A stretch of 64,000 bases of DNA, from the NCBI RefSeq assembly GCF_020991415.1, contig NZ_JAJMOY010000001.1, forward strand, positions 558,001 to 622,000, written 5' to 3'. The DNA comes from Flavobacterium sp. ENC. Lineage in GTDB: Bacteria > Bacteroidota > Bacteroidia > Flavobacteriales > Flavobacteriaceae. The position numbers and the translations under genes were made by a program. Below, piece by piece: positions 1-64,000 of the stretch. Every line of letters begins with the position of its first letter. Position 1 is the stretch's first letter. The notes under the pieces were generated by a model. The model saw only the letters and a list, made by a program, of their open reading frames with translations. It was not told the origin of the DNA and did no database searches.

Positions 1-717
1 CTTGGAAACAAGTATTATGAATTATTCGGTGATGTTTCCCCTCAGGACGAAACGATTTTATCTATTTACGCCACTATTGATGTTTTATCCCGTAATGTTT
101 ATGCGGTTAGAAGTCTTTATGGTGCCCATGGTATCACTGCACTGAAATACAACGGCTGGAATGGTACTATCGTTCCGAAACAATTTTACCTGAAATATGA
201 CAATGCCGATATTCGTAAAAAACAGTTTTTAGCCGGTGAACAGCCAGGAGGTGTTAATTATACTTTAGACGTTCAGTCTATAGATCTTCCTGGAGCAGAT
301 CCACAGGCTGGGGTACGTAATGTTAAATTTTATCCGGCCGGAGCAAATACCGGAGGCGGGGCTTCTAATGATTTCCCAATCTACAGATATGCTGATATCA
401 TTTTAATGATGGCGGAGTGTAATGTTCGTTTAGGCAATCCGGGAGCGGCAAAACCTTTTGTTGATATGATCAGGCAGCGTGCAGGCCTTACTGCGCTGGA
501 TGCAAATCCGACATTGGATAACATCTATGACGAAAGAGGTTTTGAATTAAACTGGGAAGGACACAGAAGACAGGATATGATTCGTTTTAATAAATTTTTA
601 TTACCTAACGAATTCAGAACAACAACATCGCCTGCTTTCAGAAAATTGTTCCCAATTCCAACCGCTGCCATAAATGCTAATACAGCACTAAAACAAAACC
701 CGGGTTACCCGCAATAA
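1..717 (+). CDS. susD: SusD-like starch-binding outer-membrane lipoprotein, C-terminal part
   Basis: The reading frame is open from the first base, so the N-terminal half including the lipoprotein signal lies outside the window; 238 residues remain. SusD proteins sit on the cell surface over the SusC TonB-dependent pore and hand oligosaccharides to it. The C-terminal family pattern is clear: IYRYADIILMMAECNVRLG, then RQRAGL, DERGFELNWEGHRRQDMIRF and finally FPIP followed by KQNPGYPQ at the end. The next gene, a SusE/F-like lipoprotein, starts 12 bp downstream, and three glycoside hydrolases follow. By established Sus organisation a susC gene should lie just upstream. The starch or maltodextrin substrate is inferred from the GH13 and GH97 neighbours. 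Confidence is high for the family and moderate for the substrate. Confidence 0.93.
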   Translation, partial: LGNKYYELFGDVSPQDETILSIYATIDVLSRNVYAVRSLYGAHGITALKYNGWNGTIVPKQFYLKYDNADIRKKQFLAGEQPGGVNYTLDVQSIDLPGADPQAGVRNVKFYPAGANTGGGASNDFPIYRYADIILMMAECNVRLGNPGAAKPFVDMIRQRAGLTALDANPTLDNIYDERGFELNWEGHRRQDMIRFNKFLLPNEFRTTTSPAFRKLFPIPTAAINANTALKQNPGYPQ

Positions 718-728
718 ATCAAACTCTC

Positions 729-1841
729 ATGAAAAAATATATAAATAAATTATTCATATTAGGCAGCTTGCTTTTTCTGGGTGCCTCCTGTGAAAGCGAA
801 TCTGCCCAGGTTACCACCTTAAAAACCGTTACTTTTCCAAGTACTCTTGTAGCCTCTTCCACCACATTGGTATTGACAGAAGATACCGCAGATAATTCTG
901 TCGTGTTATTCTCATGGCCTGCGGTCCAGTTTCCTGTTGGTACAGCGGTTACCTATGCTTTACAAATTGATGTCATTTCAGATATTACCGGACCAACGGC
1001 CTGGCAAAAATCCAAACGGATTGAAGTGGGTGAAGATGTTTTGAGCAAGGCTATTCTTGGAAAAGATTTAAACCAGATAGCCACAGACTTAGGACTTCTG
1101 CCTGAGCTTGCCGGAAAATTAGTGGTGCGCGTAGAAGCGAGTCTGGATCATAAAGTGTATTCGGATCCTCTTACCTTAAACATTACTACATACGAAAGAA
1201 GTGTTGTTTTTGGCGAAATATACATGCCGGGAAGTTATCAGGGCTGGAGCATAGAAACTGCTGCTGCTTTAACGGCCATACAAAAAGGCGTTTATCAGGG
1301 TTATATGACACTTCCGGTTGGACAGGGGCGTGAATTCAAATTAAACAAGGAAAGAAACTGGGCCCAGTTTTATGGTGCCGGAGAAACGAATTCCGATATG
1401 AAAAACATGAGTGATGCTGATTTTCTGCTGCCGGGTGCCGGATCGTATCAGATGAAAGTAAATCTAAACACCCTGAAATGGACGGCTACTCCATATGCCT
1501 GGGGAATTGTGGGTCCTGCATCAGCAACCGCTGAACAAACAGCAGGTGACGCCAATTACGGATGGAATCACTCTGTTCCGATGTCGTATGACCATCAAAA
1601 TAAAACGTGGAAAATTACTACTGATTTATTAGCGGGAGCATTAAAATTCAGATTGAATGACAACTGGACTATTAATTACGGCCCGGCAGATGCGGCAACA
1701 AATACCGTAAATCTGGATAACGGAGGATCTTATACTATTGCAGAAGCAGGAACTTACGAAGTAACGTTCAAAATAGTGGAGACAGATCCGGCAACTACGG
1801 GCTATCCGGCAACTGCGATCTGTACCATCACAAAAAAATAA
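729..1841 (+). CDS. susE: SusE/SusF-like surface starch-binding lipoprotein
   Basis: A 370-residue lipoprotein. The N-terminus has a hydrophobic signal ending in the lipobox LGAS-C with Cys21 as the lipidated residue. An N-terminal SusE-type domain (about residues 25-155) is followed by two tandem starch-binding modules. The first begins near GEIYMPGSYQGW and the second near YAWGIVGPASA; both are rich in exposed Trp and Tyr, as expected for glucan stacking. SusE and SusF have no enzymatic activity; they hold starch at the surface for SusC/SusD. The gene begins 12 bp after susD and is surely cotranscribed with it. With only two binding modules it resembles SusE more than the longer SusF, but orthology to either is not certain. 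Confidence 0.88.
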   Translation: MKKYINKLFILGSLLFLGASCESESAQVTTLKTVTFPSTLVASSTTLVLTEDTADNSVVLFSWPAVQFPVGTAVTYALQIDVISDITGPTAWQKSKRIEVGEDVLSKAILGKDLNQIATDLGLLPELAGKLVVRVEASLDHKVYSDPLTLNITTYERSVVFGEIYMPGSYQGWSIETAAALTAIQKGVYQGYMTLPVGQGREFKLNKERNWAQFYGAGETNSDMKNMSDADFLLPGAGSYQMKVNLNTLKWTATPYAWGIVGPASATAEQTAGDANYGWNHSVPMSYDHQNKTWKITTDLLAGALKFRLNDNWTINYGPADAATNTVNLDNGGSYTIAEAGTYEVTFKIVETDPATTGYPATAICTITKK

Positions 1842-1868
1842 TTAAAATTTAAATTAGTTTGGTTGAGC

Positions 1869-1906
1869 AATTACCCTGTCTTTCATTCGTGGAAGGCAGG
1901 TTAATT
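1869..1906 (+). promoter_or_regulatory. Intercistronic hairpin inside the sus-like operon
   Basis: An imperfect inverted repeat, AATTACCCTGTCTTTC / GGAAGGCAGGTTAATT, with a 6-nt loop, lies in the 123-bp gap between the SusE-like gene and the first amylase. About 13 of 16 arm positions pair. No T-run follows, so it is unlikely to be an intrinsic terminator. It may be a processing or mRNA-stabilising structure setting different levels of binding protein and enzyme. The function is inference. Confidence 0.4.
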
Positions 1907-1964
1907 TAAAATGTTTTAAAAATTAAAAGCAATACCGGATGTATTAAAAACTAAAAATTAAAGT

Positions 1965-3344
1965 ATGAAATCAAATATAAATATCATCTACACCCTGCTA
2001 ATTGCCCTGGCATTTATTTCGTGTAGTTCTTCTGATGACAATTCTATACCCACTTCACCATACACACAATATGGTGCCGCTTTCGAAAAAATGCCGGACA
2101 AACAGGATGCCATCATTTATCAGGTGAATATCCGTGCTTTTAGTCAGGCCGGAACTTTAAAAGGCGTTCAGGACAGACTTTCACAGATTCAGGAACTTGG
2201 AGCGAATGTGATTTATTTAATGCCCATTTACCCTGTTGGAAAAGTAAAAGCTTCAGGAGAACTGGGTTCCCCTTATGCGGTGCAGGATTATAAAGCTGTA
2301 AATCCGGATTTTGGAACGTTACAGGATCTTCAGGTTTTGGTGGAAGAAGCGCATAAAAAAAACATGGCTGTTGTGCTGGACTGGGTTGCGAATCACACTG
2401 CCTGGGATAATCCGTGGATTACACAACACCCTAATTGGTACCAAAAGGATGGTGAAGGAAACATCATTATTCCACCGGGAACAAATTATACGGATGTTGC
2501 CCAGTTGGATTTCAATAATGCTGAAATGAAAGCTGCCATGATCGACGCGATGTCGTACTGGATTTATAATGCAAACATTGATGGTTTCAGATGTGATTAT
2601 GCCGATTTCGTAGCGCCGGGTTTCTGGACAGATGCCATCACAAAATTAAGAAGCATCAAAAAAAACCAAAAGATCCTGATGTTAGCGGAAGGTTCTAAAA
2701 TAAGTCATTTCACTTCCGGTTTTGACTATACTTTTGGATTTAATTTTTTCAGTGCCTTAGAAAAAGTTTTCAAAGACAATCTGTCTGCGTCGACTTTACA
2801 AAATTCAAATGCTACTGAATATGCCAACATTTACAGCCCTGATAACAAAGTAGTACGATACACCAGCAATCATGATGTTAACCTTACCGACGGGACACCT
2901 CTGGAGCTTTTTGGCGGTAAAAAAGGATCTTTAGCGAGTTTTGTCGTAACGGCTTATCTGAAATCGGTTCCTATGATTTACAACGGACAGGAAATTGGCT
3001 ATGCACAAAGACTGAATTATTTCGCCCGCACTCCTCTTGACTGGTCTGCTGCAGATACTGATATGCTTGCCGAATACAAAAAGATTATTGCTTTCAGAAA
3101 TAGCAGTAACGCTATAAAAAGAGGAAATTTTACAGGATACAGCAGCGATGCAATAAGCGCCTTCACAATGGTAAAAGATGCTGAAAAAGTTCTTGTTCTT
3201 TCTAACCTGACCAATTCTTCCGCAAAATATCTGGTAGCACCCGCATTAAAAGGAACATGGAAAGATGCTTTTTCAGGCGCAAACGTAACGCTTGACAGTG
3301 AAACAACGCTTTTACCGTATCAATACCTAATATTGAAAAATTAA
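1965..3344 (+). CDS. Surface lipoprotein alpha-amylase, GH13 (SusG-like)
   Basis: A 459-residue secreted lipoprotein with a signal ending LAFIS-C (Cys20), followed by a Ser/Asp-rich stretch typical of surface-exported Bacteroidota lipoproteins. The GH13 catalytic barrel shows all four conserved regions: DWVANH at 139-144, GFRCD at 207-211 with nucleophile Asp211, acid/base Glu242 in MLAEGS, and NHD at 302-304 with stabiliser Asp304. It should hydrolyse internal alpha-1,4 bonds of starch at the surface, the SusG role. It has no separate carbohydrate-binding module, unlike B. thetaiotaomicron SusG with its inserted CBM58. It lies between the SusE-like and GH97 genes in one operon. A neopullulanase-like specificity cannot be excluded from sequence alone. 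Confidence 0.9.
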   Translation: MKSNINIIYTLLIALAFISCSSSDDNSIPTSPYTQYGAAFEKMPDKQDAIIYQVNIRAFSQAGTLKGVQDRLSQIQELGANVIYLMPIYPVGKVKASGELGSPYAVQDYKAVNPDFGTLQDLQVLVEEAHKKNMAVVLDWVANHTAWDNPWITQHPNWYQKDGEGNIIIPPGTNYTDVAQLDFNNAEMKAAMIDAMSYWIYNANIDGFRCDYADFVAPGFWTDAITKLRSIKKNQKILMLAEGSKISHFTSGFDYTFGFNFFSALEKVFKDNLSASTLQNSNATEYANIYSPDNKVVRYTSNHDVNLTDGTPLELFGGKKGSLASFVVTAYLKSVPMIYNGQEIGYAQRLNYFARTPLDWSAADTDMLAEYKKIIAFRNSSNAIKRGNFTGYSSDAISAFTMVKDAEKVLVLSNLTNSSAKYLVAPALKGTWKDAFSGANVTLDSETTLLPYQYLILKN

Positions 3345-3374
3345 TACATAAGCATTTTTAAAAAATACAATTAG

Positions 3375-5576
<2,202 letters not shown>

Positions 5577-5590
5577 ATTACTATTTTTTT

Positions 5591-5664
5591 GTCACGAATT
5601 TCACGAATTCCACGAATTAAGGGCTACAGATTAAAGTTTGTGCTGATTCGTGAAATTCGTGGCA
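5591..5664. repeat. Palindromic intergenic repeat, family A (CACGAATTTCACGAATT type)
   Basis: The left arm GTCACGAATTTCACGAATT pairs with the right arm GATTCGTGAAATTCGTGGCA across about 30 bp. It lies in the 236-bp gap between the GH97 gene and the T9SS amylase gene. Related copies occur at 9230-9310, 13388-13492, 35594-35655 and, expanded, at 47535-48021, with a half copy at 25149-25170. No gene is visible in this gap. Confidence 0.8.
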
Positions 5665-5812
5665 GAATACCTATGTCCTTTTATGGGCAAAAAACAAGAA
5701 TTTTACTACTTGAAAACTATTAACCACAAAATGTTTGTCAAATTTAAAAACCAATGCAAGTGAGAATGAATTTAGTTAGAGATGCTGACAAGCATACAAA
5801 AAAATTAAAATT

Positions 5813-8800
5813 ATGAAAATCAACATTACCAATCGATTATTTCATATCACGAAAACACTAGTCTGTTTTCTGTTATTATTTGCAAGTTCCGTGTATGCAC
5901 AGGATCCTGCTCAGTACGGAACACCTTACACAGGAGTACCGGACCCAAGAGATGCCAATATTTATCAGGTTCATATTCGTCCGCACAGTGCTTCCGGAAC
6001 TTTAGCCGCAGTTACTTCCGATCTGGACCGAATTAAGTCACTTGGAATCAATGTACTTTATTTAATGCCGATTTACCCGTACGGAACCGATTCAAGAAGT
6101 ACAAACTCTCCGTATTGTATCAAAGACTTTAAAGCGGTGGGCTCCGAATACGGAACGCTTACCGACATGCGTAATCTGGTCGCTGCGGCACATACCAAGG
6201 GTATGGCAGTAATGCTGGATATTGCCGTAAACGGAACTTCATGGGATCATCCGTGGACGGTATCTCATCCGGAATATTATCAAAGAACCGGAACAACGAT
6301 TAATCAGCTGGCCAATTTCGGTGATATTGCAGCGCTGGACCTTAACAATAGTGGCCTGAGGGCTGCCATAAAAGATGCCATGCGTTACTGGATCTTTGCC
6401 GCAAATATCGACGGATACCGTTGTGATTTTGCCAACAATCCTCCCTTGGATTTCTGGACAGAAATTATCAGTAATTTAAGAGGTATCTCTTCCCATAACT
6501 TATTAATGCTTGCCGAAGGAGATCGCCTTCAAAACTTCCAGGCCGGATTTGATATGAATTTTGGCGACAAATGGTTTTATGACGCCTTGAAAAATGTTGC
6601 AGGCGGAGGTCCCGTTTCGACAAGATTCCAGACCACTAATGACATGGAATATACCTATGCAACAGGCAATCAGCAGGAAGTGAGATGGACGGCAAACCAT
6701 GACTCAGAAAACAATAGTGATACCGCTCCTTTTACCGTATTTAAAAGTAATGCCGGAGTCGTTGCCAATTTCTTAGTTTCAGGGTATATGAAAGGCGTTC
6801 CTTTTTTAACCAGCGGACAAGAGGTAGCCTTCAATCAGGTTATTCCATGGCCTTATACGAGTGTAAAAATCAACTGGAGCAATACAGCTGCCACACCTGA
6901 ATTTGCCAGGATACTTAACTTCAGAAATAGCAGTGCTGCCATCAGACGTGGTACCATGACGCCTTACGCCAGTGATGACATCTGTGCCTTTACAAAAACA
7001 TTGGGCACAGAGAAAGTAATTGTAATGGCCAATCTTAGAAACGCCGGTAAAACATTTGTAATTCCGTCAGCAATGGCAGGGACCTATAAAGATGCCTACA
7101 CCGGGGCTACTGTAACCTTGGTTTCGGGCGCTACACAATCTTTTAATGCTTTTCAGTATATTGTTTTAACCAATACAAATGTGGCGGCTGTAGCTGTAAC
7201 AGGAGTTTCGGTTAGCCCGGCAACGGCGACAGTTGGTTTAGGCTCTACACAACAATTAAACACTACTATTGCTCCGGCAAACGCAACCAACCAAAACGTA
7301 ACCTGGACATCCAGTAACACAGCGGTTGCTACCGTAAATGCATCCGGATTGGTTTCTGCAGTTGCTGCAGGTACAACAACGATTACAGTTAAAACCGTTG
7401 ACGGAAACAAAACGGCTACTTCAGCCATAACAGTTGCGGCAATTCCGGTGGCTTCCTTAAGTGTTTCGCCAACTACTGCGAGTTTATATGCCGGAAATAC
7501 ACAACAGCTTTCGGCAACGATTGCTCCGGCAAATGCAACCAATAAAACAGTTACCTGGTCTTCGAGCAATAATGCGATAGCAACCGTAAATTCATCCGGA
7601 TTGGTGACAGCTGTTGCGGCAGGAACAGCCACTATTACGGCAACCACGCAGGATGGAAATAAAACGGCCGTTGCAGCAATTACTGTAAATGCGAATACCA
7701 ACTTCACGGTTTATTTCTACAAACCATCAACTTGGGGAACCGGGATTAAAATTTATTACTGGAGTGCTTTGCCTACAGGTGTTTTAGCTGACGCATCATG
7801 GCCGGGTGTAAACATGACCGATGCCGGAAATGGCTGGTACAGTTATACGTTTACCAATGTAACTTCAACGAACTTAATTTTCAATGACGGAACCAGTCAA
7901 TCTGCTGATTTAAGCCGAAACAAAACGGGCTGGTACATGAACACTACCTGGTACGATTCTAATCCGGGAACGGTTGTAGCGGTTACAGGAGTAACAGTAG
8001 CGCCAACAACAGCTACTTTACTAATTGGTGCCACGCAACAAGTAACGCCAACGGTTTCGCCTGCAACAGCAACGAATAAAGCGGTTAGTTATAGTTCAGG
8101 CAATACAGCTGTAGCAACAGTTAACGCGTCCGGTTTAATAACTGCTGTAGCTGCAGGATCTGCAACTATCACGGTAACAACTCAGGATGGTGCTAAAACA
8201 GCAACCTGCGCGGTAACGGTAAATGCATCAAATGTGGCGGTGACAAGTGTAAGTCTTAGCCCGACAACAGTTTCATTAGCCGTTGGCGGAACACAACAGC
8301 TTACACCAACTGTTCTTCCGGCAAATGCAACAAATAAAAATGTTACCTACAGTTCAAGCAATACGGCTGTGGCCACGGTTAATACAAACGGATTAATAAC
8401 GGCTGTGGCCAACGGTACGGCAACTATAACTGTAACCACCGTTAGCGGAAGCAAAACAAGCACAGCTGCTGTTACAGTTTCAACTCCAACAGGCACGTAT
8501 TACACCATCAAAAACAGATGGACAGGCGCTTATTTATCGGATACCGGAACAAATGTTGGGTATGGGGCAACCGCTTCCAACAACAGTTACAAATGGCAGA
8601 AAATTGCGATTGATGCGACTTATTTCGTGCTGAAAAATGTAGCAACAGGCGAATTAATTAATATTGAAGGTCAAACCGGAAGTGTGCAGTGTAACATTAC
8701 AGATACTACTTTTTGGAGTGCGCAATGGTCTGCTGATTATATTGACGGAACCTGGACCAGAATTAGAAACAGATGGCAATCCGGAAACATTATTCATGTG

Positions 8801-9166
8801 GAAAACCAAACCGGATCGGCTCAATATGGTAATTCACAGGATGGCTGGTACAGTGCGCAATGGCAGCTTGAAAGTACGTCTGCTTCAAAAATGGCTCTGA
8901 ATACCAAAGAAGATGTTGAGGTAGAAAATGCAGTAATTACGATTTATCCAAATCCTTCTACAGACCATCAATTTCAGGTTGTATTACCGGAATTAGAGAG
9001 TGGAGATGTGGCTGCGATTACCGTTTCTGATATGAACGGAAGAACAGTACTAACCGAAAAACTTTCGGCTTCAGGGCAAATCAATCATCATTTGGCTTCG
9101 GGAATTTATATTGTAACTATTAATTCGAAAAATTCAAATGTGACTAAAAAACTGATTGTTAAATAG
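5813..9166 (+). CDS. Multidomain T9SS-exported GH13 amylase-family protein with Ig-like, CBM26 and beta-trefoil modules
   Basis: 1117 residues. Order: signal peptide (to about residue 30), GH13 barrel (35-455), two Big_2 Ig-like repeats (about 460-627), a CBM26-type starch-binding module (628-715), two more Big_2 repeats (721-890), a ricin-type beta-trefoil-like region (895-1022) and a T9SS type A sorting domain (1040-1117, starting IYPNPST and ending KKLIVK). The catalytic residues are present: Asp205 in GYRCD, Glu235 in MLAEGD and Asp297 in NHD. Conserved region I is changed: the usual VANH reads AVNG here, so the His that helps bind the -1 sugar is Gly141. Activity or specificity may therefore differ from the lipoprotein paralogue encoded upstream. 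It is the last gene of the starch locus, after a repeat-containing gap and before a terminator. Confidence 0.9.
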   Translation: MKINITNRLFHITKTLVCFLLLFASSVYAQDPAQYGTPYTGVPDPRDANIYQVHIRPHSASGTLAAVTSDLDRIKSLGINVLYLMPIYPYGTDSRSTNSPYCIKDFKAVGSEYGTLTDMRNLVAAAHTKGMAVMLDIAVNGTSWDHPWTVSHPEYYQRTGTTINQLANFGDIAALDLNNSGLRAAIKDAMRYWIFAANIDGYRCDFANNPPLDFWTEIISNLRGISSHNLLMLAEGDRLQNFQAGFDMNFGDKWFYDALKNVAGGGPVSTRFQTTNDMEYTYATGNQQEVRWTANHDSENNSDTAPFTVFKSNAGVVANFLVSGYMKGVPFLTSGQEVAFNQVIPWPYTSVKINWSNTAATPEFARILNFRNSSAAIRRGTMTPYASDDICAFTKTLGTEKVIVMANLRNAGKTFVIPSAMAGTYKDAYTGATVTLVSGATQSFNAFQYIVLTNTNVAAVAVTGVSVSPATATVGLGSTQQLNTTIAPANATNQNVTWTSSNTAVATVNASGLVSAVAAGTTTITVKTVDGNKTATSAITVAAIPVASLSVSPTTASLYAGNTQQLSATIAPANATNKTVTWSSSNNAIATVNSSGLVTAVAAGTATITATTQDGNKTAVAAITVNANTNFTVYFYKPSTWGTGIKIYYWSALPTGVLADASWPGVNMTDAGNGWYSYTFTNVTSTNLIFNDGTSQSADLSRNKTGWYMNTTWYDSNPGTVVAVTGVTVAPTTATLLIGATQQVTPTVSPATATNKAVSYSSGNTAVATVNASGLITAVAAGSATITVTTQDGAKTATCAVTVNASNVAVTSVSLSPTTVSLAVGGTQQLTPTVLPANATNKNVTYSSSNTAVATVNTNGLITAVANGTATITVTTVSGSKTSTAAVTVSTPTGTYYTIKNRWTGAYLSDTGTNVGYGATASNNSYKWQKIAIDATYFVLKNVATGELINIEGQTGSVQCNITDTTFWSAQWSADYIDGTWTRIRNRWQSGNIIHVENQTGSAQYGNSQDGWYSAQWQLESTSASKMALNTKEDVEVENAVITIYPNPSTDHQFQVVLPELESGDVAAITVSDMNGRTVLTEKLSASGQINHHLASGIYIVTINSKNSNVTKKLIVK

Positions 9167-9189
9167 TTCGCTTTAGATTGGAAAAGTAA

Positions 9190-9221
9190 ATGCCGTATGA
9201 AATTTCCATACGGCATTTTTT
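9190..9221 (+). terminator. Intrinsic terminator of the starch locus
   Basis: A perfect 10-bp stem ATGCCGTATG / CATACGGCAT with a 7-nt loop is followed by a run of T. It starts 23 bp after the T9SS amylase stop codon, at the boundary with the convergent mfd gene. Confidence 0.9.
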
Positions 9222-9229
9222 ATTTTTTT

Positions 9230-9310
9230 GCCACGAATTTCTCGAATGAGCACGAATTTATTCGTAAGATTAAAATTTTAATTCGTGCTCATTCGGGAAA
9301 TTCGTAGCAG
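9230..9310. repeat. Palindromic intergenic repeat, family A
   Basis: The left arm contains GCCACGAATTTCTCGAATGA and the right arm TCATTCGGGAAATTCGTAGC, with AATTCGTGCTC / GAGCACGAATT pairs nested inside. It sits directly behind the starch-locus terminator and ends 12 bp before the mfd stop codon, filling the space between the convergent genes. Confidence 0.8.
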
Positions 9311-9322
9311 CCTTTTTTCAAA

Positions 9323-12300
9323 TTATTCTCCTAACATCTCCATCAGTTCCAAAGCTCTTTTCGTAGATTTTACATTCTCAAAAGTCAATAAAAGACGCAA
9401 ACCGTTGGGCGTTTGTTTTTCTTTCATTGTGCAAAGATTACTGTGTGTCTGCACAAATTTTATCATCTTGTGGAAACGTTTGGACTGATAATAATCGGAC
9501 TGTTGATCGGAGACGAAATAGCCAATCATTTTGCCTTTTTTCATCACTAATTTTTCAATACCAACCGCAGTGGCAATCCATTTGATGCGAATACTGTTCA
9601 TCAGCGCATTCGCACGCGGCGGCATCGGTCCGAAACGGTCAATTAATTTGTTTTGGAAGATAACCAGTTCGGCTTCATTTTTCACACTGCCCAGCTCGTT
9701 ATATAAGCTCAGACGTTCGGTGACATTATTGATATATTCATCGGAAAACAACAGCTCAAAATCCGTATCGATTTGTAAATCTTTTACGTATTCCTTCGTT
9801 TCAATATCATTTTCTTCCGGATATAAATCCTTGAATTCGTTTTCTTTTAATTCTTCGATGGCTTCGTTCATGATTTTCTGGTAGGTGTCAAAACCAATTT
9901 CGTTGATGAAACCGCTTTGTTCTCCACCTAATAAATCACCCGCACCACGAATTTCAAGATCTTTCATGGCAATATTAAATCCGCTGCCCAATTCGCTGAA
10001 CTGCTCTAATGCCTGAATACGTTTTCTGGCATCTTCAGTCATCGACGAATACGGCGGACAGATGAAATAACAGAAAGCTTTTTTATTGCTTCGTCCTACC
10101 CTGCCTCGCATCTGATGCAGATCTGATAATCCGAAGTTGTTGGCATTATTGATGAAAATCGTGTTGGCATTTGGGACATCCAGACCACTTTCGATGATTG
10201 TGGTCGCGACCAGAACATCGAAATCACCGTTCATGAAACCTAACATCAATTCTTCCAGTTTGGCGCCTTCCATCTGCCCGTGACCGATTCCGACCCTGGC
10301 ATTTGGAACCAGACGCTGAATCATTCCGGCTACTTCCTTAATATTTTCGATTCGGTTATTGATAAAGAAAACCTGCCCGTTACGCTGAATTTCATACGAA
10401 ATCGCATCACGAATTATTTCTTCATTAAAACCAACCACATTCGTTTCTATGGGATAACGATTGGGCGGAGGCGTTGTAATTACCGATAAATCCCTCGCCG
10501 CCATTAACGAAAACTGAAGTGTTCTCGGGATTGGCGTTGCCGTTAAGGTCAGCGTATCAACGTTTGCAGCAATCGTTTTGAGCTTGTCTTTAACGTTTAC
10601 GCCAAACTTTTGCTCTTCATCGACAATCAGTAAACCAAGGTCTTTAAAAACTACATTTTTGTTGACTAATTGATGTGTTCCAATAACAATATCCAGTTTT
10701 CCTTCGGCTAAATCTTTTAAGGTTTGTGCTTTTTGTTTCGCGGTTCTAAATCGGTTTAAGTACCCTATAGAAACCGGCATATCTTTTAATCGTTCTGTAA
10801 AAGTTCTGTAATGCTGGTACGCCAAAATAGTCGTCGGAACCAGGATGGCGACTTGTTTGCTGTTGTCGACGGCTTTAAAAGCGGCACGAATGGCCACCTC
10901 TGTTTTTCCGAAACCAACGTCACCACAGACCAGACGGTCCATTGGGCGGTCGCTTTCCATGTCGGCTTTGACCTCCTGCGTCGATTTTGTCTGATCCGGA
11001 GTGTCTTCGTAGATAAAAGAACTTTCCAATTCATTTTGCAAATAACTGTCCGGCGCAAACTGAAATCCTTTTTCCAAACGGCGTTTCGCATACAGCTGAA
11101 TCAAATTGAAGGCGATATGTTTGACACGCGCTTTGGTCTTCTGTTTTAGAATTTTCCAGGCGTTCGATCCCAGCTTATAAATTTTAGGCGGTGTTCCGTC
11201 TTTTCCGTTGTATTTGGAGATTTTATGAAGCGAATGGATGCTCACATACACAATATCATTGTCGGCATAGACCAATTTTATGGCTTCCTGCGTTTTACCT
11301 TCCACCTGAATTTTCTGCAGACCGCCAAATTTTCCGATTCCGTGATCGATGTGGGTTACATAATCCCCAACAGAAAGCGCGGTTAATTCCTTAAGCGTAA
11401 TATTCTGCTTTTTCGAATACCCGTTTTTGATATTAAATTTATGATAACGTTCAAAAATCTGGTGATCGGTATACGCTGTAATCTGGTTTTCCTCATCAAT
11501 AAAACCCTGATATAAGGGCAATACGATGGTATGATATTGTTTTCGGATATTCTCCGAATTGGCTTCGTCCAAAGATTCAAAAATATCATGAAAACGTTTG
11601 GCCTGCGTTTCATTGGAACAGAATAAATAATTTTTATAACCGTTAAAATGATTCTCGCTCAGGTTGTTCAGCAACAAATCAAATTGTTTGTTGAACGAGG
11701 GTTGCGGCTGAATATGAAATTCGAAATTTTTAGTAGTTTTGAAAATTGGTTTTGACGCCAGTTCTACAACCGAAAAGTCTAATGCTCTTTTTATAAATGA
11801 GGCCTGATTTAAGAACAGCTGTTCCGGACTGGCGTGTTTTATTTCTCCCGAAAGTTTTCCAAAAGCCTCTTCGGCCCTGACGAATTGTTTGTCTAACTGA
11901 CTGAAAAGTCCGTCGGTATTCTGGATAAAAAGAACCGTTTTTTCTGAAATATAATCTAAGAAACTTTCACGGTTTTCCTGAAATATCTTGTTCTCAACAT
12001 TCGGGATAATCGTAATTTTTTTATGCGTTTCTACCGACAATTGTGTTTCTACATCAAAACTTCTGATACTGTCTACCTCATTCCCGAAAAATTCAATCCG
12101 GTACGGGTGATCGTTTGAAAAAGAGAACACATCGACAATTCCTCCACGAACCGAGAATTCACCGGGTTCTGTGATAAAATCGACTCTCTTGAATTCATAT
12201 TCAAACAATACTTCATTGATAAAATCAATTGAAATTTTATCGTTTAAAGCGACTTTTAACGTGTTTTTATCCAGCTGCTGGCGTGTCACCACTTTCTCAA

Positions 12301-12688
12301 AAAGAGCTTCCGGATAGGTCACAATGATCGCCGGTTTCTTGCGGGAATTAATCCGGTTTAGAACCTCAGCGCGAAGCAGTACATTGGCATTATCGGTTTC
12401 ATCTACCTGATACGGTCGGCGAAATGAGGCAGGATAAAATAAAACATCCTGTTCGCCAATCATTTGTTCGAGGTCATTCAGGTAATACGCCGCTTCTTCT
12501 TTATTGTCCAGTACAATTAAAAAAGGCAGTTCGGTTTTCTTAAAAACAGATCGGATTACAAAGGATACTGCAGATCCCAGCAAACCGCCAAGATGCATTT
12601 TTAGCTGGTTTTCTTCCAGTAAATTTGAGGCAATCTGCTGCGCTTTCGGCAGATTATCATATAGGGTATATAAGGCGTTTTTACTCAA
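9323..12688 (-). CDS. mfd: Transcription-repair coupling factor Mfd
   Basis: 1121 residues, the normal length. Mfd displaces RNA polymerase stalled at DNA damage and recruits UvrA. Visible parts: a UvrB-like N-terminal module (PYQVDETDN region), the CarD-like polymerase-interacting domain around residues 430-500 (GDYVTHIDHGIGKFGG), the RecG-like translocase with Walker A GDVGFGKTEV near 590, DEEQKFGV near 689 and TATPIPRTLQ, then QMRGRVGRS and the C-terminal TRCF domain. The start is a TTG: an in-frame stop lies at 12707-12709 and no ATG intervenes. This TTG overlaps the last codons of the upstream lipoprotein gene, whose stop is at 12681-12683, so translation is probably coupled. Confidence 0.96.
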   Translation of the reverse strand: MSKNALYTLYDNLPKAQQIASNLLEENQLKMHLGGLLGSAVSFVIRSVFKKTELPFLIVLDNKEEAAYYLNDLEQMIGEQDVLFYPASFRRPYQVDETDNANVLLRAEVLNRINSRKKPAIIVTYPEALFEKVVTRQQLDKNTLKVALNDKISIDFINEVLFEYEFKRVDFITEPGEFSVRGGIVDVFSFSNDHPYRIEFFGNEVDSIRSFDVETQLSVETHKKITIIPNVENKIFQENRESFLDYISEKTVLFIQNTDGLFSQLDKQFVRAEEAFGKLSGEIKHASPEQLFLNQASFIKRALDFSVVELASKPIFKTTKNFEFHIQPQPSFNKQFDLLLNNLSENHFNGYKNYLFCSNETQAKRFHDIFESLDEANSENIRKQYHTIVLPLYQGFIDEENQITAYTDHQIFERYHKFNIKNGYSKKQNITLKELTALSVGDYVTHIDHGIGKFGGLQKIQVEGKTQEAIKLVYADNDIVYVSIHSLHKISKYNGKDGTPPKIYKLGSNAWKILKQKTKARVKHIAFNLIQLYAKRRLEKGFQFAPDSYLQNELESSFIYEDTPDQTKSTQEVKADMESDRPMDRLVCGDVGFGKTEVAIRAAFKAVDNSKQVAILVPTTILAYQHYRTFTERLKDMPVSIGYLNRFRTAKQKAQTLKDLAEGKLDIVIGTHQLVNKNVVFKDLGLLIVDEEQKFGVNVKDKLKTIAANVDTLTLTATPIPRTLQFSLMAARDLSVITTPPPNRYPIETNVVGFNEEIIRDAISYEIQRNGQVFFINNRIENIKEVAGMIQRLVPNARVGIGHGQMEGAKLEELMLGFMNGDFDVLVATTIIESGLDVPNANTIFINNANNFGLSDLHQMRGRVGRSNKKAFCYFICPPYSSMTEDARKRIQALEQFSELGSGFNIAMKDLEIRGAGDLLGGEQSGFINEIGFDTYQKIMNEAIEELKENEFKDLYPEENDIETKEYVKDLQIDTDFELLFSDEYINNVTERLSLYNELGSVKNEAELVIFQNKLIDRFGPMPPRANALMNSIRIKWIATAVGIEKLVMKKGKMIGYFVSDQQSDYYQSKRFHKMIKFVQTHSNLCTMKEKQTPNGLRLLLTFENVKSTKRALELMEMLGE

Positions 12689-13289
12689 CTTTAGGTAAAT
12701 TTTGATCTAATGGCGGCGCCGAATTCGGAATCGCCCGCGTTGTATCTAACATTCTAAGGAAATCTGCTTCTCCTTCTTCTTTCGGGATTTTGGCTTTTTC
12801 GACCACTTTATCCATTTGTCTTTCCAGGGAAACTAATTCTTTATTGATTTCACCGATTAAAAAAATCACTTTTTTATCGGGAATCTGGTTCAGATGAATA
12901 AACAGGTCCATCATTTTAATTTTGGTGATCAAAATTGAAATTCTGCTTTTTATCTGTGGCTGATTGAATTGTCCCGGGATATTATTGTTTAAAAGCAGTG
13001 CTTTCCGGGCAATTGCAGTCGATTTTTTCTGAAATGCCCCAATCGTTTTCTTGGGTTTTTCGCCGATTTCTTTCAGAAAATCACGCCATTCTGTCCAGAC
13101 TGCTGCATTCTGCTCCGAGACTTCATTGATGGGTTCATCAATAAAAACCCAGCCCTTATTGATGTTATTAAAGATAACTTCCTTTTTTTTAGCTTCTTTT
13201 TCATACGCTGCAAGGCGTTTTTCATCTTCACCCTGACAGGAATTCAGTACAAAAATCAAAAGTAGAAAAAGAGATATTTTATATTTCAT
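12681..13289 (-). CDS. Uncharacterised lipoprotein overlapping mfd
   Basis: A 202-residue predicted lipoprotein with a short hydrophobic signal ending VLNS-C (Cys18), then a charged Glu/Lys-rich region. I do not recognise a domain. The body is largely helical in character, with repeated Lys/Glu heptad-like spacing and several Asn-Asn and Ile-rich stretches. The start at 13289 gives a compact signal peptide; an in-frame alternative four codons upstream (13301) is possible. Its 3' end overlaps the mfd start by 8 bp, so the two form one transcription unit. What links an envelope lipoprotein to mfd is unknown and may be only positional. Confidence 0.75.
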   Translation of the reverse strand: MKYKISLFLLLIFVLNSCQGEDEKRLAAYEKEAKKKEVIFNNINKGWVFIDEPINEVSEQNAAVWTEWRDFLKEIGEKPKKTIGAFQKKSTAIARKALLLNNNIPGQFNQPQIKSRISILITKIKMMDLFIHLNQIPDKKVIFLIGEINKELVSLERQMDKVVEKAKIPKEEGEADFLRMLDTTRAIPNSAPPLDQNLPKVE

Positions 13290-13387
13290 TTGGTAAAACA
13301 TTAAGCTACAAAGTTACAAAGTAAATTTACAATTACGAATTCTGATTTTGGTCATAAATTGCCCTGGCTATGGATTTTAAAAAGTTT

Positions 13388-13492
13388 GCCACGAATTTCT
13401 CTAATCTCCACGAATTATTTCAAGTTTGACCGCATAAATTTGTGTTAATTCGTGACCCGGAGCGATAGCGAACAGGCGAAGAAAATTCGTAG
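13388..13492. repeat. Palindromic repeat, family A, with an insertion in its right arm
   Basis: The left arm is GCCACGAATTTCTCTAATCT. The right arm AATTCGTG...AAAATTCGTAG is split by about 26 bp containing GAGCGATAGCGAACAGGCGA, absent from the other copies. It lies in the roughly 510-bp gene-free stretch between the mfd-side lipoprotein gene and the threonine dehydrogenase gene. Confidence 0.65.
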
Positions 13493-13525
13493 TAAAGAAA
13501 AAGCTGTAATCTGTGTCAGGAAAAT

Positions 13526-13672
13526 TTAAACGCAAAGCACGCAAAGCTTTTGATCTTGCAGTACGGTCAGAAAACGCAAAGTTCGCAAAGCTAGTTCAAC
13601 ACCAAGCTTTGCGAACTTTGCGTTTTTATAAAATGGCTTACTTTAAAAATCTTTGCGTGCTTTGCGGTTAAA
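13526..13672. repeat. Nested palindromic repeat, family B (CGCAAAG type)
   Basis: There are two nested inverted repeats. The inner arms AACGCAAAGTTCGCAAAGCT (from 13573) and AGCTTTGCGAACTTTGCGTT pair perfectly over a 12-nt loop. The outer arms AAACGCAAAGCACGCAAAG (13529-13547) and CTTTGCGTGCTTTGCGGTT pair around them. The same two-layer design recurs at 31036-31133 and near 37855-37968. The stretch from 13290 to 13772 holds no other recognisable element. Confidence 0.8.
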
Positions 13673-13772
13673 TAATTAAAAGCCTCAACGAAGAATAATC
13701 CAAAAAAGCATCTTTATCATTGTTAAATTTATAATTTCACCTCCGGAAAAGTAAAATTATTTGCGAAAACGT

Positions 13773-13781
13773 TATATTTGC
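13773..13781 (+). promoter_or_regulatory. Promoter -7 element of the threonine dehydrogenase gene
   Basis: TATATTTGC matches the Bacteroidota -7 consensus TAnnTTTG. No good -33 TTG is visible at the usual distance. It lies 19 bp upstream of the ATG at 13800 and downstream of a TTG at 13761 that would extend the frame, which argues for the ATG as start. Confidence 0.6.
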
Positions 13782-13799
13782 AATACTAAATCGAAACAA

Positions 13800-14738
13800 A
13801 TGAATCCAAAAATATTGATCATTGGGGCATGCGGTCAGATTGGGACTGAACTGACCCAAAAACTTCGCAAATTATACGGAACGGAAAATGTTATCGCTTC
13901 TGATATCCGAAAATTAAACACAGACGTCGTTAATTCCGGACCTTTTGAAGTGGTCAATGCTTTAGATTTCAATCAAATTGAACATCTTGTTGAAGTACAT
14001 AAGATTACGGATATTTATTTAATGGCGGCACTTTTGTCTGCTACGGCCGAAAAGAATCCGGCATTTGCCTGGGACCTGAATATGAACTCATTATTTCATG
14101 TTCTGAATCTGGCTAAAGCGAAGAAAATCCAAAAAATTTTCTGGCCCTCCAGTATTGCCGTTTTTGGCCCTACAACTCCAAAAGAAAATACGCCGCAATA
14201 TACCATAATGGAGCCTTCTACTGTTTACGGAATTAGTAAACAGGCAGGGGAAAGATGGTGCGAATATTACCATAATATTTATGGTGTTGACGTTCGAAGC
14301 ATCCGTTATCCGGGTTTAATCAGCTGGTCTACTCCTCCGGGCGGCGGAACTACCGATTATGCTGTTGATATTTTTTATAAAGCGATTGCCGATAAAAAAT
14401 ACGAATGCTTTTTATCATCAGAAACCAAAATGCCAATGATGTATATGGATGATGCTATTGAAGCGACTATCAATATCATGAAGGCTCCGGCGGAAGATAT
14501 TAAAATACACTCTTCTTATAATTTAGCTGCCATGAGTTTTACTCCAACTGAAATTGCTGCAGAGATCAAAAAACATATTCCTGAATTTGAGATTACGTAC
14601 AATCCGGATTTCCGTCAGAAAATTGCAGACAGCTGGCCTGCCAGTATCGATGATGCTGAGGCGAGAAAAGACTGGGGATGGCAACATACTTTTGATCTGG
14701 AATCGATGACTAAAGATATGCTGGAACATCTGGGGTAA
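13800..14738 (+). CDS. tdh: L-threonine 3-dehydrogenase, short-chain (SDR) type
   Basis: 312 residues. It oxidises L-threonine with NAD+ to 2-amino-3-ketobutyrate in the cytoplasm. The Rossmann motif GACGQIG is at residues 9-15 and the catalytic Tyr143-xxx-Lys147 pair is in YGISK, with Ser118/Ser119 in PSSIAVFG. The sequence closely resembles, from memory, the extended-SDR threonine dehydrogenase of Flavobacterium frigidimaris, including IRYPGLISWSTPPGGGTTDY and the C-terminal SWPASIDD. It is not the zinc-dependent MDR-type Tdh of E. coli. The start at 13800 is preferred because a -7 promoter element lies just upstream of it. It is monocistronic, ending in a strong terminator; no kbl (glycine C-acetyltransferase) gene is adjacent. 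Confidence 0.93.
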   Translation: MNPKILIIGACGQIGTELTQKLRKLYGTENVIASDIRKLNTDVVNSGPFEVVNALDFNQIEHLVEVHKITDIYLMAALLSATAEKNPAFAWDLNMNSLFHVLNLAKAKKIQKIFWPSSIAVFGPTTPKENTPQYTIMEPSTVYGISKQAGERWCEYYHNIYGVDVRSIRYPGLISWSTPPGGGTTDYAVDIFYKAIADKKYECFLSSETKMPMMYMDDAIEATINIMKAPAEDIKIHSSYNLAAMSFTPTEIAAEIKKHIPEFEITYNPDFRQKIADSWPASIDDAEARKDWGWQHTFDLESMTKDMLEHLG

Positions 14739-14759
14739 TTTAAAAAACCTTACTGTTTG

Positions 14760-14790
14760 AAGCGGATTATTTTAAAATAATCCGCTTTTT
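14760..14790 (+). terminator. Intrinsic terminator of tdh
   Basis: A perfect palindrome with arms AAGCGGATTATTTT / AAAATAATCCGCTT is followed by TTTTTC. It starts 21 bp after the tdh stop codon. Confidence 0.9.
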
Positions 14791-14839
14791 CTTTGTAAAA
14801 TATATTTTTCCGACAAATAGATAGCGCTATATAATTTCT

Positions 14840-14847
14840 TACTTTTG
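14840..14847 (+). promoter_or_regulatory. Putative -7 promoter element of the DUF418 gene
   Basis: TACTTTTG fits the TAnnTTTG consensus and lies 67 bp upstream of the start codon and 50 bp after the tdh terminator. There is no clear -33 TTG. Confidence 0.45.
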
Positions 14848-14914
14848 GCTGCGTTTAAATAATTTAGCTTTTATCTAAAATCATCAATCAAATCACAACA
14901 AAAATGTTAATCAA

Positions 14915-16114
14915 ATGACAAATTCTTATCATCCCATTGAACAAAGCAAAAGAACTGCTATTGTTGATATTCTCAGGGGCTGGGCGCTCTTAGGTGTTGC
15001 CATCGGAAATTATTCTGACTTTCTCTTTATCGGCGTCCCTCGCAAATTCAATCACAGTATTTTATCTGAAGTACTGATGACGTTTAACCGCTATTTTTTT
15101 GCAGCAAAATCCTGGACTTTACTGACACTTTTATTTGGCTACGGTTTTGCCATTTTAATTGATAATGTTGCCAGTAAAGGCAAAAACCCGGTCACTTTTT
15201 TTGCGTGGAGAATGATTTTACTTTTTGTACTTGCATTCATTAATTCATCTTTCTGGCTTGGCGATATCTTAAAAGATTATGCTTTTCTGGGACTTGTCAT
15301 GCTGTTGTTTTACAGATGTTCTGCTAAAACATTAGCCATAATTTCCGGCGTTCTTATTCTCACCATTCCTTTTGTAATGGCTTATGTAAACGGATATAAG
15401 GTCGAACACCCCGAAATTGCAACAAATCCGGAATATTTAAAATTGTTTCATTCCGGAAACTGGCTGGACTTTTTTAAATTTAATCTGCTTGCTTCCTTTT
15501 ACGAACAAATCATTATTCCGGGTTATGCTATTACAGCACATATTGTCATGTTTGCCTGTATGCTTTTTGGATTCTTACTTCAGAAGATAAACTTTTTTAA
15601 TCATTTACACGAACTGAAAAAATTGTTAAACCGTGTACTTTGGATCAGTTTGGCTATAGCCGTAATTATTGGAGTATGCTTTAACCTGATCATTTTCTAT
15701 AAGGAAGTGGCTATTTTCAAAATCTTTCACCCGCTTTACTGGCTGGTTCTTAGTACTATGATTTTTATAGCCACAGGAATTTCCCAGTTGTACATTAATG
15801 GGAAACTCAAAACCATTTTCAGTTATTTTAGTGCCGGAGGAAAAATGACATTGACCAATTATATCGTTCAAAATATTTTAGCAGCTTTTATCTTTTCGGG
15901 AATTGGTCTGGGAATTGGAGATTCAATGCCCTACTGGTTTTACTTTTCCCTGGCAGTTTTTATTTTTATTGTCCAGCTGTTTATAAGCAAATGGTGGCTG
16001 TCCAGATACAATTATGGCCCAATTGAATGGTTATGGCGATCTGCCAGCTATCGAAAAGTATTCCCGTTTAAGAAAACAGAAGCGGTTGTTACTCCGGAAG
16101 TAAAAACAATATAA
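14915..16114 (+). CDS. DUF418 family inner-membrane protein
   Basis: A 399-residue polytopic membrane protein with about 8-10 hydrophobic segments. The family hallmarks are clear: DILRGWALLGVAIGNY at the N-terminus and, at the C-terminal DUF418 domain, GGKMTLTNYIVQN followed by YGPIEWLWRSASY. The family (E. coli YeiB) is predicted to be a transporter or acyltransferase-like membrane protein, but no activity is established. It is monocistronic, with its own promoter element upstream and a bidirectional terminator downstream shared with the convergent aminopeptidase gene. Confidence 0.88.
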   Translation: MTNSYHPIEQSKRTAIVDILRGWALLGVAIGNYSDFLFIGVPRKFNHSILSEVLMTFNRYFFAAKSWTLLTLLFGYGFAILIDNVASKGKNPVTFFAWRMILLFVLAFINSSFWLGDILKDYAFLGLVMLLFYRCSAKTLAIISGVLILTIPFVMAYVNGYKVEHPEIATNPEYLKLFHSGNWLDFFKFNLLASFYEQIIIPGYAITAHIVMFACMLFGFLLQKINFFNHLHELKKLLNRVLWISLAIAVIIGVCFNLIIFYKEVAIFKIFHPLYWLVLSTMIFIATGISQLYINGKLKTIFSYFSAGGKMTLTNYIVQNILAAFIFSGIGLGIGDSMPYWFYFSLAVFIFIVQLFISKWWLSRYNYGPIEWLWRSASYRKVFPFKKTEAVVTPEVKTI

Positions 16115-16139
16115 GCAATCCGGATAAATTTGAAAAAAG

Positions 16140-16174
16140 AAAAAGCCCTTAAAGTGATTTAAGGGCTTTTTCTT
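16140..16174. terminator. Bidirectional terminator between the DUF418 and M1 peptidase genes
   Basis: A perfect 14-bp stem AAAAAGCCCTTAAA / TTTAAGGGCTTTTT with a GTGA loop. A-rich and T-rich flanks on both sides let it act on either strand. Confidence 0.9.
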
Positions 16175-16189
16175 TACAGGTTGTTTTTA

Positions 16190-18076
16190 TTACTTCACCT
16201 CATAAACATTATTAACAGCTTTCACATCAGCCATTAATCCGCTTGGGTCAATAGTGATTTTTTTGATGGCTGTTTTGTTTTTTTCTATTGTAAAACTATA
16301 GTTGGATTGCGCCCAGGCCCAGTCGTCCAAAACGGTTCTTTTTACGTTTGGATTTGGATTTGGCTTGATGAAATTCATCATTCTTAACGGAATGTAAAAA
16401 CTTTCCGAAGTCCCATCCGTATATTCAACTGTCAAATCAATCGGCATTGGCATTCTTCCGATTCTTTCTAAACTAACGGTTGTTTTTCCTGCGTTATCAG
16501 CGACGTCTTTAATTCCGTAATCAATAGTATTGGCGGTTTGAGTCCAGTCCACCAAATACCAGTCCAATTCTGCACCGGAAACTCTTTCAGCTGTTCTTTT
16601 GATATCATTCGGAGAAGGATGTTTGAATTTGAAATCGCTGTAATATCTTTTTAAAGTCGCGTCCAGATTCTCCTGTCCAATTACATACACTAACTGCGAA
16701 AGGAAAATACTTCCTTTTACATAAGAAGAGATGCTGTAAGGTCTGTTTTCATCATAACGATCACCATGAGTCGTTTGTGGCTGCTCTTTTCCTGACGAAA
16801 CCAGGCTGTAATAGGCGTTATAGTTTCCTTTAAACGGATTGGCTACTTTTTTATCTCCTGCCAGTTCATTCAATGCGCTGTCTTCGATATACGTTGTAAA
16901 ACCTTCATCCATCCACGGGTGTTTTGATTCGTTTGAGGCCAGGATATGCTGGAACCAGGAATGCCCAAGTTCGTGCGTAGCAGTTCCTAAAATCCCTTCA
17001 AGAGTTCCGTTTCCTAACATCAAAGTACACATGGCATATTCCATTCCGCCATCTCCACCCTGAATAAAAGAATATTGTTTGTACGGATATGCTCCGACTT
17101 TATGATTGTAATAATCCATTACTTTCACCATCAATGGCTCCAGTTTTTTCCAGTTTTCAGCTACTTTCGGAGTGTTTTTATAGAAGAAATGCAAATCGAC
17201 ATCGTTTGGTCCTTTTACAATATCATGTGCATAGTCTTTGTCTGCCGCCCAGGTAAAATCGTGAACGTTTGGTGCAATAAAATGCCATGTTAAAGTCTTT
17301 GTCTTTTTAGGATATGTAACCGTTACACCTGCATCCTGATACCCGTGACCTATTTCGTTTTTATCCTGCAAATATCCGGAACCGCCAATTGTATAAGCTG
17401 CGTCGATTGTAATTTTCACATCGAAATTTCCCCAAACACCATGAAATTCACGGGCAATATAAGGGTCTGCATGCCATCCTTCGAAATCAAATTCGGCTAA
17501 CTTAGGATACCATTGTGACATTGATAATTCTATTCCTTCCGAATTATTTCTTCCCGAACGACGAATCTGAACCGGAACCTGACCGTCAAAATCTAACGTA
17601 AAAGTCGTTTTTGAATTTGGCAAAATTGGTTTGGCCAAAGTGACCTCCAGGATGGTTCCTGAAGTTCTTGTCTGCGCGGTTGCACCATCTTGTTTGAAAT
17701 TAGTGATTTTTAGGAACCCTGTTTCATTCGGCTTTAAAGTTTCAATTCGGCTTTGCTTTGTTTCTTTGCCATCAGCCCCTTTTACTTTAGTCACCATTCT
17801 TCCGTCCGGATCTTTTATAGTATGCAAACGTGCGTCCATTTCACTTCCCGGCTGAAAAGCATTTGGATATAAATGATAAAATACTTTTTTTAATGTATCA
17901 GCAGAATTGTTGGTGTACACCAATTCCTGTTTTCCCTTATACTGATAGTTTTTCACATCCATCGAAACCTCCATTTTATAGTCGGCATGTTGCTGCCAGT
18001 ACGGAGTGTTTTGGGCAAAAGCAGCGTTTAAACCAAAACTCAGAAAAGAAAGTAGAATAATTTTTTGCATCTTCAT
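16190..18076 (-). CDS. M1 family zinc aminopeptidase, exported
   Basis: 628 residues with a signal peptide ending AAFAQ near residue 22. Zinc ligands: HELGH at 368-372 and Glu391 in DEGFTTY, exactly the HExxH-x18-E spacing of family M1. The substrate-binding GxMEN motif reads GGMEYAM (344-350), a common variant in secreted Bacteroidota M1 enzymes. The N-terminal beta-domain is followed by the thermolysin-like domain, and the large ERAP/APN C-terminal helical domain is missing, as in short bacterial members. It probably removes N-terminal residues from peptides in the periplasm. It lies downstream of the subtilase gene, separated by that gene's terminator, and may depend on readthrough since no clear promoter is visible in the 56-bp gap. 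Confidence 0.9.
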   Translation of the reverse strand: MKMQKIILLSFLSFGLNAAFAQNTPYWQQHADYKMEVSMDVKNYQYKGKQELVYTNNSADTLKKVFYHLYPNAFQPGSEMDARLHTIKDPDGRMVTKVKGADGKETKQSRIETLKPNETGFLKITNFKQDGATAQTRTSGTILEVTLAKPILPNSKTTFTLDFDGQVPVQIRRSGRNNSEGIELSMSQWYPKLAEFDFEGWHADPYIAREFHGVWGNFDVKITIDAAYTIGGSGYLQDKNEIGHGYQDAGVTVTYPKKTKTLTWHFIAPNVHDFTWAADKDYAHDIVKGPNDVDLHFFYKNTPKVAENWKKLEPLMVKVMDYYNHKVGAYPYKQYSFIQGGDGGMEYAMCTLMLGNGTLEGILGTATHELGHSWFQHILASNESKHPWMDEGFTTYIEDSALNELAGDKKVANPFKGNYNAYYSLVSSGKEQPQTTHGDRYDENRPYSISSYVKGSIFLSQLVYVIGQENLDATLKRYYSDFKFKHPSPNDIKRTAERVSGAELDWYLVDWTQTANTIDYGIKDVADNAGKTTVSLERIGRMPMPIDLTVEYTDGTSESFYIPLRMMNFIKPNPNPNVKRTVLDDWAWAQSNYSFTIEKNKTAIKKITIDPSGLMADVKAVNNVYEVK

Positions 18077-18081
18077 TTAAA

Positions 18082-18112
18082 TAAAAAAATGGAAGAGTGT
18101 TCACTCTTCCAT
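18082..18112 (-). terminator. Intrinsic terminator of the subtilase gene
   Basis: The 24-bp perfect palindrome GGAAGAGTGTTCACTCTTCC plus two flanking bases each side is followed, read on the minus strand, by ATTTTTTTAT. It lies between the subtilase stop and the M1 start, so expression of the latter could be attenuated. Confidence 0.85.
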
Positions 18113-18132
18113 CGGATTAGTAATTTATTTTT

Positions 18133-19767
18133 TTATTTTTTTGACATTTTTTCAGCCATCAATAAAGCATTATAAGCGTTTACCATTTTACCCGTCTTAG
18201 ACGATTCCGAAGAAGAAACAGGTGCCGGTTTTTCATTTGGATTTGGATTTTCACCCAAAACTACCTGGGCAGGAAGCAAAACTCCGGAATCCATCAGGAT
18301 GTGTTTTACCTGTGAAGCTTTCAGTTTCGGATAATAAGAACGAATAAGGGCCGCAACTCCGGCTGCATTAGGCGAAGCCATGGAAGTTCCCTGCAAATAT
18401 TTGTATTTGTTGTTTGGCACTGTGGCGTAGATTTCTTCTCCCGGAGCAAAAACATCAACGTTTATTTTTCCAAAGTTCGAAAATCCCGCTACTACATTTT
18501 CGCCATAGGCTTTATTGATCGCACCAATTGTAAGCACGTTATCCGCAAATTCTTTGATATTATCTTCCGCATCATTAGGAAAATTGATATTCTTTGTCTC
18601 ATCAATGTTAGAACCGTCATTACCTGCAGCATGCACAATTAAGACATCTTTCTTAGCAGCATATTTTATCGCCTCATACACCCATTGTTTGTGTGGGGAA
18701 AAGCTTTTTCCGAAACTTCCGTTGATTACTTTGGCACCATTGTCAACTGCGTAACGAATTGCCAATGCGATATCTTTATCGTATTCATCTCCATCAGGAA
18801 CGGCTCTTACCGTAAGGATTTCAACATTGTTGGTGATACCGTCTCCACCTAAATCATTATGGCGGATCTGTGCAATAATTCCGGCAACGTGAGTGCCGTG
18901 AAGTGCTTTTTCTTTGTCCGGACCAAAAACAATATTATTCCCATAATGGTTGTTTTTGATATCATCAGGATTATCTCCTACGATTTTTCTTCCGTCGTAT
19001 TCTTTGTTTAAGTTGTAGTTTAACTGATCGTAAACCTGTTCACTATAATCCTTCAGTTCAGCTTCAGGATCAAAAGTTGGCCCTGCATTAGTAAAAATCT
19101 GCGTCATGATTTTTTTACTTTGCACGACTTTTGGATCTGTTGAAGTAACTGCAGCCAAATCCTCCAGTTTGTAGGTTGTTTTATTCAGCTCTTTTTTAAT
19201 CGTATTGTGCACATCCAGTAAAAAATCAACTTCTTGTTTGTCTTGTAAAGCCTTTTCGTATTTTTCGTTGTACTGTGCCAGAGCATTTTTGTATTCAGCA
19301 GATCCGTTGTCTCCTTTTTTAACGAGACGGGTCATTTCAAGGTTTTCATGAACGGCATCTCCAAGAAAATTCCATCCATGGACATCATCGATAAAACCGT
19401 TTTTATCGTCGTCGATTCCATTACCCGGAACTTCCTTAGCATTGGTCCAGATCATTCCCTGCAAATCCGGATGCTCAATATCTACACCGGAATCTACAAT
19501 TCCTACAATCACTTTTTGCCCTTTCTTTCCTTGCAATAATTCAGCATAGGCTTTATCAACGCTCATTCCGGGAATCGTATCTTTTACCAGATCCAGATGA
19601 CTCCATCTTTTTAAATCGTTTTCTGTAACCGGGGCTTTTTTTACAATCACCAAAGGTACTGTGATTGCTTCTTTAGGCGCTGAAGTTTGTGCTTGCAAAG
19701 TTGCGCCTCCACCTGCTAAGACAAGCAATGCAAAAGCAGATAGAGTATTTAGTTTTATAGGATTCAT
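18133..19767 (-). CDS. Subtilisin-like serine protease (S8), exported
   Basis: 544 residues with a signal peptide to about residue 27 (ATLQAQ). The catalytic triad is Asp92 (GIVDSGVDIEHPDL), His290 (HGTHVAGI) and Ser462 (GTSMASPNAAG), with oxyanion Asn383 in AAGND. The Asp-to-His distance is 198 residues, far longer than the roughly 30 in subtilisin. The extra segment (about 130-280) is Lys/Glu-rich and looks helical. There is no C-terminal sorting domain, so the protein is probably periplasmic or released otherwise. It is transcribed divergently from the LRR gene and ends in a strong terminator. Confidence 0.92.
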   Translation of the reverse strand: MNPIKLNTLSAFALLVLAGGGATLQAQTSAPKEAITVPLVIVKKAPVTENDLKRWSHLDLVKDTIPGMSVDKAYAELLQGKKGQKVIVGIVDSGVDIEHPDLQGMIWTNAKEVPGNGIDDDKNGFIDDVHGWNFLGDAVHENLEMTRLVKKGDNGSAEYKNALAQYNEKYEKALQDKQEVDFLLDVHNTIKKELNKTTYKLEDLAAVTSTDPKVVQSKKIMTQIFTNAGPTFDPEAELKDYSEQVYDQLNYNLNKEYDGRKIVGDNPDDIKNNHYGNNIVFGPDKEKALHGTHVAGIIAQIRHNDLGGDGITNNVEILTVRAVPDGDEYDKDIALAIRYAVDNGAKVINGSFGKSFSPHKQWVYEAIKYAAKKDVLIVHAAGNDGSNIDETKNINFPNDAEDNIKEFADNVLTIGAINKAYGENVVAGFSNFGKINVDVFAPGEEIYATVPNNKYKYLQGTSMASPNAAGVAALIRSYYPKLKASQVKHILMDSGVLLPAQVVLGENPNPNEKPAPVSSSESSKTGKMVNAYNALLMAEKMSKK

Positions 19768-20008
19768 GTATATAATTTTAATGTGTAAAGTTAAAAGTTG
19801 CGACTAAATTATGCTTTTTTGTTACAAAAAACTAACCATTAACACTGCGTTAAGATTTTTTAGCTGTCAGCAATTTAACAGAACGTTATTTTTTTGCCCT
19901 TTTGGTGTTATTTTTCAAAAAAATATATTATAAATTAATACGGGTTCCCGTAATAAAACTACAATTGTAATTTGTATACTTGCACTTCCAAAATCCTTAA
20001 TTCAATCT

Positions 20009-23000
20009 ATGAAAACAAAACTACTCTTATTACTATTATTAGCCAATTTTTCTATTTATGCGCAATACACGGCTATTCCGGATGCCAATTTTGAAAAAAA
20101 ATTAATCGCCTTGGGTATTGATTCGGGTACAGCCGACGGACAGGTTTTAACCTCAAAAGTTTCTGGCGTAACATCTCTTGATGTTTCGAGAAATTCAATT
20201 GCAGATTTAACCGGTATCCAGGATTTTACTTCGTTAACGAAGTTAGATTGCAGTGGAAACACACTTACCAGTATTAATCTAAGCAAAAACGTTAATTTAA
20301 AAATTCTGTATATCTATTCCAATCAATTGGCCAGTCTCGATATTTCGAACAATACTGGTTTGAATGAACTAAGCGCAGGAAGTAATCAGTTAACCACTAT
20401 TGATTTTTCTAAAAACACGTCTTTAACACTGATTGGACTGAGTAAAAACAAATTAACCGGTGTAGATGTTTCTTTCCTTACTTCTTTGATCACATTAAGC
20501 GTTGAACAGAATAACCTGCAAAATATAAATGTAACAAATAATAGTACTTTAGAAAACTTATACGTTACATCAACAGGATTAACGACCTTAGATATTACTC
20601 AAAATACTGCTTTGAAAGGTTTAGATTGTGATAATAATGCCCTTACAACATTAGATCTAAGCCATAATTCATTTTTGAGATATTTAAGATGCAGCAGTAC
20701 TAAAGTGACTAGTCTGGATTTATCATCAAATCCATTATTAGAGTCCATAATTGTCACTGACAATTTATTAACCTCTTTAAATGTTTCGAACAACCCTTTA
20801 ATTTGGGAATTCTGGTGTCAGAGAAATAAGTTAACGACTATTGATGTTTCTAGTGTTACTGCGCTAAAGACTTTCGTCTGTTCGGACAATCTTATAGAAA
20901 CTTTTGATGTGAGATCAAACGCAAAATTAAGTTCTTTAAGCTGCGGTCAGAAAACCTTAAAATCGGTTGATGTTACTCAAAATCCTTTACTGACTTTTTT
21001 ATCTATTGATCAAAGTTCGCAGTTAACTTCTGTAGATATTTCTCAAAATCCGCTTTTAAACCATATAGACAGTGACAACACAGGTCTTACTTCGATAGAT
21101 TTGTCACACAATTTACTTCTTGCAGACATTAGTATTAGCAGTCCCGCTTTAAAGGAATTGGACCTGTCTAAAAACACGGCGCTTACCAGTTTTAGAAGTA
21201 ATAATGGAAATGCCCTGGGAAGCCTTAATTTAAAAAATGGAAATAACTTAAAATTACAATATTTAAGTTTTACTGCTAATGCCAGTTTAGACTGTGTTCA
21301 GGTAGATGATGCTGACTATGCTAATGCAAACTGGTCAGCATTCAAACCAGCTAAAGCAAGCTTTAGTACAGATTGTAGCGCGATTCCGTACACTTTAATT
21401 CCTGATCTTAATTTCGAGAAAAAATTAATCTCATTAGGAATTGATTTTGGTGCTCCGGATGGTAAAGTAAAGACATCACGTATTGAAAATGTAACTAGTT
21501 TAGATGTTTCATGGAGCTCGATTGCAGATTTAACCGGTATTCAGGATTTTAAATCCCTAACGTATCTTAATTGTTATGTGAACTCTATTACAAGCCTTGA
21601 CTTATCACAGAATACTAAATTAGAAGAGTTGTACGCGCCAAGCACTTTATTAACAAGTCTGAATGTTAGTAAAAATACCGCTTTAACAACATTAACCTGT
21701 TCTTACGGAAAATTAACTGCTATAGATGTCTCGGCTTTAACAGCACTAAAAAAGTTAGACATCAAAAATAATGCGTTAACAACTTTAGATGTTTCAGCTA
21801 ATACACAATTAGTTAATTTGTATTGTGGGAACAATCAACTGACAGCTTTAGATCTTTCTGCGAATACTTCTCTTAAGGAGATTATGGTCGATTCTAATAA
21901 ATTAACGGTTCTGAATGTTTCAAAAAATCCGGAACTAACAGCGATTGATGCTAAAAATAATCAACTTGCAACTTTCGACATTTCCACAAATAATAAGCTG
22001 GTAAAATTAAATCTTAGAAATAATCTTCTGACTTCTTTAAACCTGAAAAACAGTTTTAATACTAACCTGACTTTAACGGATACCGATTTTAGAATTAATA
22101 CTGGTTTAAAATGCATTCAGGTTGATGATGTTACTTATTCTGATGCGAATTGGGCCAACATTAAAGATGTAAACGCAAAATACAACCTTGATTGTACAGC
22201 TTATACACTTATCCCAGACCCTAAATTTGAGCAAAAATTAATTGATTTAGGAATTGATAAGGATGGTAAAAACGGAAAAGTACTAACAGCATCGATTGCT
22301 GTTGTTAAGGATCTGAACGTTCAGTTTAGCGAAATTGCAGATTTAACCGGAATTGAGGACTTTACCTCTCTTGAATTTTTAAACTGTCAGTACAACAATT
22401 TAACGTCACTAAATTTGTCAAAGAATTTAAACTTAACTGAATTGTATTGTCATGAAAATCTTTTAACTGTTCTTGATGTTGCGGCAAACAGCAACCTAAC
22501 CACTTTGCAGGTAAACAAAAACAAAATAAAAAGTTTAGACTTATCCAAAAACAAAAAGTTAGTGAGTTTAAATGCTTCGGAAAATGATTTGAACTATTTA
22601 AATCTTCAAAATGGAAACAACACTGCTTTTACAAGCGTGTTTATGCTTAAAAATCCAAAGTTAACCTGTATTTTGGTGGATGACATTTCCTATGCTACCA
22701 CAAAATGGAGTGCCGGAAAAGATGTATCGGCTTCTTTTAATGTAGACTGTACGGCATATACCCTAATTCCGGATGCCAATTTCGAACAAAAACTGATAAA
22801 CTTAGGGATTGACACCGATGGTAAAAACGGAAAAGTAAAAACGGCAAGCATTGCTTCGGTTACAACATTAGATATTTCATCTAGCAATATTTCAAATCTT
22901 ACCGGAATCCAGGATTTCGCATCTTTAACGATTTTAAATTTCAGCACAAATAATGTAACCTCTTACAATCCGGCAAACAATCCGTTGTTGACTGAATTAA

Positions 23001-24061
23001 GAGTGGCTTACAATGCTTTATCAACTTTAGATATTTCAAAAAATCCAAAGTTATTATATATAGATTTTTCAAATAACAATTTAAGTTCTTTGAATTTGAA
23101 AAATGGTCAAAATACAAAACTGGACTGGTTTAGTGTGAACTTTACAAAAAATCCTTCTTTGAGCTGTATTCAGGTTGATGACGTAGTATACTCTAACGAC
23201 AACTGGAATGGAAAACTGGACAAAACTTCTTTCTTTGCTGTAGATTGCAGCAGTTTTACCTTAATTCCGGATGCTAATTTTGAACAGGCACTTATTGATT
23301 TAAAAATTGATATCGACGGTAAAAACGGAAAAGTCCTTACCTCATCGATTGCTGTAGTAAAAGATTTAAATGTAGAGTTGAATGAAATTGCAGATTTAAC
23401 GGGAATTGAAGGTTTTGCTTCACTTGAATTTTTAAACTGTCAGTTTAATAATCTGACCTCATTAAATGTATCAAAAAATTTAAACCTTATTGAGTTGTAT
23501 TGTCATGGAAATCTTTTGACCGCTCTTGATGTAGCTGCAAATAAAAACCTTACCACTTTACAGACCAACAAAAACAAAATTAAGAGTTTAGATGTTTCTA
23601 AAAATACCAGTTTAGTGTACATCAATGCTTCGGAAAATGCATTAGGGACATTAAATCTTAAAAATGGTAATAATACTAATTTCACAACGGCATTCATGTT
23701 TGGCAATCCTGCTTTGAAGTGTATTACAGTAGATAACCCTTCATTTGCAAGCACAAGCGGTGTATTCTTTAAAGATGCTGCTGCTTCGTATTCTGACAGC
23801 TGTTCATTAGGCCTTGCAGATTCTGTGTTTAATCATGCAGTAGTATATCCTAACCCAACGAAAGGTGAAGTAACTATTGACAACGTTTCTTTAGAAAAAG
23901 CAACCGTATACAATTCATTGGGACAACTGGTAAAATCATTCACTTTGGACACCGCTAATAGTAGTAATACAATTAACTTATCTGGACTTCCAAAAGGAGT
24001 TTACTATGTTTACCTAATCAATCAGGATGCTGCTTCGGCAAAGAAGGTTATTGTGGAATAA
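20009..24061 (+). CDS. Giant leucine-rich-repeat surface protein with T9SS type A sorting domain
   Basis: 1350 residues with a signal peptide to about residue 18. The body has five modules starting near residues 20, 461, 732, 917 and 1083. Each opens with a YTLIPDxNFEQKLIxLGID-type sequence, continues with LRRs of the LTSLDLSKN type and closes with a CIQVDDxxYxxxNW segment. This is the bacterial T9SS-LRR arrangement. Modules 3 and 5 are near copies (both have IAVVKDLNV and LEFLNCQ), pointing to recent internal duplication. The C-terminal domain (about 1275-1350) has VYPNPTKGEV and LPKGVYYVYL and ends KKVIVE, a type A sorting signal that leads to surface attachment or release. The role is probably binding or adhesion; the ligand is unknown. 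Confidence 0.92.
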   Translation: MKTKLLLLLLLANFSIYAQYTAIPDANFEKKLIALGIDSGTADGQVLTSKVSGVTSLDVSRNSIADLTGIQDFTSLTKLDCSGNTLTSINLSKNVNLKILYIYSNQLASLDISNNTGLNELSAGSNQLTTIDFSKNTSLTLIGLSKNKLTGVDVSFLTSLITLSVEQNNLQNINVTNNSTLENLYVTSTGLTTLDITQNTALKGLDCDNNALTTLDLSHNSFLRYLRCSSTKVTSLDLSSNPLLESIIVTDNLLTSLNVSNNPLIWEFWCQRNKLTTIDVSSVTALKTFVCSDNLIETFDVRSNAKLSSLSCGQKTLKSVDVTQNPLLTFLSIDQSSQLTSVDISQNPLLNHIDSDNTGLTSIDLSHNLLLADISISSPALKELDLSKNTALTSFRSNNGNALGSLNLKNGNNLKLQYLSFTANASLDCVQVDDADYANANWSAFKPAKASFSTDCSAIPYTLIPDLNFEKKLISLGIDFGAPDGKVKTSRIENVTSLDVSWSSIADLTGIQDFKSLTYLNCYVNSITSLDLSQNTKLEELYAPSTLLTSLNVSKNTALTTLTCSYGKLTAIDVSALTALKKLDIKNNALTTLDVSANTQLVNLYCGNNQLTALDLSANTSLKEIMVDSNKLTVLNVSKNPELTAIDAKNNQLATFDISTNNKLVKLNLRNNLLTSLNLKNSFNTNLTLTDTDFRINTGLKCIQVDDVTYSDANWANIKDVNAKYNLDCTAYTLIPDPKFEQKLIDLGIDKDGKNGKVLTASIAVVKDLNVQFSEIADLTGIEDFTSLEFLNCQYNNLTSLNLSKNLNLTELYCHENLLTVLDVAANSNLTTLQVNKNKIKSLDLSKNKKLVSLNASENDLNYLNLQNGNNTAFTSVFMLKNPKLTCILVDDISYATTKWSAGKDVSASFNVDCTAYTLIPDANFEQKLINLGIDTDGKNGKVKTASIASVTTLDISSSNISNLTGIQDFASLTILNFSTNNVTSYNPANNPLLTELRVAYNALSTLDISKNPKLLYIDFSNNNLSSLNLKNGQNTKLDWFSVNFTKNPSLSCIQVDDVVYSNDNWNGKLDKTSFFAVDCSSFTLIPDANFEQALIDLKIDIDGKNGKVLTSSIAVVKDLNVELNEIADLTGIEGFASLEFLNCQFNNLTSLNVSKNLNLIELYCHGNLLTALDVAANKNLTTLQTNKNKIKSLDVSKNTSLVYINASENALGTLNLKNGNNTNFTTAFMFGNPALKCITVDNPSFASTSGVFFKDAAASYSDSCSLGLADSVFNHAVVYPNPTKGEVTIDNVSLEKATVYNSLGQLVKSFTLDTANSSNTINLSGLPKGVYYVYLINQDAASAKKVIVE

Positions 24062-24078
24062 ATAATATCATCTTAAAT

Positions 24079-24119
24079 AAAAAGTCCCATTTTCATCTCT
24101 TTGAAAATGGGACTTTTTT
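24079..24119. terminator. Bidirectional terminator after the LRR gene
   Basis: A perfect 17-bp stem AAAAAGTCCCATTTTCA / TGAAAATGGGACTTTTT with a TCTCTT loop, followed by T. It is shared with the convergent metallo-hydrolase gene, whose stop is at 24124. Confidence 0.92.
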
Positions 24120-24123
24120 AGTT

Positions 24124-24981
24124 TTAAAGGATTTCTTCGCAAGTAAAAACGTCCTTCAGGCGAACTCCTTTTTCGGTATGTTCTACCGTTATAATCTGGT
24201 TGTGCGCGTCATGTTCCAGAAACAAATAATAATTATGGTCTGCAGCTGCATTTAAGAATTTCGATTTCTCCGGCATTGTCAGTAAAGGTCTCGTATCGTA
24301 TCCCATAACATAGGGCAGCGGAATGTGTCCGGCGGTTGCCAGTAAATCGGCACAAAATACAATGGTTTTGTCCTGATACTTAATATGCGGAATCATCTGT
24401 TTTTCGGTATGACCGTCAACGTAGAAAATTTCAAAACCCAACTCTTCTGAAAAACCATAATCACTATTCGGTCTTTGAATAAAATTCAGCTGGCCGCTTT
24501 CCTGCATCGGTAAAATATTCTCGGCTAAAAAGGAAGCTTTTTCCCGCGCGTTTGGCTTGGTTGCCCATTCCCAATGATTTTCGTTCGTCCAGTATCTGGC
24601 ATTTTTGAAAGCGGGTTCATAACCTGTTCTGTCAGCATTCCATTGTATACTTCCTCCACAATGGTCAAAATGAAGGTGTGTCATAAAAACATCGGTAATA
24701 TCGTCCCGCTGAAAACCATATTTCGCCAGCGATTTGTCTATCGAGTGCGATCCCCAAAGCGAATAATACCCAAAAAACTTTTCTGATTGTTTGTCTCCCA
24801 TTCCGGTATCAATCAAAATGAGGCGATTTCCGTCTTCAATCAACAGACAGCGTGCTGCAATATCAATCAGATTATTGTTATCAGCGGGATTGGTTTTGTT
24901 CCATATGGTTTTGGGAACAACACCAAACATCGCACCTCCGTCCAGTTTAAAATTTCCGGATTCTATAGGGTAAAGTTTCAT
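24124..24981 (-). CDS. Metallo-beta-lactamase-fold hydrolase
   Basis: 285 residues, no signal peptide, so cytoplasmic. The dinuclear metal motif HxHxDH is at 102-107 (THLHFDHCGG). Further metal ligands are plausible in VDGHTEKQMIPHI and FCADLLATAGHIP. The layout resembles the AHL-lactonase/SoxH-like branch of the superfamily, which includes quorum-quenching lactonases and other hydrolases, but substrate cannot be assigned from sequence. The gene stands alone, between a shared terminator and a long gene-free stretch ahead of the SUF locus. Confidence 0.85.
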   Translation of the reverse strand: MKLYPIESGNFKLDGGAMFGVVPKTIWNKTNPADNNNLIDIAARCLLIEDGNRLILIDTGMGDKQSEKFFGYYSLWGSHSIDKSLAKYGFQRDDITDVFMTHLHFDHCGGSIQWNADRTGYEPAFKNARYWTNENHWEWATKPNAREKASFLAENILPMQESGQLNFIQRPNSDYGFSEELGFEIFYVDGHTEKQMIPHIKYQDKTIVFCADLLATAGHIPLPYVMGYDTRPLLTMPEKSKFLNAAADHNYYLFLEHDAHNQIITVEHTEKGVRLKDVFTCEEIL

Positions 24982-25148
24982 GAGCTTGAGTTTCTATTAG
25001 GGAAACAAAGCTAGGAAATTGGATTTCCTTATACTACAAATTCACCTTCAAAAACTCATATTTCTTATTTCGGGTAAAAGAAATAAAAAAAATTTCAATG
25101 AATCTGACTATTAAAAATCAAATTCCTGAATTCAGTTTTAAGGTTAAA

Positions 25149-25170
25149 AAAATTCGTGAAATTCGTGGCA
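25149..25170. repeat. Half copy of repeat family A in a long non-coding stretch
   Basis: AATTCGTGAAATTCGTGGCA is present as a single right arm with no matching left arm nearby. The surrounding stretch from 24982 to 25543 is gene-free and AT-rich; apart from this half repeat and the promoter element at 25429 I see nothing in it. Confidence 0.6.
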
Positions 25171-25428
25171 AAAAGAAATCGCTTTACTGACAAGCGGTTC
25201 TCAGGATTTCCTGTAGAAATTGACAAGATCGCTCTTTTTTGATACAGAAATTCGCATTGTACATTCAGAATTCCTATCCATTCTCAGCTTTTTCGTAAAA
25301 ATCAACCGCAAGTAAAAACTATAAACCGAAGAACATAAAAACAGCTGGTATAATTATTATATAACTTCTCTCTATTTTAACATTTGTTATATTAATGTGA
25401 ACCATTATGGAAAAAGGTTTTTAAGTCG

Positions 25429-25437
25429 TATCTTTGC
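25429..25437 (+). promoter_or_regulatory. Promoter -7 element of the SUF operon
   Basis: TATCTTTGC matches TAnnTTTG plus the favoured following C. It lies 107 bp upstream of the preferred sufA start. The -33 box is weak (ATTATGG region rather than TTG). I see no obvious IscR-like operator, so iron or oxidative control cannot be claimed. Confidence 0.6.
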
Positions 25438-25543
25438 AGATAATTTCATTTCAACATTGAAAGACAGCACTTTAAAATGTAATAATTTCATTACTATTTA
25501 AATGCAGCTTAAAATAACAGAAAAGATAAATACCATAAACACA

Positions 25544-25873
25544 ATGATAAAAGTTTCTGATACAGCCAAAAAGAAAATCATCGACCTGATGAAAGATGAT
25601 GGTTTTGATGCCGCTCAGGACTACGTACGCGTAGGGGTAAAAAGCGGGGGATGCTCTGGTTTGTCATATGATTTAAAATTTGATAAAACGAAAGGCGACG
25701 ACGATAAAATATTTGTAGACAACGACATAACAATTGCAGTTGAAAAAAAATCATTTCTGTACTTAGCCGGGACAATTCTTGAATTCTCCGGAGGATTAAA
25801 TGGAAAAGGTTTTGTGTTTAATAACCCAAATGCAAGCAGGACCTGTGGTTGTGGAGAATCTTTTTCTCTATAA
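25544..25873 (+). CDS. sufA: SufA-like A-type iron-sulfur carrier (HesB/IscA family)
   Basis: 109 residues from the ATG at 25544. The three family cysteines are Cys37 (GGCSGL), Cys101 and Cys103 (CGCGESF at the C-terminus), which bind the Fe-S cluster for transfer to apoproteins. An in-frame ATG at 25502 would add 14 residues not usual in the family, so the inner start is preferred, although both follow the promoter element. It is the first gene of the SUF operon, 77 bp ahead of sufB. Confidence 0.92.
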   Translation: MIKVSDTAKKKIIDLMKDDGFDAAQDYVRVGVKSGGCSGLSYDLKFDKTKGDDDKIFVDNDITIAVEKKSFLYLAGTILEFSGGLNGKGFVFNNPNASRTCGCGESFSL

Positions 25874-25950
25874 ATCAAACGAATTTATAAAAGCAAAAAT
25901 TTAAACGCTTAAGAAAACTAATTTCTTATCACGTTTTAAAAAAGAAAAAA

Positions 25951-27399
25951 ATGTCAAAATACACTGAAGACGATTTAAAAATCGAACTCGAAACCAAAGA
26001 ATACGAATACGGATTTTATACTAATATCGAATCGGAAACATTCCCTATTGGTTTAAATGAAGATATTGTTCGCGCTATTTCTCTGAAAAAAGAAGAACCT
26101 CAATGGATGACCGACTGGCGCATCGAGGCTTTTCGTGCCTGGAAAGAAATGATCGAACCGGAATGGGCCAATGTACATTATACAAAACCCGATTTTCAGG
26201 CGATTTCCTATTATTCAGCTCCAAAACAGGTAGATCCGTCCAAAACTTTGGATGATGTAGATCCGGAACTTTTAGAGATGTACAAAAAATTAGGGATCTC
26301 TGTCGATGAACAAAAAATGATGAACAATGTCGCTATGGATATTGTGGTCGATTCTGTTTCTGTGGCTACGACTTTCAAAAAAACACTGGCAGAAAAAGGA
26401 ATTATTTTCTGTCCGATTTCTGAAGCCATCAAAGAACATCCTGAATTAGTTCGTAAATATTTAGGAAGTGTTGTACCTCAGAAAGACAACTTCTACGCTG
26501 CATTAAACTCAGCCGTTTTCTCTGACGGAAGTTTCTGTTATATCCCAAAAGGCGTTCGTTGCCCAATGGAACTTTCCACTTATTTCAGAATCAATCAGGC
26601 CGGAACAGGACAATTCGAAAGAACCCTTGTTATTGCCGACGAAGGAAGTTATGTTTCATACCTGGAAGGCTGTACGGCTCCAAGCCGCGATGAAAATCAA
26701 TTGCACGCCGCTGTAGTAGAATTAATCGCTATGGATGATGCTGAAATTAAATATTCTACCGTTCAGAACTGGTTCCCTGGAAACAAAGAAGGAAAGGGTG
26801 GTGTTTATAACTTCGTTACCAAAAGAGGTTTGTGCGAAACAAACGCTAAAATTTCATGGACACAGGTTGAAACAGGTTCTGCCGTAACCTGGAAATACCC
26901 TTCTTGTGTGCTTAAAGGAGACAATTCGGTTGGGGAATTTTACTCCATTGCCGTTACCAATAACCACCAACAAGCAGATACCGGAACTAAAATGATCCAT
27001 TTAGGCAAAAACACTAAATCGACCATTATTTCAAAAGGTATCTCTGCCGGTAAATCACAAAACAGTTACCGTGGATTAGTGCAGATCAGCCCGAGAGCTG
27101 AAAATGCAAGGAACTTTTCGCAATGCGACTCCCTATTAATGGGAAACAACTGCGGGGCACATACTTTTCCTTACATCGAAAGCAAAAATCCTTCTGCCAA
27201 AATAGAACACGAAGCCACTACAAGTAAAATTGGAGAAGATCAGGTATTTTATTGCAACCAGAGAGGTATTCCGACTGAAAAAGCAATTGCCTTGATTGTA
27301 AATGGTTTCAGTAAAGATGTACTGAACAAATTACCAATGGAATTTGCAGTTGAAGCGCAAAAATTATTAGAGATTTCCCTTGAAGGATCTGTTGGATAA
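25951..27399 (+). CDS. sufB: SufB, Fe-S cluster scaffold subunit
   Basis: 482 residues, the normal SufB length. SufB, with SufC and SufD, forms the scaffold on which the nascent cluster is built from SufS/SufE sulfur. Family markers include [42 protein letters not shown] and [15 protein letters not shown] in the C-terminal beta-helix core, with [20 protein letters not shown] near the end. Normally sufC would follow directly; here a toxin-antitoxin pair and a flavin reductase gene lie between. Confidence 0.97.
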
Positions 27400-27414
27400 T
27401 AAAAAGCAATAATT

Positions 27415-27612
27415 ATGGATATCATCTTAAAAAATGTAAAGAAAAAAGATTTTCCGGTTTTTCAATCACTGGCGAAATCTCTTGGTTTTGAAATTATAGA
27501 AGAAAATGAAAAACCATATAATCCTGAATTTGTAAAAGAGATTCTGGAAGCAGAGCAAAGTATAAAAGACGGGAAAGGAATTAAAATCAAACTTGAAGAT
27601 TTGTGGAAGTAA
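27415..27612 (+). CDS. Small antitoxin partner of a YoeB-type toxin (DUF2683-like)
   Basis: 65 residues, acidic and Lys/Glu-rich. It begins MDIILKNVKKKDFPVFQSLA and ends with KLEDLWK. The pattern resembles DUF2683-type antitoxins found in Bacteroidota next to RelE/YoeB toxins; it lacks a full Phd/YefM domain. Its last 10 bp overlap the toxin gene, the usual coupling for such pairs. It starts 15 bp after sufB, so it would be transcribed with the SUF operon unless it has its own promoter, which I do not see. The antitoxin role rests on position and pattern. Confidence 0.75.
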   Translation: MDIILKNVKKKDFPVFQSLAKSLGFEIIEENEKPYNPEFVKEILEAEQSIKDGKGIKIKLEDLWK

Positions 27613-27875
27613 TTTATTCCGAGAAAGCTCAAAAAGACAGAGAATTTTGGAAAAAATCTGGCAATAAAGCAATAATGAATAAAATTACTGCCTTGATTGA
27701 GGATATGCAGCTCCACCCTTTTGAAGGCATAGGAAAGCCGGAGCCTTTAAAACATGAACTTTCAGGAAAGTGGTCCAGAAGAATAAATCAGGAACACCGA
27801 ATAATTTACAAAGTTACTGAAGAAGATACAATCGAAATATTAGATATTCTTTCATTGAAAGGACATTACGAATAA
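27603..27875 (+). CDS. yoeB: Txe/YoeB family toxin (mRNA endoribonuclease)
   Basis: 90 residues. The GTG start at 27603 lies within the antitoxin gene's final codons. The family core is well kept: GIGKPEPLKHELSGKWSRRI followed by NQEHRIIYKV, and the C-terminus ends LKGHYE. The catalytic candidates Glu47 in KPEPL, Arg60 or Arg61 in SRRI, His79-equivalent and the terminal Tyr are present. YoeB toxins cleave mRNA in the ribosome A site. Placement between sufB and sufC, an essential-pathway operon, is unusual. Confidence 0.9.
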   Translation: MEVIYSEKAQKDREFWKKSGNKAIMNKITALIEDMQLHPFEGIGKPEPLKHELSGKWSRRINQEHRIIYKVTEEDTIEILDILSLKGHYE

Positions 27876-27881
27876 GTTTTA

Positions 27882-28370
27882 ATGGAAAATAGAAAAGTAA
27901 TCATTTTAGGTTCCTCCCGGAAAAATGGGAACACAACAAAAATTGTGGACGAAATTTCAAAAGAATATGGAATAGAGGTAATTAATTTAAGTGATTATAC
28001 GATTTCCTATTATGATTATGAAAGCAAAAACATAGATGATGATTTTTTGCCTTTGATAAGAGGAATACTCGAAAAGTATGATACTTTGATTTTTGCTACT
28101 CCTATATATTGGTATAATATGAGTGGAATTATGAAGGTTTTCTTTGATCGTATTTCAGATTTAATCCGAATTGAAAAAGAAACCGGAAGAAAACTCAGAG
28201 GAAAGAAAATTGCCGTGATATCGAATTCACATGATAATGAAATTGAAGAGAGTTTTTACATACCGTTCAAAAAATCAGCCGATTATTTAGGCATGGAATA
28301 TTTAGGACACGCGCATTTTAATGCCAACATCCTGAACCAGACAACAAAAATAGAATTGACATTTATATAA
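27882..28370 (+). CDS. Flavodoxin-like NAD(P)H-dependent oxidoreductase (FMN reductase family)
   Basis: 162 residues. The N-terminus VIILGSSRKNGNT is the phosphate-binding loop for FMN, and FATPIYWYNMSGIMKVFFDR is the second flavin-contacting segment. It belongs to the NADPH-dependent FMN reductase/flavodoxin-fold family, usually cytoplasmic. It starts 6 bp after the toxin gene and ends 14 bp before sufC, so all are probably cotranscribed. The codon choice looks more AT-rich than in sufB and sufC, which fits arrival with the toxin-antitoxin pair. A role in electron supply to the SUF system is possible but purely positional. Confidence 0.82.
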   Translation: MENRKVIILGSSRKNGNTTKIVDEISKEYGIEVINLSDYTISYYDYESKNIDDDFLPLIRGILEKYDTLIFATPIYWYNMSGIMKVFFDRISDLIRIEKETGRKLRGKKIAVISNSHDNEIEESFYIPFKKSADYLGMEYLGHAHFNANILNQTTKIELTFI

Positions 28371-28384
28371 AATAAAAAAAAACA

Positions 28385-29131
28385 ATGTTATCAATAAAAA
28401 ACCTTCACGCCTCAATTGGTGATAAAGAAATCCTTAAAGGAATTAACATAGAAGTAAAAGCTGGCGAAGTACACGCTATCATGGGACCTAACGGTTCCGG
28501 AAAAAGTACGCTTTCGGCTGTAATTGCCGGAAACGAAAACTACGAAGTTACGGACGGACAGGTTTTCCTTGACGGGGAAGATCTTGCTGATCTGGCTCCT
28601 GAAGAAAGAGCACACAAAGGAGTTTTCCTTTCTTTTCAATATCCGGTAGAAATCCCGGGGGTAAGTGTAACGAACTTCATGAAAACGGCTATCAACGAAA
28701 CCCGCAAAGCAAACGGCCAGGAAGAAATGCCGGCTAATGAAATGCTAAAGGTAATTCGTGAGAAATCTGAATTATTGGAAATCGACCGTAAATTTTTATC
28801 CCGTTCTTTAAATGAAGGTTTTTCGGGTGGTGAGAAAAAAAGAAACGAAATTTTTCAGATGGCCATGTTAGAGCCAAAATTAGCCATCCTTGACGAAACC
28901 GATTCAGGTCTTGATATTGATGCCTTAAGAATTGTTGCTAACGGAGTCAACAAATTGAAAAGCGAGAAAAACGCGATTATCGTGATCACACACTACCAAC
29001 GTTTGTTAGATTATATCGTTCCGGATTTCGTTCACGTTTTATACAACGGAAGAATCGTAAAATCAGGCGGAAAAGAGCTGGCTTACGAACTGGAAGAAAA
29101 AGGATACGACTGGATTAAAGCAGAAAACTAA
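28385..29131 (+). CDS. sufC: SufC, ABC-type ATPase of Fe-S assembly
   Basis: 248 residues. Walker A is GPNGSGKST (34-42), the signature is FSGGEKKRNE, and Walker B is LAILDETDSGLD, including the SufC-typical DSGLD. SufC hydrolyses ATP to remodel the SufB-SufD scaffold during cluster assembly. It precedes sufD, with an inserted four-helix-bundle gene between them. Confidence 0.97.
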   Translation: MLSIKNLHASIGDKEILKGINIEVKAGEVHAIMGPNGSGKSTLSAVIAGNENYEVTDGQVFLDGEDLADLAPEERAHKGVFLSFQYPVEIPGVSVTNFMKTAINETRKANGQEEMPANEMLKVIREKSELLEIDRKFLSRSLNEGFSGGEKKRNEIFQMAMLEPKLAILDETDSGLDIDALRIVANGVNKLKSEKNAIIVITHYQRLLDYIVPDFVHVLYNGRIVKSGGKELAYELEEKGYDWIKAEN

Positions 29132-29216
29132 ATTTTTGTTTCATGTTTCATGTTTTTTTAGTTTTAAGTTAGATTACATTTTGTAAGTTTAAACTTAAAA
29201 ATAAAGAAAAGAAATT

Positions 29217-29606
29217 ATGGCAACAATAACTCGATTTGAGGATTTAGAAATTTGGAAAGAAGCCCGACGATTAGTAAAAGAAATTCATCTAATTTCAATC
29301 GACACAGAATTAAAATTAGATTTCAGATTTAAAAATCAAATAAAAGCTTCATCTGGTTCGGTAATGGATAATATTGCTGAAGGTTTTGAAAGAGATGGGA
29401 ATTTAGAATTTCGACAATTTTTATCAATAGCAAAAGGTTCGGCCGGAGAAACAAGATCTCAGCTTTATAGAGTTTTCGATTTTGAATATATTTCAGAACA
29501 AAAATTCGAAGTTTTAAAAACAGATTATGAAAATTTAAGTGGTAAAATAAAAAACTTTATCACTTATCTCAATAAAAAGGATTTCAAAGGAAATAAGTTT
29601 CAATAG
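29217..29606 (+). CDS. Four-helix-bundle protein (S23 / 23S rRNA intervening-sequence family)
   Basis: 129 residues. It begins [20 protein letters not shown] and carries [17 protein letters not shown] and [16 protein letters not shown], the family signatures. Homologues were first seen inside 23S rRNA intervening sequences but are widespread as free genes; their function is unknown. The gene lies between sufC and sufD, flanked by repeat-like sequence (GTTTCATG copies before, CCTGAAAC copies after), and looks like an accessory insertion. It could be mobile or repeat-associated. Confidence 0.9.
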
Positions 29607-29608
29607 AC

Positions 29609-29692
29609 AACCTGAAACTTTAACCTGAAACAAAAAAACGGATATTAAAGGTAACAAGTCGCAACAGGTAACCTGAAACTTGAAACCTGAAA
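29609..29692. repeat. CCTGAAAC repeat, family C, downstream of the S23-like gene
   Basis: Direct and inverted copies of AACCTGAAAC occur here: AACCTGAAACTTTAACCTGA at 29609 and AACCTGAAACTTGAAACCTG within 29669-29692. A palindromic version is at 36007-36051, between the DUF59 and DUF2480 genes. Confidence 0.65.
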
Positions 29693-29714
29693 CACCGAAG
29701 GAAACAAAAGAACA

Positions 29715-31031
29715 ATGGATTTAAAAGAAAAATTAGTATCGTCTTTTATGGCTTTTGAAGAGCGTGTTGATGTACATTCAGATTTACATGACATACGCAC
29801 GAACGCCCTAAAAAACTTCGAAAATAAAGGTTTCCCAACCAAAAAAGAAGAAGCCTGGAAATATACATCGCTAAACGCCATCCTAAAAAATGACTTTACG
29901 GTTTTTCCGAAGCAGGAAAATGCAATTGAATTTAATCAGGTAAAAAAATACTTTTTACACGAAATCGATACGTACAAATTAGTATTTATCGATGGTGTTT
30001 TCAGTTCACATTTGTCTTCGACAACACATGACGGAATCGACGTTTGCTTAATGTCATCGGCATTGACCAAACCAAAATATAAAATGGTTATTGATACCTA
30101 CTTCAATCAGATTGCAAGCAAAGACGAAAGTCTGACTTCGCTGAATACCGCTTTTGCAAGTGAAGGGGCTTTTATCAATATTCCACAGAAAAAAGTAGCG
30201 GACAAACCTATTGAAGTGATGTATTTCTCCACAGGAAATGAAGCTGCACTAATGGTTCAGCCCCGAAATCTGATTATTGTCGGAGAAAATTCACATGTTC
30301 AGATTATCGAACGTCACCAAAGCCTGAATGAAAATCCTGTTTTAACCAATTCGGTTACAGAGATTTTTGCTCAAAAACGTGCTATTGTTGATTATTACAA
30401 AATTCAAAACGATAACAGTGAAGCCAACCTGGTAGATAACACTTACGTTTCACAACAACAGGAAAGCCATGTTTACGTACATACGTTCTCTTTCGGAGGA
30501 AATCTGACACGTAACAACCTGAACTTCTACCATTTTGGAGAAAGACTGACAAGTACTCTAAACGGAATCACAATTATCGGTGAAAAACAACACGTAGACC
30601 ATTATACGCTGGTAAATCACGCAACGCCAAATTGCGAAAGTTTCCAGGATTATAAAGGAATTTTCTCGGATCGCTCTACAGGAGTTTTCAACGGAAAAGT
30701 TTATGTAGAGAAAGAAGCTCAAAAAACAAACGCTTTCCAAAAAAGCAATAATATTTTATTGAGCGACAAAGCAACAATCAATGCAAAACCGCAATTGGAA
30801 ATTTTTGCTGATGACGTAAAATGTTCTCACGGATGTACTGTCGGACAATTGGATGAAACCGCCATGTTCTACATGCAGTCCCGTGGAATTCCAAAGAAAG
30901 AAGCAAAAGCTTTATTGATGTACGCCTTTTCAAATGCCGTGATCGAAAGTATTAAAATACCGGAATTAAAACAACGCATTACTAAAATTATCGCTATGAA
31001 ATTAGGCGTTAATTTAGGGTTCGATTTGTAA
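29715..31031 (+). CDS. sufD: SufD, Fe-S cluster scaffold subunit
   Basis: 438 residues. SufD is the SufB paralogue in the SufBC2D complex. Markers include KEEAWKYTSLNAIL near the N-terminus, the beta-helix core (HTFSFGGNLTRNNLNF) and the C-terminal VKCSHGCTVGQLDETAMFYM, where the His/Cys residues lie near the SufB interface, then SRGIPKKEAKALL. It is the last gene on this strand before two opposite-strand genes break the cluster. Confidence 0.96.
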   Translation: MDLKEKLVSSFMAFEERVDVHSDLHDIRTNALKNFENKGFPTKKEEAWKYTSLNAILKNDFTVFPKQENAIEFNQVKKYFLHEIDTYKLVFIDGVFSSHLSSTTHDGIDVCLMSSALTKPKYKMVIDTYFNQIASKDESLTSLNTAFASEGAFINIPQKKVADKPIEVMYFSTGNEAALMVQPRNLIIVGENSHVQIIERHQSLNENPVLTNSVTEIFAQKRAIVDYYKIQNDNSEANLVDNTYVSQQQESHVYVHTFSFGGNLTRNNLNFYHFGERLTSTLNGITIIGEKQHVDHYTLVNHATPNCESFQDYKGIFSDRSTGVFNGKVYVEKEAQKTNAFQKSNNILLSDKATINAKPQLEIFADDVKCSHGCTVGQLDETAMFYMQSRGIPKKEAKALLMYAFSNAVIESIKIPELKQRITKIIAMKLGVNLGFDL

Positions 31032-31035
31032 TAGC

Positions 31036-31133
31036 TTAACCGCAAGGTTCGCAAAGATTTACGCAAAGTCCGCAAAGTTTATATAAAAACTTTGCGGACT
31101 TTGCGCTTTTTACTTAGCTTTCTTTGCGGTTAA
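31036..31133. repeat. Nested palindromic repeat, family B
   Basis: The inner hairpin ACGCAAAGTCCGCAAAGTTT / AAACTTTGCGGACTTTGCGC is enclosed by outer arms TTAACCGCAAGG and TTTGCGGTTAA. It follows the sufD stop codon by 4 bp and could act as its transcript end structure, though there is only a short T-run after the inner stem. Confidence 0.75.
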
Positions 31134-31166
31134 ATTTACTTTTATAAGGAAGAAATGTATTTCTTT

Positions 31167-31919
31167 TTAATAATCTACCGAGATTTTTTCTCCTTTAAAA
31201 CTATTATTAAATATCTTTAAATATGTTCCTCTTCCTTTTTCAGTCATTTGATAATAATCTGAATTAATTCGTGAAATATACTTATTCAAAACAAGAAATT
31301 CTTTCACAGGATCTTTTACATCTGAGGGAAGTTTACCGCGTCCACTTTCTAAGCTTTTGTAACACTTAACAAAGTCATCAATCAAATTATTATCCTTTAA
31401 AAGATTATAATCAGAAAGATTGAAATAATCTGTTTGAGTATTTCCAGAAACATCAGGAATATTAATTCCATTTAACTCAACTTTCAGTAATTGAATTTCT
31501 TCATTCTTCTTATCTAACAACTTTTCAAAATTCTCTTCTAATTCCCTTAATTCAGAACGAAGTTTTATGGATTGTTCTAAAGTTAATAACCTTTTCCCTT
31601 CTATTTCATTTTTTTGATTCACTCTCCATGTAGTAAACTTTAAATCTAACCAATATGCACCATTAGTTACAAAGGGAATAATTGTAAGTAGAATCAAAGT
31701 TGAAATCAAAGGCCAATAAACCAAATGCCAAACATCACTATAATTTTTTACAATAAATTCTATTTTAGTTATACTTATTTTTTTCTGATCTACAAAAAAA
31801 GTCAAATAAGCAATTTTCCAATTCCAAATAAGCCAAGAAACAATTAAAGTCCCATAAAAAGGACTTGAAACTCTTTCAATAAAAATTGAATTTATTGATT
31901 TTTTAATTTCCTCTATCAT
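31167..31919 (-). CDS. Unrecognised 2TM membrane protein with coiled coil and C-terminal globular domain
   Basis: 250 residues, not assigned to a named family. There are two hydrophobic segments (about 24-44 and 68-90), the first containing GTLIVSWLIWNWKIAYLTFF. A Lys/Glu/Leu-rich coiled coil follows (about 105-150), and then a soluble region with a winged-helix-like pattern (NKYISRINSDYYQMTEKGRG). The N-terminus carries SINSIFIERVSSPFYG before the first helix. The coding sequence is visibly more AT-rich than its neighbours, suggesting transfer. It sits on the strand opposite the SUF genes, 14 bp upstream of the serine hydrolase gene. A membrane effector or sensor role is possible but unproven. 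Confidence 0.75.
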   Translation of the reverse strand: MIEEIKKSINSIFIERVSSPFYGTLIVSWLIWNWKIAYLTFFVDQKKISITKIEFIVKNYSDVWHLVYWPLISTLILLTIIPFVTNGAYWLDLKFTTWRVNQKNEIEGKRLLTLEQSIKLRSELRELEENFEKLLDKKNEEIQLLKVELNGINIPDVSGNTQTDYFNLSDYNLLKDNNLIDDFVKCYKSLESGRGKLPSDVKDPVKEFLVLNKYISRINSDYYQMTEKGRGTYLKIFNNSFKGEKISVDY

Positions 31920-31933
31920 AATATTTACTTTTC

Positions 31934-33283
31934 TTATTTATTCTTCACACTTTCAATTATCCCCTTCAAAAACCCATTAAAATCAAATCCCTGATCTGCC
32001 TCTTTCAATCCCATTCTCACAATAACCATATCCAGAGACGGAATAATCGCTACCATCTGCCCTTGGTATCCACTGCAATAATACATATCACGAGGCACAT
32101 CCGGAAATTTGCCTCCGGCATTTAACCAAAATTGCGCTCCGTATTTTCCTTCAGAAGTATTGGTTGGTGTTGACGTATATTTTACCCAGTTTTCATCGAG
32201 AATTTGTTCTCCGTTCCAGTTTCCTTTATGAAGATATAACAATCCAAATTTAGACCAGTCACGTGCTGTTGCCCATGCGTAGGAAGAACCCACAAACGTT
32301 CCGGACATATCCTGCTCCACAATCATTGAGTTCATTCCGATCTTATCGATTACGGCACTGTACCAGAAATCAAGATATTCCTGTTGCGTTTTAAATTGAT
32401 TTTTTAAAATTCTGGACAATAAATTTGTAGTTCCGGAAGAGTAATTCCAATGTGTGTTGGGTTTAAACTGAGCCGGTTTATCCATTTGTACTTTTCCCAT
32501 ATCTTCAGCCTCAAAAAGCATTTTGGTCGCATCGCAAATCGTGCTGTAATTCTCTTCCCATTCTAGACCGGAATTCATATGCAATAAATCGTTTATCGTT
32601 ATATTTTTACGATCGTCATTTTTCCATTCCGCAATTGGAGCCGGTTTATAAATATCAATTTTTCCCTGTTTGGCTAAAACTCCAAAAGCCGAACTGGTAA
32701 TACTTTTTGTCATGGACCAGCCCAGAATTTTGCTGTCTTTTGTAAAACCGGTATCGTATTTTTCGGCTATCAGTTTATTTTTGTACAAGACTACAACTGC
32801 ACGTGTACGTTTTGTTTTTGCTCCGTTTTTATCAAAAGAATCATCAACCGCTTTTTTTAATTTTGAATAATCCACATTCGAAAAAAGGGTGTCCACCGGA
32901 TCTATATTTCCATAGGGAAAAGGCAATGGTTTCGATTTTGACCTTTTTGGCAACAGGTAAGGTTTTGAAACATCAAAATCATCATTAATTAAAGTGGCAC
33001 CCAAACCTTCCCGATAAATTGCTTTGCGCTCTTTTAATCCGTATACGTTTGACGTTACAAACTTTCCGGCTTCATCAATCGAGTTGGAAGCCAAATCGAT
33101 CATCTTGATATCATTGTCCGTTTTTTGAATCAAATCCAAAGGACGGCGATCCAGAAAATGTCCCGAAGCCACACTTTTGGCCGAAAACCCGGAAATCAAA
33201 TCAAGTTTTGGATAAGTCGTAAATCCAAAATATAAAAAGGCAATAACTACAACAAGTGCAAGCAGTTTGAGGATTTTTTTCAT
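31934..33283 (-). CDS. Beta-lactamase-fold serine hydrolase (class C / esterase type)
   Basis: 449 residues with an N-terminal hydrophobic anchor or uncleaved signal (residues 5-22), so active in the periplasm. The catalytic Ser190-xx-Lys193 pair is in GWSMTKSI and a Tyr-containing YSSGT motif follows. The family (Beta-lactamase PF00144) includes esterases, D-aminopeptidases and carboxypeptidases as well as AmpC; this member resembles the group with a long N-terminal extension, probably not a true beta-lactamase. It sits 14 bp downstream of the 2TM gene and may form an operon with it. Confidence 0.88.
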   Translation of the reverse strand: MKKILKLLALVVVIAFLYFGFTTYPKLDLISGFSAKSVASGHFLDRRPLDLIQKTDNDIKMIDLASNSIDEAGKFVTSNVYGLKERKAIYREGLGATLINDDFDVSKPYLLPKRSKSKPLPFPYGNIDPVDTLFSNVDYSKLKKAVDDSFDKNGAKTKRTRAVVVLYKNKLIAEKYDTGFTKDSKILGWSMTKSITSSAFGVLAKQGKIDIYKPAPIAEWKNDDRKNITINDLLHMNSGLEWEENYSTICDATKMLFEAEDMGKVQMDKPAQFKPNTHWNYSSGTTNLLSRILKNQFKTQQEYLDFWYSAVIDKIGMNSMIVEQDMSGTFVGSSYAWATARDWSKFGLLYLHKGNWNGEQILDENWVKYTSTPTNTSEGKYGAQFWLNAGGKFPDVPRDMYYCSGYQGQMVAIIPSLDMVIVRMGLKEADQGFDFNGFLKGIIESVKNK

Positions 33284-33469
33284 AATTTTTCAGCTTTTTC
33301 CTGCAATATAATTAATTTATAAACATGTTATTACAACTCCATTTAGAAATACAATCGGGGAATATTTGCAAATCCAGATTAAAAACTGAAAAATCAACAT
33401 TTACGCCTTCCCCTGATAGCGTCATAAAAGGAAATTATAGAATAGCCGCATAAAACAATTTAGTTTTAG

Positions 33470-33477
33470 TACTTTTG
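33470..33477 (+). promoter_or_regulatory. Putative -7 promoter element of sufS
   Basis: TACTTTTG matches TAnnTTTG and lies 25 bp before the sufS start. There is no -33 TTG at the expected spacing. It implies that sufS-sufE are transcribed separately from sufABCD, as expected given the opposite-strand genes between them. Confidence 0.5.
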
Positions 33478-33502
33478 TAAATAGATTTTTTCTAAATAAG
33501 AC

Positions 33503-34717
33503 ATGCTAGATATTCAAAAAATAAGAGCTGAATTTCCGATACTTTCACAAACGGTAAACGGAAAACCCTTAGTATATTTCGACAACGGTGCCACTTCGCA
33601 AAAACCACAAATTGTGATTGATGCTATCGCGAAATATTATCAGGAAATAAACGCCAATATTCATCGCGGTGTTCATACTTTAAGTCAATTGGCTACCGAT
33701 GCCTACGAGATTTCCCGTGGTAAGGTACAGCACCATATAAATGCTAAATTCGCACACGAAGTCCTTTTTACTTCCGGAACTACACACGGAATCAATTTAG
33801 TGACCAATGGTTTCGCTTCGATTTTAAAACCGGGTGACGAAGTAATTGTTTCGTCTCTGGAACATCACAGTAATATTGTGCCCTGGCAGATGTTATGTGA
33901 AAAGACGGGGGCTGTACTGAGAGTCATTCCGATGAACGAAGACGGTGAATTGATTATGAAAGCCTATGAGGCACTTCTTTCCGAAAAGACAAAAGTGGTT
34001 ACGGTCAACCATATTTCAAATGCTTTGGGAATCATCAATCCAATTAAATACATGATCGAAAAAGCACATGCTGTCGGCGCGGCTGTTTTGATTGATGGTG
34101 CACAGGCTGTTCCGCATTTAAAACCGGACGTTCAGGATCTGGATTGCGATTTTTATGCTTTTTCCGGACATAAAATGTGCGGTCCGACAGGTACCGGAAT
34201 TTTATACGGAAAAGAAGCGTGGCTAAACAAACTTCCTCCGTATCAGGGCGGTGGTGAAATGATCAAGGAAGTTACTTTCGAAAAAACAACTTATGCCGAT
34301 CTGCCACATAAATTTGAGGCCGGAACCCCAAATATTGCCGGCGGAATTGTATTAGGTACAGCGATTGATTATTTGAATAGCGTTGGTTTTGAAAATATCC
34401 AAAAGCAGGAAGAAGAATTACTGGCACATGCCACAAAAAGTTTATTAGAGATTGAAGGGCTGAAAATTTACGGAACCGGAAAGAATAAAGCGTCAGTAGT
34501 TTCGTTTAATATTGATGGCATTCATCCTTACGATATTGGCTCTATCATTGATAAATTAGGAATAGCGGTGAGAACGGGACACCATTGTGCACAGCCGATT
34601 ATGAATTTCTTTTGTATTCCCGGAACGATTCGTGCTTCTTTTTCTTTTTACAATACTAAAGAGGAAATTGATCTGATGGTAGAAGCCGTCAAAAAAGCAA
34701 AAACAATGTTAAGCTAA
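33503..34717 (+). CDS. sufS: SufS, cysteine desulfurase
   Basis: 404 residues. A PLP-dependent enzyme that takes sulfur from L-cysteine as a persulfide. The PLP lysine is Lys224 in FSGHKMCGPTG, His121 in LEHHSNIVPW stacks on PLP, and the persulfide-carrying Cys362 is in RTGHHCAQP. This is the group II (SufS/CsdA) pattern. It heads a second SUF transcription unit with a small lipoprotein gene, sufE, a DUF59 gene and DUF2480. Confidence 0.97.
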   Translation: MLDIQKIRAEFPILSQTVNGKPLVYFDNGATSQKPQIVIDAIAKYYQEINANIHRGVHTLSQLATDAYEISRGKVQHHINAKFAHEVLFTSGTTHGINLVTNGFASILKPGDEVIVSSLEHHSNIVPWQMLCEKTGAVLRVIPMNEDGELIMKAYEALLSEKTKVVTVNHISNALGIINPIKYMIEKAHAVGAAVLIDGAQAVPHLKPDVQDLDCDFYAFSGHKMCGPTGTGILYGKEAWLNKLPPYQGGGEMIKEVTFEKTTYADLPHKFEAGTPNIAGGIVLGTAIDYLNSVGFENIQKQEEELLAHATKSLLEIEGLKIYGTGKNKASVVSFNIDGIHPYDIGSIIDKLGIAVRTGHHCAQPIMNFFCIPGTIRASFSFYNTKEEIDLMVEAVKKAKTMLS

Positions 34718-34730
34718 AAAAAACAAACTT

Positions 34731-35156
34731 ATGCGAATAGTATCTTTATTACTTTTAACTGTCTTTATTGTAACTGGTTGTTCAAGCCAAAAAAAAACAG
34801 ACATGACAACAACAGAAATTGAATATTCAGCTGTTTCACGAGGCCTTTATAAAAAGATACTTGTTCAAAACGAATCTGTTTCTGTTACAAATGGCAGAAA
34901 CGATGAAGCTGTTAAAAGCAAAATTGACGCTGCAAAATGGAACAAAATTGTTGCTGAATTTGAAAAAGTCAATTTAGAAAGCATTCCAAATCTGAAAGCC
35001 CCGACAGAAAAACGTTTTTACGATGGTGCTGCCATCGGAAATTTAAAAATAACTTCAAACGGAAAAACCTACGAAACAAAAGGGTTTGACAATGGTTTTC
35101 CTCCAAAGGAAATAGAAAAACTGGTCAACTTATTGGTAGATTTTGCTAAAGAATAA
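34731..35156 (+). CDS. Small uncharacterised lipoprotein between sufS and sufE
   Basis: 141 residues with a lipoprotein signal ending FIVTG-C (Cys17). I do not recognise a named domain. The remainder is a compact alpha/beta-looking sequence with SKIDAAKWNKIVAEFEKVNL, DGAAIGNLKITSNGKTYETK and a terminal PPKEIEKLVNLLVDFAKE. It starts 13 bp after sufS and stops 2 bp before the sufE start, so it is tightly embedded in the operon. An envelope lipoprotein does not have an obvious job in cytoplasmic sulfur transfer. Confidence 0.75.
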   Translation: MRIVSLLLLTVFIVTGCSSQKKTDMTTTEIEYSAVSRGLYKKILVQNESVSVTNGRNDEAVKSKIDAAKWNKIVAEFEKVNLESIPNLKAPTEKRFYDGAAIGNLKITSNGKTYETKGFDNGFPPKEIEKLVNLLVDFAKE

Positions 35157-35158
35157 TT

Positions 35159-35584
35159 ATGACAATAAAAGAAATTCAAAACGAGATAATTGATGAGTTT
35201 TCAATGTTTGATGACTGGATGCAACGTTACGAATACATCATCGAACTGGGAAAAAGTCTTCCGTTAATAAAAGAGGAATACAAAACGGACAACAATTTAA
35301 TTAAAGGATGTCAGTCCAAAGTCTGGTTACAAGGCGAACAAACTGACGATAAAATTGTATTTACGGCAGACAGTGATGCCATTTTAACGAAAGGGATCAT
35401 TGCTATTTTAATCCGTACTTTTTCGAATCAGAAGGCAAAAGATATTCTGGAAGCAGACACCGATTTTATAGATGAAATCGGATTAAAAGAACATTTATCG
35501 GCAACCCGTGCAAACGGATTAGTGTCGATGATAAAAAATATTAAAATGTACGCTTTGGCTTTTGACGCTAAAAGTAAAAATTAA
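35159..35584 (+). CDS. sufE: SufE, sulfur acceptor for SufS
   Basis: 141 residues. SufE accepts persulfide from SufS and passes it to the SufBCD scaffold. The conserved cysteine is Cys51 in LIKGCQSKVW; other markers are MQRYEYIIELGK and the C-terminal RANGLVSMIKNIKMYA. It follows the lipoprotein gene with a 2-bp gap and ends just before a family A repeat. Confidence 0.95.
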   Translation: MTIKEIQNEIIDEFSMFDDWMQRYEYIIELGKSLPLIKEEYKTDNNLIKGCQSKVWLQGEQTDDKIVFTADSDAILTKGIIAILIRTFSNQKAKDILEADTDFIDEIGLKEHLSATRANGLVSMIKNIKMYALAFDAKSKN

Positions 35585-35593
35585 ATTTCTTCT

Positions 35594-35655
35594 GCCACGA
35601 ATTTCACAAATTAACACGAACTTTTTAATTCGGGAAATTTGTGAAATTCGTGGCA
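35594..35655. repeat. Palindromic intergenic repeat, family A
   Basis: Compact copy: the left arm GCCACGAATTTCACAAATTA pairs with the right arm AATTTGTGAAATTCGTGGCA across a short loop containing TTTTTAATTCGGG. It fills the 90-bp gap between sufE and the DUF59 gene and would form a long hairpin inside the SUF transcript. Confidence 0.8.
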
Positions 35656-35674
35656 AAAAAAAAAAACAATAAAA

Positions 35675-35998
35675 ATGGAACAAGAAATAGACACAAACGA
35701 ATTAGGAGAATCAATCGTAAAAGTTTTAAAAGGAATTTACGACCCTGAGATCCCTGTAGATATTTACGAATTAGGACTGATTTATGACGTAATGGTAAAC
35801 ACCGATTACGAAGTAAAAATCCTGATGACGTTAACGTCTCCAAACTGTCCGGTGGCAGAAAGTTTGCCAAGGGAAGTAGAAGAAAAAGTAAAAACAATCG
35901 AACACATAAAAGATGTTGATGTAGAAATTACTTTTGATCCGCCATGGAGTAAAGACTTAATGAGCGAAGAGGCAAAGTTAGAATTAGGAATGCTTTAA
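35675..35998 (+). CDS. SufT-like DUF59/MIP18 family Fe-S assembly protein
   Basis: 107 residues. The DUF59 pattern is clear: KVLKGIYDPEIPVDIYELGL, then TLTSPNCPVAESLPREVE with the conserved Cys, and ITFDPPWSKDLMSEEAKLEL at the C-terminus. In SUF operons this family (SufT) helps mature Fe-S proteins, probably by cluster carriage. Position downstream of sufS-sufE supports this role. Confidence 0.92.
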   Translation: MEQEIDTNELGESIVKVLKGIYDPEIPVDIYELGLIYDVMVNTDYEVKILMTLTSPNCPVAESLPREVEEKVKTIEHIKDVDVEITFDPPWSKDLMSEEAKLELGML

Positions 35999-36006
35999 TA
36001 AAATTT

Positions 36007-36051
36007 GTTTCAGGTTTAAAGTTGCGTAACCTGAAACTTTAAACCTGAAAC
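36007..36051. repeat. Palindromic CCTGAAAC repeat, family C
   Basis: The perfect arms GTTTCAGGTTTAAAGTT (36007-36023) and AACTTTAAACCTGAAAC (36035-36051) are separated by 11 nt. It lies in the 65-bp gap between the DUF59 and DUF2480 genes and shares its core with 29609-29692. Confidence 0.8.
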
Positions 36052-36063
36052 TAACTTTTTCAT

Positions 36064-36573
36064 ATGGAAGAAATAATCAACAAAGTTGCCAATAGTGCAC
36101 TGGAGGTATTTGATCTTGAAGATTACTACCCTAACGGAATGCGTGTGCAGCTTGACATTTCACAGTGGCTTCTGGAAGGTTTTTTATTAAAAGAAAAAGA
36201 CTTCAGGGAGCATTTAAAAAATCATGACTGGTCTCAGTATCAGGATCAGTATGTTGCCGTTAACTGCAGTACCGATGCTATTATTCCGGCCTGGGCTTTA
36301 TTGTTGGTTGCCATTCAACTGGCGCCTTATGCCAAAAAAACAGTCAACGGTACCATCGAGGATTTAAACGGAAGTTTATACGAAGACATCCTAAGTAAGA
36401 TTGATTACTCAGCCTACAAGAACAAACCTGTTATCGTAAAAGGCTGCTCGAAAAAACCCGTTCCTGTGCGTGCTTATATTTTGGCGACAACTTATCTGCA
36501 GCCTTTTGCAAGAAGCATTATGTATGGAGAAGCTTGTTCTGCAGTACCTTTATACAAGGAAGCTAAGAAATAA
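36064..36573 (+). CDS. DUF2480 family protein of the SUF cluster
   Basis: 169 residues, cytoplasmic. It belongs to DUF2480, a Bacteroidota family commonly encoded beside suf genes. Conserved cysteines sit in VAVNCSTDAIIPAWA, IVKGCSKKPVPVRAY and MYGEACSAVPLYK, an arrangement that could bind a metal or cluster. The function is not established; a role in Fe-S biogenesis is inferred from neighbourhood. It is the last gene of the locus; a new promoter element lies 46 bp after it. Confidence 0.88.
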   Translation: MEEIINKVANSALEVFDLEDYYPNGMRVQLDISQWLLEGFLLKEKDFREHLKNHDWSQYQDQYVAVNCSTDAIIPAWALLLVAIQLAPYAKKTVNGTIEDLNGSLYEDILSKIDYSAYKNKPVIVKGCSKKPVPVRAYILATTYLQPFARSIMYGEACSAVPLYKEAKK

Positions 36574-36618
36574 CGCGCTTTAAGCACCAATAATCCTACA
36601 GAATCTGGCGGTTTTTAG

Positions 36619-36626
36619 TATATTTG
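36619..36626 (+). promoter_or_regulatory. -7 promoter element of the DUF3078 gene
   Basis: TATATTTG matches TAnnTTTG, 24 bp upstream of the ATG at 36651. It overlaps a TTG that would otherwise extend the frame by nine codons, so the ATG is the better start. Confidence 0.55.
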
Positions 36627-36650
36627 TTATTACACTTTAAACTAAATACT

Positions 36651-37601
36651 ATGAGAAAGATATTCTTATTACTCTTCGTTTTAGCAAATCTTACTTTTGT
36701 TCAGGCACAAAATTCCGAAAAAGAATTAGTTCAAAATACTGAAAAAGCCGTAAAAAAAATAAATGACACGATTGAAGATGAAGGCTGGAAAGCAAAAGGA
36801 ATTGTATCTCTTTTGCTCAATCAATCCAGTTTTAACAACTGGCTCGCAGGTGGCGAAGACAGCTTCTCCGGAACTTTAGGAATCAACTACGACTTTAATT
36901 ACAAAAAAGACGACATTACCTGGGACAATAAAATTCTGGCTTCTTACGGTATTTTACAAACTAAAAATGCTGATTTCGGAAAAAAGACGGATGACCGTTT
37001 GGAATTTAACTCAATAGTAGGAAAAAGAGCTTTTGGGGAATGGTATTACTCTTTCTTTTTAAATTTCAGAACACAATTCTCGACGGGTTACCTTTATAGC
37101 AAAGATGTAAATGGAAAAGAAATACGTACAGAAAACACCCAGTTTATGTCTCCCGGTTATCTTACAACAGGTCCCGGTCTGTATTGGTCTAAAGACGATA
37201 ATCTCAAAATAAACTTTGCCCCTCTAACCTCAAAATTCACTTTTGTAGACGGTGCCTATACTTCAGGAATCGATCAGGGAACAGGGTTGCCTTATGTTGA
37301 CGGAGCTTATTTTGGCGTAGATGCCAACAAAACCATACGCTATGAGCTTGGTTTTTATGCTTCCGTGTATTACAAACTTGCCATTATGACCAATGTAACG
37401 GCAGAAAACAGTCTGAATTTATATTCTAATTATTTAGAAGATCCACAGAATGTAGACATTAATTACTCGCTGAATATTGTGATGAAAGTAAACAAATTCC
37501 TGTCGGCCAATTTAGCCTTTCAGGCTATTTATGACGACAATGCCTTTCAGGGATTTCAAACCAGGGAAGTTTTTGGTCTTGGAATTAATTTCGGATTCTA
37601 A
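36651..37601 (+). CDS. DUF3078 family outer-membrane protein
   Basis: 316 residues from the ATG at 36651, with a signal peptide ending TFVQAQ. Family features: WKAKGIVSLLLNQSSFNNW, GGEDSFSGTLGINYDF and alternating aromatic strands through the body, ending in a C-terminal Phe (GLGINFGF) as in outer-membrane beta-barrels. DUF3078 is a Bacteroidota family of unknown function, probably a small barrel. It is monocistronic behind its own promoter element and followed by a repeat-filled gap. Confidence 0.88.
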   Translation: MRKIFLLLFVLANLTFVQAQNSEKELVQNTEKAVKKINDTIEDEGWKAKGIVSLLLNQSSFNNWLAGGEDSFSGTLGINYDFNYKKDDITWDNKILASYGILQTKNADFGKKTDDRLEFNSIVGKRAFGEWYYSFFLNFRTQFSTGYLYSKDVNGKEIRTENTQFMSPGYLTTGPGLYWSKDDNLKINFAPLTSKFTFVDGAYTSGIDQGTGLPYVDGAYFGVDANKTIRYELGFYASVYYKLAIMTNVTAENSLNLYSNYLEDPQNVDINYSLNIVMKVNKFLSANLAFQAIYDDNAFQGFQTREVFGLGINFGF

Positions 37602-37654
37602 TGTAAAAAGGAACCGATTGTATTTTTACCGAAGAGACTCCAAGTTTAAAAACC

Positions 37655-37968
37655 TAAAGAAAACTCTGCGACTTTGCGAGATTAATATGAAAAGCTTAGC
37701 GAACTTTGCGGTTAAGGTTTTGACCTAGATTTAAAACTGTGCAGTAAAGTTTCCCGCAGATTTGGCTGATTAAGCAGATTTTCTTTTTTAATAATTTTTT
37801 AAAATAGATCCGCAAAATCTGCGAGACAAAAAATATTCGCAAAATGAAAAAATTAATATTTCTCGCAAAAACACAAAGCTCGCAAAGCTTTATCTGGATT
37901 TAGCTTTGCGAACTTTGTGTTTATAAAGGTAAGGCGATATAATCTTTGCGTTCTTTGCGGTACAACTT
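37655..37968. repeat. Mixed repeat block: family B palindrome and an ATCTGCG element
   Basis: This fills the 371-bp gap between the DUF3078 and hflX genes. A family B hairpin, CACAAAGCTCGCAAAGCT / AGCTTTGCGAACTTTGTG, lies near 37869-37918, followed by the outer arm CTTTGCGTTCTTTGCGGT. Upstream are CTTTGCGAGATTA and GAACTTTGCGGTTAAG, and a CCCGCAGATTTGGCTGATTA / CCGCAAAATCTGCG pair (37770-37830) related to family F at 46325. No gene is visible. Confidence 0.7.
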
Positions 37969-37972
37969 TTAT

Positions 37973-39214
37973 TTATTCCTCATCTTGTTTTTCTTCTTTC
38001 TCAATTGCATCTTTATAATCGGGATACAAAAATTTATTATACGGAAATCTTGTGATATGAATCTGGCGAACAGCTTCATAAACAGTTTCCCTAAATTCCT
38101 CGAAATTTTCTTTTTGGGTTGCCGAAATAAATAACGCTTTATCCTGACCTACATTACTCATCCAGGTTTGTTTCCATTCCTCAAGCGTGTAATGTCTTCT
38201 TGTCTTTTCGGTAATCAAATCATCCTCATCGATCGTCAGGTGTTTGTAAGCATCAATTTTATTGAAAACCATAATAGTGGGTTTGTCATTACTTTTGATC
38301 TCTAATAACGTCTGATTTACAGATTCAATGTGATCTTCGAAATCAGCATGTGAAATATCCACCACATGCAGCAGCAGATCGGCTTCACGAACCTCATCCA
38401 GTGTACTTTTGAAAGAATCCACCAATTGTGTTGGTAATTTTCTAATAAAACCTACCGTGTCAGAAAGTAAGAATGGCAGGTTTTTAATCACCACTTTACG
38501 AACCGTTGTATCCAGCGTTGCGAATAATTTATTCTCTACAAAAACATCGCTTTTACCAACAGCATTCATCAAAGTCGATTTTCCAACGTTGGTATAACCT
38601 ACCAAAGCCACACGTACCATTGCTCCGCGATTACTACGCTGAATTCCCATCTGCTTATCGATCGTTTTGATTTTGTCTTTCAACAATGCAATTCGGTCAC
38701 GTACAATACGTCTGTCGGTTTCGATCTCCGTTTCACCGGGACCACGCATACCAATACCACCTTTCTGGCGTTCAAGGTGTGTCCACAAACCGGATAGTCT
38801 TGGCAACAAATAGATACACTGCGCCAATTCTACCTGGGTTCTTGCATAAGAAGTTTCAGCGCGCTGCGCGAAAATATCCAGAATCAGATTGGTTCTGTCT
38901 AAGATCTTGCAGTCTATAATTTTCGAGATATTCTTTTGTTGTGATGGCGATAATTCATCATCAAAAATTAAAGTTGATATGTCGTGTTCTTTTACAAAAA
39001 GATTAATTTCTTCTATTTTACCTGTTCCGACAAAAGTTTTCGGGTTCGGGCGTTCCATTTTTTGCGAAAAACGTTTGATCACTTCCCCTCCTGCGGTAAA
39101 AGTCAAAAACTCTAATTCGTCCAGATATTCGTTTAGTTTTTCCTCACTTTGATTTTGAGTTACGATACCAACAATGGCCGTTCTCTCAAAATTTATAACT
39201 TCTTTTTCTAACAT
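37973..39214 (-). CDS. hflX: HflX, ribosome-associated GTPase
   Basis: 413 residues. HflX splits stalled or heat-damaged ribosomes. The N-terminal domain has the glycine-rich PNPKTFVGTGKIEEI segment. The linker GLWTHLERQKGGIGMRGPGE is the HflX signature. The GTPase domain has G1 GYTNVGKST near 205-213, G3 DTVGFIRKLP and G4 NKIDA. The C-terminal extension is Asp/Glu-rich (KEEKQDEE). It is monocistronic, with a -7 promoter element 16 bp before the start. Confidence 0.96.
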   Translation of the reverse strand: MLEKEVINFERTAIVGIVTQNQSEEKLNEYLDELEFLTFTAGGEVIKRFSQKMERPNPKTFVGTGKIEEINLFVKEHDISTLIFDDELSPSQQKNISKIIDCKILDRTNLILDIFAQRAETSYARTQVELAQCIYLLPRLSGLWTHLERQKGGIGMRGPGETEIETDRRIVRDRIALLKDKIKTIDKQMGIQRSNRGAMVRVALVGYTNVGKSTLMNAVGKSDVFVENKLFATLDTTVRKVVIKNLPFLLSDTVGFIRKLPTQLVDSFKSTLDEVREADLLLHVVDISHADFEDHIESVNQTLLEIKSNDKPTIMVFNKIDAYKHLTIDEDDLITEKTRRHYTLEEWKQTWMSNVGQDKALFISATQKENFEEFRETVYEAVRQIHITRFPYNKFLYPDYKDAIEKEEKQDEE

Positions 39215-39229
39215 AGCTTTGAATAAGGT

Positions 39230-39238
39230 GCAAATTTA
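39230..39238 (-). promoter_or_regulatory. -7 promoter element of hflX
   Basis: On the minus strand TAAATTTGC matches TAnnTTTG. It is only 15 bp before the start codon, implying a very short 5' leader. No clear -33 box. Confidence 0.5.
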
Positions 39239-39318
39239 ATGATTTGTGAGCTACTACCCTTATAGAATTTAATTTTTAAGTTCCATTTGGGAAATTATGG
39301 TCTTTATTTAAAAGGAAT

Positions 39319-39358
39319 AAGTCCTTTAGAAATTAAGATTTTAATTTCTAAAGGACTT
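39319..39358 (-). terminator. Hairpin terminator between the exported YD-like gene and hflX
   Basis: A perfect 18-bp stem AAGTCCTTTAGAAATTAA / TTAATTTCTAAAGGACTT with a 4-nt loop. The run of T after it on the minus strand is broken (TTATTCCTTTT), so termination may be partial. It sits 20 bp past the stop of the gene at 39379. Confidence 0.7.
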
Positions 39359-39378
39359 AAAAAATATAGTATAAGTCT

Positions 39379-40245
39379 TTATTCGTAAATAAAAGTCTTC
39401 TCTGTTTTTACAATACCGTTTTCTTCAAGCTGAGAACAGGAAATTGGATAATTCAATTTATTGTATTTATATTTTCGGCTTACCGCTACCAAAGCTGTAG
39501 ATGAAGGGCTGAAATTCACTTCGTTATTATAGGAAATAGTCTCAAAAGTAAATTCATCCTCATGATAGGAAATCATCGGTACGATTATTTTGTAGTTGTC
39601 TCCAAAAAGATTCTGAACAATTAAGGATTCAACCGATTTTTTATCATCGTACGTATAGGTTTTAGAGATTTTATCTCCCACTAAACCTTTATGTTTAGAT
39701 ACATTATCATTTACATAAACGTATTCTATTTTGCCAATAATCTGCTTGTTTCTATCGCGTGAAGTACGTCTTACAATAATACCATTTTCAACAATGTATT
39801 CAATGTCATCCACTATATTCTGGTGGTTGCTACTTTTTTTGGTGATTGCTTTTATTCGCGCTCCTTCGTAAGTAAAAGTTACCGTTTTGGTAATGTAGTC
39901 ATTCCCTTCATGGTATTTGTTTACGAATTTTATAATGTTGTTATCAGCATCATACGTATAATTGATCACTTCTTTCCAGTCGCTTCCAACTTTTTCTTTT
40001 ACAGTCATGTCCAGTAAACCGTTTTTGTTGTAAAAAAATTTCTGAATAACATCGGAAGTAGTAATCGTTTGTATTTTTCCTTCACTAAAAACCACTGTTT
40101 TATTTACAATTTCACCATCCTTGTAATTTTGGTAATTTGTTTTTACAATGTTAATCTGTTTTAATCGGACAGGAGGAGCATCCTGGCTATGTACTAAACA
40201 TGGAAATACCATCATGATGATGGCAAGTAAGTAGATTTTTTTCAT
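39379..40245 (-). CDS. Exported protein with YD/RHS-like beta repeats, unknown function
   Basis: 288 residues from the ATG at 40245, with a signal peptide ending LVHSQ near residue 21. The body is made of repeated beta-strand pairs of the form YTYDADNNIIKF, FTYEGARIKAI and YTYDDKKSVESL, which recall YD-repeat (RHS-like) or DUF4595-type proteins, but no named family can be assigned with certainty. An in-frame start at 40287 would place 14 polar residues before the signal peptide, so the inner ATG is preferred. It stands alone between a terminator and the DUF5689 gene. Possibly a surface or periplasmic wall-associated protein. Confidence 0.72.
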   Translation of the reverse strand: MKKIYLLAIIMMVFPCLVHSQDAPPVRLKQINIVKTNYQNYKDGEIVNKTVVFSEGKIQTITTSDVIQKFFYNKNGLLDMTVKEKVGSDWKEVINYTYDADNNIIKFVNKYHEGNDYITKTVTFTYEGARIKAITKKSSNHQNIVDDIEYIVENGIIVRRTSRDRNKQIIGKIEYVYVNDNVSKHKGLVGDKISKTYTYDDKKSVESLIVQNLFGDNYKIIVPMISYHEDEFTFETISYNNEVNFSPSSTALVAVSRKYKYNKLNYPISCSQLEENGIVKTEKTFIYE

Positions 40246-40381
40246 GGTATTTGTATCGATTTGGGACGACCAAAATACAAAATCCAATTAAATTTTAACA
40301 GGCTCAGGCTTAAAAACTATTTATTTTTAAATAATACACTAAAAACCAATGCTTTAATTTAATTTTTAAAAAAAGTTGTAT

Positions 40382-41731
40382 CTATTTTTCTCCATAAATT
40401 TTTACATCATCAATCATAAAGGCTCCATTTAACGTTTTGTCTTTTCCGGAACCGATATATTTAAAGGCAATATTGATCTTTCCGGAATAAGGCGACAAAT
40501 CTATCGCTCCCGAGCTTATAAACTGACGGGAAGGCGTTGACTGTGTGGCGATCTTTGCAGTTAATTTTGTCCATTGGGCTTTCTTTAGGTTTGAGCCGTC
40601 AAAATTTTCTGAGACATAAATTTCCAATGCATTCAGCGGGGAATCAACTTTCAGGTCATGTTGGGCACTTCTAAAAGACAACACAGCATTTTTATAGGAT
40701 TCCATATCAATTTTAGGAGAAACCAGCCAGGCAATATTTTCTGCAGCAGTGGTGCTGGTGGTATTGAATTCGGCATAACCATTCCCTCCGTACACCATAC
40801 TTTTCCATAATTTAGACGCTTTTTCTACGATATTGCCCCAGCCCGGAAGATTAAAATTCACATTGTTTTTTACCGACTGAAAATCCTCCGAAAAGAAAGG
40901 CGCACTTCTTTTGCCTTCCATCATAACATCGCTTTCAAATCGGGCCACCAATTGATAGTCGGATCCGAATTTTGTGATCACCCCACGTACTTTTCCGCTC
41001 CCGTCAGGTACGATACCGGCTGCAAAATTGGCAAAACTGCTGGTCCTGAAAATAATTTGATTTCCCGTCTTGTCTGTCAGGTTCCAATTGGTCGCACCCC
41101 CAATAGCATTGGATTCCTCAAAATAATGACGACCGATTGCCGCCTCTGTAAATTGCACGTCTTTAAGGTCTACTAACGTGTTTAATTTGTTTTCGTGTAA
41201 AGCTTCTTCTATCGAAAGAGACTGCGCTAACTGGCTTTCATCAACCACTACGCAAGAAGCATTCAGCACGTTTTTATAATCATTTTGTGAAACCCTGCCT
41301 ATTGTTGGTTCACCCGAATTACTGGCATACAAACTGCCAATCCTTAACGCACCATAACTGAGATCTGTATATTGATTTTTTAGTTTTATATAGACTCTGT
41401 TTCCGACACAAAAGTCTACGTAGCTATTCGCTGCATCAACAGCAACACTAAATCCTGTTTCTGGATATTGCTCGTTCCCTAATGTCTGAAAAGAAATCGT
41501 CCTGAAGAAATTGCCTCCTTCATCTGACGATACCACATAGCCTTCAATGACATCATCATAATTGTACTGCTTCGGAACTAAACCGGAAACACTTTTTACT
41601 TTTTCTACGGTCTGATTTACGGACAGGTTCGCCTGCTCACAGCCTAATTTAGGCATCTCAATTTCCGTGCTGCACGCGCAAAACAGATATAATTGTATGG
41701 CTAGAAAAGCGCTTAAATATATATTTCTCAT
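40382..41731 (-). CDS. DUF5689 / choice-of-anchor-type surface lipoprotein
   Basis: 449 residues with a lipoprotein signal ending LFCA-C (Cys20). The N-terminal DUF5689 region (about 30-270) contains VIEGYVVSSDEGGNFFRTI and VRGVITKFGSDYQLVAR. The C-terminal jelly-roll part begins FFSEDFQSVKNNV and ends GAFMIDDVKIYGE, a choice-of-anchor-J-like pattern. Its gene follows the TonB-dependent receptor gene by 22 bp, so the two form an operon; the lipoprotein may be the surface partner of that receptor, as SusD is of SusC. The ligand is unknown. Confidence 0.85.
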   Translation of the reverse strand: MRNIYLSAFLAIQLYLFCACSTEIEMPKLGCEQANLSVNQTVEKVKSVSGLVPKQYNYDDVIEGYVVSSDEGGNFFRTISFQTLGNEQYPETGFSVAVDAANSYVDFCVGNRVYIKLKNQYTDLSYGALRIGSLYASNSGEPTIGRVSQNDYKNVLNASCVVVDESQLAQSLSIEEALHENKLNTLVDLKDVQFTEAAIGRHYFEESNAIGGATNWNLTDKTGNQIIFRTSSFANFAAGIVPDGSGKVRGVITKFGSDYQLVARFESDVMMEGKRSAPFFSEDFQSVKNNVNFNLPGWGNIVEKASKLWKSMVYGGNGYAEFNTTSTTAAENIAWLVSPKIDMESYKNAVLSFRSAQHDLKVDSPLNALEIYVSENFDGSNLKKAQWTKLTAKIATQSTPSRQFISSGAIDLSPYSGKINIAFKYIGSGKDKTLNGAFMIDDVKIYGEK

Positions 41732-41753
41732 AACATACTATGTTTTGTAAGGT

Positions 41754-44585
41754 TTATAAAGTGATACTAAGGTTTACGAAATAAGTCCTTCCGTAGCCAT
41801 AAAAATATTTGGGTCCAAATGATGGAGTCCCGCTGGAAACATCCTGATTAAGTGCCCTAAAATTGGCATTTCTTGCCTGTTCAAAACCACCTGTTTTGTA
41901 ATAGGAATCAAAAACATTATTTATGCTGGCAAAAAACCCAACATATTTTCCAAAAACCCGCCAGGATTTTCCTCCCGTGACATTTAATAAGGAAACGGGA
42001 TTGAATTTTTCCTGCCTTAATAATTCATTAGCCCTTTCTTCGGTGGCTTCCGGAAAAGCTAAACCATTTTTTGAATTGATATAAAACCGATTCGTTCTTG
42101 CAATTGGGGAGACATCAATATAATTATTTGTCAAATAATTAATATTCGCAGCAAGCCACCAGAATTTAGGATCCCTGTATTCCAAACCCAATGAACAGGC
42201 CTGTTGTGGCATACCCGGCTGTTTGTAATTTTTTAGCCTGGATTCTCCAAAATCAAAAGTGGCCTGTGCATTCGTTTTTGCAGCATTGGCATCATTGGTG
42301 ATCGATACATTTGGGTTACTGCTGTACGTATAATGGCCGTATGCTGCAGATAAACTCGTTTTCAATGTTGCCGAAATCTGATATTCAAAACTAAGTTCAG
42401 TTCCGATATTTTTCTTGTCCAGATTCGTTAGTGTCTGACTTACAAAAGCATCGGTATTATTATATCCGGCACCTTTATCAAAAATTCCTTCGACATAAAA
42501 AAAAGAGGTTTTGGTAGTGTTTTTTATCAGACTGTAGTAAAGGGTTGTCCTGATTTTAAGTGTAGGCGAACGATATACATAATTTCCTTCTGCGCTGCTT
42601 ATTTTTTCATTTTCAATTCCGTTCACAATAGCGTTGTTGAGCCTTGAATTTGAAAAAGTATTGCGAAGTGAAGGTGCCCTTGTCAGATACATTCCATTAA
42701 AAAACAGTCCTTGTCTTCCTGAAATCTTATACGTCAATCCACTTTTGAAACCAAAATTTTCAAAATTTACTTTTTGGCTTTTACCCAGTGAAGTGGTTTG
42801 ATAAATTCCGTTTTGATACAATCCTTCTCTTTGATAATCGGACACCGAATACGATTGTGACAGGTAAAACTCCGTTTTTTTATAATTGAATTTAAATTGT
42901 GTAAACGCATCAACAGTCGTTGCCAGAAGATTATAGTTGTAGCCATACTGATCCCCCACTTTTACCTGTCGGTTTGGATTTCGCAAATCAGATTGTGCCT
43001 GATTGCCATTGTAAAAAGCATCAATATCCATAAAATATTCCCCTCCCAGTAAATCTAAAAGATGCTGAAAATGATGCGCTTTCAAATTCCGAAAAGTAAT
43101 TCCGCCGTCAAAAGCACTGTTTTCTGTGAGTTGGATATTTAGGTTTGAATTTGCCGCAAATGTCTTGTCGTCCGTCCGGTCTTCGTACAGAACATAATGA
43201 CTTTGTACGGGTCCGTATCCTGTGATGATTCCTTCGGCATTTGTTATGGGTTTCTGATTGGCACGATAAATTTCTTCCCAGTTAATCTGCGGATTGTTCA
43301 AAAACGATTCTTTACTTTTTTCGGCATTTTCATGGTCAGGCGTAAAGTCTCCTGAGAATCCTCCTTTGTCAGCCGCATACATAGAGCTGAAATAACTGGG
43401 CAATTTTCGATAATAAACAGGATCCGGACTTGGTGTATTCTGATAATCGATATTGCTGTTTCCTGTTTTCCCAAACTGGTACATCATGCCCGAATTCAGG
43501 TTTGCTTTTTCATTTATCTTAAAATAATGGTTCAGCATTAAAAGCGGTTCTTCTATATTTTTAACTCTCGCATTCCGCTTTTTTCCGTTTTGCCAGCCCC
43601 AGTAGGAATTGTATTTTCCAGATGTCAATTGAGTAACTTCAGCTGTATTGGCGGAGTTTTTTCCACGGGAATTTGGCGTATAAAATCCTGTAAAATTAAT
43701 CGAGTGCCGTTTGTTTACGTTCTTTTCGATACTTAGAAAAAAAGATTCCCCATCGAAATTTGTTCCTTCAAAATAACCTTCATTTCCGATGCGTTTCCCC
43801 GCTGAAACGACATACGCCCAGCCGGAAGAATTCATGCCTGAAGCATAGGTTCCTATAGCGCGCCAGTTGTACGTTGTATTGCTTCCGGAGAAAGTAAGAC
43901 GTTCTCCTTTTCTATATAGGGAAGCCCGCGTATAAATTTGCTGCGTGCCCAAAATCCCTCCAAAACTATAAAGCGAAGCTGCTCCGCCAATAGAAAATTC
44001 CTGATTTCGAAGTACATCATTTAATCCTCCCCAATTGGCCCATTGCGGCCTTCCGTCGTAAATTTTATTCATGGGCATTCCATTCAGCATCATGGTCCCG
44101 TTTTCGCTGTCCAGACCACGTACTTTAAACCGGGCCTGTCCCCAACTAAACGCGGAGGCCTGAAAAAATGCATCTTTTGCTGATTGTAAAAGACCGGAAG
44201 TCATTTCGCTGGAACTGTTATCATCAGACAAATCACTTTCGAGCAGGGTAATTAAGGTGCCCTGTACCTCATCTGTAAAATTATCTTCCAATTGTAAAAT
44301 CCCTAAAGTAAGGTTGGCATAGATATTTATTTTCAGCAGCAAATCTTTATACCCCTGACTGTGCACCAAAAGCAACTGCTCTCCTTTGAGGGAAGAATAC
44401 AATACGAATTTTCCGTTTGCTCCGGTAAGCTGCGTGACAGCAGAATTCTGAATGCTAACGACAACATTCTCTAAAGGGTTTTGTGTTTTTGCATCAATCA
44501 CGATTCCTGAAATGGAAATTTCCTTTTGTGCAAAAGCAAGTCCAAAAGGCAGCAAAATAAAAAACAAGATGTACTTTTTTCTCAT
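41754..44585 (-). CDS. TonB-dependent outer-membrane receptor
   Basis: 943 residues from the ATG at 44585 (the TTG at 44597 would add four residues). The signal peptide ends FGLAFAQ. A carboxypeptidase-like regulatory beta-sandwich (ISISGIVIDAKTQNPLENVV) precedes the plug domain, seen in ARFKVRGLDSENGTMMLNG. The rest is a 22-strand barrel rich in Tyr and Asn, ending YFVNLSITL. It is not a close SusC homologue: the SusC/RagA-type plug signature is absent and there is no SusD gene beside it. The adjacent DUF5689 lipoprotein suggests a two-part uptake system for an unidentified ligand. No Fur-box-like sequence was evident by eye. Confidence 0.92.
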   Translation of the reverse strand: MRKKYILFFILLPFGLAFAQKEISISGIVIDAKTQNPLENVVVSIQNSAVTQLTGANGKFVLYSSLKGEQLLLVHSQGYKDLLLKINIYANLTLGILQLEDNFTDEVQGTLITLLESDLSDDNSSSEMTSGLLQSAKDAFFQASAFSWGQARFKVRGLDSENGTMMLNGMPMNKIYDGRPQWANWGGLNDVLRNQEFSIGGAASLYSFGGILGTQQIYTRASLYRKGERLTFSGSNTTYNWRAIGTYASGMNSSGWAYVVSAGKRIGNEGYFEGTNFDGESFFLSIEKNVNKRHSINFTGFYTPNSRGKNSANTAEVTQLTSGKYNSYWGWQNGKKRNARVKNIEEPLLMLNHYFKINEKANLNSGMMYQFGKTGNSNIDYQNTPSPDPVYYRKLPSYFSSMYAADKGGFSGDFTPDHENAEKSKESFLNNPQINWEEIYRANQKPITNAEGIITGYGPVQSHYVLYEDRTDDKTFAANSNLNIQLTENSAFDGGITFRNLKAHHFQHLLDLLGGEYFMDIDAFYNGNQAQSDLRNPNRQVKVGDQYGYNYNLLATTVDAFTQFKFNYKKTEFYLSQSYSVSDYQREGLYQNGIYQTTSLGKSQKVNFENFGFKSGLTYKISGRQGLFFNGMYLTRAPSLRNTFSNSRLNNAIVNGIENEKISSAEGNYVYRSPTLKIRTTLYYSLIKNTTKTSFFYVEGIFDKGAGYNNTDAFVSQTLTNLDKKNIGTELSFEYQISATLKTSLSAAYGHYTYSSNPNVSITNDANAAKTNAQATFDFGESRLKNYKQPGMPQQACSLGLEYRDPKFWWLAANINYLTNNYIDVSPIARTNRFYINSKNGLAFPEATEERANELLRQEKFNPVSLLNVTGGKSWRVFGKYVGFFASINNVFDSYYKTGGFEQARNANFRALNQDVSSGTPSFGPKYFYGYGRTYFVNLSITL

Positions 44586-44723
44586 GGATAACACCAATTA
44601 ACTTTGATAAATACTTTGGGATTAAAATGTTTAAAAAAGCAAACATTCAATCCTTACATCAAAGGATAAAATTGGTCTTTGGAAAAAAGGTATTATAAAA
44701 TGGCCGAACAAGTATTCGCGCTT

Positions 44724-44731
44724 CAAAGATA
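44724..44731 (-). promoter_or_regulatory. Putative -7 promoter element of the TonB receptor operon
   Basis: On the minus strand TATCTTTG fits TAnnTTTG, 139 bp upstream of the receptor start, giving a long leader that could carry regulation. There is no clear -33 TTG. Confidence 0.4.
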
Positions 44732-44873
44732 GCATTATTAATTAAAATAATACTTTTCTTACTATTTTATTTTAGAAGTGAATAAAGAATTCTAAATCCA
44801 TACAGATTTACAACAATCTAATTTCGTCATGAAATCGTATCGTGTGCCATAAGATCTTCGAAAAGATGCTTAA

Positions 44874-46091
44874 TTAAGCAGTTCTGATTTTAGAAACCAT
44901 AAAGGCAATCAGAACGCCAAAGATTCCGATAAATGCAAAAGAAAACTGAAGTCCAAAGTTTTGGGCAATGTGCCCGATTACCGGAGGTCCCATTAAAAAA
45001 CCAAGAAAACTAACGCTGGAAACTATCGTCAAAGCTTCTCCGGGCGGCACTGTCGGATTTTTTCCGGCCATACTGTAAACGGTTGGAACAATCGTAGCGA
45101 CTCCCAGCCCAACAAACATAAAAGCAATGGTACAAGGTATGAGGTAAGGAAGAAAAACGGCGGTAAAAAGTCCGGCAGAAATCATCACACCGCTGATTTG
45201 CATAACGCGTTCACGGCCAAATTTATTGATCATTCCGTCTCCTAAAAATCGTCCGCCCGCCATCATAATCATGAAGGACGTGTACCCTAAAACCACCAAC
45301 GGTCCCGGTGCCTCGACAACATCTTTAAAGTAGACTCCGCTCCAGTCAAACATAACCCCTTCGCTGGCCATGCTGCAAAAACCAATCACGCCCAGCCAGA
45401 TTAATGCGCTGTCCGGTTTCACAAACAGCTTTTTCTTTTCTCCGGTTTTTACTTTAATTTTCTCTTTGGCCCTCACCAGAAATTTAAAATTAAAGGCGAC
45501 CATGATTAGTACAATTCCCCCCACAATTAAAAAATGGTGCAGCGGACTTAACTTTAAGGCTAACATTCCTAAACCTACCAAAGCCCCTGTAAATCCGGCA
45601 AAGCTCCACATTCCGTGAAAAGACGACATGATTGTTTTTTTGAAAAGGACTTCGGTATAAACGCCTTGTGTATTGACGGCAATGTTGGCTAAGTTTCCAA
45701 ACAACCCGAACAAAAACAAGCCTAACGATAATTGTAAAACGGTCGTTGCCAAACCTAAATTGGTAAGGCATAAAACATACATGATCAGCGAGAAAATCAG
45801 GATACGATGGCTTCCGAATTTGGTGACCATTTTTCCTGAAAAAGGCATAATCACCAACTGACCCACCGGCAATGCAAAAAGTATAGATCCCAAATCTCCT
45901 TCGGTGAGGTGAAGAGCGGTTTTAATATCCGGAATGCGGCTGGCCCAGGTGGCAAAACTTAAACCCATTCCAAAATAAAACATTCCGACAGCAAAACGAA
46001 TTCGGTTTAAATAAGAAGCTTTTGCCTCTCTGTAGACTTTCTTAATTTTTCCTTTGGCCTGGAAGAATGATAATGGATTGAAATTGATCAA
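44874..46091 (-). CDS. MFS transporter
   Basis: 405 residues with about 12 hydrophobic segments. The loop 2-3 motif is recognisable as GKMVTKFGSHR, and FATWASRIPDIKTALHLTEG follows the first helix, resembling the YbjJ-like/fucose-permease-like MFS branch. The start is a TTG at 46091: no ATG lies between it and the promoter element, and the next Met (residue 37) is inside the first membrane helix. The substrate cannot be assigned. It is monocistronic, downstream of a -7 element. Confidence 0.87.
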   Translation of the reverse strand: MINFNPLSFFQAKGKIKKVYREAKASYLNRIRFAVGMFYFGMGLSFATWASRIPDIKTALHLTEGDLGSILFALPVGQLVIMPFSGKMVTKFGSHRILIFSLIMYVLCLTNLGLATTVLQLSLGLFLFGLFGNLANIAVNTQGVYTEVLFKKTIMSSFHGMWSFAGFTGALVGLGMLALKLSPLHHFLIVGGIVLIMVAFNFKFLVRAKEKIKVKTGEKKKLFVKPDSALIWLGVIGFCSMASEGVMFDWSGVYFKDVVEAPGPLVVLGYTSFMIMMAGGRFLGDGMINKFGRERVMQISGVMISAGLFTAVFLPYLIPCTIAFMFVGLGVATIVPTVYSMAGKNPTVPPGEALTIVSSVSFLGFLMGPPVIGHIAQNFGLQFSFAFIGIFGVLIAFMVSKIRTA

Positions 46092-46115
46092 AATAATGCG
46101 TTTAATGTTTGTGTG

Positions 46116-46124
46116 GCAAAAGTA
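46116..46124 (-). promoter_or_regulatory. -7 promoter element of the MFS gene
   Basis: On the minus strand TACTTTTGC matches TAnnTTTG with the favoured C. It lies 24 bp before the TTG start, supporting that start. A TTG candidate for -33 sits 24 bp further upstream, slightly beyond usual spacing. Confidence 0.55.
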
Positions 46125-46324
46125 CTAAAAAGCTACTTTACAGACTACCAAACCCTTTCGGTTCCCTGATTTATAACGTTATTGTTTATAAATTTAATCT
46201 AAATGAAGCAGAAAAGGCATTGGGTTGCAGGTTTTACGGGTTAGGCGGGTTGTCACTGGTTTTATTTTTTGCCTTTCCGATAACTATCGAAATCACATAA
46301 TTAAATGAATTTAAAATCTGTGTC

Positions 46325-46472
46325 AATCCGCGTAATCTGCAAAATCTGCGGGCAAAGTTTTAATTATACTATTCAAAGTTTTTTATCAATACAAAATGAT
46401 CAGGATCACGCATAAAAAGGATTGAAAAAAATATCTTGTTAATCCGCATAATCCGCCAAATCTGCGGGCAAA
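46325..46472. repeat. Direct repeat pair, family F (AATCCGCGTAATCTGC type)
   Basis: Two 32-bp copies at 46325-46356 and 46441-46472, each starting AATCCGC and ending ATCTGCGGGCAAA (copy two has AATCCGCCAAATCTGCGGGC inside). They lie 116 bp apart in the 387-bp gap between the MFS promoter and the MocA-type oxidoreductase gene. The rest of that gap shows nothing else. Confidence 0.7.
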
Positions 46473-46478
46473 AAACAG

Positions 46479-47519
46479 CTAAAGAACGATAACCTTTTGC
46501 TGCGCAGCGCTCGCAATAGCGGCTTCGATAATCTGCATTACTTTTACACCGTCTTGTGCCGTAACCGGTTCTATTTTATTATTGGCAATTGATTCATAAA
46601 CACCATCAAAAAATGAAAAATAATTCCCCTGAAGTGTTGGTACTTTTTCACGCACTTCTTTTCCGTTAATTTCGGTATGCAAAAGGCCCTGCAAACTTTC
46701 CGATTCTGTTCCCCAGGATGCTGAATCCGGTTTTTTTCCGAGTTTTAAATCGTCTTCCTGAACATCCCCGCGGGGTTTGAGGAAGGATCCTTTTTTTCCG
46801 TGAAGGGTATAGGCGGGATTCGCTTCCCTGACAAAGAAACTTGCTTTTAAACGAACTCTGAAATCATTGTAAATCAATACCAAATCGATCCAGTCGTCTA
46901 CAAGAGAATTTTCCCGGGTCACTCTGATATCCCCAAAAACAGCTTTCGGCGAGCCAAACAAAGCAAGAGCCTGATCGATTAAATGGGGTCCCAAATCCTT
47001 CAGAATTCCGGCGCCGTCATTAACGGTTTCTTTATGTGCTTTCAGGCTCAGTAACGGATTGTATCTGTCAAAGTGAAACTCGGCTTCGACCAAATCTCCT
47101 AAAACGCCCTCATTGATTATTTTTTGAACGGTCTTAAAATCACTGTCCCAGCGTCGGTTCTGGAAAACGGCCAACTTCAGTCCTTTGTCTTTCGCAATTT
47201 TTGCCAGTTCCTCGGCTTCGGCCACAGTAGTGGTGAACGCTTTTTCTACAACGGCATGTTTTCCGGCCAGTAATACTTTTTTTGCATATTCGTAATGGGT
47301 CCCAACCGGGGTATTTACGATAACCAAATCAACGTCATCGGCTAATAATTCGTCGATGGAAGGATAACTTTTTACGTTTGGATAATCTTCCTGAATGAGT
47401 TTTTTGCTTCTTTCCCAGGAACCTAATAATTCAAATCCCGTATGAAGGTTTAAAAACGGGGCGTGAAAAACTTTCCCCGACATTCCGTATGATAATAGTG
47501 CTGTTTTTATTTTTTGCAT
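46479..47519 (-). CDS. Gfo/Idh/MocA family NAD(P)-dependent oxidoreductase
   Basis: 346 residues. The Rossmann N-terminus reads LLSYGMSGKVFHAPFL, as in the YdgJ-like subgroup, and the signature catalytic Lys93 is in VVEKAFTT (the usual EKP has become EKA). GPHLIDQALALFG supplies the substrate-side His. These cytoplasmic enzymes act on sugar or inositol derivatives; the specific substrate is not determinable. The upstream region (47520-48024) is a repeat array, so its promoter is unclear. Confidence 0.9.
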   Translation of the reverse strand: MQKIKTALLSYGMSGKVFHAPFLNLHTGFELLGSWERSKKLIQEDYPNVKSYPSIDELLADDVDLVIVNTPVGTHYEYAKKVLLAGKHAVVEKAFTTTVAEAEELAKIAKDKGLKLAVFQNRRWDSDFKTVQKIINEGVLGDLVEAEFHFDRYNPLLSLKAHKETVNDGAGILKDLGPHLIDQALALFGSPKAVFGDIRVTRENSLVDDWIDLVLIYNDFRVRLKASFFVREANPAYTLHGKKGSFLKPRGDVQEDDLKLGKKPDSASWGTESESLQGLLHTEINGKEVREKVPTLQGNYFSFFDGVYESIANNKIEPVTAQDGVKVMQIIEAAIASAAQQKVIVL

Positions 47520-47534
47520 TTTCGTTTCGTTTTT

Positions 47535-48021
47535 TTGTCACGGATTATATGATGGAAAAGTTTTTTTGCCACTAATTGCACAAATTTCCGCAAATTAATT
47601 TAATGTCTCTTTACCTTCATTGAATTTTTGTATTGCTTTCTTTTGCCACAGATTATTGTGATTGGAAAAGATTTTTTTTGCCACTAATTGCATGAATTTC
47701 CGCGAATTAATTTAATGTCTCTTTTCCTGCATTGAATTTTTGTATTGTTTTTTTGCCACAGATTTTCTCGATTAAAAAGATTTTTTTTGCCACTAATTGC
47801 ACGAATTTCCGCGAATTAATTTAATGTCTCTTTACCTTCATTGAATTTTTGTATTGCTTTTTTTTGCCAGAGATTATTGTGATGGGAAAGATTTTTTTGC
47901 CACAAATTTCACGAATTTCCGCGAATTAATTTAGCATTTTTACACGCACAGATTTGTGAAAATTAGTGCAATTCGTGGCAAACTTTTTTTAATCCTTTTA
48001 ATCAAAATAATCTGTGGCAAA
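47535..48021. repeat. Tandemly expanded family A repeat array, about 110-bp period
   Basis: The unit start GCCACTAATTGCA (or GCCACAAATTTCA) occurs at 47568, 47680, 47789 and 47899, giving spacings of 112, 109 and 110 bp. Each unit continues with TTTCCGCGAATTAATTTAAT and, in the first three, TGAATTTTTGTATTG. The array ends with one inverted arm, AATTAGTGCAATTCGTGGCA then AATAATCTGTGGCA at 48009-48018. It fills the 505-bp gap between two minus-strand genes; there is no gene here. Confidence 0.85.
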
Positions 48022-48024
48022 AAA

Positions 48025-49095
48025 TTAAATCTTAGCGCGTTCGTATTGTTTTGGCCATTGAATATCGTCGTGTAGTTCTTTGGCGAAATCTAAAGCTAAG
48101 TTCGGGTTTCTTAATGATTCCCTGGCGAATAAAACCAAATCGGCCTGACCGTTATTCAAAATATCTTCGGCTTGTTGCGATTCTGTAATTAATCCCACCG
48201 CTCCGGTTAAGATGGCAGCTTCTTTTTTGATTTTTTCAGCAAAGGAAACCTGATAACCGGGACCAATCTGAATTTTTTGGTGTGAAACCAATCCGCCCGA
48301 TGAAACATCAATTAAATCTACTCCTTTTTCTTTTAGTATTTTCGAAAGCTTTACAGATTCTTCCGGATTCCATCCGCCTTCTGCCCAGTCTGTTGCTGAA
48401 ATCCGAACGAATAACGGCAAATCTGACGGCCATTCCGACTGAACGGCTTCGACAATTTCCAAAGTAAAACGGATTCTGTTTTCAAAACTTCCTCCGTATT
48501 CGTCGGTTCTGACATTCGTTAAAGGCGATAAAAACTGGTGCAGTAAATAACCGTGTGCCCCATGAATTTCCACAACCTTATAGCCCGCTTCAACAGCCCT
48601 TCTGGTTGCTGCTTTAAAATCGGAAACTACTTTACGGATTCCGTTTTGGTCTAAAGCTTCCGGAAGGAATGGTTCATCATCGTGATACGGAATCGCACTC
48701 GCAGAAACCGTCTGCCATCCGCCTTGGGCGAAATCTAACTTTTTATTGCCTTCCCACGGAGCCGAAACACTGGCTTTTCGTCCGGCATGCGCCAGCTGAA
48801 TTCCGGGAACGGCGTTTTGAGAAACGATAAATTCGTTGATCGGTTTTAATTTTTGAATGTGGTCATCTTTCCAGATTCCAAGATCTGAAGGAGATATTCT
48901 TGCCTCCGGAGAAACGGCTGTCGCTTCCTGAATGATCAAAGCTGCTCCGCCGCTGGCACGACTTCCTAAGTGAACCAAATGCCAGTCGTTTGCAAATCCG
49001 TCAACTGAAGAATACTGACACATAGGCGAAATAACGATTCTGTTTTTTAAGGTAATTTCTTTTATTGTAAGTGGAGAAAATAATAATGAAGCCAT
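48025..49095 (-). CDS. namA: Old yellow enzyme, YqjM/NamA-type NADPH:flavin oxidoreductase
   Basis: 356 residues, cytoplasmic FMN enzyme that reduces activated C=C bonds. YqjM-type residues are visible: Cys26 in ISPMCQYS, HAGRK in the flavin loop and HGAHGYLLHQFLSPLTNVR with the substrate-binding histidines, followed by DEYGGS. The Cys at position 26 is as in YqjM, where it tunes the flavin potential. It is monocistronic and sits between the repeat array and rseP, which is divergent. Confidence 0.92.
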   Translation of the reverse strand: MASLLFSPLTIKEITLKNRIVISPMCQYSSVDGFANDWHLVHLGSRASGGAALIIQEATAVSPEARISPSDLGIWKDDHIQKLKPINEFIVSQNAVPGIQLAHAGRKASVSAPWEGNKKLDFAQGGWQTVSASAIPYHDDEPFLPEALDQNGIRKVVSDFKAATRRAVEAGYKVVEIHGAHGYLLHQFLSPLTNVRTDEYGGSFENRIRFTLEIVEAVQSEWPSDLPLFVRISATDWAEGGWNPEESVKLSKILKEKGVDLIDVSSGGLVSHQKIQIGPGYQVSFAEKIKKEAAILTGAVGLITESQQAEDILNNGQADLVLFARESLRNPNLALDFAKELHDDIQWPKQYERAKI

Positions 49096-49231
49096 ATTTT
49101 GTAACTTTTAATAGTTGTGTGCTACCTATTGGGTACGATAGCGTTTAAAAAAGTAAAGTTAAGGCATCTGCCTAAAAGGAGAAATCTAAATGTTTATTAA
49201 TTAACAAACATTTAAAACCTTATGTATTATC

Positions 49232-49267
49232 TTGCACTATCAAATTAAAATAGAAACGTTACTTTTG
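49232..49267 (+). promoter_or_regulatory. Promoter of rseP
   Basis: TTG at 49232-49234 and TACTTTTG at 49260-49267 match the Bacteroidota -33 and -7 elements. The gap of 25 bp is longer than the usual 17-23. The -7 lies 29 bp before the start codon. Confidence 0.5.
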
Positions 49268-49296
49268 TGCGTTAAATTACGAACTAAAAATACAAA

Positions 49297-50640
49297 ATGG
49301 ATATAGTTATCAAACTCTCTCAATTTCTATTGAGTTTATCTTTACTTATTATTCTTCACGAATTAGGACATTTTATTCCTGCTAAATTATTTAAAACAAG
49401 AGTCGAAAAATTTTACTTATTTTTTGATGTTAAATATTCTCTTCTTAAAAAGAAAATCGGCGAAACAGAATACGGAATCGGATGGTTACCGCTTGGAGGT
49501 TATGTAAAAATCTCGGGTATGATCGACGAAAGCATGGACAAAGAACAAATGGCCCTGCCTCCGCAACCGTGGGAATTTCGTTCTAAACCGGCATGGCAGC
49601 GTTTGATTATTATGCTGGGTGGTGTTACGGTAAACTTTATCCTGGCGTTTATTATCTATATCGGAATGGCGTTTGCTTACGGTGATACCTATGTTGCCAA
49701 CAGTGATTTGAAAGACGGTGTTCTGGTTGAAAATCCGGTGATGCTGAAAGCTGGTTTTAAAACCGGAGACAAACTGGTTTCGATTGACGGTAAAAAAGTG
49801 GTGAACTTTGATGGTGATTTAAACATGAACATCATCATGGCGAAACAGGTCCTGATTGAAAGAAACGGTCAAGAGCAAACCATTACGATGCCAACTGATT
49901 TTGTAGATCAGTTATCGAAATACGAAAAAGGCCTTTTAGTAACAATCCGTAAACCTTTTGCGATAAAAGATGTTCCTGCTGAATCCGGAAATAAAGATTT
50001 AAAGGCAAAAGATCTAATTGTGAGCATCAACGGTCAACAGGCAAAATATTACGATCAGGCAGTGGCTATTTTGGCCAGCAACAAAGGAAAAACAATTCCG
50101 GCTGTTGTGCTGCGTGATTTAAAACAAACTCCGGTTACGGTAAAAGTAGATAAAAACGGAAAATTGGGTGTAATTGCAGGCGGTGTAGATTTATCTGATT
50201 TAGAAAAACTAGGCTACTATAAAATAAGTACCAAAGAATATAGTTTCTTCGAATCTATTCCGGTTGGACTTGAAAAAGGGAAAGACCAGTTGGTAGGTTA
50301 CGGAAAACAGCTGAAAATGATTTTCAATCCGGAAACCAAAGCATACAAACAAGTAGGTGGTTTTGCAGCGATTTTTAACATTTTTCCGAGTTCATGGAGC
50401 TGGGAAGTATTCTGGTCGATCACGGCTTTATTGTCAATTATGCTTGGTGTTATGAATTTATTGCCAATTCCTGCCCTTGACGGAGGTCACGTGATGTTTT
50501 TATTATACGAAATAATCAGCGGCAGAAAACCGAGCGATAAATTCTTAGAGAACGCCCAAATGGTTGGTTTCGTTTTACTTATAGCACTGCTTTTGTTTGC
50601 TAACGGAAACGATATCTACAAGGCAATTGTAGGCAGATAA
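49297..50640 (+). CDS. rseP: RseP, site-2 intramembrane metalloprotease (M50B)
   Basis: 447 residues. The zinc site is HELGH at 21-25 in the first transmembrane helix (IILHELGHFIPAKL) and the third ligand Asp395 in LPIPALDGGH. A membrane segment follows VKISG and RSKPAWQRLIIM (about residues 105-128), then PDZ-like domains (AGFKTGDKLVSIDGK and KDLIVSING). RseP cuts anti-sigma factors or signal peptides within the membrane; the Flavobacterium target is unknown. It is transcribed just ahead of the tRNA unit, which has its own promoter. Confidence 0.94.
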   Translation: MDIVIKLSQFLLSLSLLIILHELGHFIPAKLFKTRVEKFYLFFDVKYSLLKKKIGETEYGIGWLPLGGYVKISGMIDESMDKEQMALPPQPWEFRSKPAWQRLIIMLGGVTVNFILAFIIYIGMAFAYGDTYVANSDLKDGVLVENPVMLKAGFKTGDKLVSIDGKKVVNFDGDLNMNIIMAKQVLIERNGQEQTITMPTDFVDQLSKYEKGLLVTIRKPFAIKDVPAESGNKDLKAKDLIVSINGQQAKYYDQAVAILASNKGKTIPAVVLRDLKQTPVTVKVDKNGKLGVIAGGVDLSDLEKLGYYKISTKEYSFFESIPVGLEKGKDQLVGYGKQLKMIFNPETKAYKQVGGFAAIFNIFPSSWSWEVFWSITALLSIMLGVMNLLPIPALDGGHVMFLLYEIISGRKPSDKFLENAQMVGFVLLIALLLFANGNDIYKAIVGR

Positions 50641-50670
50641 AAATAATTGAGAAAAAGTGCTAAAATATTT

Positions 50671-50700
50671 TTGCGAAATTAAAAAATCAACTATATTTGC
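50671..50700 (+). promoter_or_regulatory. Promoter of the tRNA-Asn unit
   Basis: TTG at 50671-50673, 18 bp, then TATATTTGC at 50692-50700: a near-consensus Bacteroidota vegetative promoter, 24 bp ahead of the mature tRNA 5' end. Confidence 0.8.
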
Positions 50701-50723
50701 ACTCGCTAAAAAGAGCAACAACT

Positions 50724-50797
50724 TCCTCCTTAGCTCAGTTGGTTAGAGCATCTGACTGTTAATCAGAGGGTCCTTGGTTCGAGCCCAAGAGGGGGAG
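50724..50797 (+). tRNA. tRNA-Asn(GUU), copy 1
   Basis: A 74-nt cloverleaf. The acceptor TCCTCCT pairs with AGGGGGA with one T-G wobble. D-arm GCTC...GAGC, anticodon stem CTGAC...GTCAG-type with anticodon GTT at 50758-50760, T-arm CTTGG-TTCGAGC-CCAAG. Discriminator G; the 3' CCA is not encoded. Confidence 0.96.
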
Positions 50798-50835
50798 CAA
50801 CTTTTTTTAGCAAACATATTTACCTTTAAGGTGAT

Positions 50836-50909
50836 TCCTTCTTAGCTCAGTTGGTTAGAGCATCTGACTGTTAATCAGAGGGTCCTTGGTTCGAGCCCAA
50901 GAGAGGGAG
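50836..50909 (+). tRNA. tRNA-Asn(GUU), copy 2
   Basis: A 74-nt cloverleaf, anticodon GTT at 50870-50872. It is identical to copy 1 except for one acceptor-stem pair that changed on both sides: TCCTTCT with AGAGGGA, a compensatory C-G to T-A change. CCA is not encoded. It is cotranscribed with copy 1 across a 38-bp spacer. Confidence 0.96.
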
Positions 50910-50914
50910 CAAAT

Positions 50915-50944
50915 AAGACTATCAGAAATGATGGTCTTTTTTTT
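50915..50944 (+). terminator. Intrinsic terminator of the tRNA-Asn unit
   Basis: Stem AAGACTATCA / TGATGGTCTT with a GAAA tetraloop and eight T, starting 5 bp after the second tRNA. Confidence 0.92.
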
Positions 50945-50978
50945 GTTATATATGTCAACCATATTATTAGTCCAGTTT

Positions 50979-51305
50979 GTCATTTCGACCAAAGGGAGAA
51001 ATCGCACAAGATAATCGACAAAGATTGGCGATTATAGCTACGGAGTTTCTTGTGTGATTTCTCCTTACGTCGAAATGACACCAAGCGATCGACAAAGATT
51101 GGCGATTTTAGCTACGGAGTTTCTTGCGTGATTTCTCCTCACTGCGAAATGACACCAGGCGATCGACAAAGATTAGCGATTATAGTTACGGAGTTTCTTG
51201 TGTGATTTCTCCTCACGTCGAAATGACACCAGGCGATCGACAAAGATTGGTAATTCTTAGATACGAAGTTTCTACTGCGATTTCTCCCTTCACTCGAAAT
51301 GACAC
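50979..51305. repeat. 74-bp tandem repeat array bracketed by TGTCATTTCGA inverted ends
   Basis: ATCGACAAAGATT recurs at 51014, 51088, 51162 and 51236, an exact 74-bp period. Each unit contains CGGAGTTTCTTG and ends near CGAAATGACACC. The left end TGTCATTTCGACCAAAGGGA is the inverse of the right end (TCCCTTCACTCGAAATGACA) with few mismatches. A degenerate piece, CGACACAGACTGGCGATTTT, is at 51363 or just before. There is no coding capacity; it looks like an expanded REP/BIME-like element. Confidence 0.85.
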
Positions 51306-51401
51306 ATAAAATTAAATGAACTTATATCACTTATATGGTAAAGCATCACACCACATGACCGACACAGACTGGCGATTTTAACCTGTTTGTCGCGCAGCTG
51401 A

Positions 51402-51575
51402 ACCGGAAGGTCAGTTCCTTTTAATTTAAACCCTAAAGGGCAAATTAAAGCCCTGCAACTGGCCAGCGAAAACAAAGTAGGCTTACAGTGTATCGTTGGC
51501 AATCTCGAAGCGCTCGAATTCGAAAAAGAATCGTTTGATGCAATCGGATTGATATTTGGAAGGATCAATGATTGA
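51402..51575 (+). pseudogene. Remnant of a class I SAM-dependent methyltransferase gene
   Basis: A start-less frame of 57 codons translating to a stretch with NPKGQIKALQLASENKVGLQ and VGNLEALEFEKESFDAIGLI, ending in a stop at 51573. This matches the middle of a methyltransferase domain: the helix after the SAM-binding loop and the following acidic VGN/FDAIGLI strand. The N-terminal SAM-binding glycine loop and everything after FDAIGLIFG are missing. The fragment directly follows the 74-bp repeat array, suggesting the array or a recombination event removed the rest. Confidence 0.55.
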
Positions 51576-51620
51576 TACTTTTTGCAAATGATAAAATGAA
51601 GTTTGCAAAACTATTAGTTT

Positions 51621-51650
51621 TTGTTTTATGTAAGAAAATTTATACTTTTG
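51621..51650 (+). promoter_or_regulatory. Promoter of the XRE regulator gene
   Basis: TTG at 51621-51623, 19 bp, TACTTTTG at 51643-51650: good matches to the -33 and -7 consensus. The start codon is 113 bp downstream, leaving a long untranslated leader. Confidence 0.65.
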
Positions 51651-51763
51651 TTTCACGCCCTACAAGGAAGCATTAGCCCAAATTGAATAATTATAAGTTA
51701 CTAATGTAAACTTGTATCGTACAGAACCGATTATTTCTCAACAATTTTAAATATCTTTGAACT

Positions 51764-52165
51764 ATGAGCACAGCAACAAAACCAAATCATATAGGCCGAA
51801 AAATCAGCCGTATTCGTGAACTTCGTGATATGAAGCAGGAAGCATTGGCACAGGCTTTAGGCACCAATCAACAAGCTATTTCGATTATTGAAAACAGCGA
51901 AACAATTGATGAAGAAAAACTGATAGAAGTTGCTAAAGCACTTGGTGTAACAGCAGAAGCCATTAAAAATTTCTCTGAGGAAAATATGACTAATTATTTC
52001 AATACTTTTAATGATACTGATTTTAGCAGTAGTCAGGGAGCTTTCAGTCAAAATCATCAATGCTCATTTAATCCTCTTGATAAAGTGGTGGAACTTTACG
52101 AACGTTTGGTTCTGGCTGAAAAAGAAAAAGTTGAATATTTAGAAAAATTGTTGAAGGAGAAGTAA
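51764..52165 (+). CDS. XRE-family helix-turn-helix regulator
   Basis: 133 residues. The HTH domain spans about 10-65: GRKISRIRELRDMKQEALAQ then LGTNQQAISIIENSETIDEE and a helix ending EAIKNF. A polar linker (NTFNDTDFSSSQGAFSQNHQ) leads to a short C-terminal coiled coil (VVELYERLVLAEKEKVEYLE), probably for dimerisation. It has its own promoter and a strong terminator. The palindromes at 52285-52352 just beyond its terminator are possible operators, but its targets are unknown. It could control the DyP operon that converges on it, or itself. Confidence 0.9.
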   Translation: MSTATKPNHIGRKISRIRELRDMKQEALAQALGTNQQAISIIENSETIDEEKLIEVAKALGVTAEAIKNFSEENMTNYFNTFNDTDFSSSQGAFSQNHQCSFNPLDKVVELYERLVLAEKEKVEYLEKLLKEK

Positions 52166-52192
52166 TTCTTTTTAAAACATAGCATTTATATA

Positions 52193-52227
52193 AAAGAGAG
52201 ATCTCGTCTGAGATCTCTCTTTTTTTG
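52193..52227 (+). terminator. Intrinsic terminator of the XRE gene
   Basis: Stem AAAGAGAGATCTC / GAGATCTCTCTTT with a GTCT loop followed by a run of T. It begins 28 bp after the stop codon. Confidence 0.92.
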
Positions 52228-52284
52228 TTTTGGCGTGTCTGTTTTACATTTCAAAATTTTATGAACAAAAAAGGAATTAAAAAT

Positions 52285-52352
52285 ATTTTGTTTCGCTTTT
52301 TGAAACAAAATTAAAATTTAAAAAATTTGTTCGTGTTTTTGAAACAAATTTT
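52285..52352. promoter_or_regulatory. Pair of GTTTC-GAAAC palindromes
   Basis: Palindrome 1 has arms ATTTTGTTTC / GAAACAAAAT (52285-52311) and palindrome 2 has arms AAAATTTGTTC / GAAACAAATTTT (52322-52352). A third partial copy, AAATTTGTTACAGTTTC, is just downstream. They lie between the convergent XRE and DyP genes. They could be regulator-binding sites or 3'-end hairpins of the DyP transcript; nothing distinguishes these here. Confidence 0.4.
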
Positions 52353-52421
52353 AATAAAAATAAATTTGTTACAGTTTCTTTTCAAAATGAAACCTAAAAA
52401 CCATTAGCCCCCATTCTATCT

Positions 52422-53948
52422 TTAATTCACAGTAAGCGGCGGCGGAATTATCCCTTGCGAGATGTATTTCAACCCTGAGATTCCGGGTAAAAACAAATAC
52501 AAACTTCCGTCTGTACGTACAAAACGCGTCAGGTTTGGGGTTTCTGTATAAGTTCCCTTTTCATTATAAGCAAAGACAAAATTATCCGGACTGCTATCGT
52601 CGGCCTGTGGTCCAAAAATTGGGTCTACTCCGCTATAATTTGGCGATGCATCGGGATTTCTAAAACCGCCTTGTTCTAACCAGAGCCTCGTCACAAAGCG
52701 AAACTGAAAATCAAGAACAGCACCAATAAACAATCCAACCAATCCGCGTTGTATGCCGGGTTTTTCAGCAGGATCATAAACGGGTCCGTACGGCGATGCG
52801 CGTCTTACAATACGATGCGTTTCGGCGTTATCATCATTCCCTTTTACGTTTATATCATCCCGCGGGTTTGCTCTTCGGATGTGCGCTGCATACGGACATT
52901 TTAAGGCGAGTTCGTCACTGCTTTGATCGCCTTGCTGGTTTGGGCTTGGCGTTAAGTAATTGAAATTCGTAAAATTAAAATTTTTGGTACTGGGTTCTCC
53001 CAGGCTTTTATCTTCCTTGTCAGGAGATACCACAAGAGGTGTACCGTCACGCCAGCGTCCGCACATTTTTGCAGCCATTAATTCGGGCGAGATTTCAGTG
53101 TTGGAATGGATAAATCTATTGAATTTGGCTTCGTCCTGATACAACAATCGAAACGCCGAAAAGGTACCGTTTACCAATAAAGTATGGGCATAATAATCCT
53201 TCGCCTGTTGGCTGATCACAAAACGATCGAGTGGTACTTTTGGCCGGTCATCGATACTGCTGATGCCCATTAATTTTCGCATCTTGGGCTTTTCCCATAT
53301 AATATCATCAATGCGGGGCTGAGACAGACTATCGCGATACCCAAAATGTACATAATCTGAATTTCCATCGACTGTAACAGGATCTGAATCCTGATAATAT
53401 ACCGGAATTACAGCTGGCCCTGATGGTGTTTCTGTGATCATACCCAGCAAAGCCGCATAGTATTTTTCTCTGTTTTCAGCGGTCAAAGTAAAAAGCGTTA
53501 TTTGAATATGAAGCTCACTGCCATTGGCAGTTGGTGCTTCTTTTGGTATCCAGCCTCCGTTTTTCCACCAGTTCGCCGGAGCACTCTCTCCGGTATCACC
53601 CATTTGTCCGGCATCTTCTACGGCTCCTTTTTTAAAGGATTTAAACACTTCGCGACTTGAATGCCGTTCTACTGCTTTACTATTAGCTGTACCTATAAGC
53701 TTTTCTAAACCTGCATACGTAAAACCAATATTAAGACAATAGTCCGGTTTTTCCATGTTTTCCCACGGCTCTGCATTGGTTATCAACAAACCACCGGGAG
53801 CAGTTCCCGAAGCCAGGTCTGCACAAAACTGTTTTGCTCCGTCAGTATTTTTTATACTGAAAATAATATATCTGATATGAGGAAAATTATAGCCCCGCAA
53901 TATTAATCCCTGTATATCATTCATCTCAATTTGACTGGAATTACTCAT
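52422..53948 (-). CDS. DyP-type heme peroxidase, long form
   Basis: 508 residues with no signal peptide. The proximal heme ligand is His356 in CPYAAHIRRANPRD. The distal GxxDG motif reads GYRDS (203-207): Asp206, needed for peroxide cleavage, is kept while the last Gly is Ser. RASPYGP and RGLVGLFIGAVLDFQFRF lie downstream as expected for the second ferredoxin-like domain. The length and inserts place it with the longer DyP class (C/D-like) rather than short EfeB-like enzymes. It follows the gene for a 229-residue protein by 30 bp. There is no encapsulin gene nearby and no recognisable encapsulin-targeting tail. Confidence 0.9.
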   Translation of the reverse strand: MSNSSQIEMNDIQGLILRGYNFPHIRYIIFSIKNTDGAKQFCADLASGTAPGGLLITNAEPWENMEKPDYCLNIGFTYAGLEKLIGTANSKAVERHSSREVFKSFKKGAVEDAGQMGDTGESAPANWWKNGGWIPKEAPTANGSELHIQITLFTLTAENREKYYAALLGMITETPSGPAVIPVYYQDSDPVTVDGNSDYVHFGYRDSLSQPRIDDIIWEKPKMRKLMGISSIDDRPKVPLDRFVISQQAKDYYAHTLLVNGTFSAFRLLYQDEAKFNRFIHSNTEISPELMAAKMCGRWRDGTPLVVSPDKEDKSLGEPSTKNFNFTNFNYLTPSPNQQGDQSSDELALKCPYAAHIRRANPRDDINVKGNDDNAETHRIVRRASPYGPVYDPAEKPGIQRGLVGLFIGAVLDFQFRFVTRLWLEQGGFRNPDASPNYSGVDPIFGPQADDSSPDNFVFAYNEKGTYTETPNLTRFVRTDGSLYLFLPGISGLKYISQGIIPPPLTVN

Positions 53949-53978
53949 AGTTTATCTTCATTAAGATTAGATTCAAAA

Positions 53979-54668
53979 TTATTCGCAATCCGGTTTTTGG
54001 GCTTTCGGAAAATTATAACTCACCTCACCCGGAACCGCTGGCCATACTTTATCGGCATTTGGATAGTTATCAATAATTTTTGCTACTGTAAGTCCCGGAA
54101 AATTGGTGCCAAAAACATATTTTCCTTTTTTATCTCCTGCTGAGAAAACGGGATCACCAAAATTGTAACGCATCAGCAAGCAGTAAAATGCTGCTGCATT
54201 TTTAACCACTCCGCTATTTTCGTCGTTTTTTTTCTTTTTTATAAATTTTGCAGATGTTGGTCCGTCTGGGTCTACACCCGGAATTCCCTCTTCATCTATA
54301 AACTGCAACAGGCCGTCTAGACCATCCACAATTTGCTCTATCTTGAAGAACGAGCTGATATAATCATCGAATTGCCCGTCATAGATGGACATAACCACCA
54401 ATACATCTTTTCCCGGATAAGACTGAAATCCCGGAACAGGTATTCCCGGAGTTGGAGTTCCGTCTGCCTGCGCATAAATGGTAAAATAATGGACACCGGT
54501 TGTTTTACGGGGATCTCCGGTTGGAGCGGTTAACAAAGCTACAGCTTCTTTAGCTTTTTGAACTTCTCCCATTGCCTGGGTTAGAAAACCTTTTTTCAGA
54601 GGAATAAATAAAAATAACAGATGCTGTTGATCTGTAATGGGTACTGTGATTACTTTGGGTGTTGACAT
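53979..54668 (-). CDS. Uncharacterised 229-residue protein paired with the DyP peroxidase
   Basis: 229 residues with no signal peptide or membrane segment; cytoplasmic. I do not recognise a named family. The middle has VHYFTIYAQADGTPTPG followed by DVLVVMSIYDGQFDDYISSF, a strand-turn-strand-helix pattern that recalls dimeric alpha/beta-barrel (ferredoxin-like) proteins, the fold DyP also uses. The N-terminal half is helical (TQAMGEVQKAKEAVALL) and the C-terminus ends FPKAQKPDCE. It is the first gene of a two-gene operon with DyP. A role as partner or redox/heme-handling accessory is inference only. Confidence 0.75.
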   Translation of the reverse strand: MSTPKVITVPITDQQHLLFLFIPLKKGFLTQAMGEVQKAKEAVALLTAPTGDPRKTTGVHYFTIYAQADGTPTPGIPVPGFQSYPGKDVLVVMSIYDGQFDDYISSFFKIEQIVDGLDGLLQFIDEEGIPGVDPDGPTSAKFIKKKKNDENSGVVKNAAAFYCLLMRYNFGDPVFSAGDKKGKYVFGTNFPGLTVAKIIDNYPNADKVWPAVPGEVSYNFPKAQKPDCE

Positions 54669-54810
54669 GGTTTCGTTGTTTATCGGATCGCCCTACTCTG
54701 TTCAGGCTTTTCGGGGAAACGCCTGTTAATGACTTAATCAAGACGAATTTAAGGACACCTAACACAACCAAGTCCAGTACTTATACCTGATTTAAGGCTT
54801 GCTAATTTTC

Positions 54811-54847
54811 AAAAAAAATAGCGCTGCAATTGCTTGCAGCGCTATTT
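54811..54847 (-). terminator. Intrinsic terminator of the C1B peptidase gene
   Basis: Stem ATAGCGCTGCAA / TTGCAGCGCTAT with a short loop; on the minus strand it runs into TTTTTTTT. It lies 23 bp past the peptidase stop codon. Confidence 0.92.
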
Positions 54848-54869
54848 TATATAAAATTTGAGAATAAAC

Positions 54870-56066
54870 TTACACTCCTAATTTCTTGGCAATCTCAGCA
54901 GGAAGCCCGCCTTTGTTTACTAATAGAGCAGTTGTTTTATATTTTACGAAATTTTTGGTTACGAATAAGAACCCTTTATAGTCGTTTGTTTCTCCCCAGG
55001 AATTTTTTACGATGTAATATTCTCTTCCGGTCTGATCTTTGGCAAGACCTATAATGTGCATTCCGTGATCGTCCGTAGTGGTGTAATTGTCAAACGCAGC
55101 CTGACGCATTTCAGCTGTGATTTCCGGTTCCGGTTTTGGTCCGTTAAACATGTCTGCTTTTTCTTCTGCAGTCATATCATCGAATTTTTTGGTCGGAACA
55201 TACGCTACACCATTTTTCCAGCTAAAGCTTTTTTCACTTACGTCAGTTGCCCAGGCTACAGTGTATCCTTTTTTCAAAGCATTGTCGATAACGTCTGTCA
55301 TATCGTTTACTTTTACATTGTACACCTGATCAAAAGACCAGTTGTCCGGCACCATCATAGTTGTTTTTTGGTAATACGGCGCTGTGGTAAACGATGACAT
55401 TTCGATATAATCATCGGGATTGATTCCTACTACTTCTTTCGCAAAAGATTGTGGCGTGTAATTTTTTCCTTTGTAGGTAAAATTATCCGGCGCTTTTCCT
55501 AAATACGAATCAATAACCGCTGCATACGCTTTTTGCCAGTTGGGTGTTAATTCCCCGTTTGGATTTTTTACCACAGCCGCCAAAACGCCTTCGATAAGTG
55601 CAGACATTTCTCCAAATTTATTTTTATCGGTTCCGTAATTCAGTCCTGTGTAGACTTCTCTAGGAACGGTTCCGTATTTTCTGTACATATTAATTACATC
55701 GTGCAAAGCACCTCCGTCACCCAAAGTAACCGCTCCGTGCATACGGACATAATTGATTCCTTTTTCAACATAAACATTTCTCGCCGAATAAATCTGAGAC
55801 AATTCAACCGGCTGTTTTCCCAAACGAATCATTTCTGACTCTAAAAAAGAGTTGGTAGAATAACTCCAGCAGGTTCCTGAAGAACCTTGTGTTTTTACAG
55901 AGGTTGTTCCTAAATTGATTTGTTCCGTGAATTTAAAGTTCTCTTTACTTTTATCACTCGCATTTAGTTTTAAGGAGTTTACCAAAACGTCCTGTGCAAA
56001 ACAGCTGCTTGCTCCAACAAAAAATACCGAAGCCGCAAGTACCGATTTGAATGAAAATGGATTCAT
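54870..56066 (-). CDS. Exported C1B cysteine peptidase (bleomycin hydrolase / PepC-like)
   Basis: 398 residues with a signal peptide ending SCFAQ near residue 25. The papain-fold triad: Gln60 and Cys66 in KTQGSSGTCWSYS, His334 in TDDHGMHIIG, and Asn355 in KNSWGE. The overall pattern is C1B (bleomycin hydrolase/PepC), but with a signal peptide, so it would act in the periplasm or outside, unlike cytosolic PepC. Bacteroidota carry such exported forms. It is monocistronic with a strong terminator, divergent from the AraC gene. Confidence 0.92.
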   Translation of the reverse strand: MNPFSFKSVLAASVFFVGASSCFAQDVLVNSLKLNASDKSKENFKFTEQINLGTTSVKTQGSSGTCWSYSTNSFLESEMIRLGKQPVELSQIYSARNVYVEKGINYVRMHGAVTLGDGGALHDVINMYRKYGTVPREVYTGLNYGTDKNKFGEMSALIEGVLAAVVKNPNGELTPNWQKAYAAVIDSYLGKAPDNFTYKGKNYTPQSFAKEVVGINPDDYIEMSSFTTAPYYQKTTMMVPDNWSFDQVYNVKVNDMTDVIDNALKKGYTVAWATDVSEKSFSWKNGVAYVPTKKFDDMTAEEKADMFNGPKPEPEITAEMRQAAFDNYTTTDDHGMHIIGLAKDQTGREYYIVKNSWGETNDYKGFLFVTKNFVKYKTTALLVNKGGLPAEIAKKLGV

Positions 56067-56303
56067 AAATTAATGTTTAAGGTTTGAATAAATTAGTCTG
56101 TGATGTTTCTAATTTGTTACAAAACAATTAAATTTTATGTAATTTATTGCCCTTCTGCGGTTAATATTTTCATAATCTTTTTATTAAGGCGTAAAATAGT
56201 ACAAAATATGCAAAATCAGGGTTGTTTTTTTACAATCGGGAAAAAAGAACCGTTCATAGTTTCTGAATTAGTAGTAATTTGGTGGCTGTAATTCCCATCA
56301 ATA

Positions 56304-57101
56304 ATGTACGAACTCGAAAAAGAGAAATACTTAGGCAATACCAAAAACATTTACAACAACAGTCAGGGAATTGCTGTTGTAGAAACCGAGTATCAGCAGA
56401 AAGTTTTTGAAGGCTGGCACTCGCACAACAACGCGCACATTACGCTTTTCCTGAGAGGCGGCACGTCGGAAAAACGAAAAAATTCCACTCTTGATGTTGG
56501 TCCCGGTTCGCTGTTGTTTTACCACAGCGATGAATTGCACCTCAATCACAATACACTTTTCCCGTCTAAAAACATTAACCTCGAGATCGAAGAAAACGTT
56601 CTCCGGGAACTTCAGATTAACGAAGCCATCATCGAAAAATCGGTACGGAATACCACGCTTACCAAATTTCTGATTCTTAAGATTTTTAAGGAATCCCTGG
56701 TTGCCGATCCGTTTTCGGGCGATACAATCAACATGCTTTTTGCGCAGCTGTCCAACCCGAATGCGCATTTGGACCAATTCGAAAAAAGTCCGTTTTGGGT
56801 GAAAAGCCTAAAGGAACTGCTCAACGATTGCTGGAACGAAAACCCGAACCTGCAGGATCTGGCGCAGGTTTTAAATCTAAATCCCATTACCATTTCAAAA
56901 CATTTTCCGAAATATTTTGGCTGTACGCTTGGCGAATACATGCGCCGGATTAAAATAAACCGTTCGCTTTCGCTGATCGATTCGAAAGAGAATAATCTGA
57001 CCGAAATTAGTTTTCAATGCGGTTTTGCCGATCAGAGCCACTTTATACGGACGTTTAAAAACCAGACCGGATTTCTTCCGAAACAATTTCAAAAATTATA
57101 A
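56304..57101 (+). CDS. AraC-family transcriptional regulator with cupin-like N-terminus
   Basis: 265 residues. The N-terminal part (20-100) has a cupin-type ligand-binding pattern (WHSHNNAHITLFLRGG and GPGSLLFYHSDELH). The C-terminal double HTH has DLAQVLNLNPITISKHFPKY, then EYMRRIKINRSL and the classic second-helix segment SFQCGFADQSHFIRTFKNQT. It probably regulates the CPBP protease gene 78 bp downstream, itself, or the divergent peptidase gene. The effector is unknown. The start is the ATG at 56304, with no closer upstream alternative. Confidence 0.93.
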   Translation: MYELEKEKYLGNTKNIYNNSQGIAVVETEYQQKVFEGWHSHNNAHITLFLRGGTSEKRKNSTLDVGPGSLLFYHSDELHLNHNTLFPSKNINLEIEENVLRELQINEAIIEKSVRNTTLTKFLILKIFKESLVADPFSGDTINMLFAQLSNPNAHLDQFEKSPFWVKSLKELLNDCWNENPNLQDLAQVLNLNPITISKHFPKYFGCTLGEYMRRIKINRSLSLIDSKENNLTEISFQCGFADQSHFIRTFKNQTGFLPKQFQKL

Positions 57102-57179
57102 GAGAAGCAAATTTCATTCTATTTTTTGGTTTTGAGGCAGGCTACATTTGTCTTATAATAATCATTAAATCAAACTCAA

Positions 57180-58040
57180 ATGGAAACGCTTACTGCCAAA
57201 CAAAAAATATTTAATTTTCCCGTTACCAAAATCATTCTGGCCTTAATTGTCTTTATGGCTTTCGTAATTATCGGACAGCAAATTGCCGCAAAATTACTTG
57301 GAATGACTGCCCTGGATAAAGACTTCAGAAATCTTTTTAAAGGAATTTTCGTTTCGGCTTTAGCTGTTACGAGTTATATTCTTTTCTTTACCTATTATGA
57401 AAAAAGAGCCGTAACCGAATTATCGTCAAAAAGACTGGCTCAAAATCTGATCATAGGAACTTTAACCGGTTTTGGACTTCAGGCCTTAACGATTCTGGTA
57501 ATTTATATTAGCGGAGGGTTTAGTGTTGTTGCCGTAAATCCGGTTTCGTTTATTCTGATTCCGCTTACGGTGGCTTTTACAATTGCGATTATTGAAGAGA
57601 TATTGGTTCGCGGGATTGTGTTCCGGATTATCGAGGAAAAACTGGGAACTTATATTGCCCTGAGTATTTCGGCTGTTTTATTTGGAGCCCTGCACATGGC
57701 CAATCCAAACAGTACTTTGCTTTCGGGATTGTGTATTACGTTTGCCGGTTTCCTGCTGGGTACCGCTTTTGTTTACAGCCGAAATTTATGGTTTCCGATT
57801 ACGCTGCATTTTGCGTGGAATTTTACGCAGTCGGGCATTTTTGGTGCGATCACTTCCGGAAACGAAAAAACCAAAAGTGTACTGGAAAGCAAAATACAAG
57901 GATCAGTCCTTTTAACCGGAGGAGAATTTGGACCGGAAGGCAGTATTCAGGCCAACGTATTCTGTCTTATCGGAGCAATAGTCTTATTGGCGCTAAGCCA
58001 TAAAGAAAATAAAATCATGGCGCCTTACTGGAAAAAATAA
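57180..58040 (+). CDS. CPBP family intramembrane glutamic protease (Abi / CAAX type)
   Basis: 286 residues with about eight hydrophobic segments. The conserved motifs are in place: Glu139-Glu140-xxx-Arg144 in IIEEILVRG, His172 in FGALHMANP and His210/Asn214 in HFAWNF. The family includes CAAX-prenyl proteases and bacteriocin-immunity-type CPBP proteins. Cotranscription with the upstream AraC gene is possible. A terminator shared with pyk follows. Confidence 0.92.
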   Translation: METLTAKQKIFNFPVTKIILALIVFMAFVIIGQQIAAKLLGMTALDKDFRNLFKGIFVSALAVTSYILFFTYYEKRAVTELSSKRLAQNLIIGTLTGFGLQALTILVIYISGGFSVVAVNPVSFILIPLTVAFTIAIIEEILVRGIVFRIIEEKLGTYIALSISAVLFGALHMANPNSTLLSGLCITFAGFLLGTAFVYSRNLWFPITLHFAWNFTQSGIFGAITSGNEKTKSVLESKIQGSVLLTGGEFGPEGSIQANVFCLIGAIVLLALSHKENKIMAPYWKK

Positions 58041-58058
58041 ACTACACCAATCACCAAT

Positions 58059-58095
58059 AAAAAAGGGTTTATGAAATTTTCATAAACCCTTTTTT
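58059..58095. terminator. Bidirectional terminator between the CPBP and pyk genes
   Basis: A perfect stem AAAAAAGGGTTTATGAAA / TTTCATAAACCCTTTTTT, flanked by A-rich and T-rich sequence so that it works for both convergent genes. Confidence 0.92.
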
Positions 58096-58123
58096 GATAG
58101 GTTGTTATCGTAAAACGAGAGGA

Positions 58124-59557
58124 CTATTCTATTTCAGAAACTCTCATCGTATTTACCATTCCTTTATCTTTAATTGGCATTGCCGCAAGGTTGATCAAGT
58201 AATCTCCTTTTACAGCGTATCCTTTTTCAACTGCTATTCTGTTAACGTCAGTTACCGTATCATCTGTACTTTCGTCTTTATCATAGTAGTATGATTTTAC
58301 TCCCCATAATAAATTCAATTGTGTTAAGATTCTTCTGTTTGAAGTAAACACCAAAATATGTGCTGAAGATGGTCTCCATGCAGAAATCTGGAAAGCAGTA
58401 TACCCACTGTTTGTTAGCGTACAAATTGCTTTTGCCTTAATTTCATTCGCCAATAAAGCCGCCTGGTGACAAACTGTTTTAGTAATAAAACGTTTTGTTT
58501 TGATTTGCGGCGTATTTTGAGGAACATTGATTAGCGGAGAGTCTTCAACTGCTTCACAAATCTGAGTCATTTTCTGAATTACCTGTACCGGATAATTTCC
58601 TGTAGCAGTTTCTCCGGACAACATTACGGCATCAGCACCATCCATTACCGAGTTGGCAACGTCATTTACTTCTGCTCTTGTTGGTGTTAAACTTGTAATC
58701 ATGGTTTCCATCATCTGAGTCGCAACAATAACCGGGATTCTGGCCGTTTTGGCTCTTCTGATCAAGTCTTTTTGTACCAATGGCACTTCGTGTGCAGGAA
58801 GTTCAACTCCTAAGTCTCCACGGGCCACCATTAAGGCATCACAATAGGCTACAATTTTATCCATGTTCTCAAGAGCTTCCGGCATTTCAATTTTAGCAAC
58901 AATTGGAATTTTAACATCTGAATGTTTTGCAATCAATTCCTGTAAATCCTGTAAGTCACGAGGCGTTTTTACGAATGAAAGTGCAATCCAGTCTACTTTT
59001 TGCTCGATAGCAAAAATAGCATCTGCAATATCTTTTTCAGTTAATGCCGGTAAAGAAATTTTAGTGTTTGGAAGATTAACCCCTTTTTTAGATTTTAATT
59101 CTCCACCCTGAATTACTTTGGCAACAACTTCTGTTTTTTTATCTGTTGAAATAATTTCAAAAATCAGTTTACCGTCATCAAGCAAAATACGCTCACCCGG
59201 GTTTACATCATTTGGGAAATTCTGATATTTCATGAATACTTTTGAAGCGGTTCCGATCACGTCTTCAGCAGTAGTAAAAGTAATGATGTCACCATCATGT
59301 ACTACGGTTCCTTCTTCCATAACCCCAACTCTTAGTTTTGGTCCCTGCAAATCCCCAAGGATTGCTGTAGTGTAACCAAATTCTTCGTTCAGGCTTCTGA
59401 TAATTCCAATTTTTTCTTTTACTCCTTCGTAATCAGCATGCGAAAAGTTAACTCTAAACACATTTACACCTGCGTCGATCATATCCTTGATAATCTCTCT
59501 AGTTCCACATGCAGGTCCAAGTGTGGCTACAATTTTGGTTTTTTTGTTTGTAAGCAT
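58124..59557 (-). CDS. pyk: Pyruvate kinase
   Basis: 477 residues. It makes pyruvate and ATP from phosphoenolpyruvate and ADP. The N-terminal KTKIVATLGPACGTREI and Arg/Asn/Ser/Asp of VFRVNFSHAD bind PEP and metal; the active-site segment is IPIVAKIEMPEALENMDKIV with the metal-binding Glu. VARGDLGVELP and IARQMM-like VIVATQMMETM are the ADP side. The C-terminal domain is intact. It is preceded by the IPExxxVDY gene with a 5-bp gap, so they form an operon. Confidence 0.97.
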   Translation of the reverse strand: MLTNKKTKIVATLGPACGTREIIKDMIDAGVNVFRVNFSHADYEGVKEKIGIIRSLNEEFGYTTAILGDLQGPKLRVGVMEEGTVVHDGDIITFTTAEDVIGTASKVFMKYQNFPNDVNPGERILLDDGKLIFEIISTDKKTEVVAKVIQGGELKSKKGVNLPNTKISLPALTEKDIADAIFAIEQKVDWIALSFVKTPRDLQDLQELIAKHSDVKIPIVAKIEMPEALENMDKIVAYCDALMVARGDLGVELPAHEVPLVQKDLIRRAKTARIPVIVATQMMETMITSLTPTRAEVNDVANSVMDGADAVMLSGETATGNYPVQVIQKMTQICEAVEDSPLINVPQNTPQIKTKRFITKTVCHQAALLANEIKAKAICTLTNSGYTAFQISAWRPSSAHILVFTSNRRILTQLNLLWGVKSYYYDKDESTDDTVTDVNRIAVEKGYAVKGDYLINLAAMPIKDKGMVNTMRVSEIE

Positions 59558-59562
59558 TTTTT

Positions 59563-60051
59563 TTAAAAAATTAAATTGTTTTTTGACTTTATTTTGTTTG
59601 TATCAACAACATATATAGCTGCGATACTCTCTATTGCATTTAACTGTTGTTGGATTTCTGAATAATCAACAGCCTCGTCGCTGATATCGATTTTCAGGAA
59701 AAAATCTACTTTTTTGAATTCAGGAAGTAAATGAATTGTTGTAGAAACCTCACTCGTCTCATTGGAAAACAAATTCTGGAAATCATTTTTACTCACAGAA
59801 ATGATTTCATTTTTATTCTGAATCAGATTCCACGAAACGGCCTTTTCAGAATCATAATAGTAAAATCTGGAAAAATTTGCTTCACCTTCCTTAGTCTGAG
59901 CGTGGATCTCGTTCTTGCTCTTACTTAAGTTTATCGGAAGTTTTTTATTGATAAAATAGGCCAGTCGGTAATCTTCCAAAGAAGTATGGATTGCCATTAA
60001 ATAATAATCAATTTCGTCAAATTCGTCCAAATCCAATCTATGAATTGCCAT
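59563..60051 (-). CDS. IPExxxVDY family protein
   Basis: 162 residues from the ATG at 60051; the TTG at 60066 would add five residues. The family's naming motif is present as LPEFKKVDF. Other features: AIHRLDLDEFDEIDYYLMAI at the N-terminus and NLIQNKNEIISVSKND. No function is established for this Bacteroidota family, which is typically found beside pyk. It is encoded 5 bp upstream of pyk, suggesting coupled expression. Confidence 0.9.
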   Translation of the reverse strand: MAIHRLDLDEFDEIDYYLMAIHTSLEDYRLAYFINKKLPINLSKSKNEIHAQTKEGEANFSRFYYYDSEKAVSWNLIQNKNEIISVSKNDFQNLFSNETSEVSTTIHLLPEFKKVDFFLKIDISDEAVDYSEIQQQLNAIESIAAIYVVDTNKIKSKNNLIF

Positions 60052-60176
60052 ATCATGAAAAATCAAGTTGTAAATATACTATTTCTAACGGACCATCAAC
60101 AGGTAAGATTAGCTTGTTTTTGTTAATTTATAAACGAAAACGTTGTAGCTTTAACATCGCCACGCTATTTATGTAG

Positions 60177-60917
60177 TTATTTCTTATCTATTTTTTCCTG
60201 AAATGCAAAATAAGCCCGTTGCGATGCTTTTTCTTCTGCCTTCTTTTTTGAAGTTGCTCTTGCTCTTGCAATTACTTTATCGTCTATACTTAATTTTACA
60301 CCAAACAAACGTTGTCCGTCAATTCCGTTATCTTCAAAGATATCATAATGAAAGATTCTCTTTTCTTTCTGACACCATTCGATAACCAGACTTTTATAAC
60401 TAATAACTTTCCCTTCAAGCCGGGCGATATCAACATAAGGTGTAATGACTCTTTTCTGAATAAACTTTTCACAAAAAGGATATCCTCTATCTAAATAAAT
60501 AGCCCCAATAAGGGATTCAAAAATATTACCGTGAATGTTTTCACCAAAATGATGAATGGGCACTTTACTTTCTACAAACCGGACTAAGTTCAGGTCTTTC
60601 CCCAATTCATTCAGGTGTTCGCGGCTTACGATTTTCGAGCGCATCTTCGTTAAATACCCTTCATCCCCATTAGGCGCTTTGTTAAATAAATGTGCTGCAA
60701 TTACAGCACTTAACATAGCATCTCCTAAAAATTCCAGACGTTCGTAATTAATCGGATGTCCGGACTCATCCAGCTTATTGGAAGAGCGGTGTGTAAAAGC
60801 TTTCTTATAAAAATCTATCGAAGCGGGCTGAAAACCAAGTATTTTCTGAATAGTGTCAAAAAAAATCCCGTCTTCTGGAGAACGGGATTTTGAAAATATT
60901 TTTTTGATAAAATTCAT
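60177..60917 (-). CDS. rnc: Ribonuclease III
   Basis: 246 residues from the ATG at 60917 (a TTG two codons upstream is less likely). The RNase III signature ERLEFLGDA is at 59-67, with metal-binding Glu62 and Asp66. The second metal site has Glu134 in NIFESLIGA; the Asp114-equivalent of E. coli is Asn131, as often in Bacteroidota. The C-terminal dsRNA-binding domain contains DNGIDGQRLFGVKL and ATSKKKAEEKASQRAYF. It is transcribed with fabF and acpP (8-bp gap to fabF). It processes rRNA and structured mRNAs. Confidence 0.96.
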   Translation of the reverse strand: MNFIKKIFSKSRSPEDGIFFDTIQKILGFQPASIDFYKKAFTHRSSNKLDESGHPINYERLEFLGDAMLSAVIAAHLFNKAPNGDEGYLTKMRSKIVSREHLNELGKDLNLVRFVESKVPIHHFGENIHGNIFESLIGAIYLDRGYPFCEKFIQKRVITPYVDIARLEGKVISYKSLVIEWCQKEKRIFHYDIFEDNGIDGQRLFGVKLSIDDKVIARARATSKKKAEEKASQRAYFAFQEKIDKK

Positions 60918-60925
60918 AGACAAAA

Positions 60926-62179
60926 CTAGTCAGCTAATTTTTTAAACAATACACAAGCATTGTGTCCACCAAAACCAAAAGTGTTACTCATGGCAACATT
61001 TACCTCTCTTTTTTGAGGCTTGTTTAAGGTAAGGTTTAATGCAGGATCAATATTTTCATCCACAACAGTATGGTTAATCGTCGGAGGAACAATTCCGTGT
61101 TTCATAGCCAGGATAGAAGCAATAGCTTCAATAGCTCCGGCAGCACCCAGTAAATGTCCTGTCATCGATTTTGTAGAGTTGATATTGATGTTTTTTGCAT
61201 GACTTCCGAAAACAGCACTGATGGCTTTTAGTTCGGCTACATCTCCTAGTGGAGTAGAAGTTCCGTGAGTGTTGATATGATCTACATCTTCAGGGTTCAT
61301 TCCTGCATCTCTCAAGGTGTTTTTCATTACCGCAATAACGCCAATTCCTTCCGGATGTGGTGCTGTTAAGTGGTAAGCATCAGAAGACATTCCGCCACCG
61401 CCAACTTCGCAGTAAATTTTTGCGCCTCTGGCTTTGGCATGTTCGTATTCTTCAAGAACCAAAGCTCCTGCTCCTTCTCCTAAAACGAAACCGTCTCTGG
61501 TTGCATCAAAAGGTCTTGAAGCTGTTTCAGGGCTTTCATTTCTGGTAGATAAAGCATGCATGGAGTTAAAACCTCCCATACCTGCAATCGTAATGGCAGC
61601 TTCTGAACCACCTGATACAATAACATCACACATTCCTAAACGAATGTAGTTGAAAGCATCTATTAAGGCATTTGCAGAAGAGGCACATGCAGAAACAGTA
61701 GTATAATTTGGACCCATATACCCATTACGCATTGAAATGTGCGCAGGAGCAATATCGGCAATCATTTTTGGAATAAAAAACGGATTGAATTTTGGCGTTC
61801 CGTCCCCTTTAGCGTAATAAATTACTTCTTCCTGGAACGTTTCCAAACCTCCAATTCCTGCTCCCCAGATCACACCTACTCTTGTTTTGTCGATATTATC
61901 ATTCGTAAGTCCGGCATCTTTAATGGCTTCATCACTGGCAGCAACAGCATATTGCGCAAATTTATCTAATCTTCGAGATTCCTTGCGATCCATGTAATCT
62001 TCAATATTGAAGTTTTTTACTTCACAGGCAAATTTCGTTTTATGCTTCTCTGTATCATAATACGTGATAGGAGCGGCTCCGCTAACTCCATTCAAAAGTG
62101 CCTCCCAATAATCCTGGATATTATTCCCGATAGGAGTAAGAGCACCTAATCCTGTTACAACAACTCGCTTTAACGTCAT
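60926..62179 (-). CDS. fabF: 3-oxoacyl-ACP synthase II (FabF)
   Basis: 417 residues. The catalytic triad: Cys165 in TVSACASSAN, His305 in NTHGTSTPLGD and His342 in TKSMTGHLLGAAGA, with Lys337 nearby. It condenses malonyl-ACP with acyl-ACP during fatty-acid elongation. It is encoded between acpP and rnc, the common flavobacterial order. Confidence 0.97.
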   Translation of the reverse strand: MTLKRVVVTGLGALTPIGNNIQDYWEALLNGVSGAAPITYYDTEKHKTKFACEVKNFNIEDYMDRKESRRLDKFAQYAVAASDEAIKDAGLTNDNIDKTRVGVIWGAGIGGLETFQEEVIYYAKGDGTPKFNPFFIPKMIADIAPAHISMRNGYMGPNYTTVSACASSANALIDAFNYIRLGMCDVIVSGGSEAAITIAGMGGFNSMHALSTRNESPETASRPFDATRDGFVLGEGAGALVLEEYEHAKARGAKIYCEVGGGGMSSDAYHLTAPHPEGIGVIAVMKNTLRDAGMNPEDVDHINTHGTSTPLGDVAELKAISAVFGSHAKNININSTKSMTGHLLGAAGAIEAIASILAMKHGIVPPTINHTVVDENIDPALNLTLNKPQKREVNVAMSNTFGFGGHNACVLFKKLAD

Positions 62180-62307
62180 AAATATGTATTTTGTACTTTA
62201 AACAAATAAAACCCATGCTTTCTTAACTGTAGTGTTACTTTAAGAGCTATGGGTATTACAATATAAATATATCTTTTTGATTGAAAACCAATCGAATTTT
62301 AAATTTT

Positions 62308-62421
62308 AAAAAAATAATAACACCCGATTTTTAACAAATTTCAAATTTCAAAAGTCAAATTCCAAAATTGGAGTTTGGAATTTCAAAAATTGGGATTTTT
62401 TAGAAATCGGGTGTGGTATTA
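62308..62421 (-). terminator. Terminator or attenuator of acpP with an embedded repeat in its loop
   Basis: The outer stem pairs ACACCCGATTT (62320-62330) with AAATCGGGTGT (62404-62414), continued by an AATAATAC-type extension. Read on the minus strand it is followed by TTATTATTTTTTT. The 73-nt loop holds a further imperfect hairpin, TCCAAAATTGG with nearby TTTGGAATTTC arms. The stop codon of acpP borders the outer stem. Readthrough into fabF is still likely, so this may attenuate rather than stop. Confidence 0.65.
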
Positions 62422-62658
62422 TTATTTTTTAGCTTCCTCGATATAAGAAATAGCTTGACCAACAGTAGCAATGTTTTCTGCTTGATCGTCTGGAATTTGG
62501 ATATCAAATTCTTTTTCGAATTCCATAATAAGCTCAACAGTGTCTAATGAGTCAGCCCCTAAATCATTAGTGAAGCTTGCTTCTGTTACAACTTCGTTTT
62601 CGTCAACGCCTAATTTGTCTACGATAATCGCTTTTACTCTTGATGCAATGTCTGACAT
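62422..62658 (-). CDS. acpP: Acyl carrier protein
   Basis: 78 residues, acidic. The phosphopantetheine site is Ser37 in [12 protein letters not shown]. It is the acyl carrier for fatty-acid synthesis. It heads the acpP-fabF-rnc unit with a clear promoter 30 bp upstream; the terminator-like structure after it would give more ACP than FabF, as is normal. Confidence 0.97.
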
Positions 62659-62687
62659 AATCTTTAATTTTAGAATTTAATTTGTTG

Positions 62688-62717
62688 GCAAAAATAAAAA
62701 ACTTTATTTTAAAACAA
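62688..62717 (-). promoter_or_regulatory. Promoter of acpP
   Basis: On the minus strand TTG (62717-62715), 18 bp, TATTTTTGC (62696-62688): near-perfect -33/-7 consensus. The start codon is 30 bp downstream of the -7. Confidence 0.8.
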
Positions 62718-62833
62718 CTATTTAGTTTATAAATGTGATACTAATTTATAAAATTAATTTCAAGAAAGCCCTTTTAATACTATTTATTTTCGTTTTTTAT
62801 TCCGTTTTTTGCATTCTCAAAATAAAGTCGATT

Positions 62834-63397
62834 ATGAAAAAAATTATTGTTTTTGCCTCAGGATCAGGAAGTAATGCAGAAAACATTATAAAACATTTTG
62901 CAAAAACCAAAATCGCAAAAGTCGTTTCGGTTTTTACGAATAATGCTTCTGCAAAAGTTATCGAAAGAGCCAAAAATCATCATATTCCAGTCGAAATCTT
63001 TTCAAAAAATGAACTTTTAGAAAGAAATTTACTGCAAAAAATACAGGAAATCGACCCGGACCTGATTGTTCTGGCAGGTTTCTTATTGAAATTCCCGGAC
63101 CACATAATTGAACAATATCCCGAGAAAATTATTAACATCCATCCTGCCCTTTTACCCAATTACGGCGGAAAAGGAATGTATGGAATGCACATTCACAGGG
63201 CAATAGTAAATAATAAGGAAAAAGAAACCGGAATCTCCATTCATTATGTAAATGAACATTATGACGAAGGCGGCATTATTTTTCAGAAAAATGTATTGCT
63301 AACCGAAGACGACACACCTGAAACAGTGGCCGAAAAGATTCATGAATTAGAACAAAAGTATTTTCCGGAAATTATTTCCAGATTGTTAGAATGTTAG
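62834..63397 (+). CDS. purN: Phosphoribosylglycinamide formyltransferase (PurN)
   Basis: 187 residues from the ATG at 62834. It formylates GAR in purine synthesis using 10-formyl-THF. N-terminal FASGSGSNAENI binds the ribose phosphate. The catalytic Asn101 and His103 are in INIHPALLP and Asp144 is in EHYDEGGIIF. An upstream in-frame ATG at 62735 would add a 33-residue hydrophobic lead not found in PurN, so it is rejected. It is followed by a repeat-filled gap and rnhA. Confidence 0.95.
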   Translation: MKKIIVFASGSGSNAENIIKHFAKTKIAKVVSVFTNNASAKVIERAKNHHIPVEIFSKNELLERNLLQKIQEIDPDLIVLAGFLLKFPDHIIEQYPEKIINIHPALLPNYGGKGMYGMHIHRAIVNNKEKETGISIHYVNEHYDEGGIIFQKNVLLTEDDTPETVAEKIHELEQKYFPEIISRLLEC

Positions 63398-63600
63398 ACT
63401 TCTTAGAATGTTAGATTGTTGGATTGTTAGATTTTTGGATTATTTACGCTAGTTAGACATTGGAAGTATTTAAGCATTTCTAATAGAAATCCATGAAGTC
63501 TAAAATCCTACATTCTAAGCTGTCTACATCCAGCAATCCAAAATCTAAAAATCTAAATATCTAAATATCTAAGAAGTCCAACGATCTAAGAAGTCTAAAA
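63398..63600. repeat. AT-rich TTAGATT / AATCTAA inverted repeat block, family D
   Basis: The left half carries AGAATGTTAGATTGTTGGAT and TTAGATTTTTGGATT; the right half carries the inverse, AATCCAAAATCTAAAAATCT then ATCTAAATATCTAAG, and AGTCTAAA. Together they make a long imperfect hairpin of short 7-bp units that fills the gap between purN and rnhA. No gene is visible. Confidence 0.75.
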
Positions 63601-63602
63601 AA

Positions 63603-64000
63603 ATGAATCACGAAGTACATATATATACTGATGGCGCCGCTAAAGGAAATCCGGGAAACGGAGGTTATGGCGTAGTCATGGAATTGGTTGGAACACCGCA
63701 TAAAAAGGAATTTTACGAAGGCTTTCGTCTTACGACAAACAACAGAATGGAACTTTTGGCTGTAATCGTAGGTCTGGAGAAATTAAAAAACCCGAATATG
63801 AAAGTCCTTGTAATTTCTGATTCTAAGTACGTCGTAGATTCAGTTGAAAAAAAATGGGTCTTAGGCTGGGAAAAAAAGAAATTTGCCGGCAGAAAAAATC
63901 CGGATTTATGGAAACGTTTTTTAATCGTTTACCGCAAACATCAGGTCGACTTTAAATGGATCAAAGGCCACAACAATCATCCGCAAAACGAACGATGCGA
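63603..64000 (+). CDS. rnhA: Ribonuclease HI, N-terminal part (cut by window edge)
   Basis: About 132 residues are visible before the window ends. RNase HI removes the RNA strand of RNA-DNA hybrids. Catalytic Asp10 (IYTDGAAKGNPG), Glu50 (NNRMELLAV) and Asp73 (ISDSKYVVDS) are in place. WIKGHNNHPQNERC leads to the last catalytic Asp, whose codon is split by the window end. The ATG at 63603 directly follows the repeat block. Confidence 0.93.
   Translation, partial: MNHEVHIYTDGAAKGNPGNGGYGVVMELVGTPHKKEFYEGFRLTTNNRMELLAVIVGLEKLKNPNMKVLVISDSKYVVDSVEKKWVLGWEKKKFAGRKNPDLWKRFLIVYRKHQVDFKWIKGHNNHPQNERC

Follow-up and report, generated by a model that had tools for sequence, protein, structure and literature searches.

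Two adjacent genes of Flavobacterium sp. ENC, here called A and B, are almost certainly linked in function. By sequence, B is a DyP peroxidase, and A encodes one member of a protein family that accompanies a particular group of DyPs wherever we could follow it. We lean toward the view that the two form a two-component cytoplasmic DyP, with A as an accessory subunit that would dock on B and be needed for its real activity. The pair lies in a stretch of 64,000 nucleotides (the window), and a preliminary description of this DNA, made from the sequence alone, had treated it as a local oddity; it is instead one instance of a group-wide module.

The gene pair and its setting

The two-gene arrangement in the preliminary description, with A upstream of B and a gap of 30 bp, is confirmed by the ORF positions (Table 1); the interval given there, 53948-54668, takes in A and the gap and leaves B outside. 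Neither product had been credited with a signal peptide, and by eye we likewise recognized none at the N-termini of A and B (MSTPKVITVPITDQQ and MSNSSQIEMNDIQGL, respectively). Both quoted patterns, VHYFTIYAQ...VLVVMSIYDG in A and GYRDS in B, are present. The reported lack of an encapsulin extends from the window to the whole genome, where PF04454 had 0 matches in a search that was positive in 3 of 14 control genomes. One copy each of A and B is found in the 5.3 Mb genome. For A, a promoter/terminator scan returned no promoter, and the region upstream likewise showed no full promoter of the Bacteroidota type. By eye, and without a family scan of the neighbors, we recognized no oxidative or lipid pathway-type genes beside the window pair or its close relatives, and no transporter gene beside B.

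Table 1. Features of the A-B gene pair, in window coordinates
Feature	Position	Strand	Basis
Gene A, 229-aa DyP partner protein, enlarged Flavobacterium version	53979..54668	(-)	ORF, ATG; partner HMM match
Gene B, 508-aa DyP peroxidase of the partner-bearing (DrDyP-like, class C/V) group	52422..53948	(-)	ORF, ATG; PDB and TIGR01413 matches, two trees
A-B intergenic gap, 30 bp (A stop to B start)	53949..53978	(-)	ORF positions
Predicted ferredoxin-like core of A, residues 12-170	54159..54635	(-)	AF2 beta-alpha-beta-beta-alpha order, mean pLDDT 52.5; structural matches to dimeric alpha/beta barrels
Tyr103 of A	54360..54362	(-)	Invariant, 36/36 aligned partners
Pro130 of A	54279..54281	(-)	Near-invariant, 35/36 aligned partners
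Asp97 of A (YDG motif)	54378..54380	(-)	D in 34/36 aligned partners, E in 2
His60 of A (VHY motif)	54489..54491	(-)	H in 32/36 aligned partners, Q or R in 4
Asp206 of B, catalytic Asp of distal motif GYRDS (DrDyP D189)	53331..53333	(-)	Invariant, 14-row alignment; numbering from PMC10820274
His356 of B, proximal heme ligand (DrDyP H324)	52881..52883	(-)	Invariant, 14-row alignment; PMC10820274
Arg382 of B, distal Arg (DrDyP R348, by-eye match)	52803..52805	(-)	Invariant, 14-row alignment; PMC10820274

B as a divergent DyP

The best match of B among solved DyPs was 8re3 (DrDyP; E=3e-32 in the PDB search), at about 30% identity and with a small margin over the other solved DyPs (115 vs 103 bits). 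B also matched TIGR01413 (E=1e-18), at 67.8 bits under a cut-off of 100.5, and DyP_N, at 26.2 bits in the protein scan (cut-off 27.5) and 28.2 in a six-frame search, so we regard it as a divergent member of the DyP family. The heme residues H356, D206, and R382 are kept in a 14-row alignment, and B is accordingly predicted to be a heme enzyme with peroxidase activity.

The likeness to DrDyP goes beyond the match score. Both enzymes fall in the same DyP group in the two trees described below, both have the fifth position of GXXDG replaced (GYKDM in DrDyP), and the DrDyP gene, too, is immediately preceded by that of a partner (WP_051618841.1). In the alignment, the Deinococcus sequence used in the trees (L067) reads identical to the solved DrDyP. 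For group members from Nostoc and Streptomyces, DrDyP scored 353-399 bits vs about 74-164 for other solved DyPs. The fungal class D and other class V DyPs (AauDyP, BadDyP, AnaPX/Alr1585, and DyP2) belong to the same enzyme family and have the same heme residues as B, but they were weaker matches than DrDyP to two group members and were left out of the trees.

B lacks the full GXXDG fingerprint, having GYRDS with the Asp kept, as the preliminary description had remarked. We rejected the idea that this motif is peculiar to the pair, as DyPs of this group differ widely at the fifth position: it is Gly in 15 of 36 group members (21 non-Gly) vs 10 of 10 DyPs outside the group. After thinning, 6 of 17 were non-Gly, and relatedness therefore inflates the group count. 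Both fusion-type (P450-linked) DyPs carry Gly at this position. With Gly in only 15 of 36 members, the full GXXDG cannot be used to define the family here.

A family of DyP partners

A matched no Pfam or NCBIfam family at E<=10, the ABM monooxygenase family PF03992 included, and a single-sequence search of the PDB gave just two chance matches (E 0.8). The earlier statement that A falls in no recognized family thus stands for these libraries; A nevertheless belongs to a family, one that they leave unnamed. Each of nine Flavobacterium DyPs with 34-37% identity to B has a different gene of 149-168 aa directly upstream, and the products share the landmarks of A (VHY.R..., then L..ITEFDG...YL.AFF). 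When such a small partner was searched by tblastn over 72,556 plasmid records, the one match had E=2, in Sinorhizobium; it lay 309 bp from a DyP, which made it a clue to a wide family. The surroundings of 12 plasmid DyPs held an upstream hypothetical protein with the partner landmarks in nine cases (Sinorhizobium, Gloeothece, Granulicella, Rhizobium, Microvirga, Nostoc, Deinococcus, Bradyrhizobium, and Paracoccus) and a larger gene without them in the other three.

An HMM of 13 partners, four from the genus and nine from plasmids, with no A-type sequence included, ranked A first of the 135 window ORFs (E=1.2e-8; next ORF 0.097). In its most permissive mode, the same HMM also picked up shikimate-kinase-like frames down to E 2e-4, so that the score alone is good rather than overwhelming, and it is the position beside a DyP that settles the homology. 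Read in this way, A is a divergent, enlarged member of a partner family unnamed in the Pfam and NCBIfam releases used. The homology of A to other partners is remote, with a weak profile-profile match to the small partners (probability 26%, E 7e-4) beside the HMM E-value of order 1e-8. Compared with partners of 150-170 aa, A is larger in its C-terminal half, and it has no counterpart of the long extension at the N-terminus of the Deinococcus partner.

Partner identities go down to 20%, and residues conserved family-wide among 36 aligned partners are few (Tyr103, Pro130, and Asp97), with no catalytic residue set recognized among the conserved positions. A Pfam scan of 19 partners together found no family above chance; the best ABM match among these 19 other partners was a single member at E=0.05. 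Profiles of small-type, A-type, and mixed partners found nothing convincing in the PDB, the best match being an O-acetyl-ADP-ribose deacetylase at E 0.027.

Several candidate relatives were set aside. A search of 249 genomes of the taxonomic family matched A in its own genome and in one other, where a 500-aa protein of another genus (L012; E 8e-4), with no DyP at its locus, was taken as chance. The single tblastn match of A among plasmids (E=5, under a LysR regulator) was discarded for the same reason. A small-partner profile had no match in 247 phylum genomes, with the A-carrying G000 and G406 among the misses; an empty result of this kind is uninformative unless a known positive is present. 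No relative was found among viral contigs.

Linkage within Flavobacterium and Bacteroidota

Within the genus Flavobacterium, A is present in 11 of 398 genomes and a DyP in 25, of which 11 DyPs are at 74-100% identity, nine at 34-37%, and five more distant. A and the close DyP occur in exactly the same 11 genomes, side by side in all of them by tblastn. A partner profile, A4, matched 20 of the 398 genomes at E<=4e-33; these are exactly the 11 and the nine with a B-group DyP, and all partners were adjacent to it. As the profile contained some of those 20 sequences, this result tests presence and absence and is not a discovery. Five weak A4 matches (E 0.0035-0.009) were dropped as what appeared by eye to be NRPS and shikimate-kinase frames. 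At the nine A-type loci that were read, the pair is intact and the downstream neighbors vary; the same peptidase gene lies upstream in six of the nine.

Bacteroidota outside the genus was sampled thinly. A DyP search of 296 phylum genomes at E<=1e-10 gave six matches, of which those in the window, G806, and G406 belong to A-type pairs. The DyPs of G562 and G879 have no partner, and that of G902 is fused to another enzyme, with no partner match in the stretch covered.

Linkage on plasmids and in other phyla

Outside Bacteroidota, plasmids stood in for chromosomes in our survey for partners without a DyP. Three partners of different types were used as tblastn queries at a threshold of E<=0.001, which excluded the E=2 Sinorhizobium match; 59 of the 72,556 plasmid records had a partner match, and all 59 also had a DyP. 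The two lay within 300 bp of each other in 48 records and within 1.2 kb in 58, with one record at 7.1 kb. That 7.1-kb record has a second partner place, which is absent from the listing. A DyP was found in 81 plasmid records vs the 59 with a partner match at this threshold. Some partners missed by tblastn were recovered by the HMM (L069 and L105); of the rest, the four loci that were read (L068, L070, L071, and L110) lack the partner. As a test, the loci of 16 more plasmid DyPs were examined; 15 had the partner, and the exception (L110) is a distant DyP.

The preliminary description had proposed asking whether homologs of A occur widely without DyP, and none did at a sound score within the sets searched. 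Its suggestion of a heteromeric or two-step DyP system gained ground in so far as the A family is tied to DyP in 20 of 20 genus genomes and 59 of 59 plasmid records and a fusion of the two exists. Co-occurrence counts of this size put the pairing far beyond chance.

Overall, 52 DyP loci were scored, many of them near relatives, and a partner was present in 42 and absent in 10. Five loci are outside this score because the DyP runs off the stretch (L014, L015, L021, L022, and L092); the first four are paired by tblastn. None of the 10 DyPs outside the group is accompanied by a partner, which indicates that DyP chemistry as such needs none. The linkage spans six phyla: Bacteroidota, Pseudomonadota, Cyanobacteriota, Acidobacteriota, Deinococcota, and Actinomycetota. 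The arrangement differs among them. For example, the partner lies downstream of the DyP in L095, the genes are 1 nt apart in Deinococcus by annotation and overlap by a single nucleotide in L072, L098, and L109, and in Streptomyces (L097, L100, and L104) 0.8-1.0 kb separates them, a gap filled in L100 by an annotated 337-aa gene. Adjacency of this kind would also fit two enzymes of one pathway.

Among 18 annotated partner loci, 11 have a gene annotated as catalase or catalase-family, and oleate hydratase, 3-hydroxyacyl-CoA dehydrogenase, hydrolases, or a P450 lie beside some. Neighbors of the catalase, oleate hydratase, and P450 type suggest, by analogy, peroxide-linked oxidation of lipids or similar small molecules. 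As no such neighbors were recognized at the window pair, this chemistry would apply to A and B by kinship.

Fusions and P450-linked systems

In Pararhizobium qamdonense, a single chain of 1423 aa annotated as cytochrome P450 consists of a P450 (Pfam E 1e-9), two partner domains, and a DyP (927-1414). The first partner domain (438-581) is degenerate and weak, the second (740-882) is strong (domain E 2e-23), and a stretch that by eye looks membrane-spanning lies between them. In Skermanella mucosa these parts are divided among three overlapping genes, which encode a DyP, a P450, and a 558-aa protein in which one partner domain is strong and the other weak. In some lineages the putative subunit would be duplicated, joined by hydrophobic stretches, and fused to cytochrome P450. 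Partner and DyP matches are 54 bp apart in seven Sulfitobacter records, with both named cytochrome P450 in six, and 63 bp apart in Novosphingobium aromaticivorans, where both fall under a Dyp-type peroxidase domain-containing protein. Partner-DyP fusions are likely in these records as well.

Phylogeny and co-variation

In an IQ-TREE tree of 46 DyPs, the 36 partner-bearing enzymes make up one side of a branch with support 98/98. A second tree of 43 DyPs, formed from the same rows by adding two distant P450-linked DyPs and removing five near copies, retained the split with support 82/91, and 83% of 200 bootstrap trees recovered it. Both P450-linked DyPs fall on the partner side, at lower support. 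The drop from 98/98 to 82/91 came on adding these two fusion-type enzymes. They also show that a clean gap in the 52-locus score (at least 423 bits with a partner and at most 266 without) is not general, as they score 265 and 225 and yet bear partners. Distances between partners correlated with those between the DyPs (rho 0.66 for 36 pairs and 0.56 for 17 thinned pairs), values that none of 1000 and none of 2000 permutations reached.

Structure models

An AF2 model of A from ten Flavobacterium sequences was weak (mean pLDDT 52.5, pTM 0.60). It runs strand-helix-strand-strand-helix over residues 15-123, and the fourth strand of the barrel fold is absent from this low-confidence model. Foldseek returned nothing at E<=0.001. 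A second aligner returned mostly ferredoxin-like alpha/beta barrels (ABM, LsrG, NIPSNAP, and IsdG), with IsdG and IsdI among them; the best match had Z 8.6 over 109 residues at 2.9 A, and such a Z may mean a common arrangement only. With low confidence, then, the core of A may resemble the ferredoxin-like alpha/beta-barrel fold. The preliminary description had proposed this barrel, and the resemblance agrees with it, though short of proof. The dimeric ABM, NIPSNAP, LsrG, and IsdG barrels share the predicted fold in this low-confidence model but have no sequence-family match to A, and we know of no link of these families to DyP. A model of A and B as one joined chain (pLDDT 33.3, pTM 0.30) was uninformative on an interface or a shared heme pocket.

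Discussion

DrDyP (PDB 8re2/8re3) is a solved member of this group. According to PMC10820274, it was made and studied without a partner and contains heme, which is six-coordinate and low-spin in an enzyme that is inactive at pH 7.5. Activity is almost nil above pH 4 and peaks at pH 2.8, and the abstract raises the question of what might free the heme (PMC10820274). As DrDyP works alone at pH 2.8, the partner is unneeded for some activity. In the M190G variant, with Gly restored at the fifth position, the heme was still almost wholly low-spin at pH 7.5 (PMC10820274), so the low-spin state is not due to the fifth residue as such. A search of PMC10820274 by term turned up no operon, neighbor, gene cluster, or partner.

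In the mechanism that we propose, B would supply the heme (D206, H356, and R382), and A would be an accessory subunit with a ferredoxin-like alpha/beta domain, itself no heme enzyme. A would dock on B, most likely contacting the distal side or the access channel, and through this contact a heme otherwise kept blocked and low-spin would become accessible to peroxide or to the true substrate. That the two form a lasting physical complex is probable. That A unblocks or reshapes access to the heme of B is a more tentative proposal, and we put it forward only as one possibility.

Other explanations of the pair must be weighed against an accessory subunit. A could be a separate small enzyme of the ABM, NIPSNAP, or cyclase kind that makes or consumes the substrate or product of the DyP, with both enzymes in one pathway, perhaps of oxidized-lipid or natural-product chemistry, and no stable complex. 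This would suit the structural matches of the A model to ABM/NIPSNAP-type barrels (best Z 8.6) and the recurrent oxidative and lipid neighbors, such as catalase in 11 of 18 annotated partner loci. However, no such pathway genes were recognized by eye beside the window pair and its close relatives, a partner-DyP fusion exists, and the family conserves few residues throughout, with no catalytic set recognized, so we find it unlikely. Mere neighborhood, in which A and B travel together by descent and are functionally unlinked, is very improbable. The 11 A-type pairs of the genus could stem from one event, and the same upstream peptidase gene recurs in six of nine loci, but linkage holds in six phyla despite changed gene order, partner identities down to 20%, and a fusion, which already refutes the idea within the sets searched.

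We consider it quite improbable that A serves transiently as a heme chaperone or insertion factor, delivering heme to DyPs of this group before dissociating. The heme-handling proteins IsdG, HemQ, and Cld share the ferredoxin-like barrel (PMC4835899), IsdG and IsdI are among the structural matches of A, and A lies upstream of B. Against this, DrDyP made alone contains heme (PMC10820274), a permanent fusion to DyP suits a lasting subunit better, and the 36 partners share no invariant His (His60 in 32 of 36), the sole residue found in 36 of 36 being Tyr103. The lack of a universal His also makes a heme ligand in A unlikely. Two known systems invite comparison as well. Encapsulin-cargo DyPs likewise have a second gene beside them, but A is no capsid protein, and this genome has no encapsulin. 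EfeUOB, an iron-uptake operon, is likewise a conserved DyP operon. Its EfeB is an exported Tat-substrate DyP in an iron-transport operon (PMC8197335), unlike B, which is without a signal peptide and has no recognized transporter gene nearby.

If the two-component reading is true, the missing partner may explain why an enzyme such as DrDyP looks inactive by itself. More speculatively, the whole DrDyP-like (class C) bacterial DyP branch might be two-component, with the partner switching a blocked low-spin heme to an active state and bringing the true substrate; activity data on such DyPs alone would in that case describe half an enzyme. What bacterial class V DyPs do physiologically is described as not established (PMC8395514; similarly PMC10820274). 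The partners represent a protein family missing from the Pfam and NCBIfam releases used, and we found no description of it in the literature searched, a search with subscription journals and preprints largely outside it. A strictly linked and once-fused partner offers a direct and cheap test on a DyP that is reported to be inactive at physiological pH, namely to add the partner.

Neighbours of the pair

Downstream of the DyP gene (gene B), the window holds a small HTH regulator gene, and the inverted repeat between the two is, from its sequence, a candidate terminator. A close relative of this regulator lies near the partner–DyP pair at some Flavobacterium loci (L002, L003, L006 and L009); the side of the pair that it occupies varies among them. 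Elsewhere, a gene annotated as catalase or catalase family recurs next to the pair (loci L065, L067, L072, L095, L098, L099, L101, L102, L103, L107 and L109). Four of these neighbours were scanned: two (L095 and L103) passed the Pfam Catalase cut-off, that of Deinococcus L067 fell under it (E = 3e-4), and that of L109 gave no match.

Gene and domain arrangements

Features at the pair and related loci
Feature	Location	Strand	Remark
Cro/C1-type HTH regulator	window 51764-52165	+	convergent with gene B
Inverted repeat	window 52192-52223		14 pairs, then T run
Partner paralogues, Granulicella	L063:2766-4005
Partner paralogues, Sinorhizobium chiapasense	L096:1764-2381 and 4255-4770
DyP of the DyP–PFL-like frame (L092)	G902:C1, around 13636-14799		part of an open frame of 1313 aa
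P450/partner/partner/DyP protein, Pararhizobium qamdonense	L111:3911-8182	-	1423 aa

In the Bacteroidota L092 frame, DyP forms the N-terminal part and a pyruvate-formate-lyase-like region the C-terminal part (Pfam scan, PFL-like, E = 4e-86); no partner was detected at that locus. Pyruvate-formate-lyase-like enzymes are normally oxygen-sensitive, and their fusion to a heme peroxidase is an unexpected combination. The plasmid-borne L111 protein, annotated in the database only as cytochrome P450, unites a P450, two partner domains separated by a hydrophobic stretch, and DyP in one chain. At L063 and L096, a single DyP is accompanied by two partner paralogues, in tandem or on either side, and these paired paralogues might form a heterodimeric barrel.
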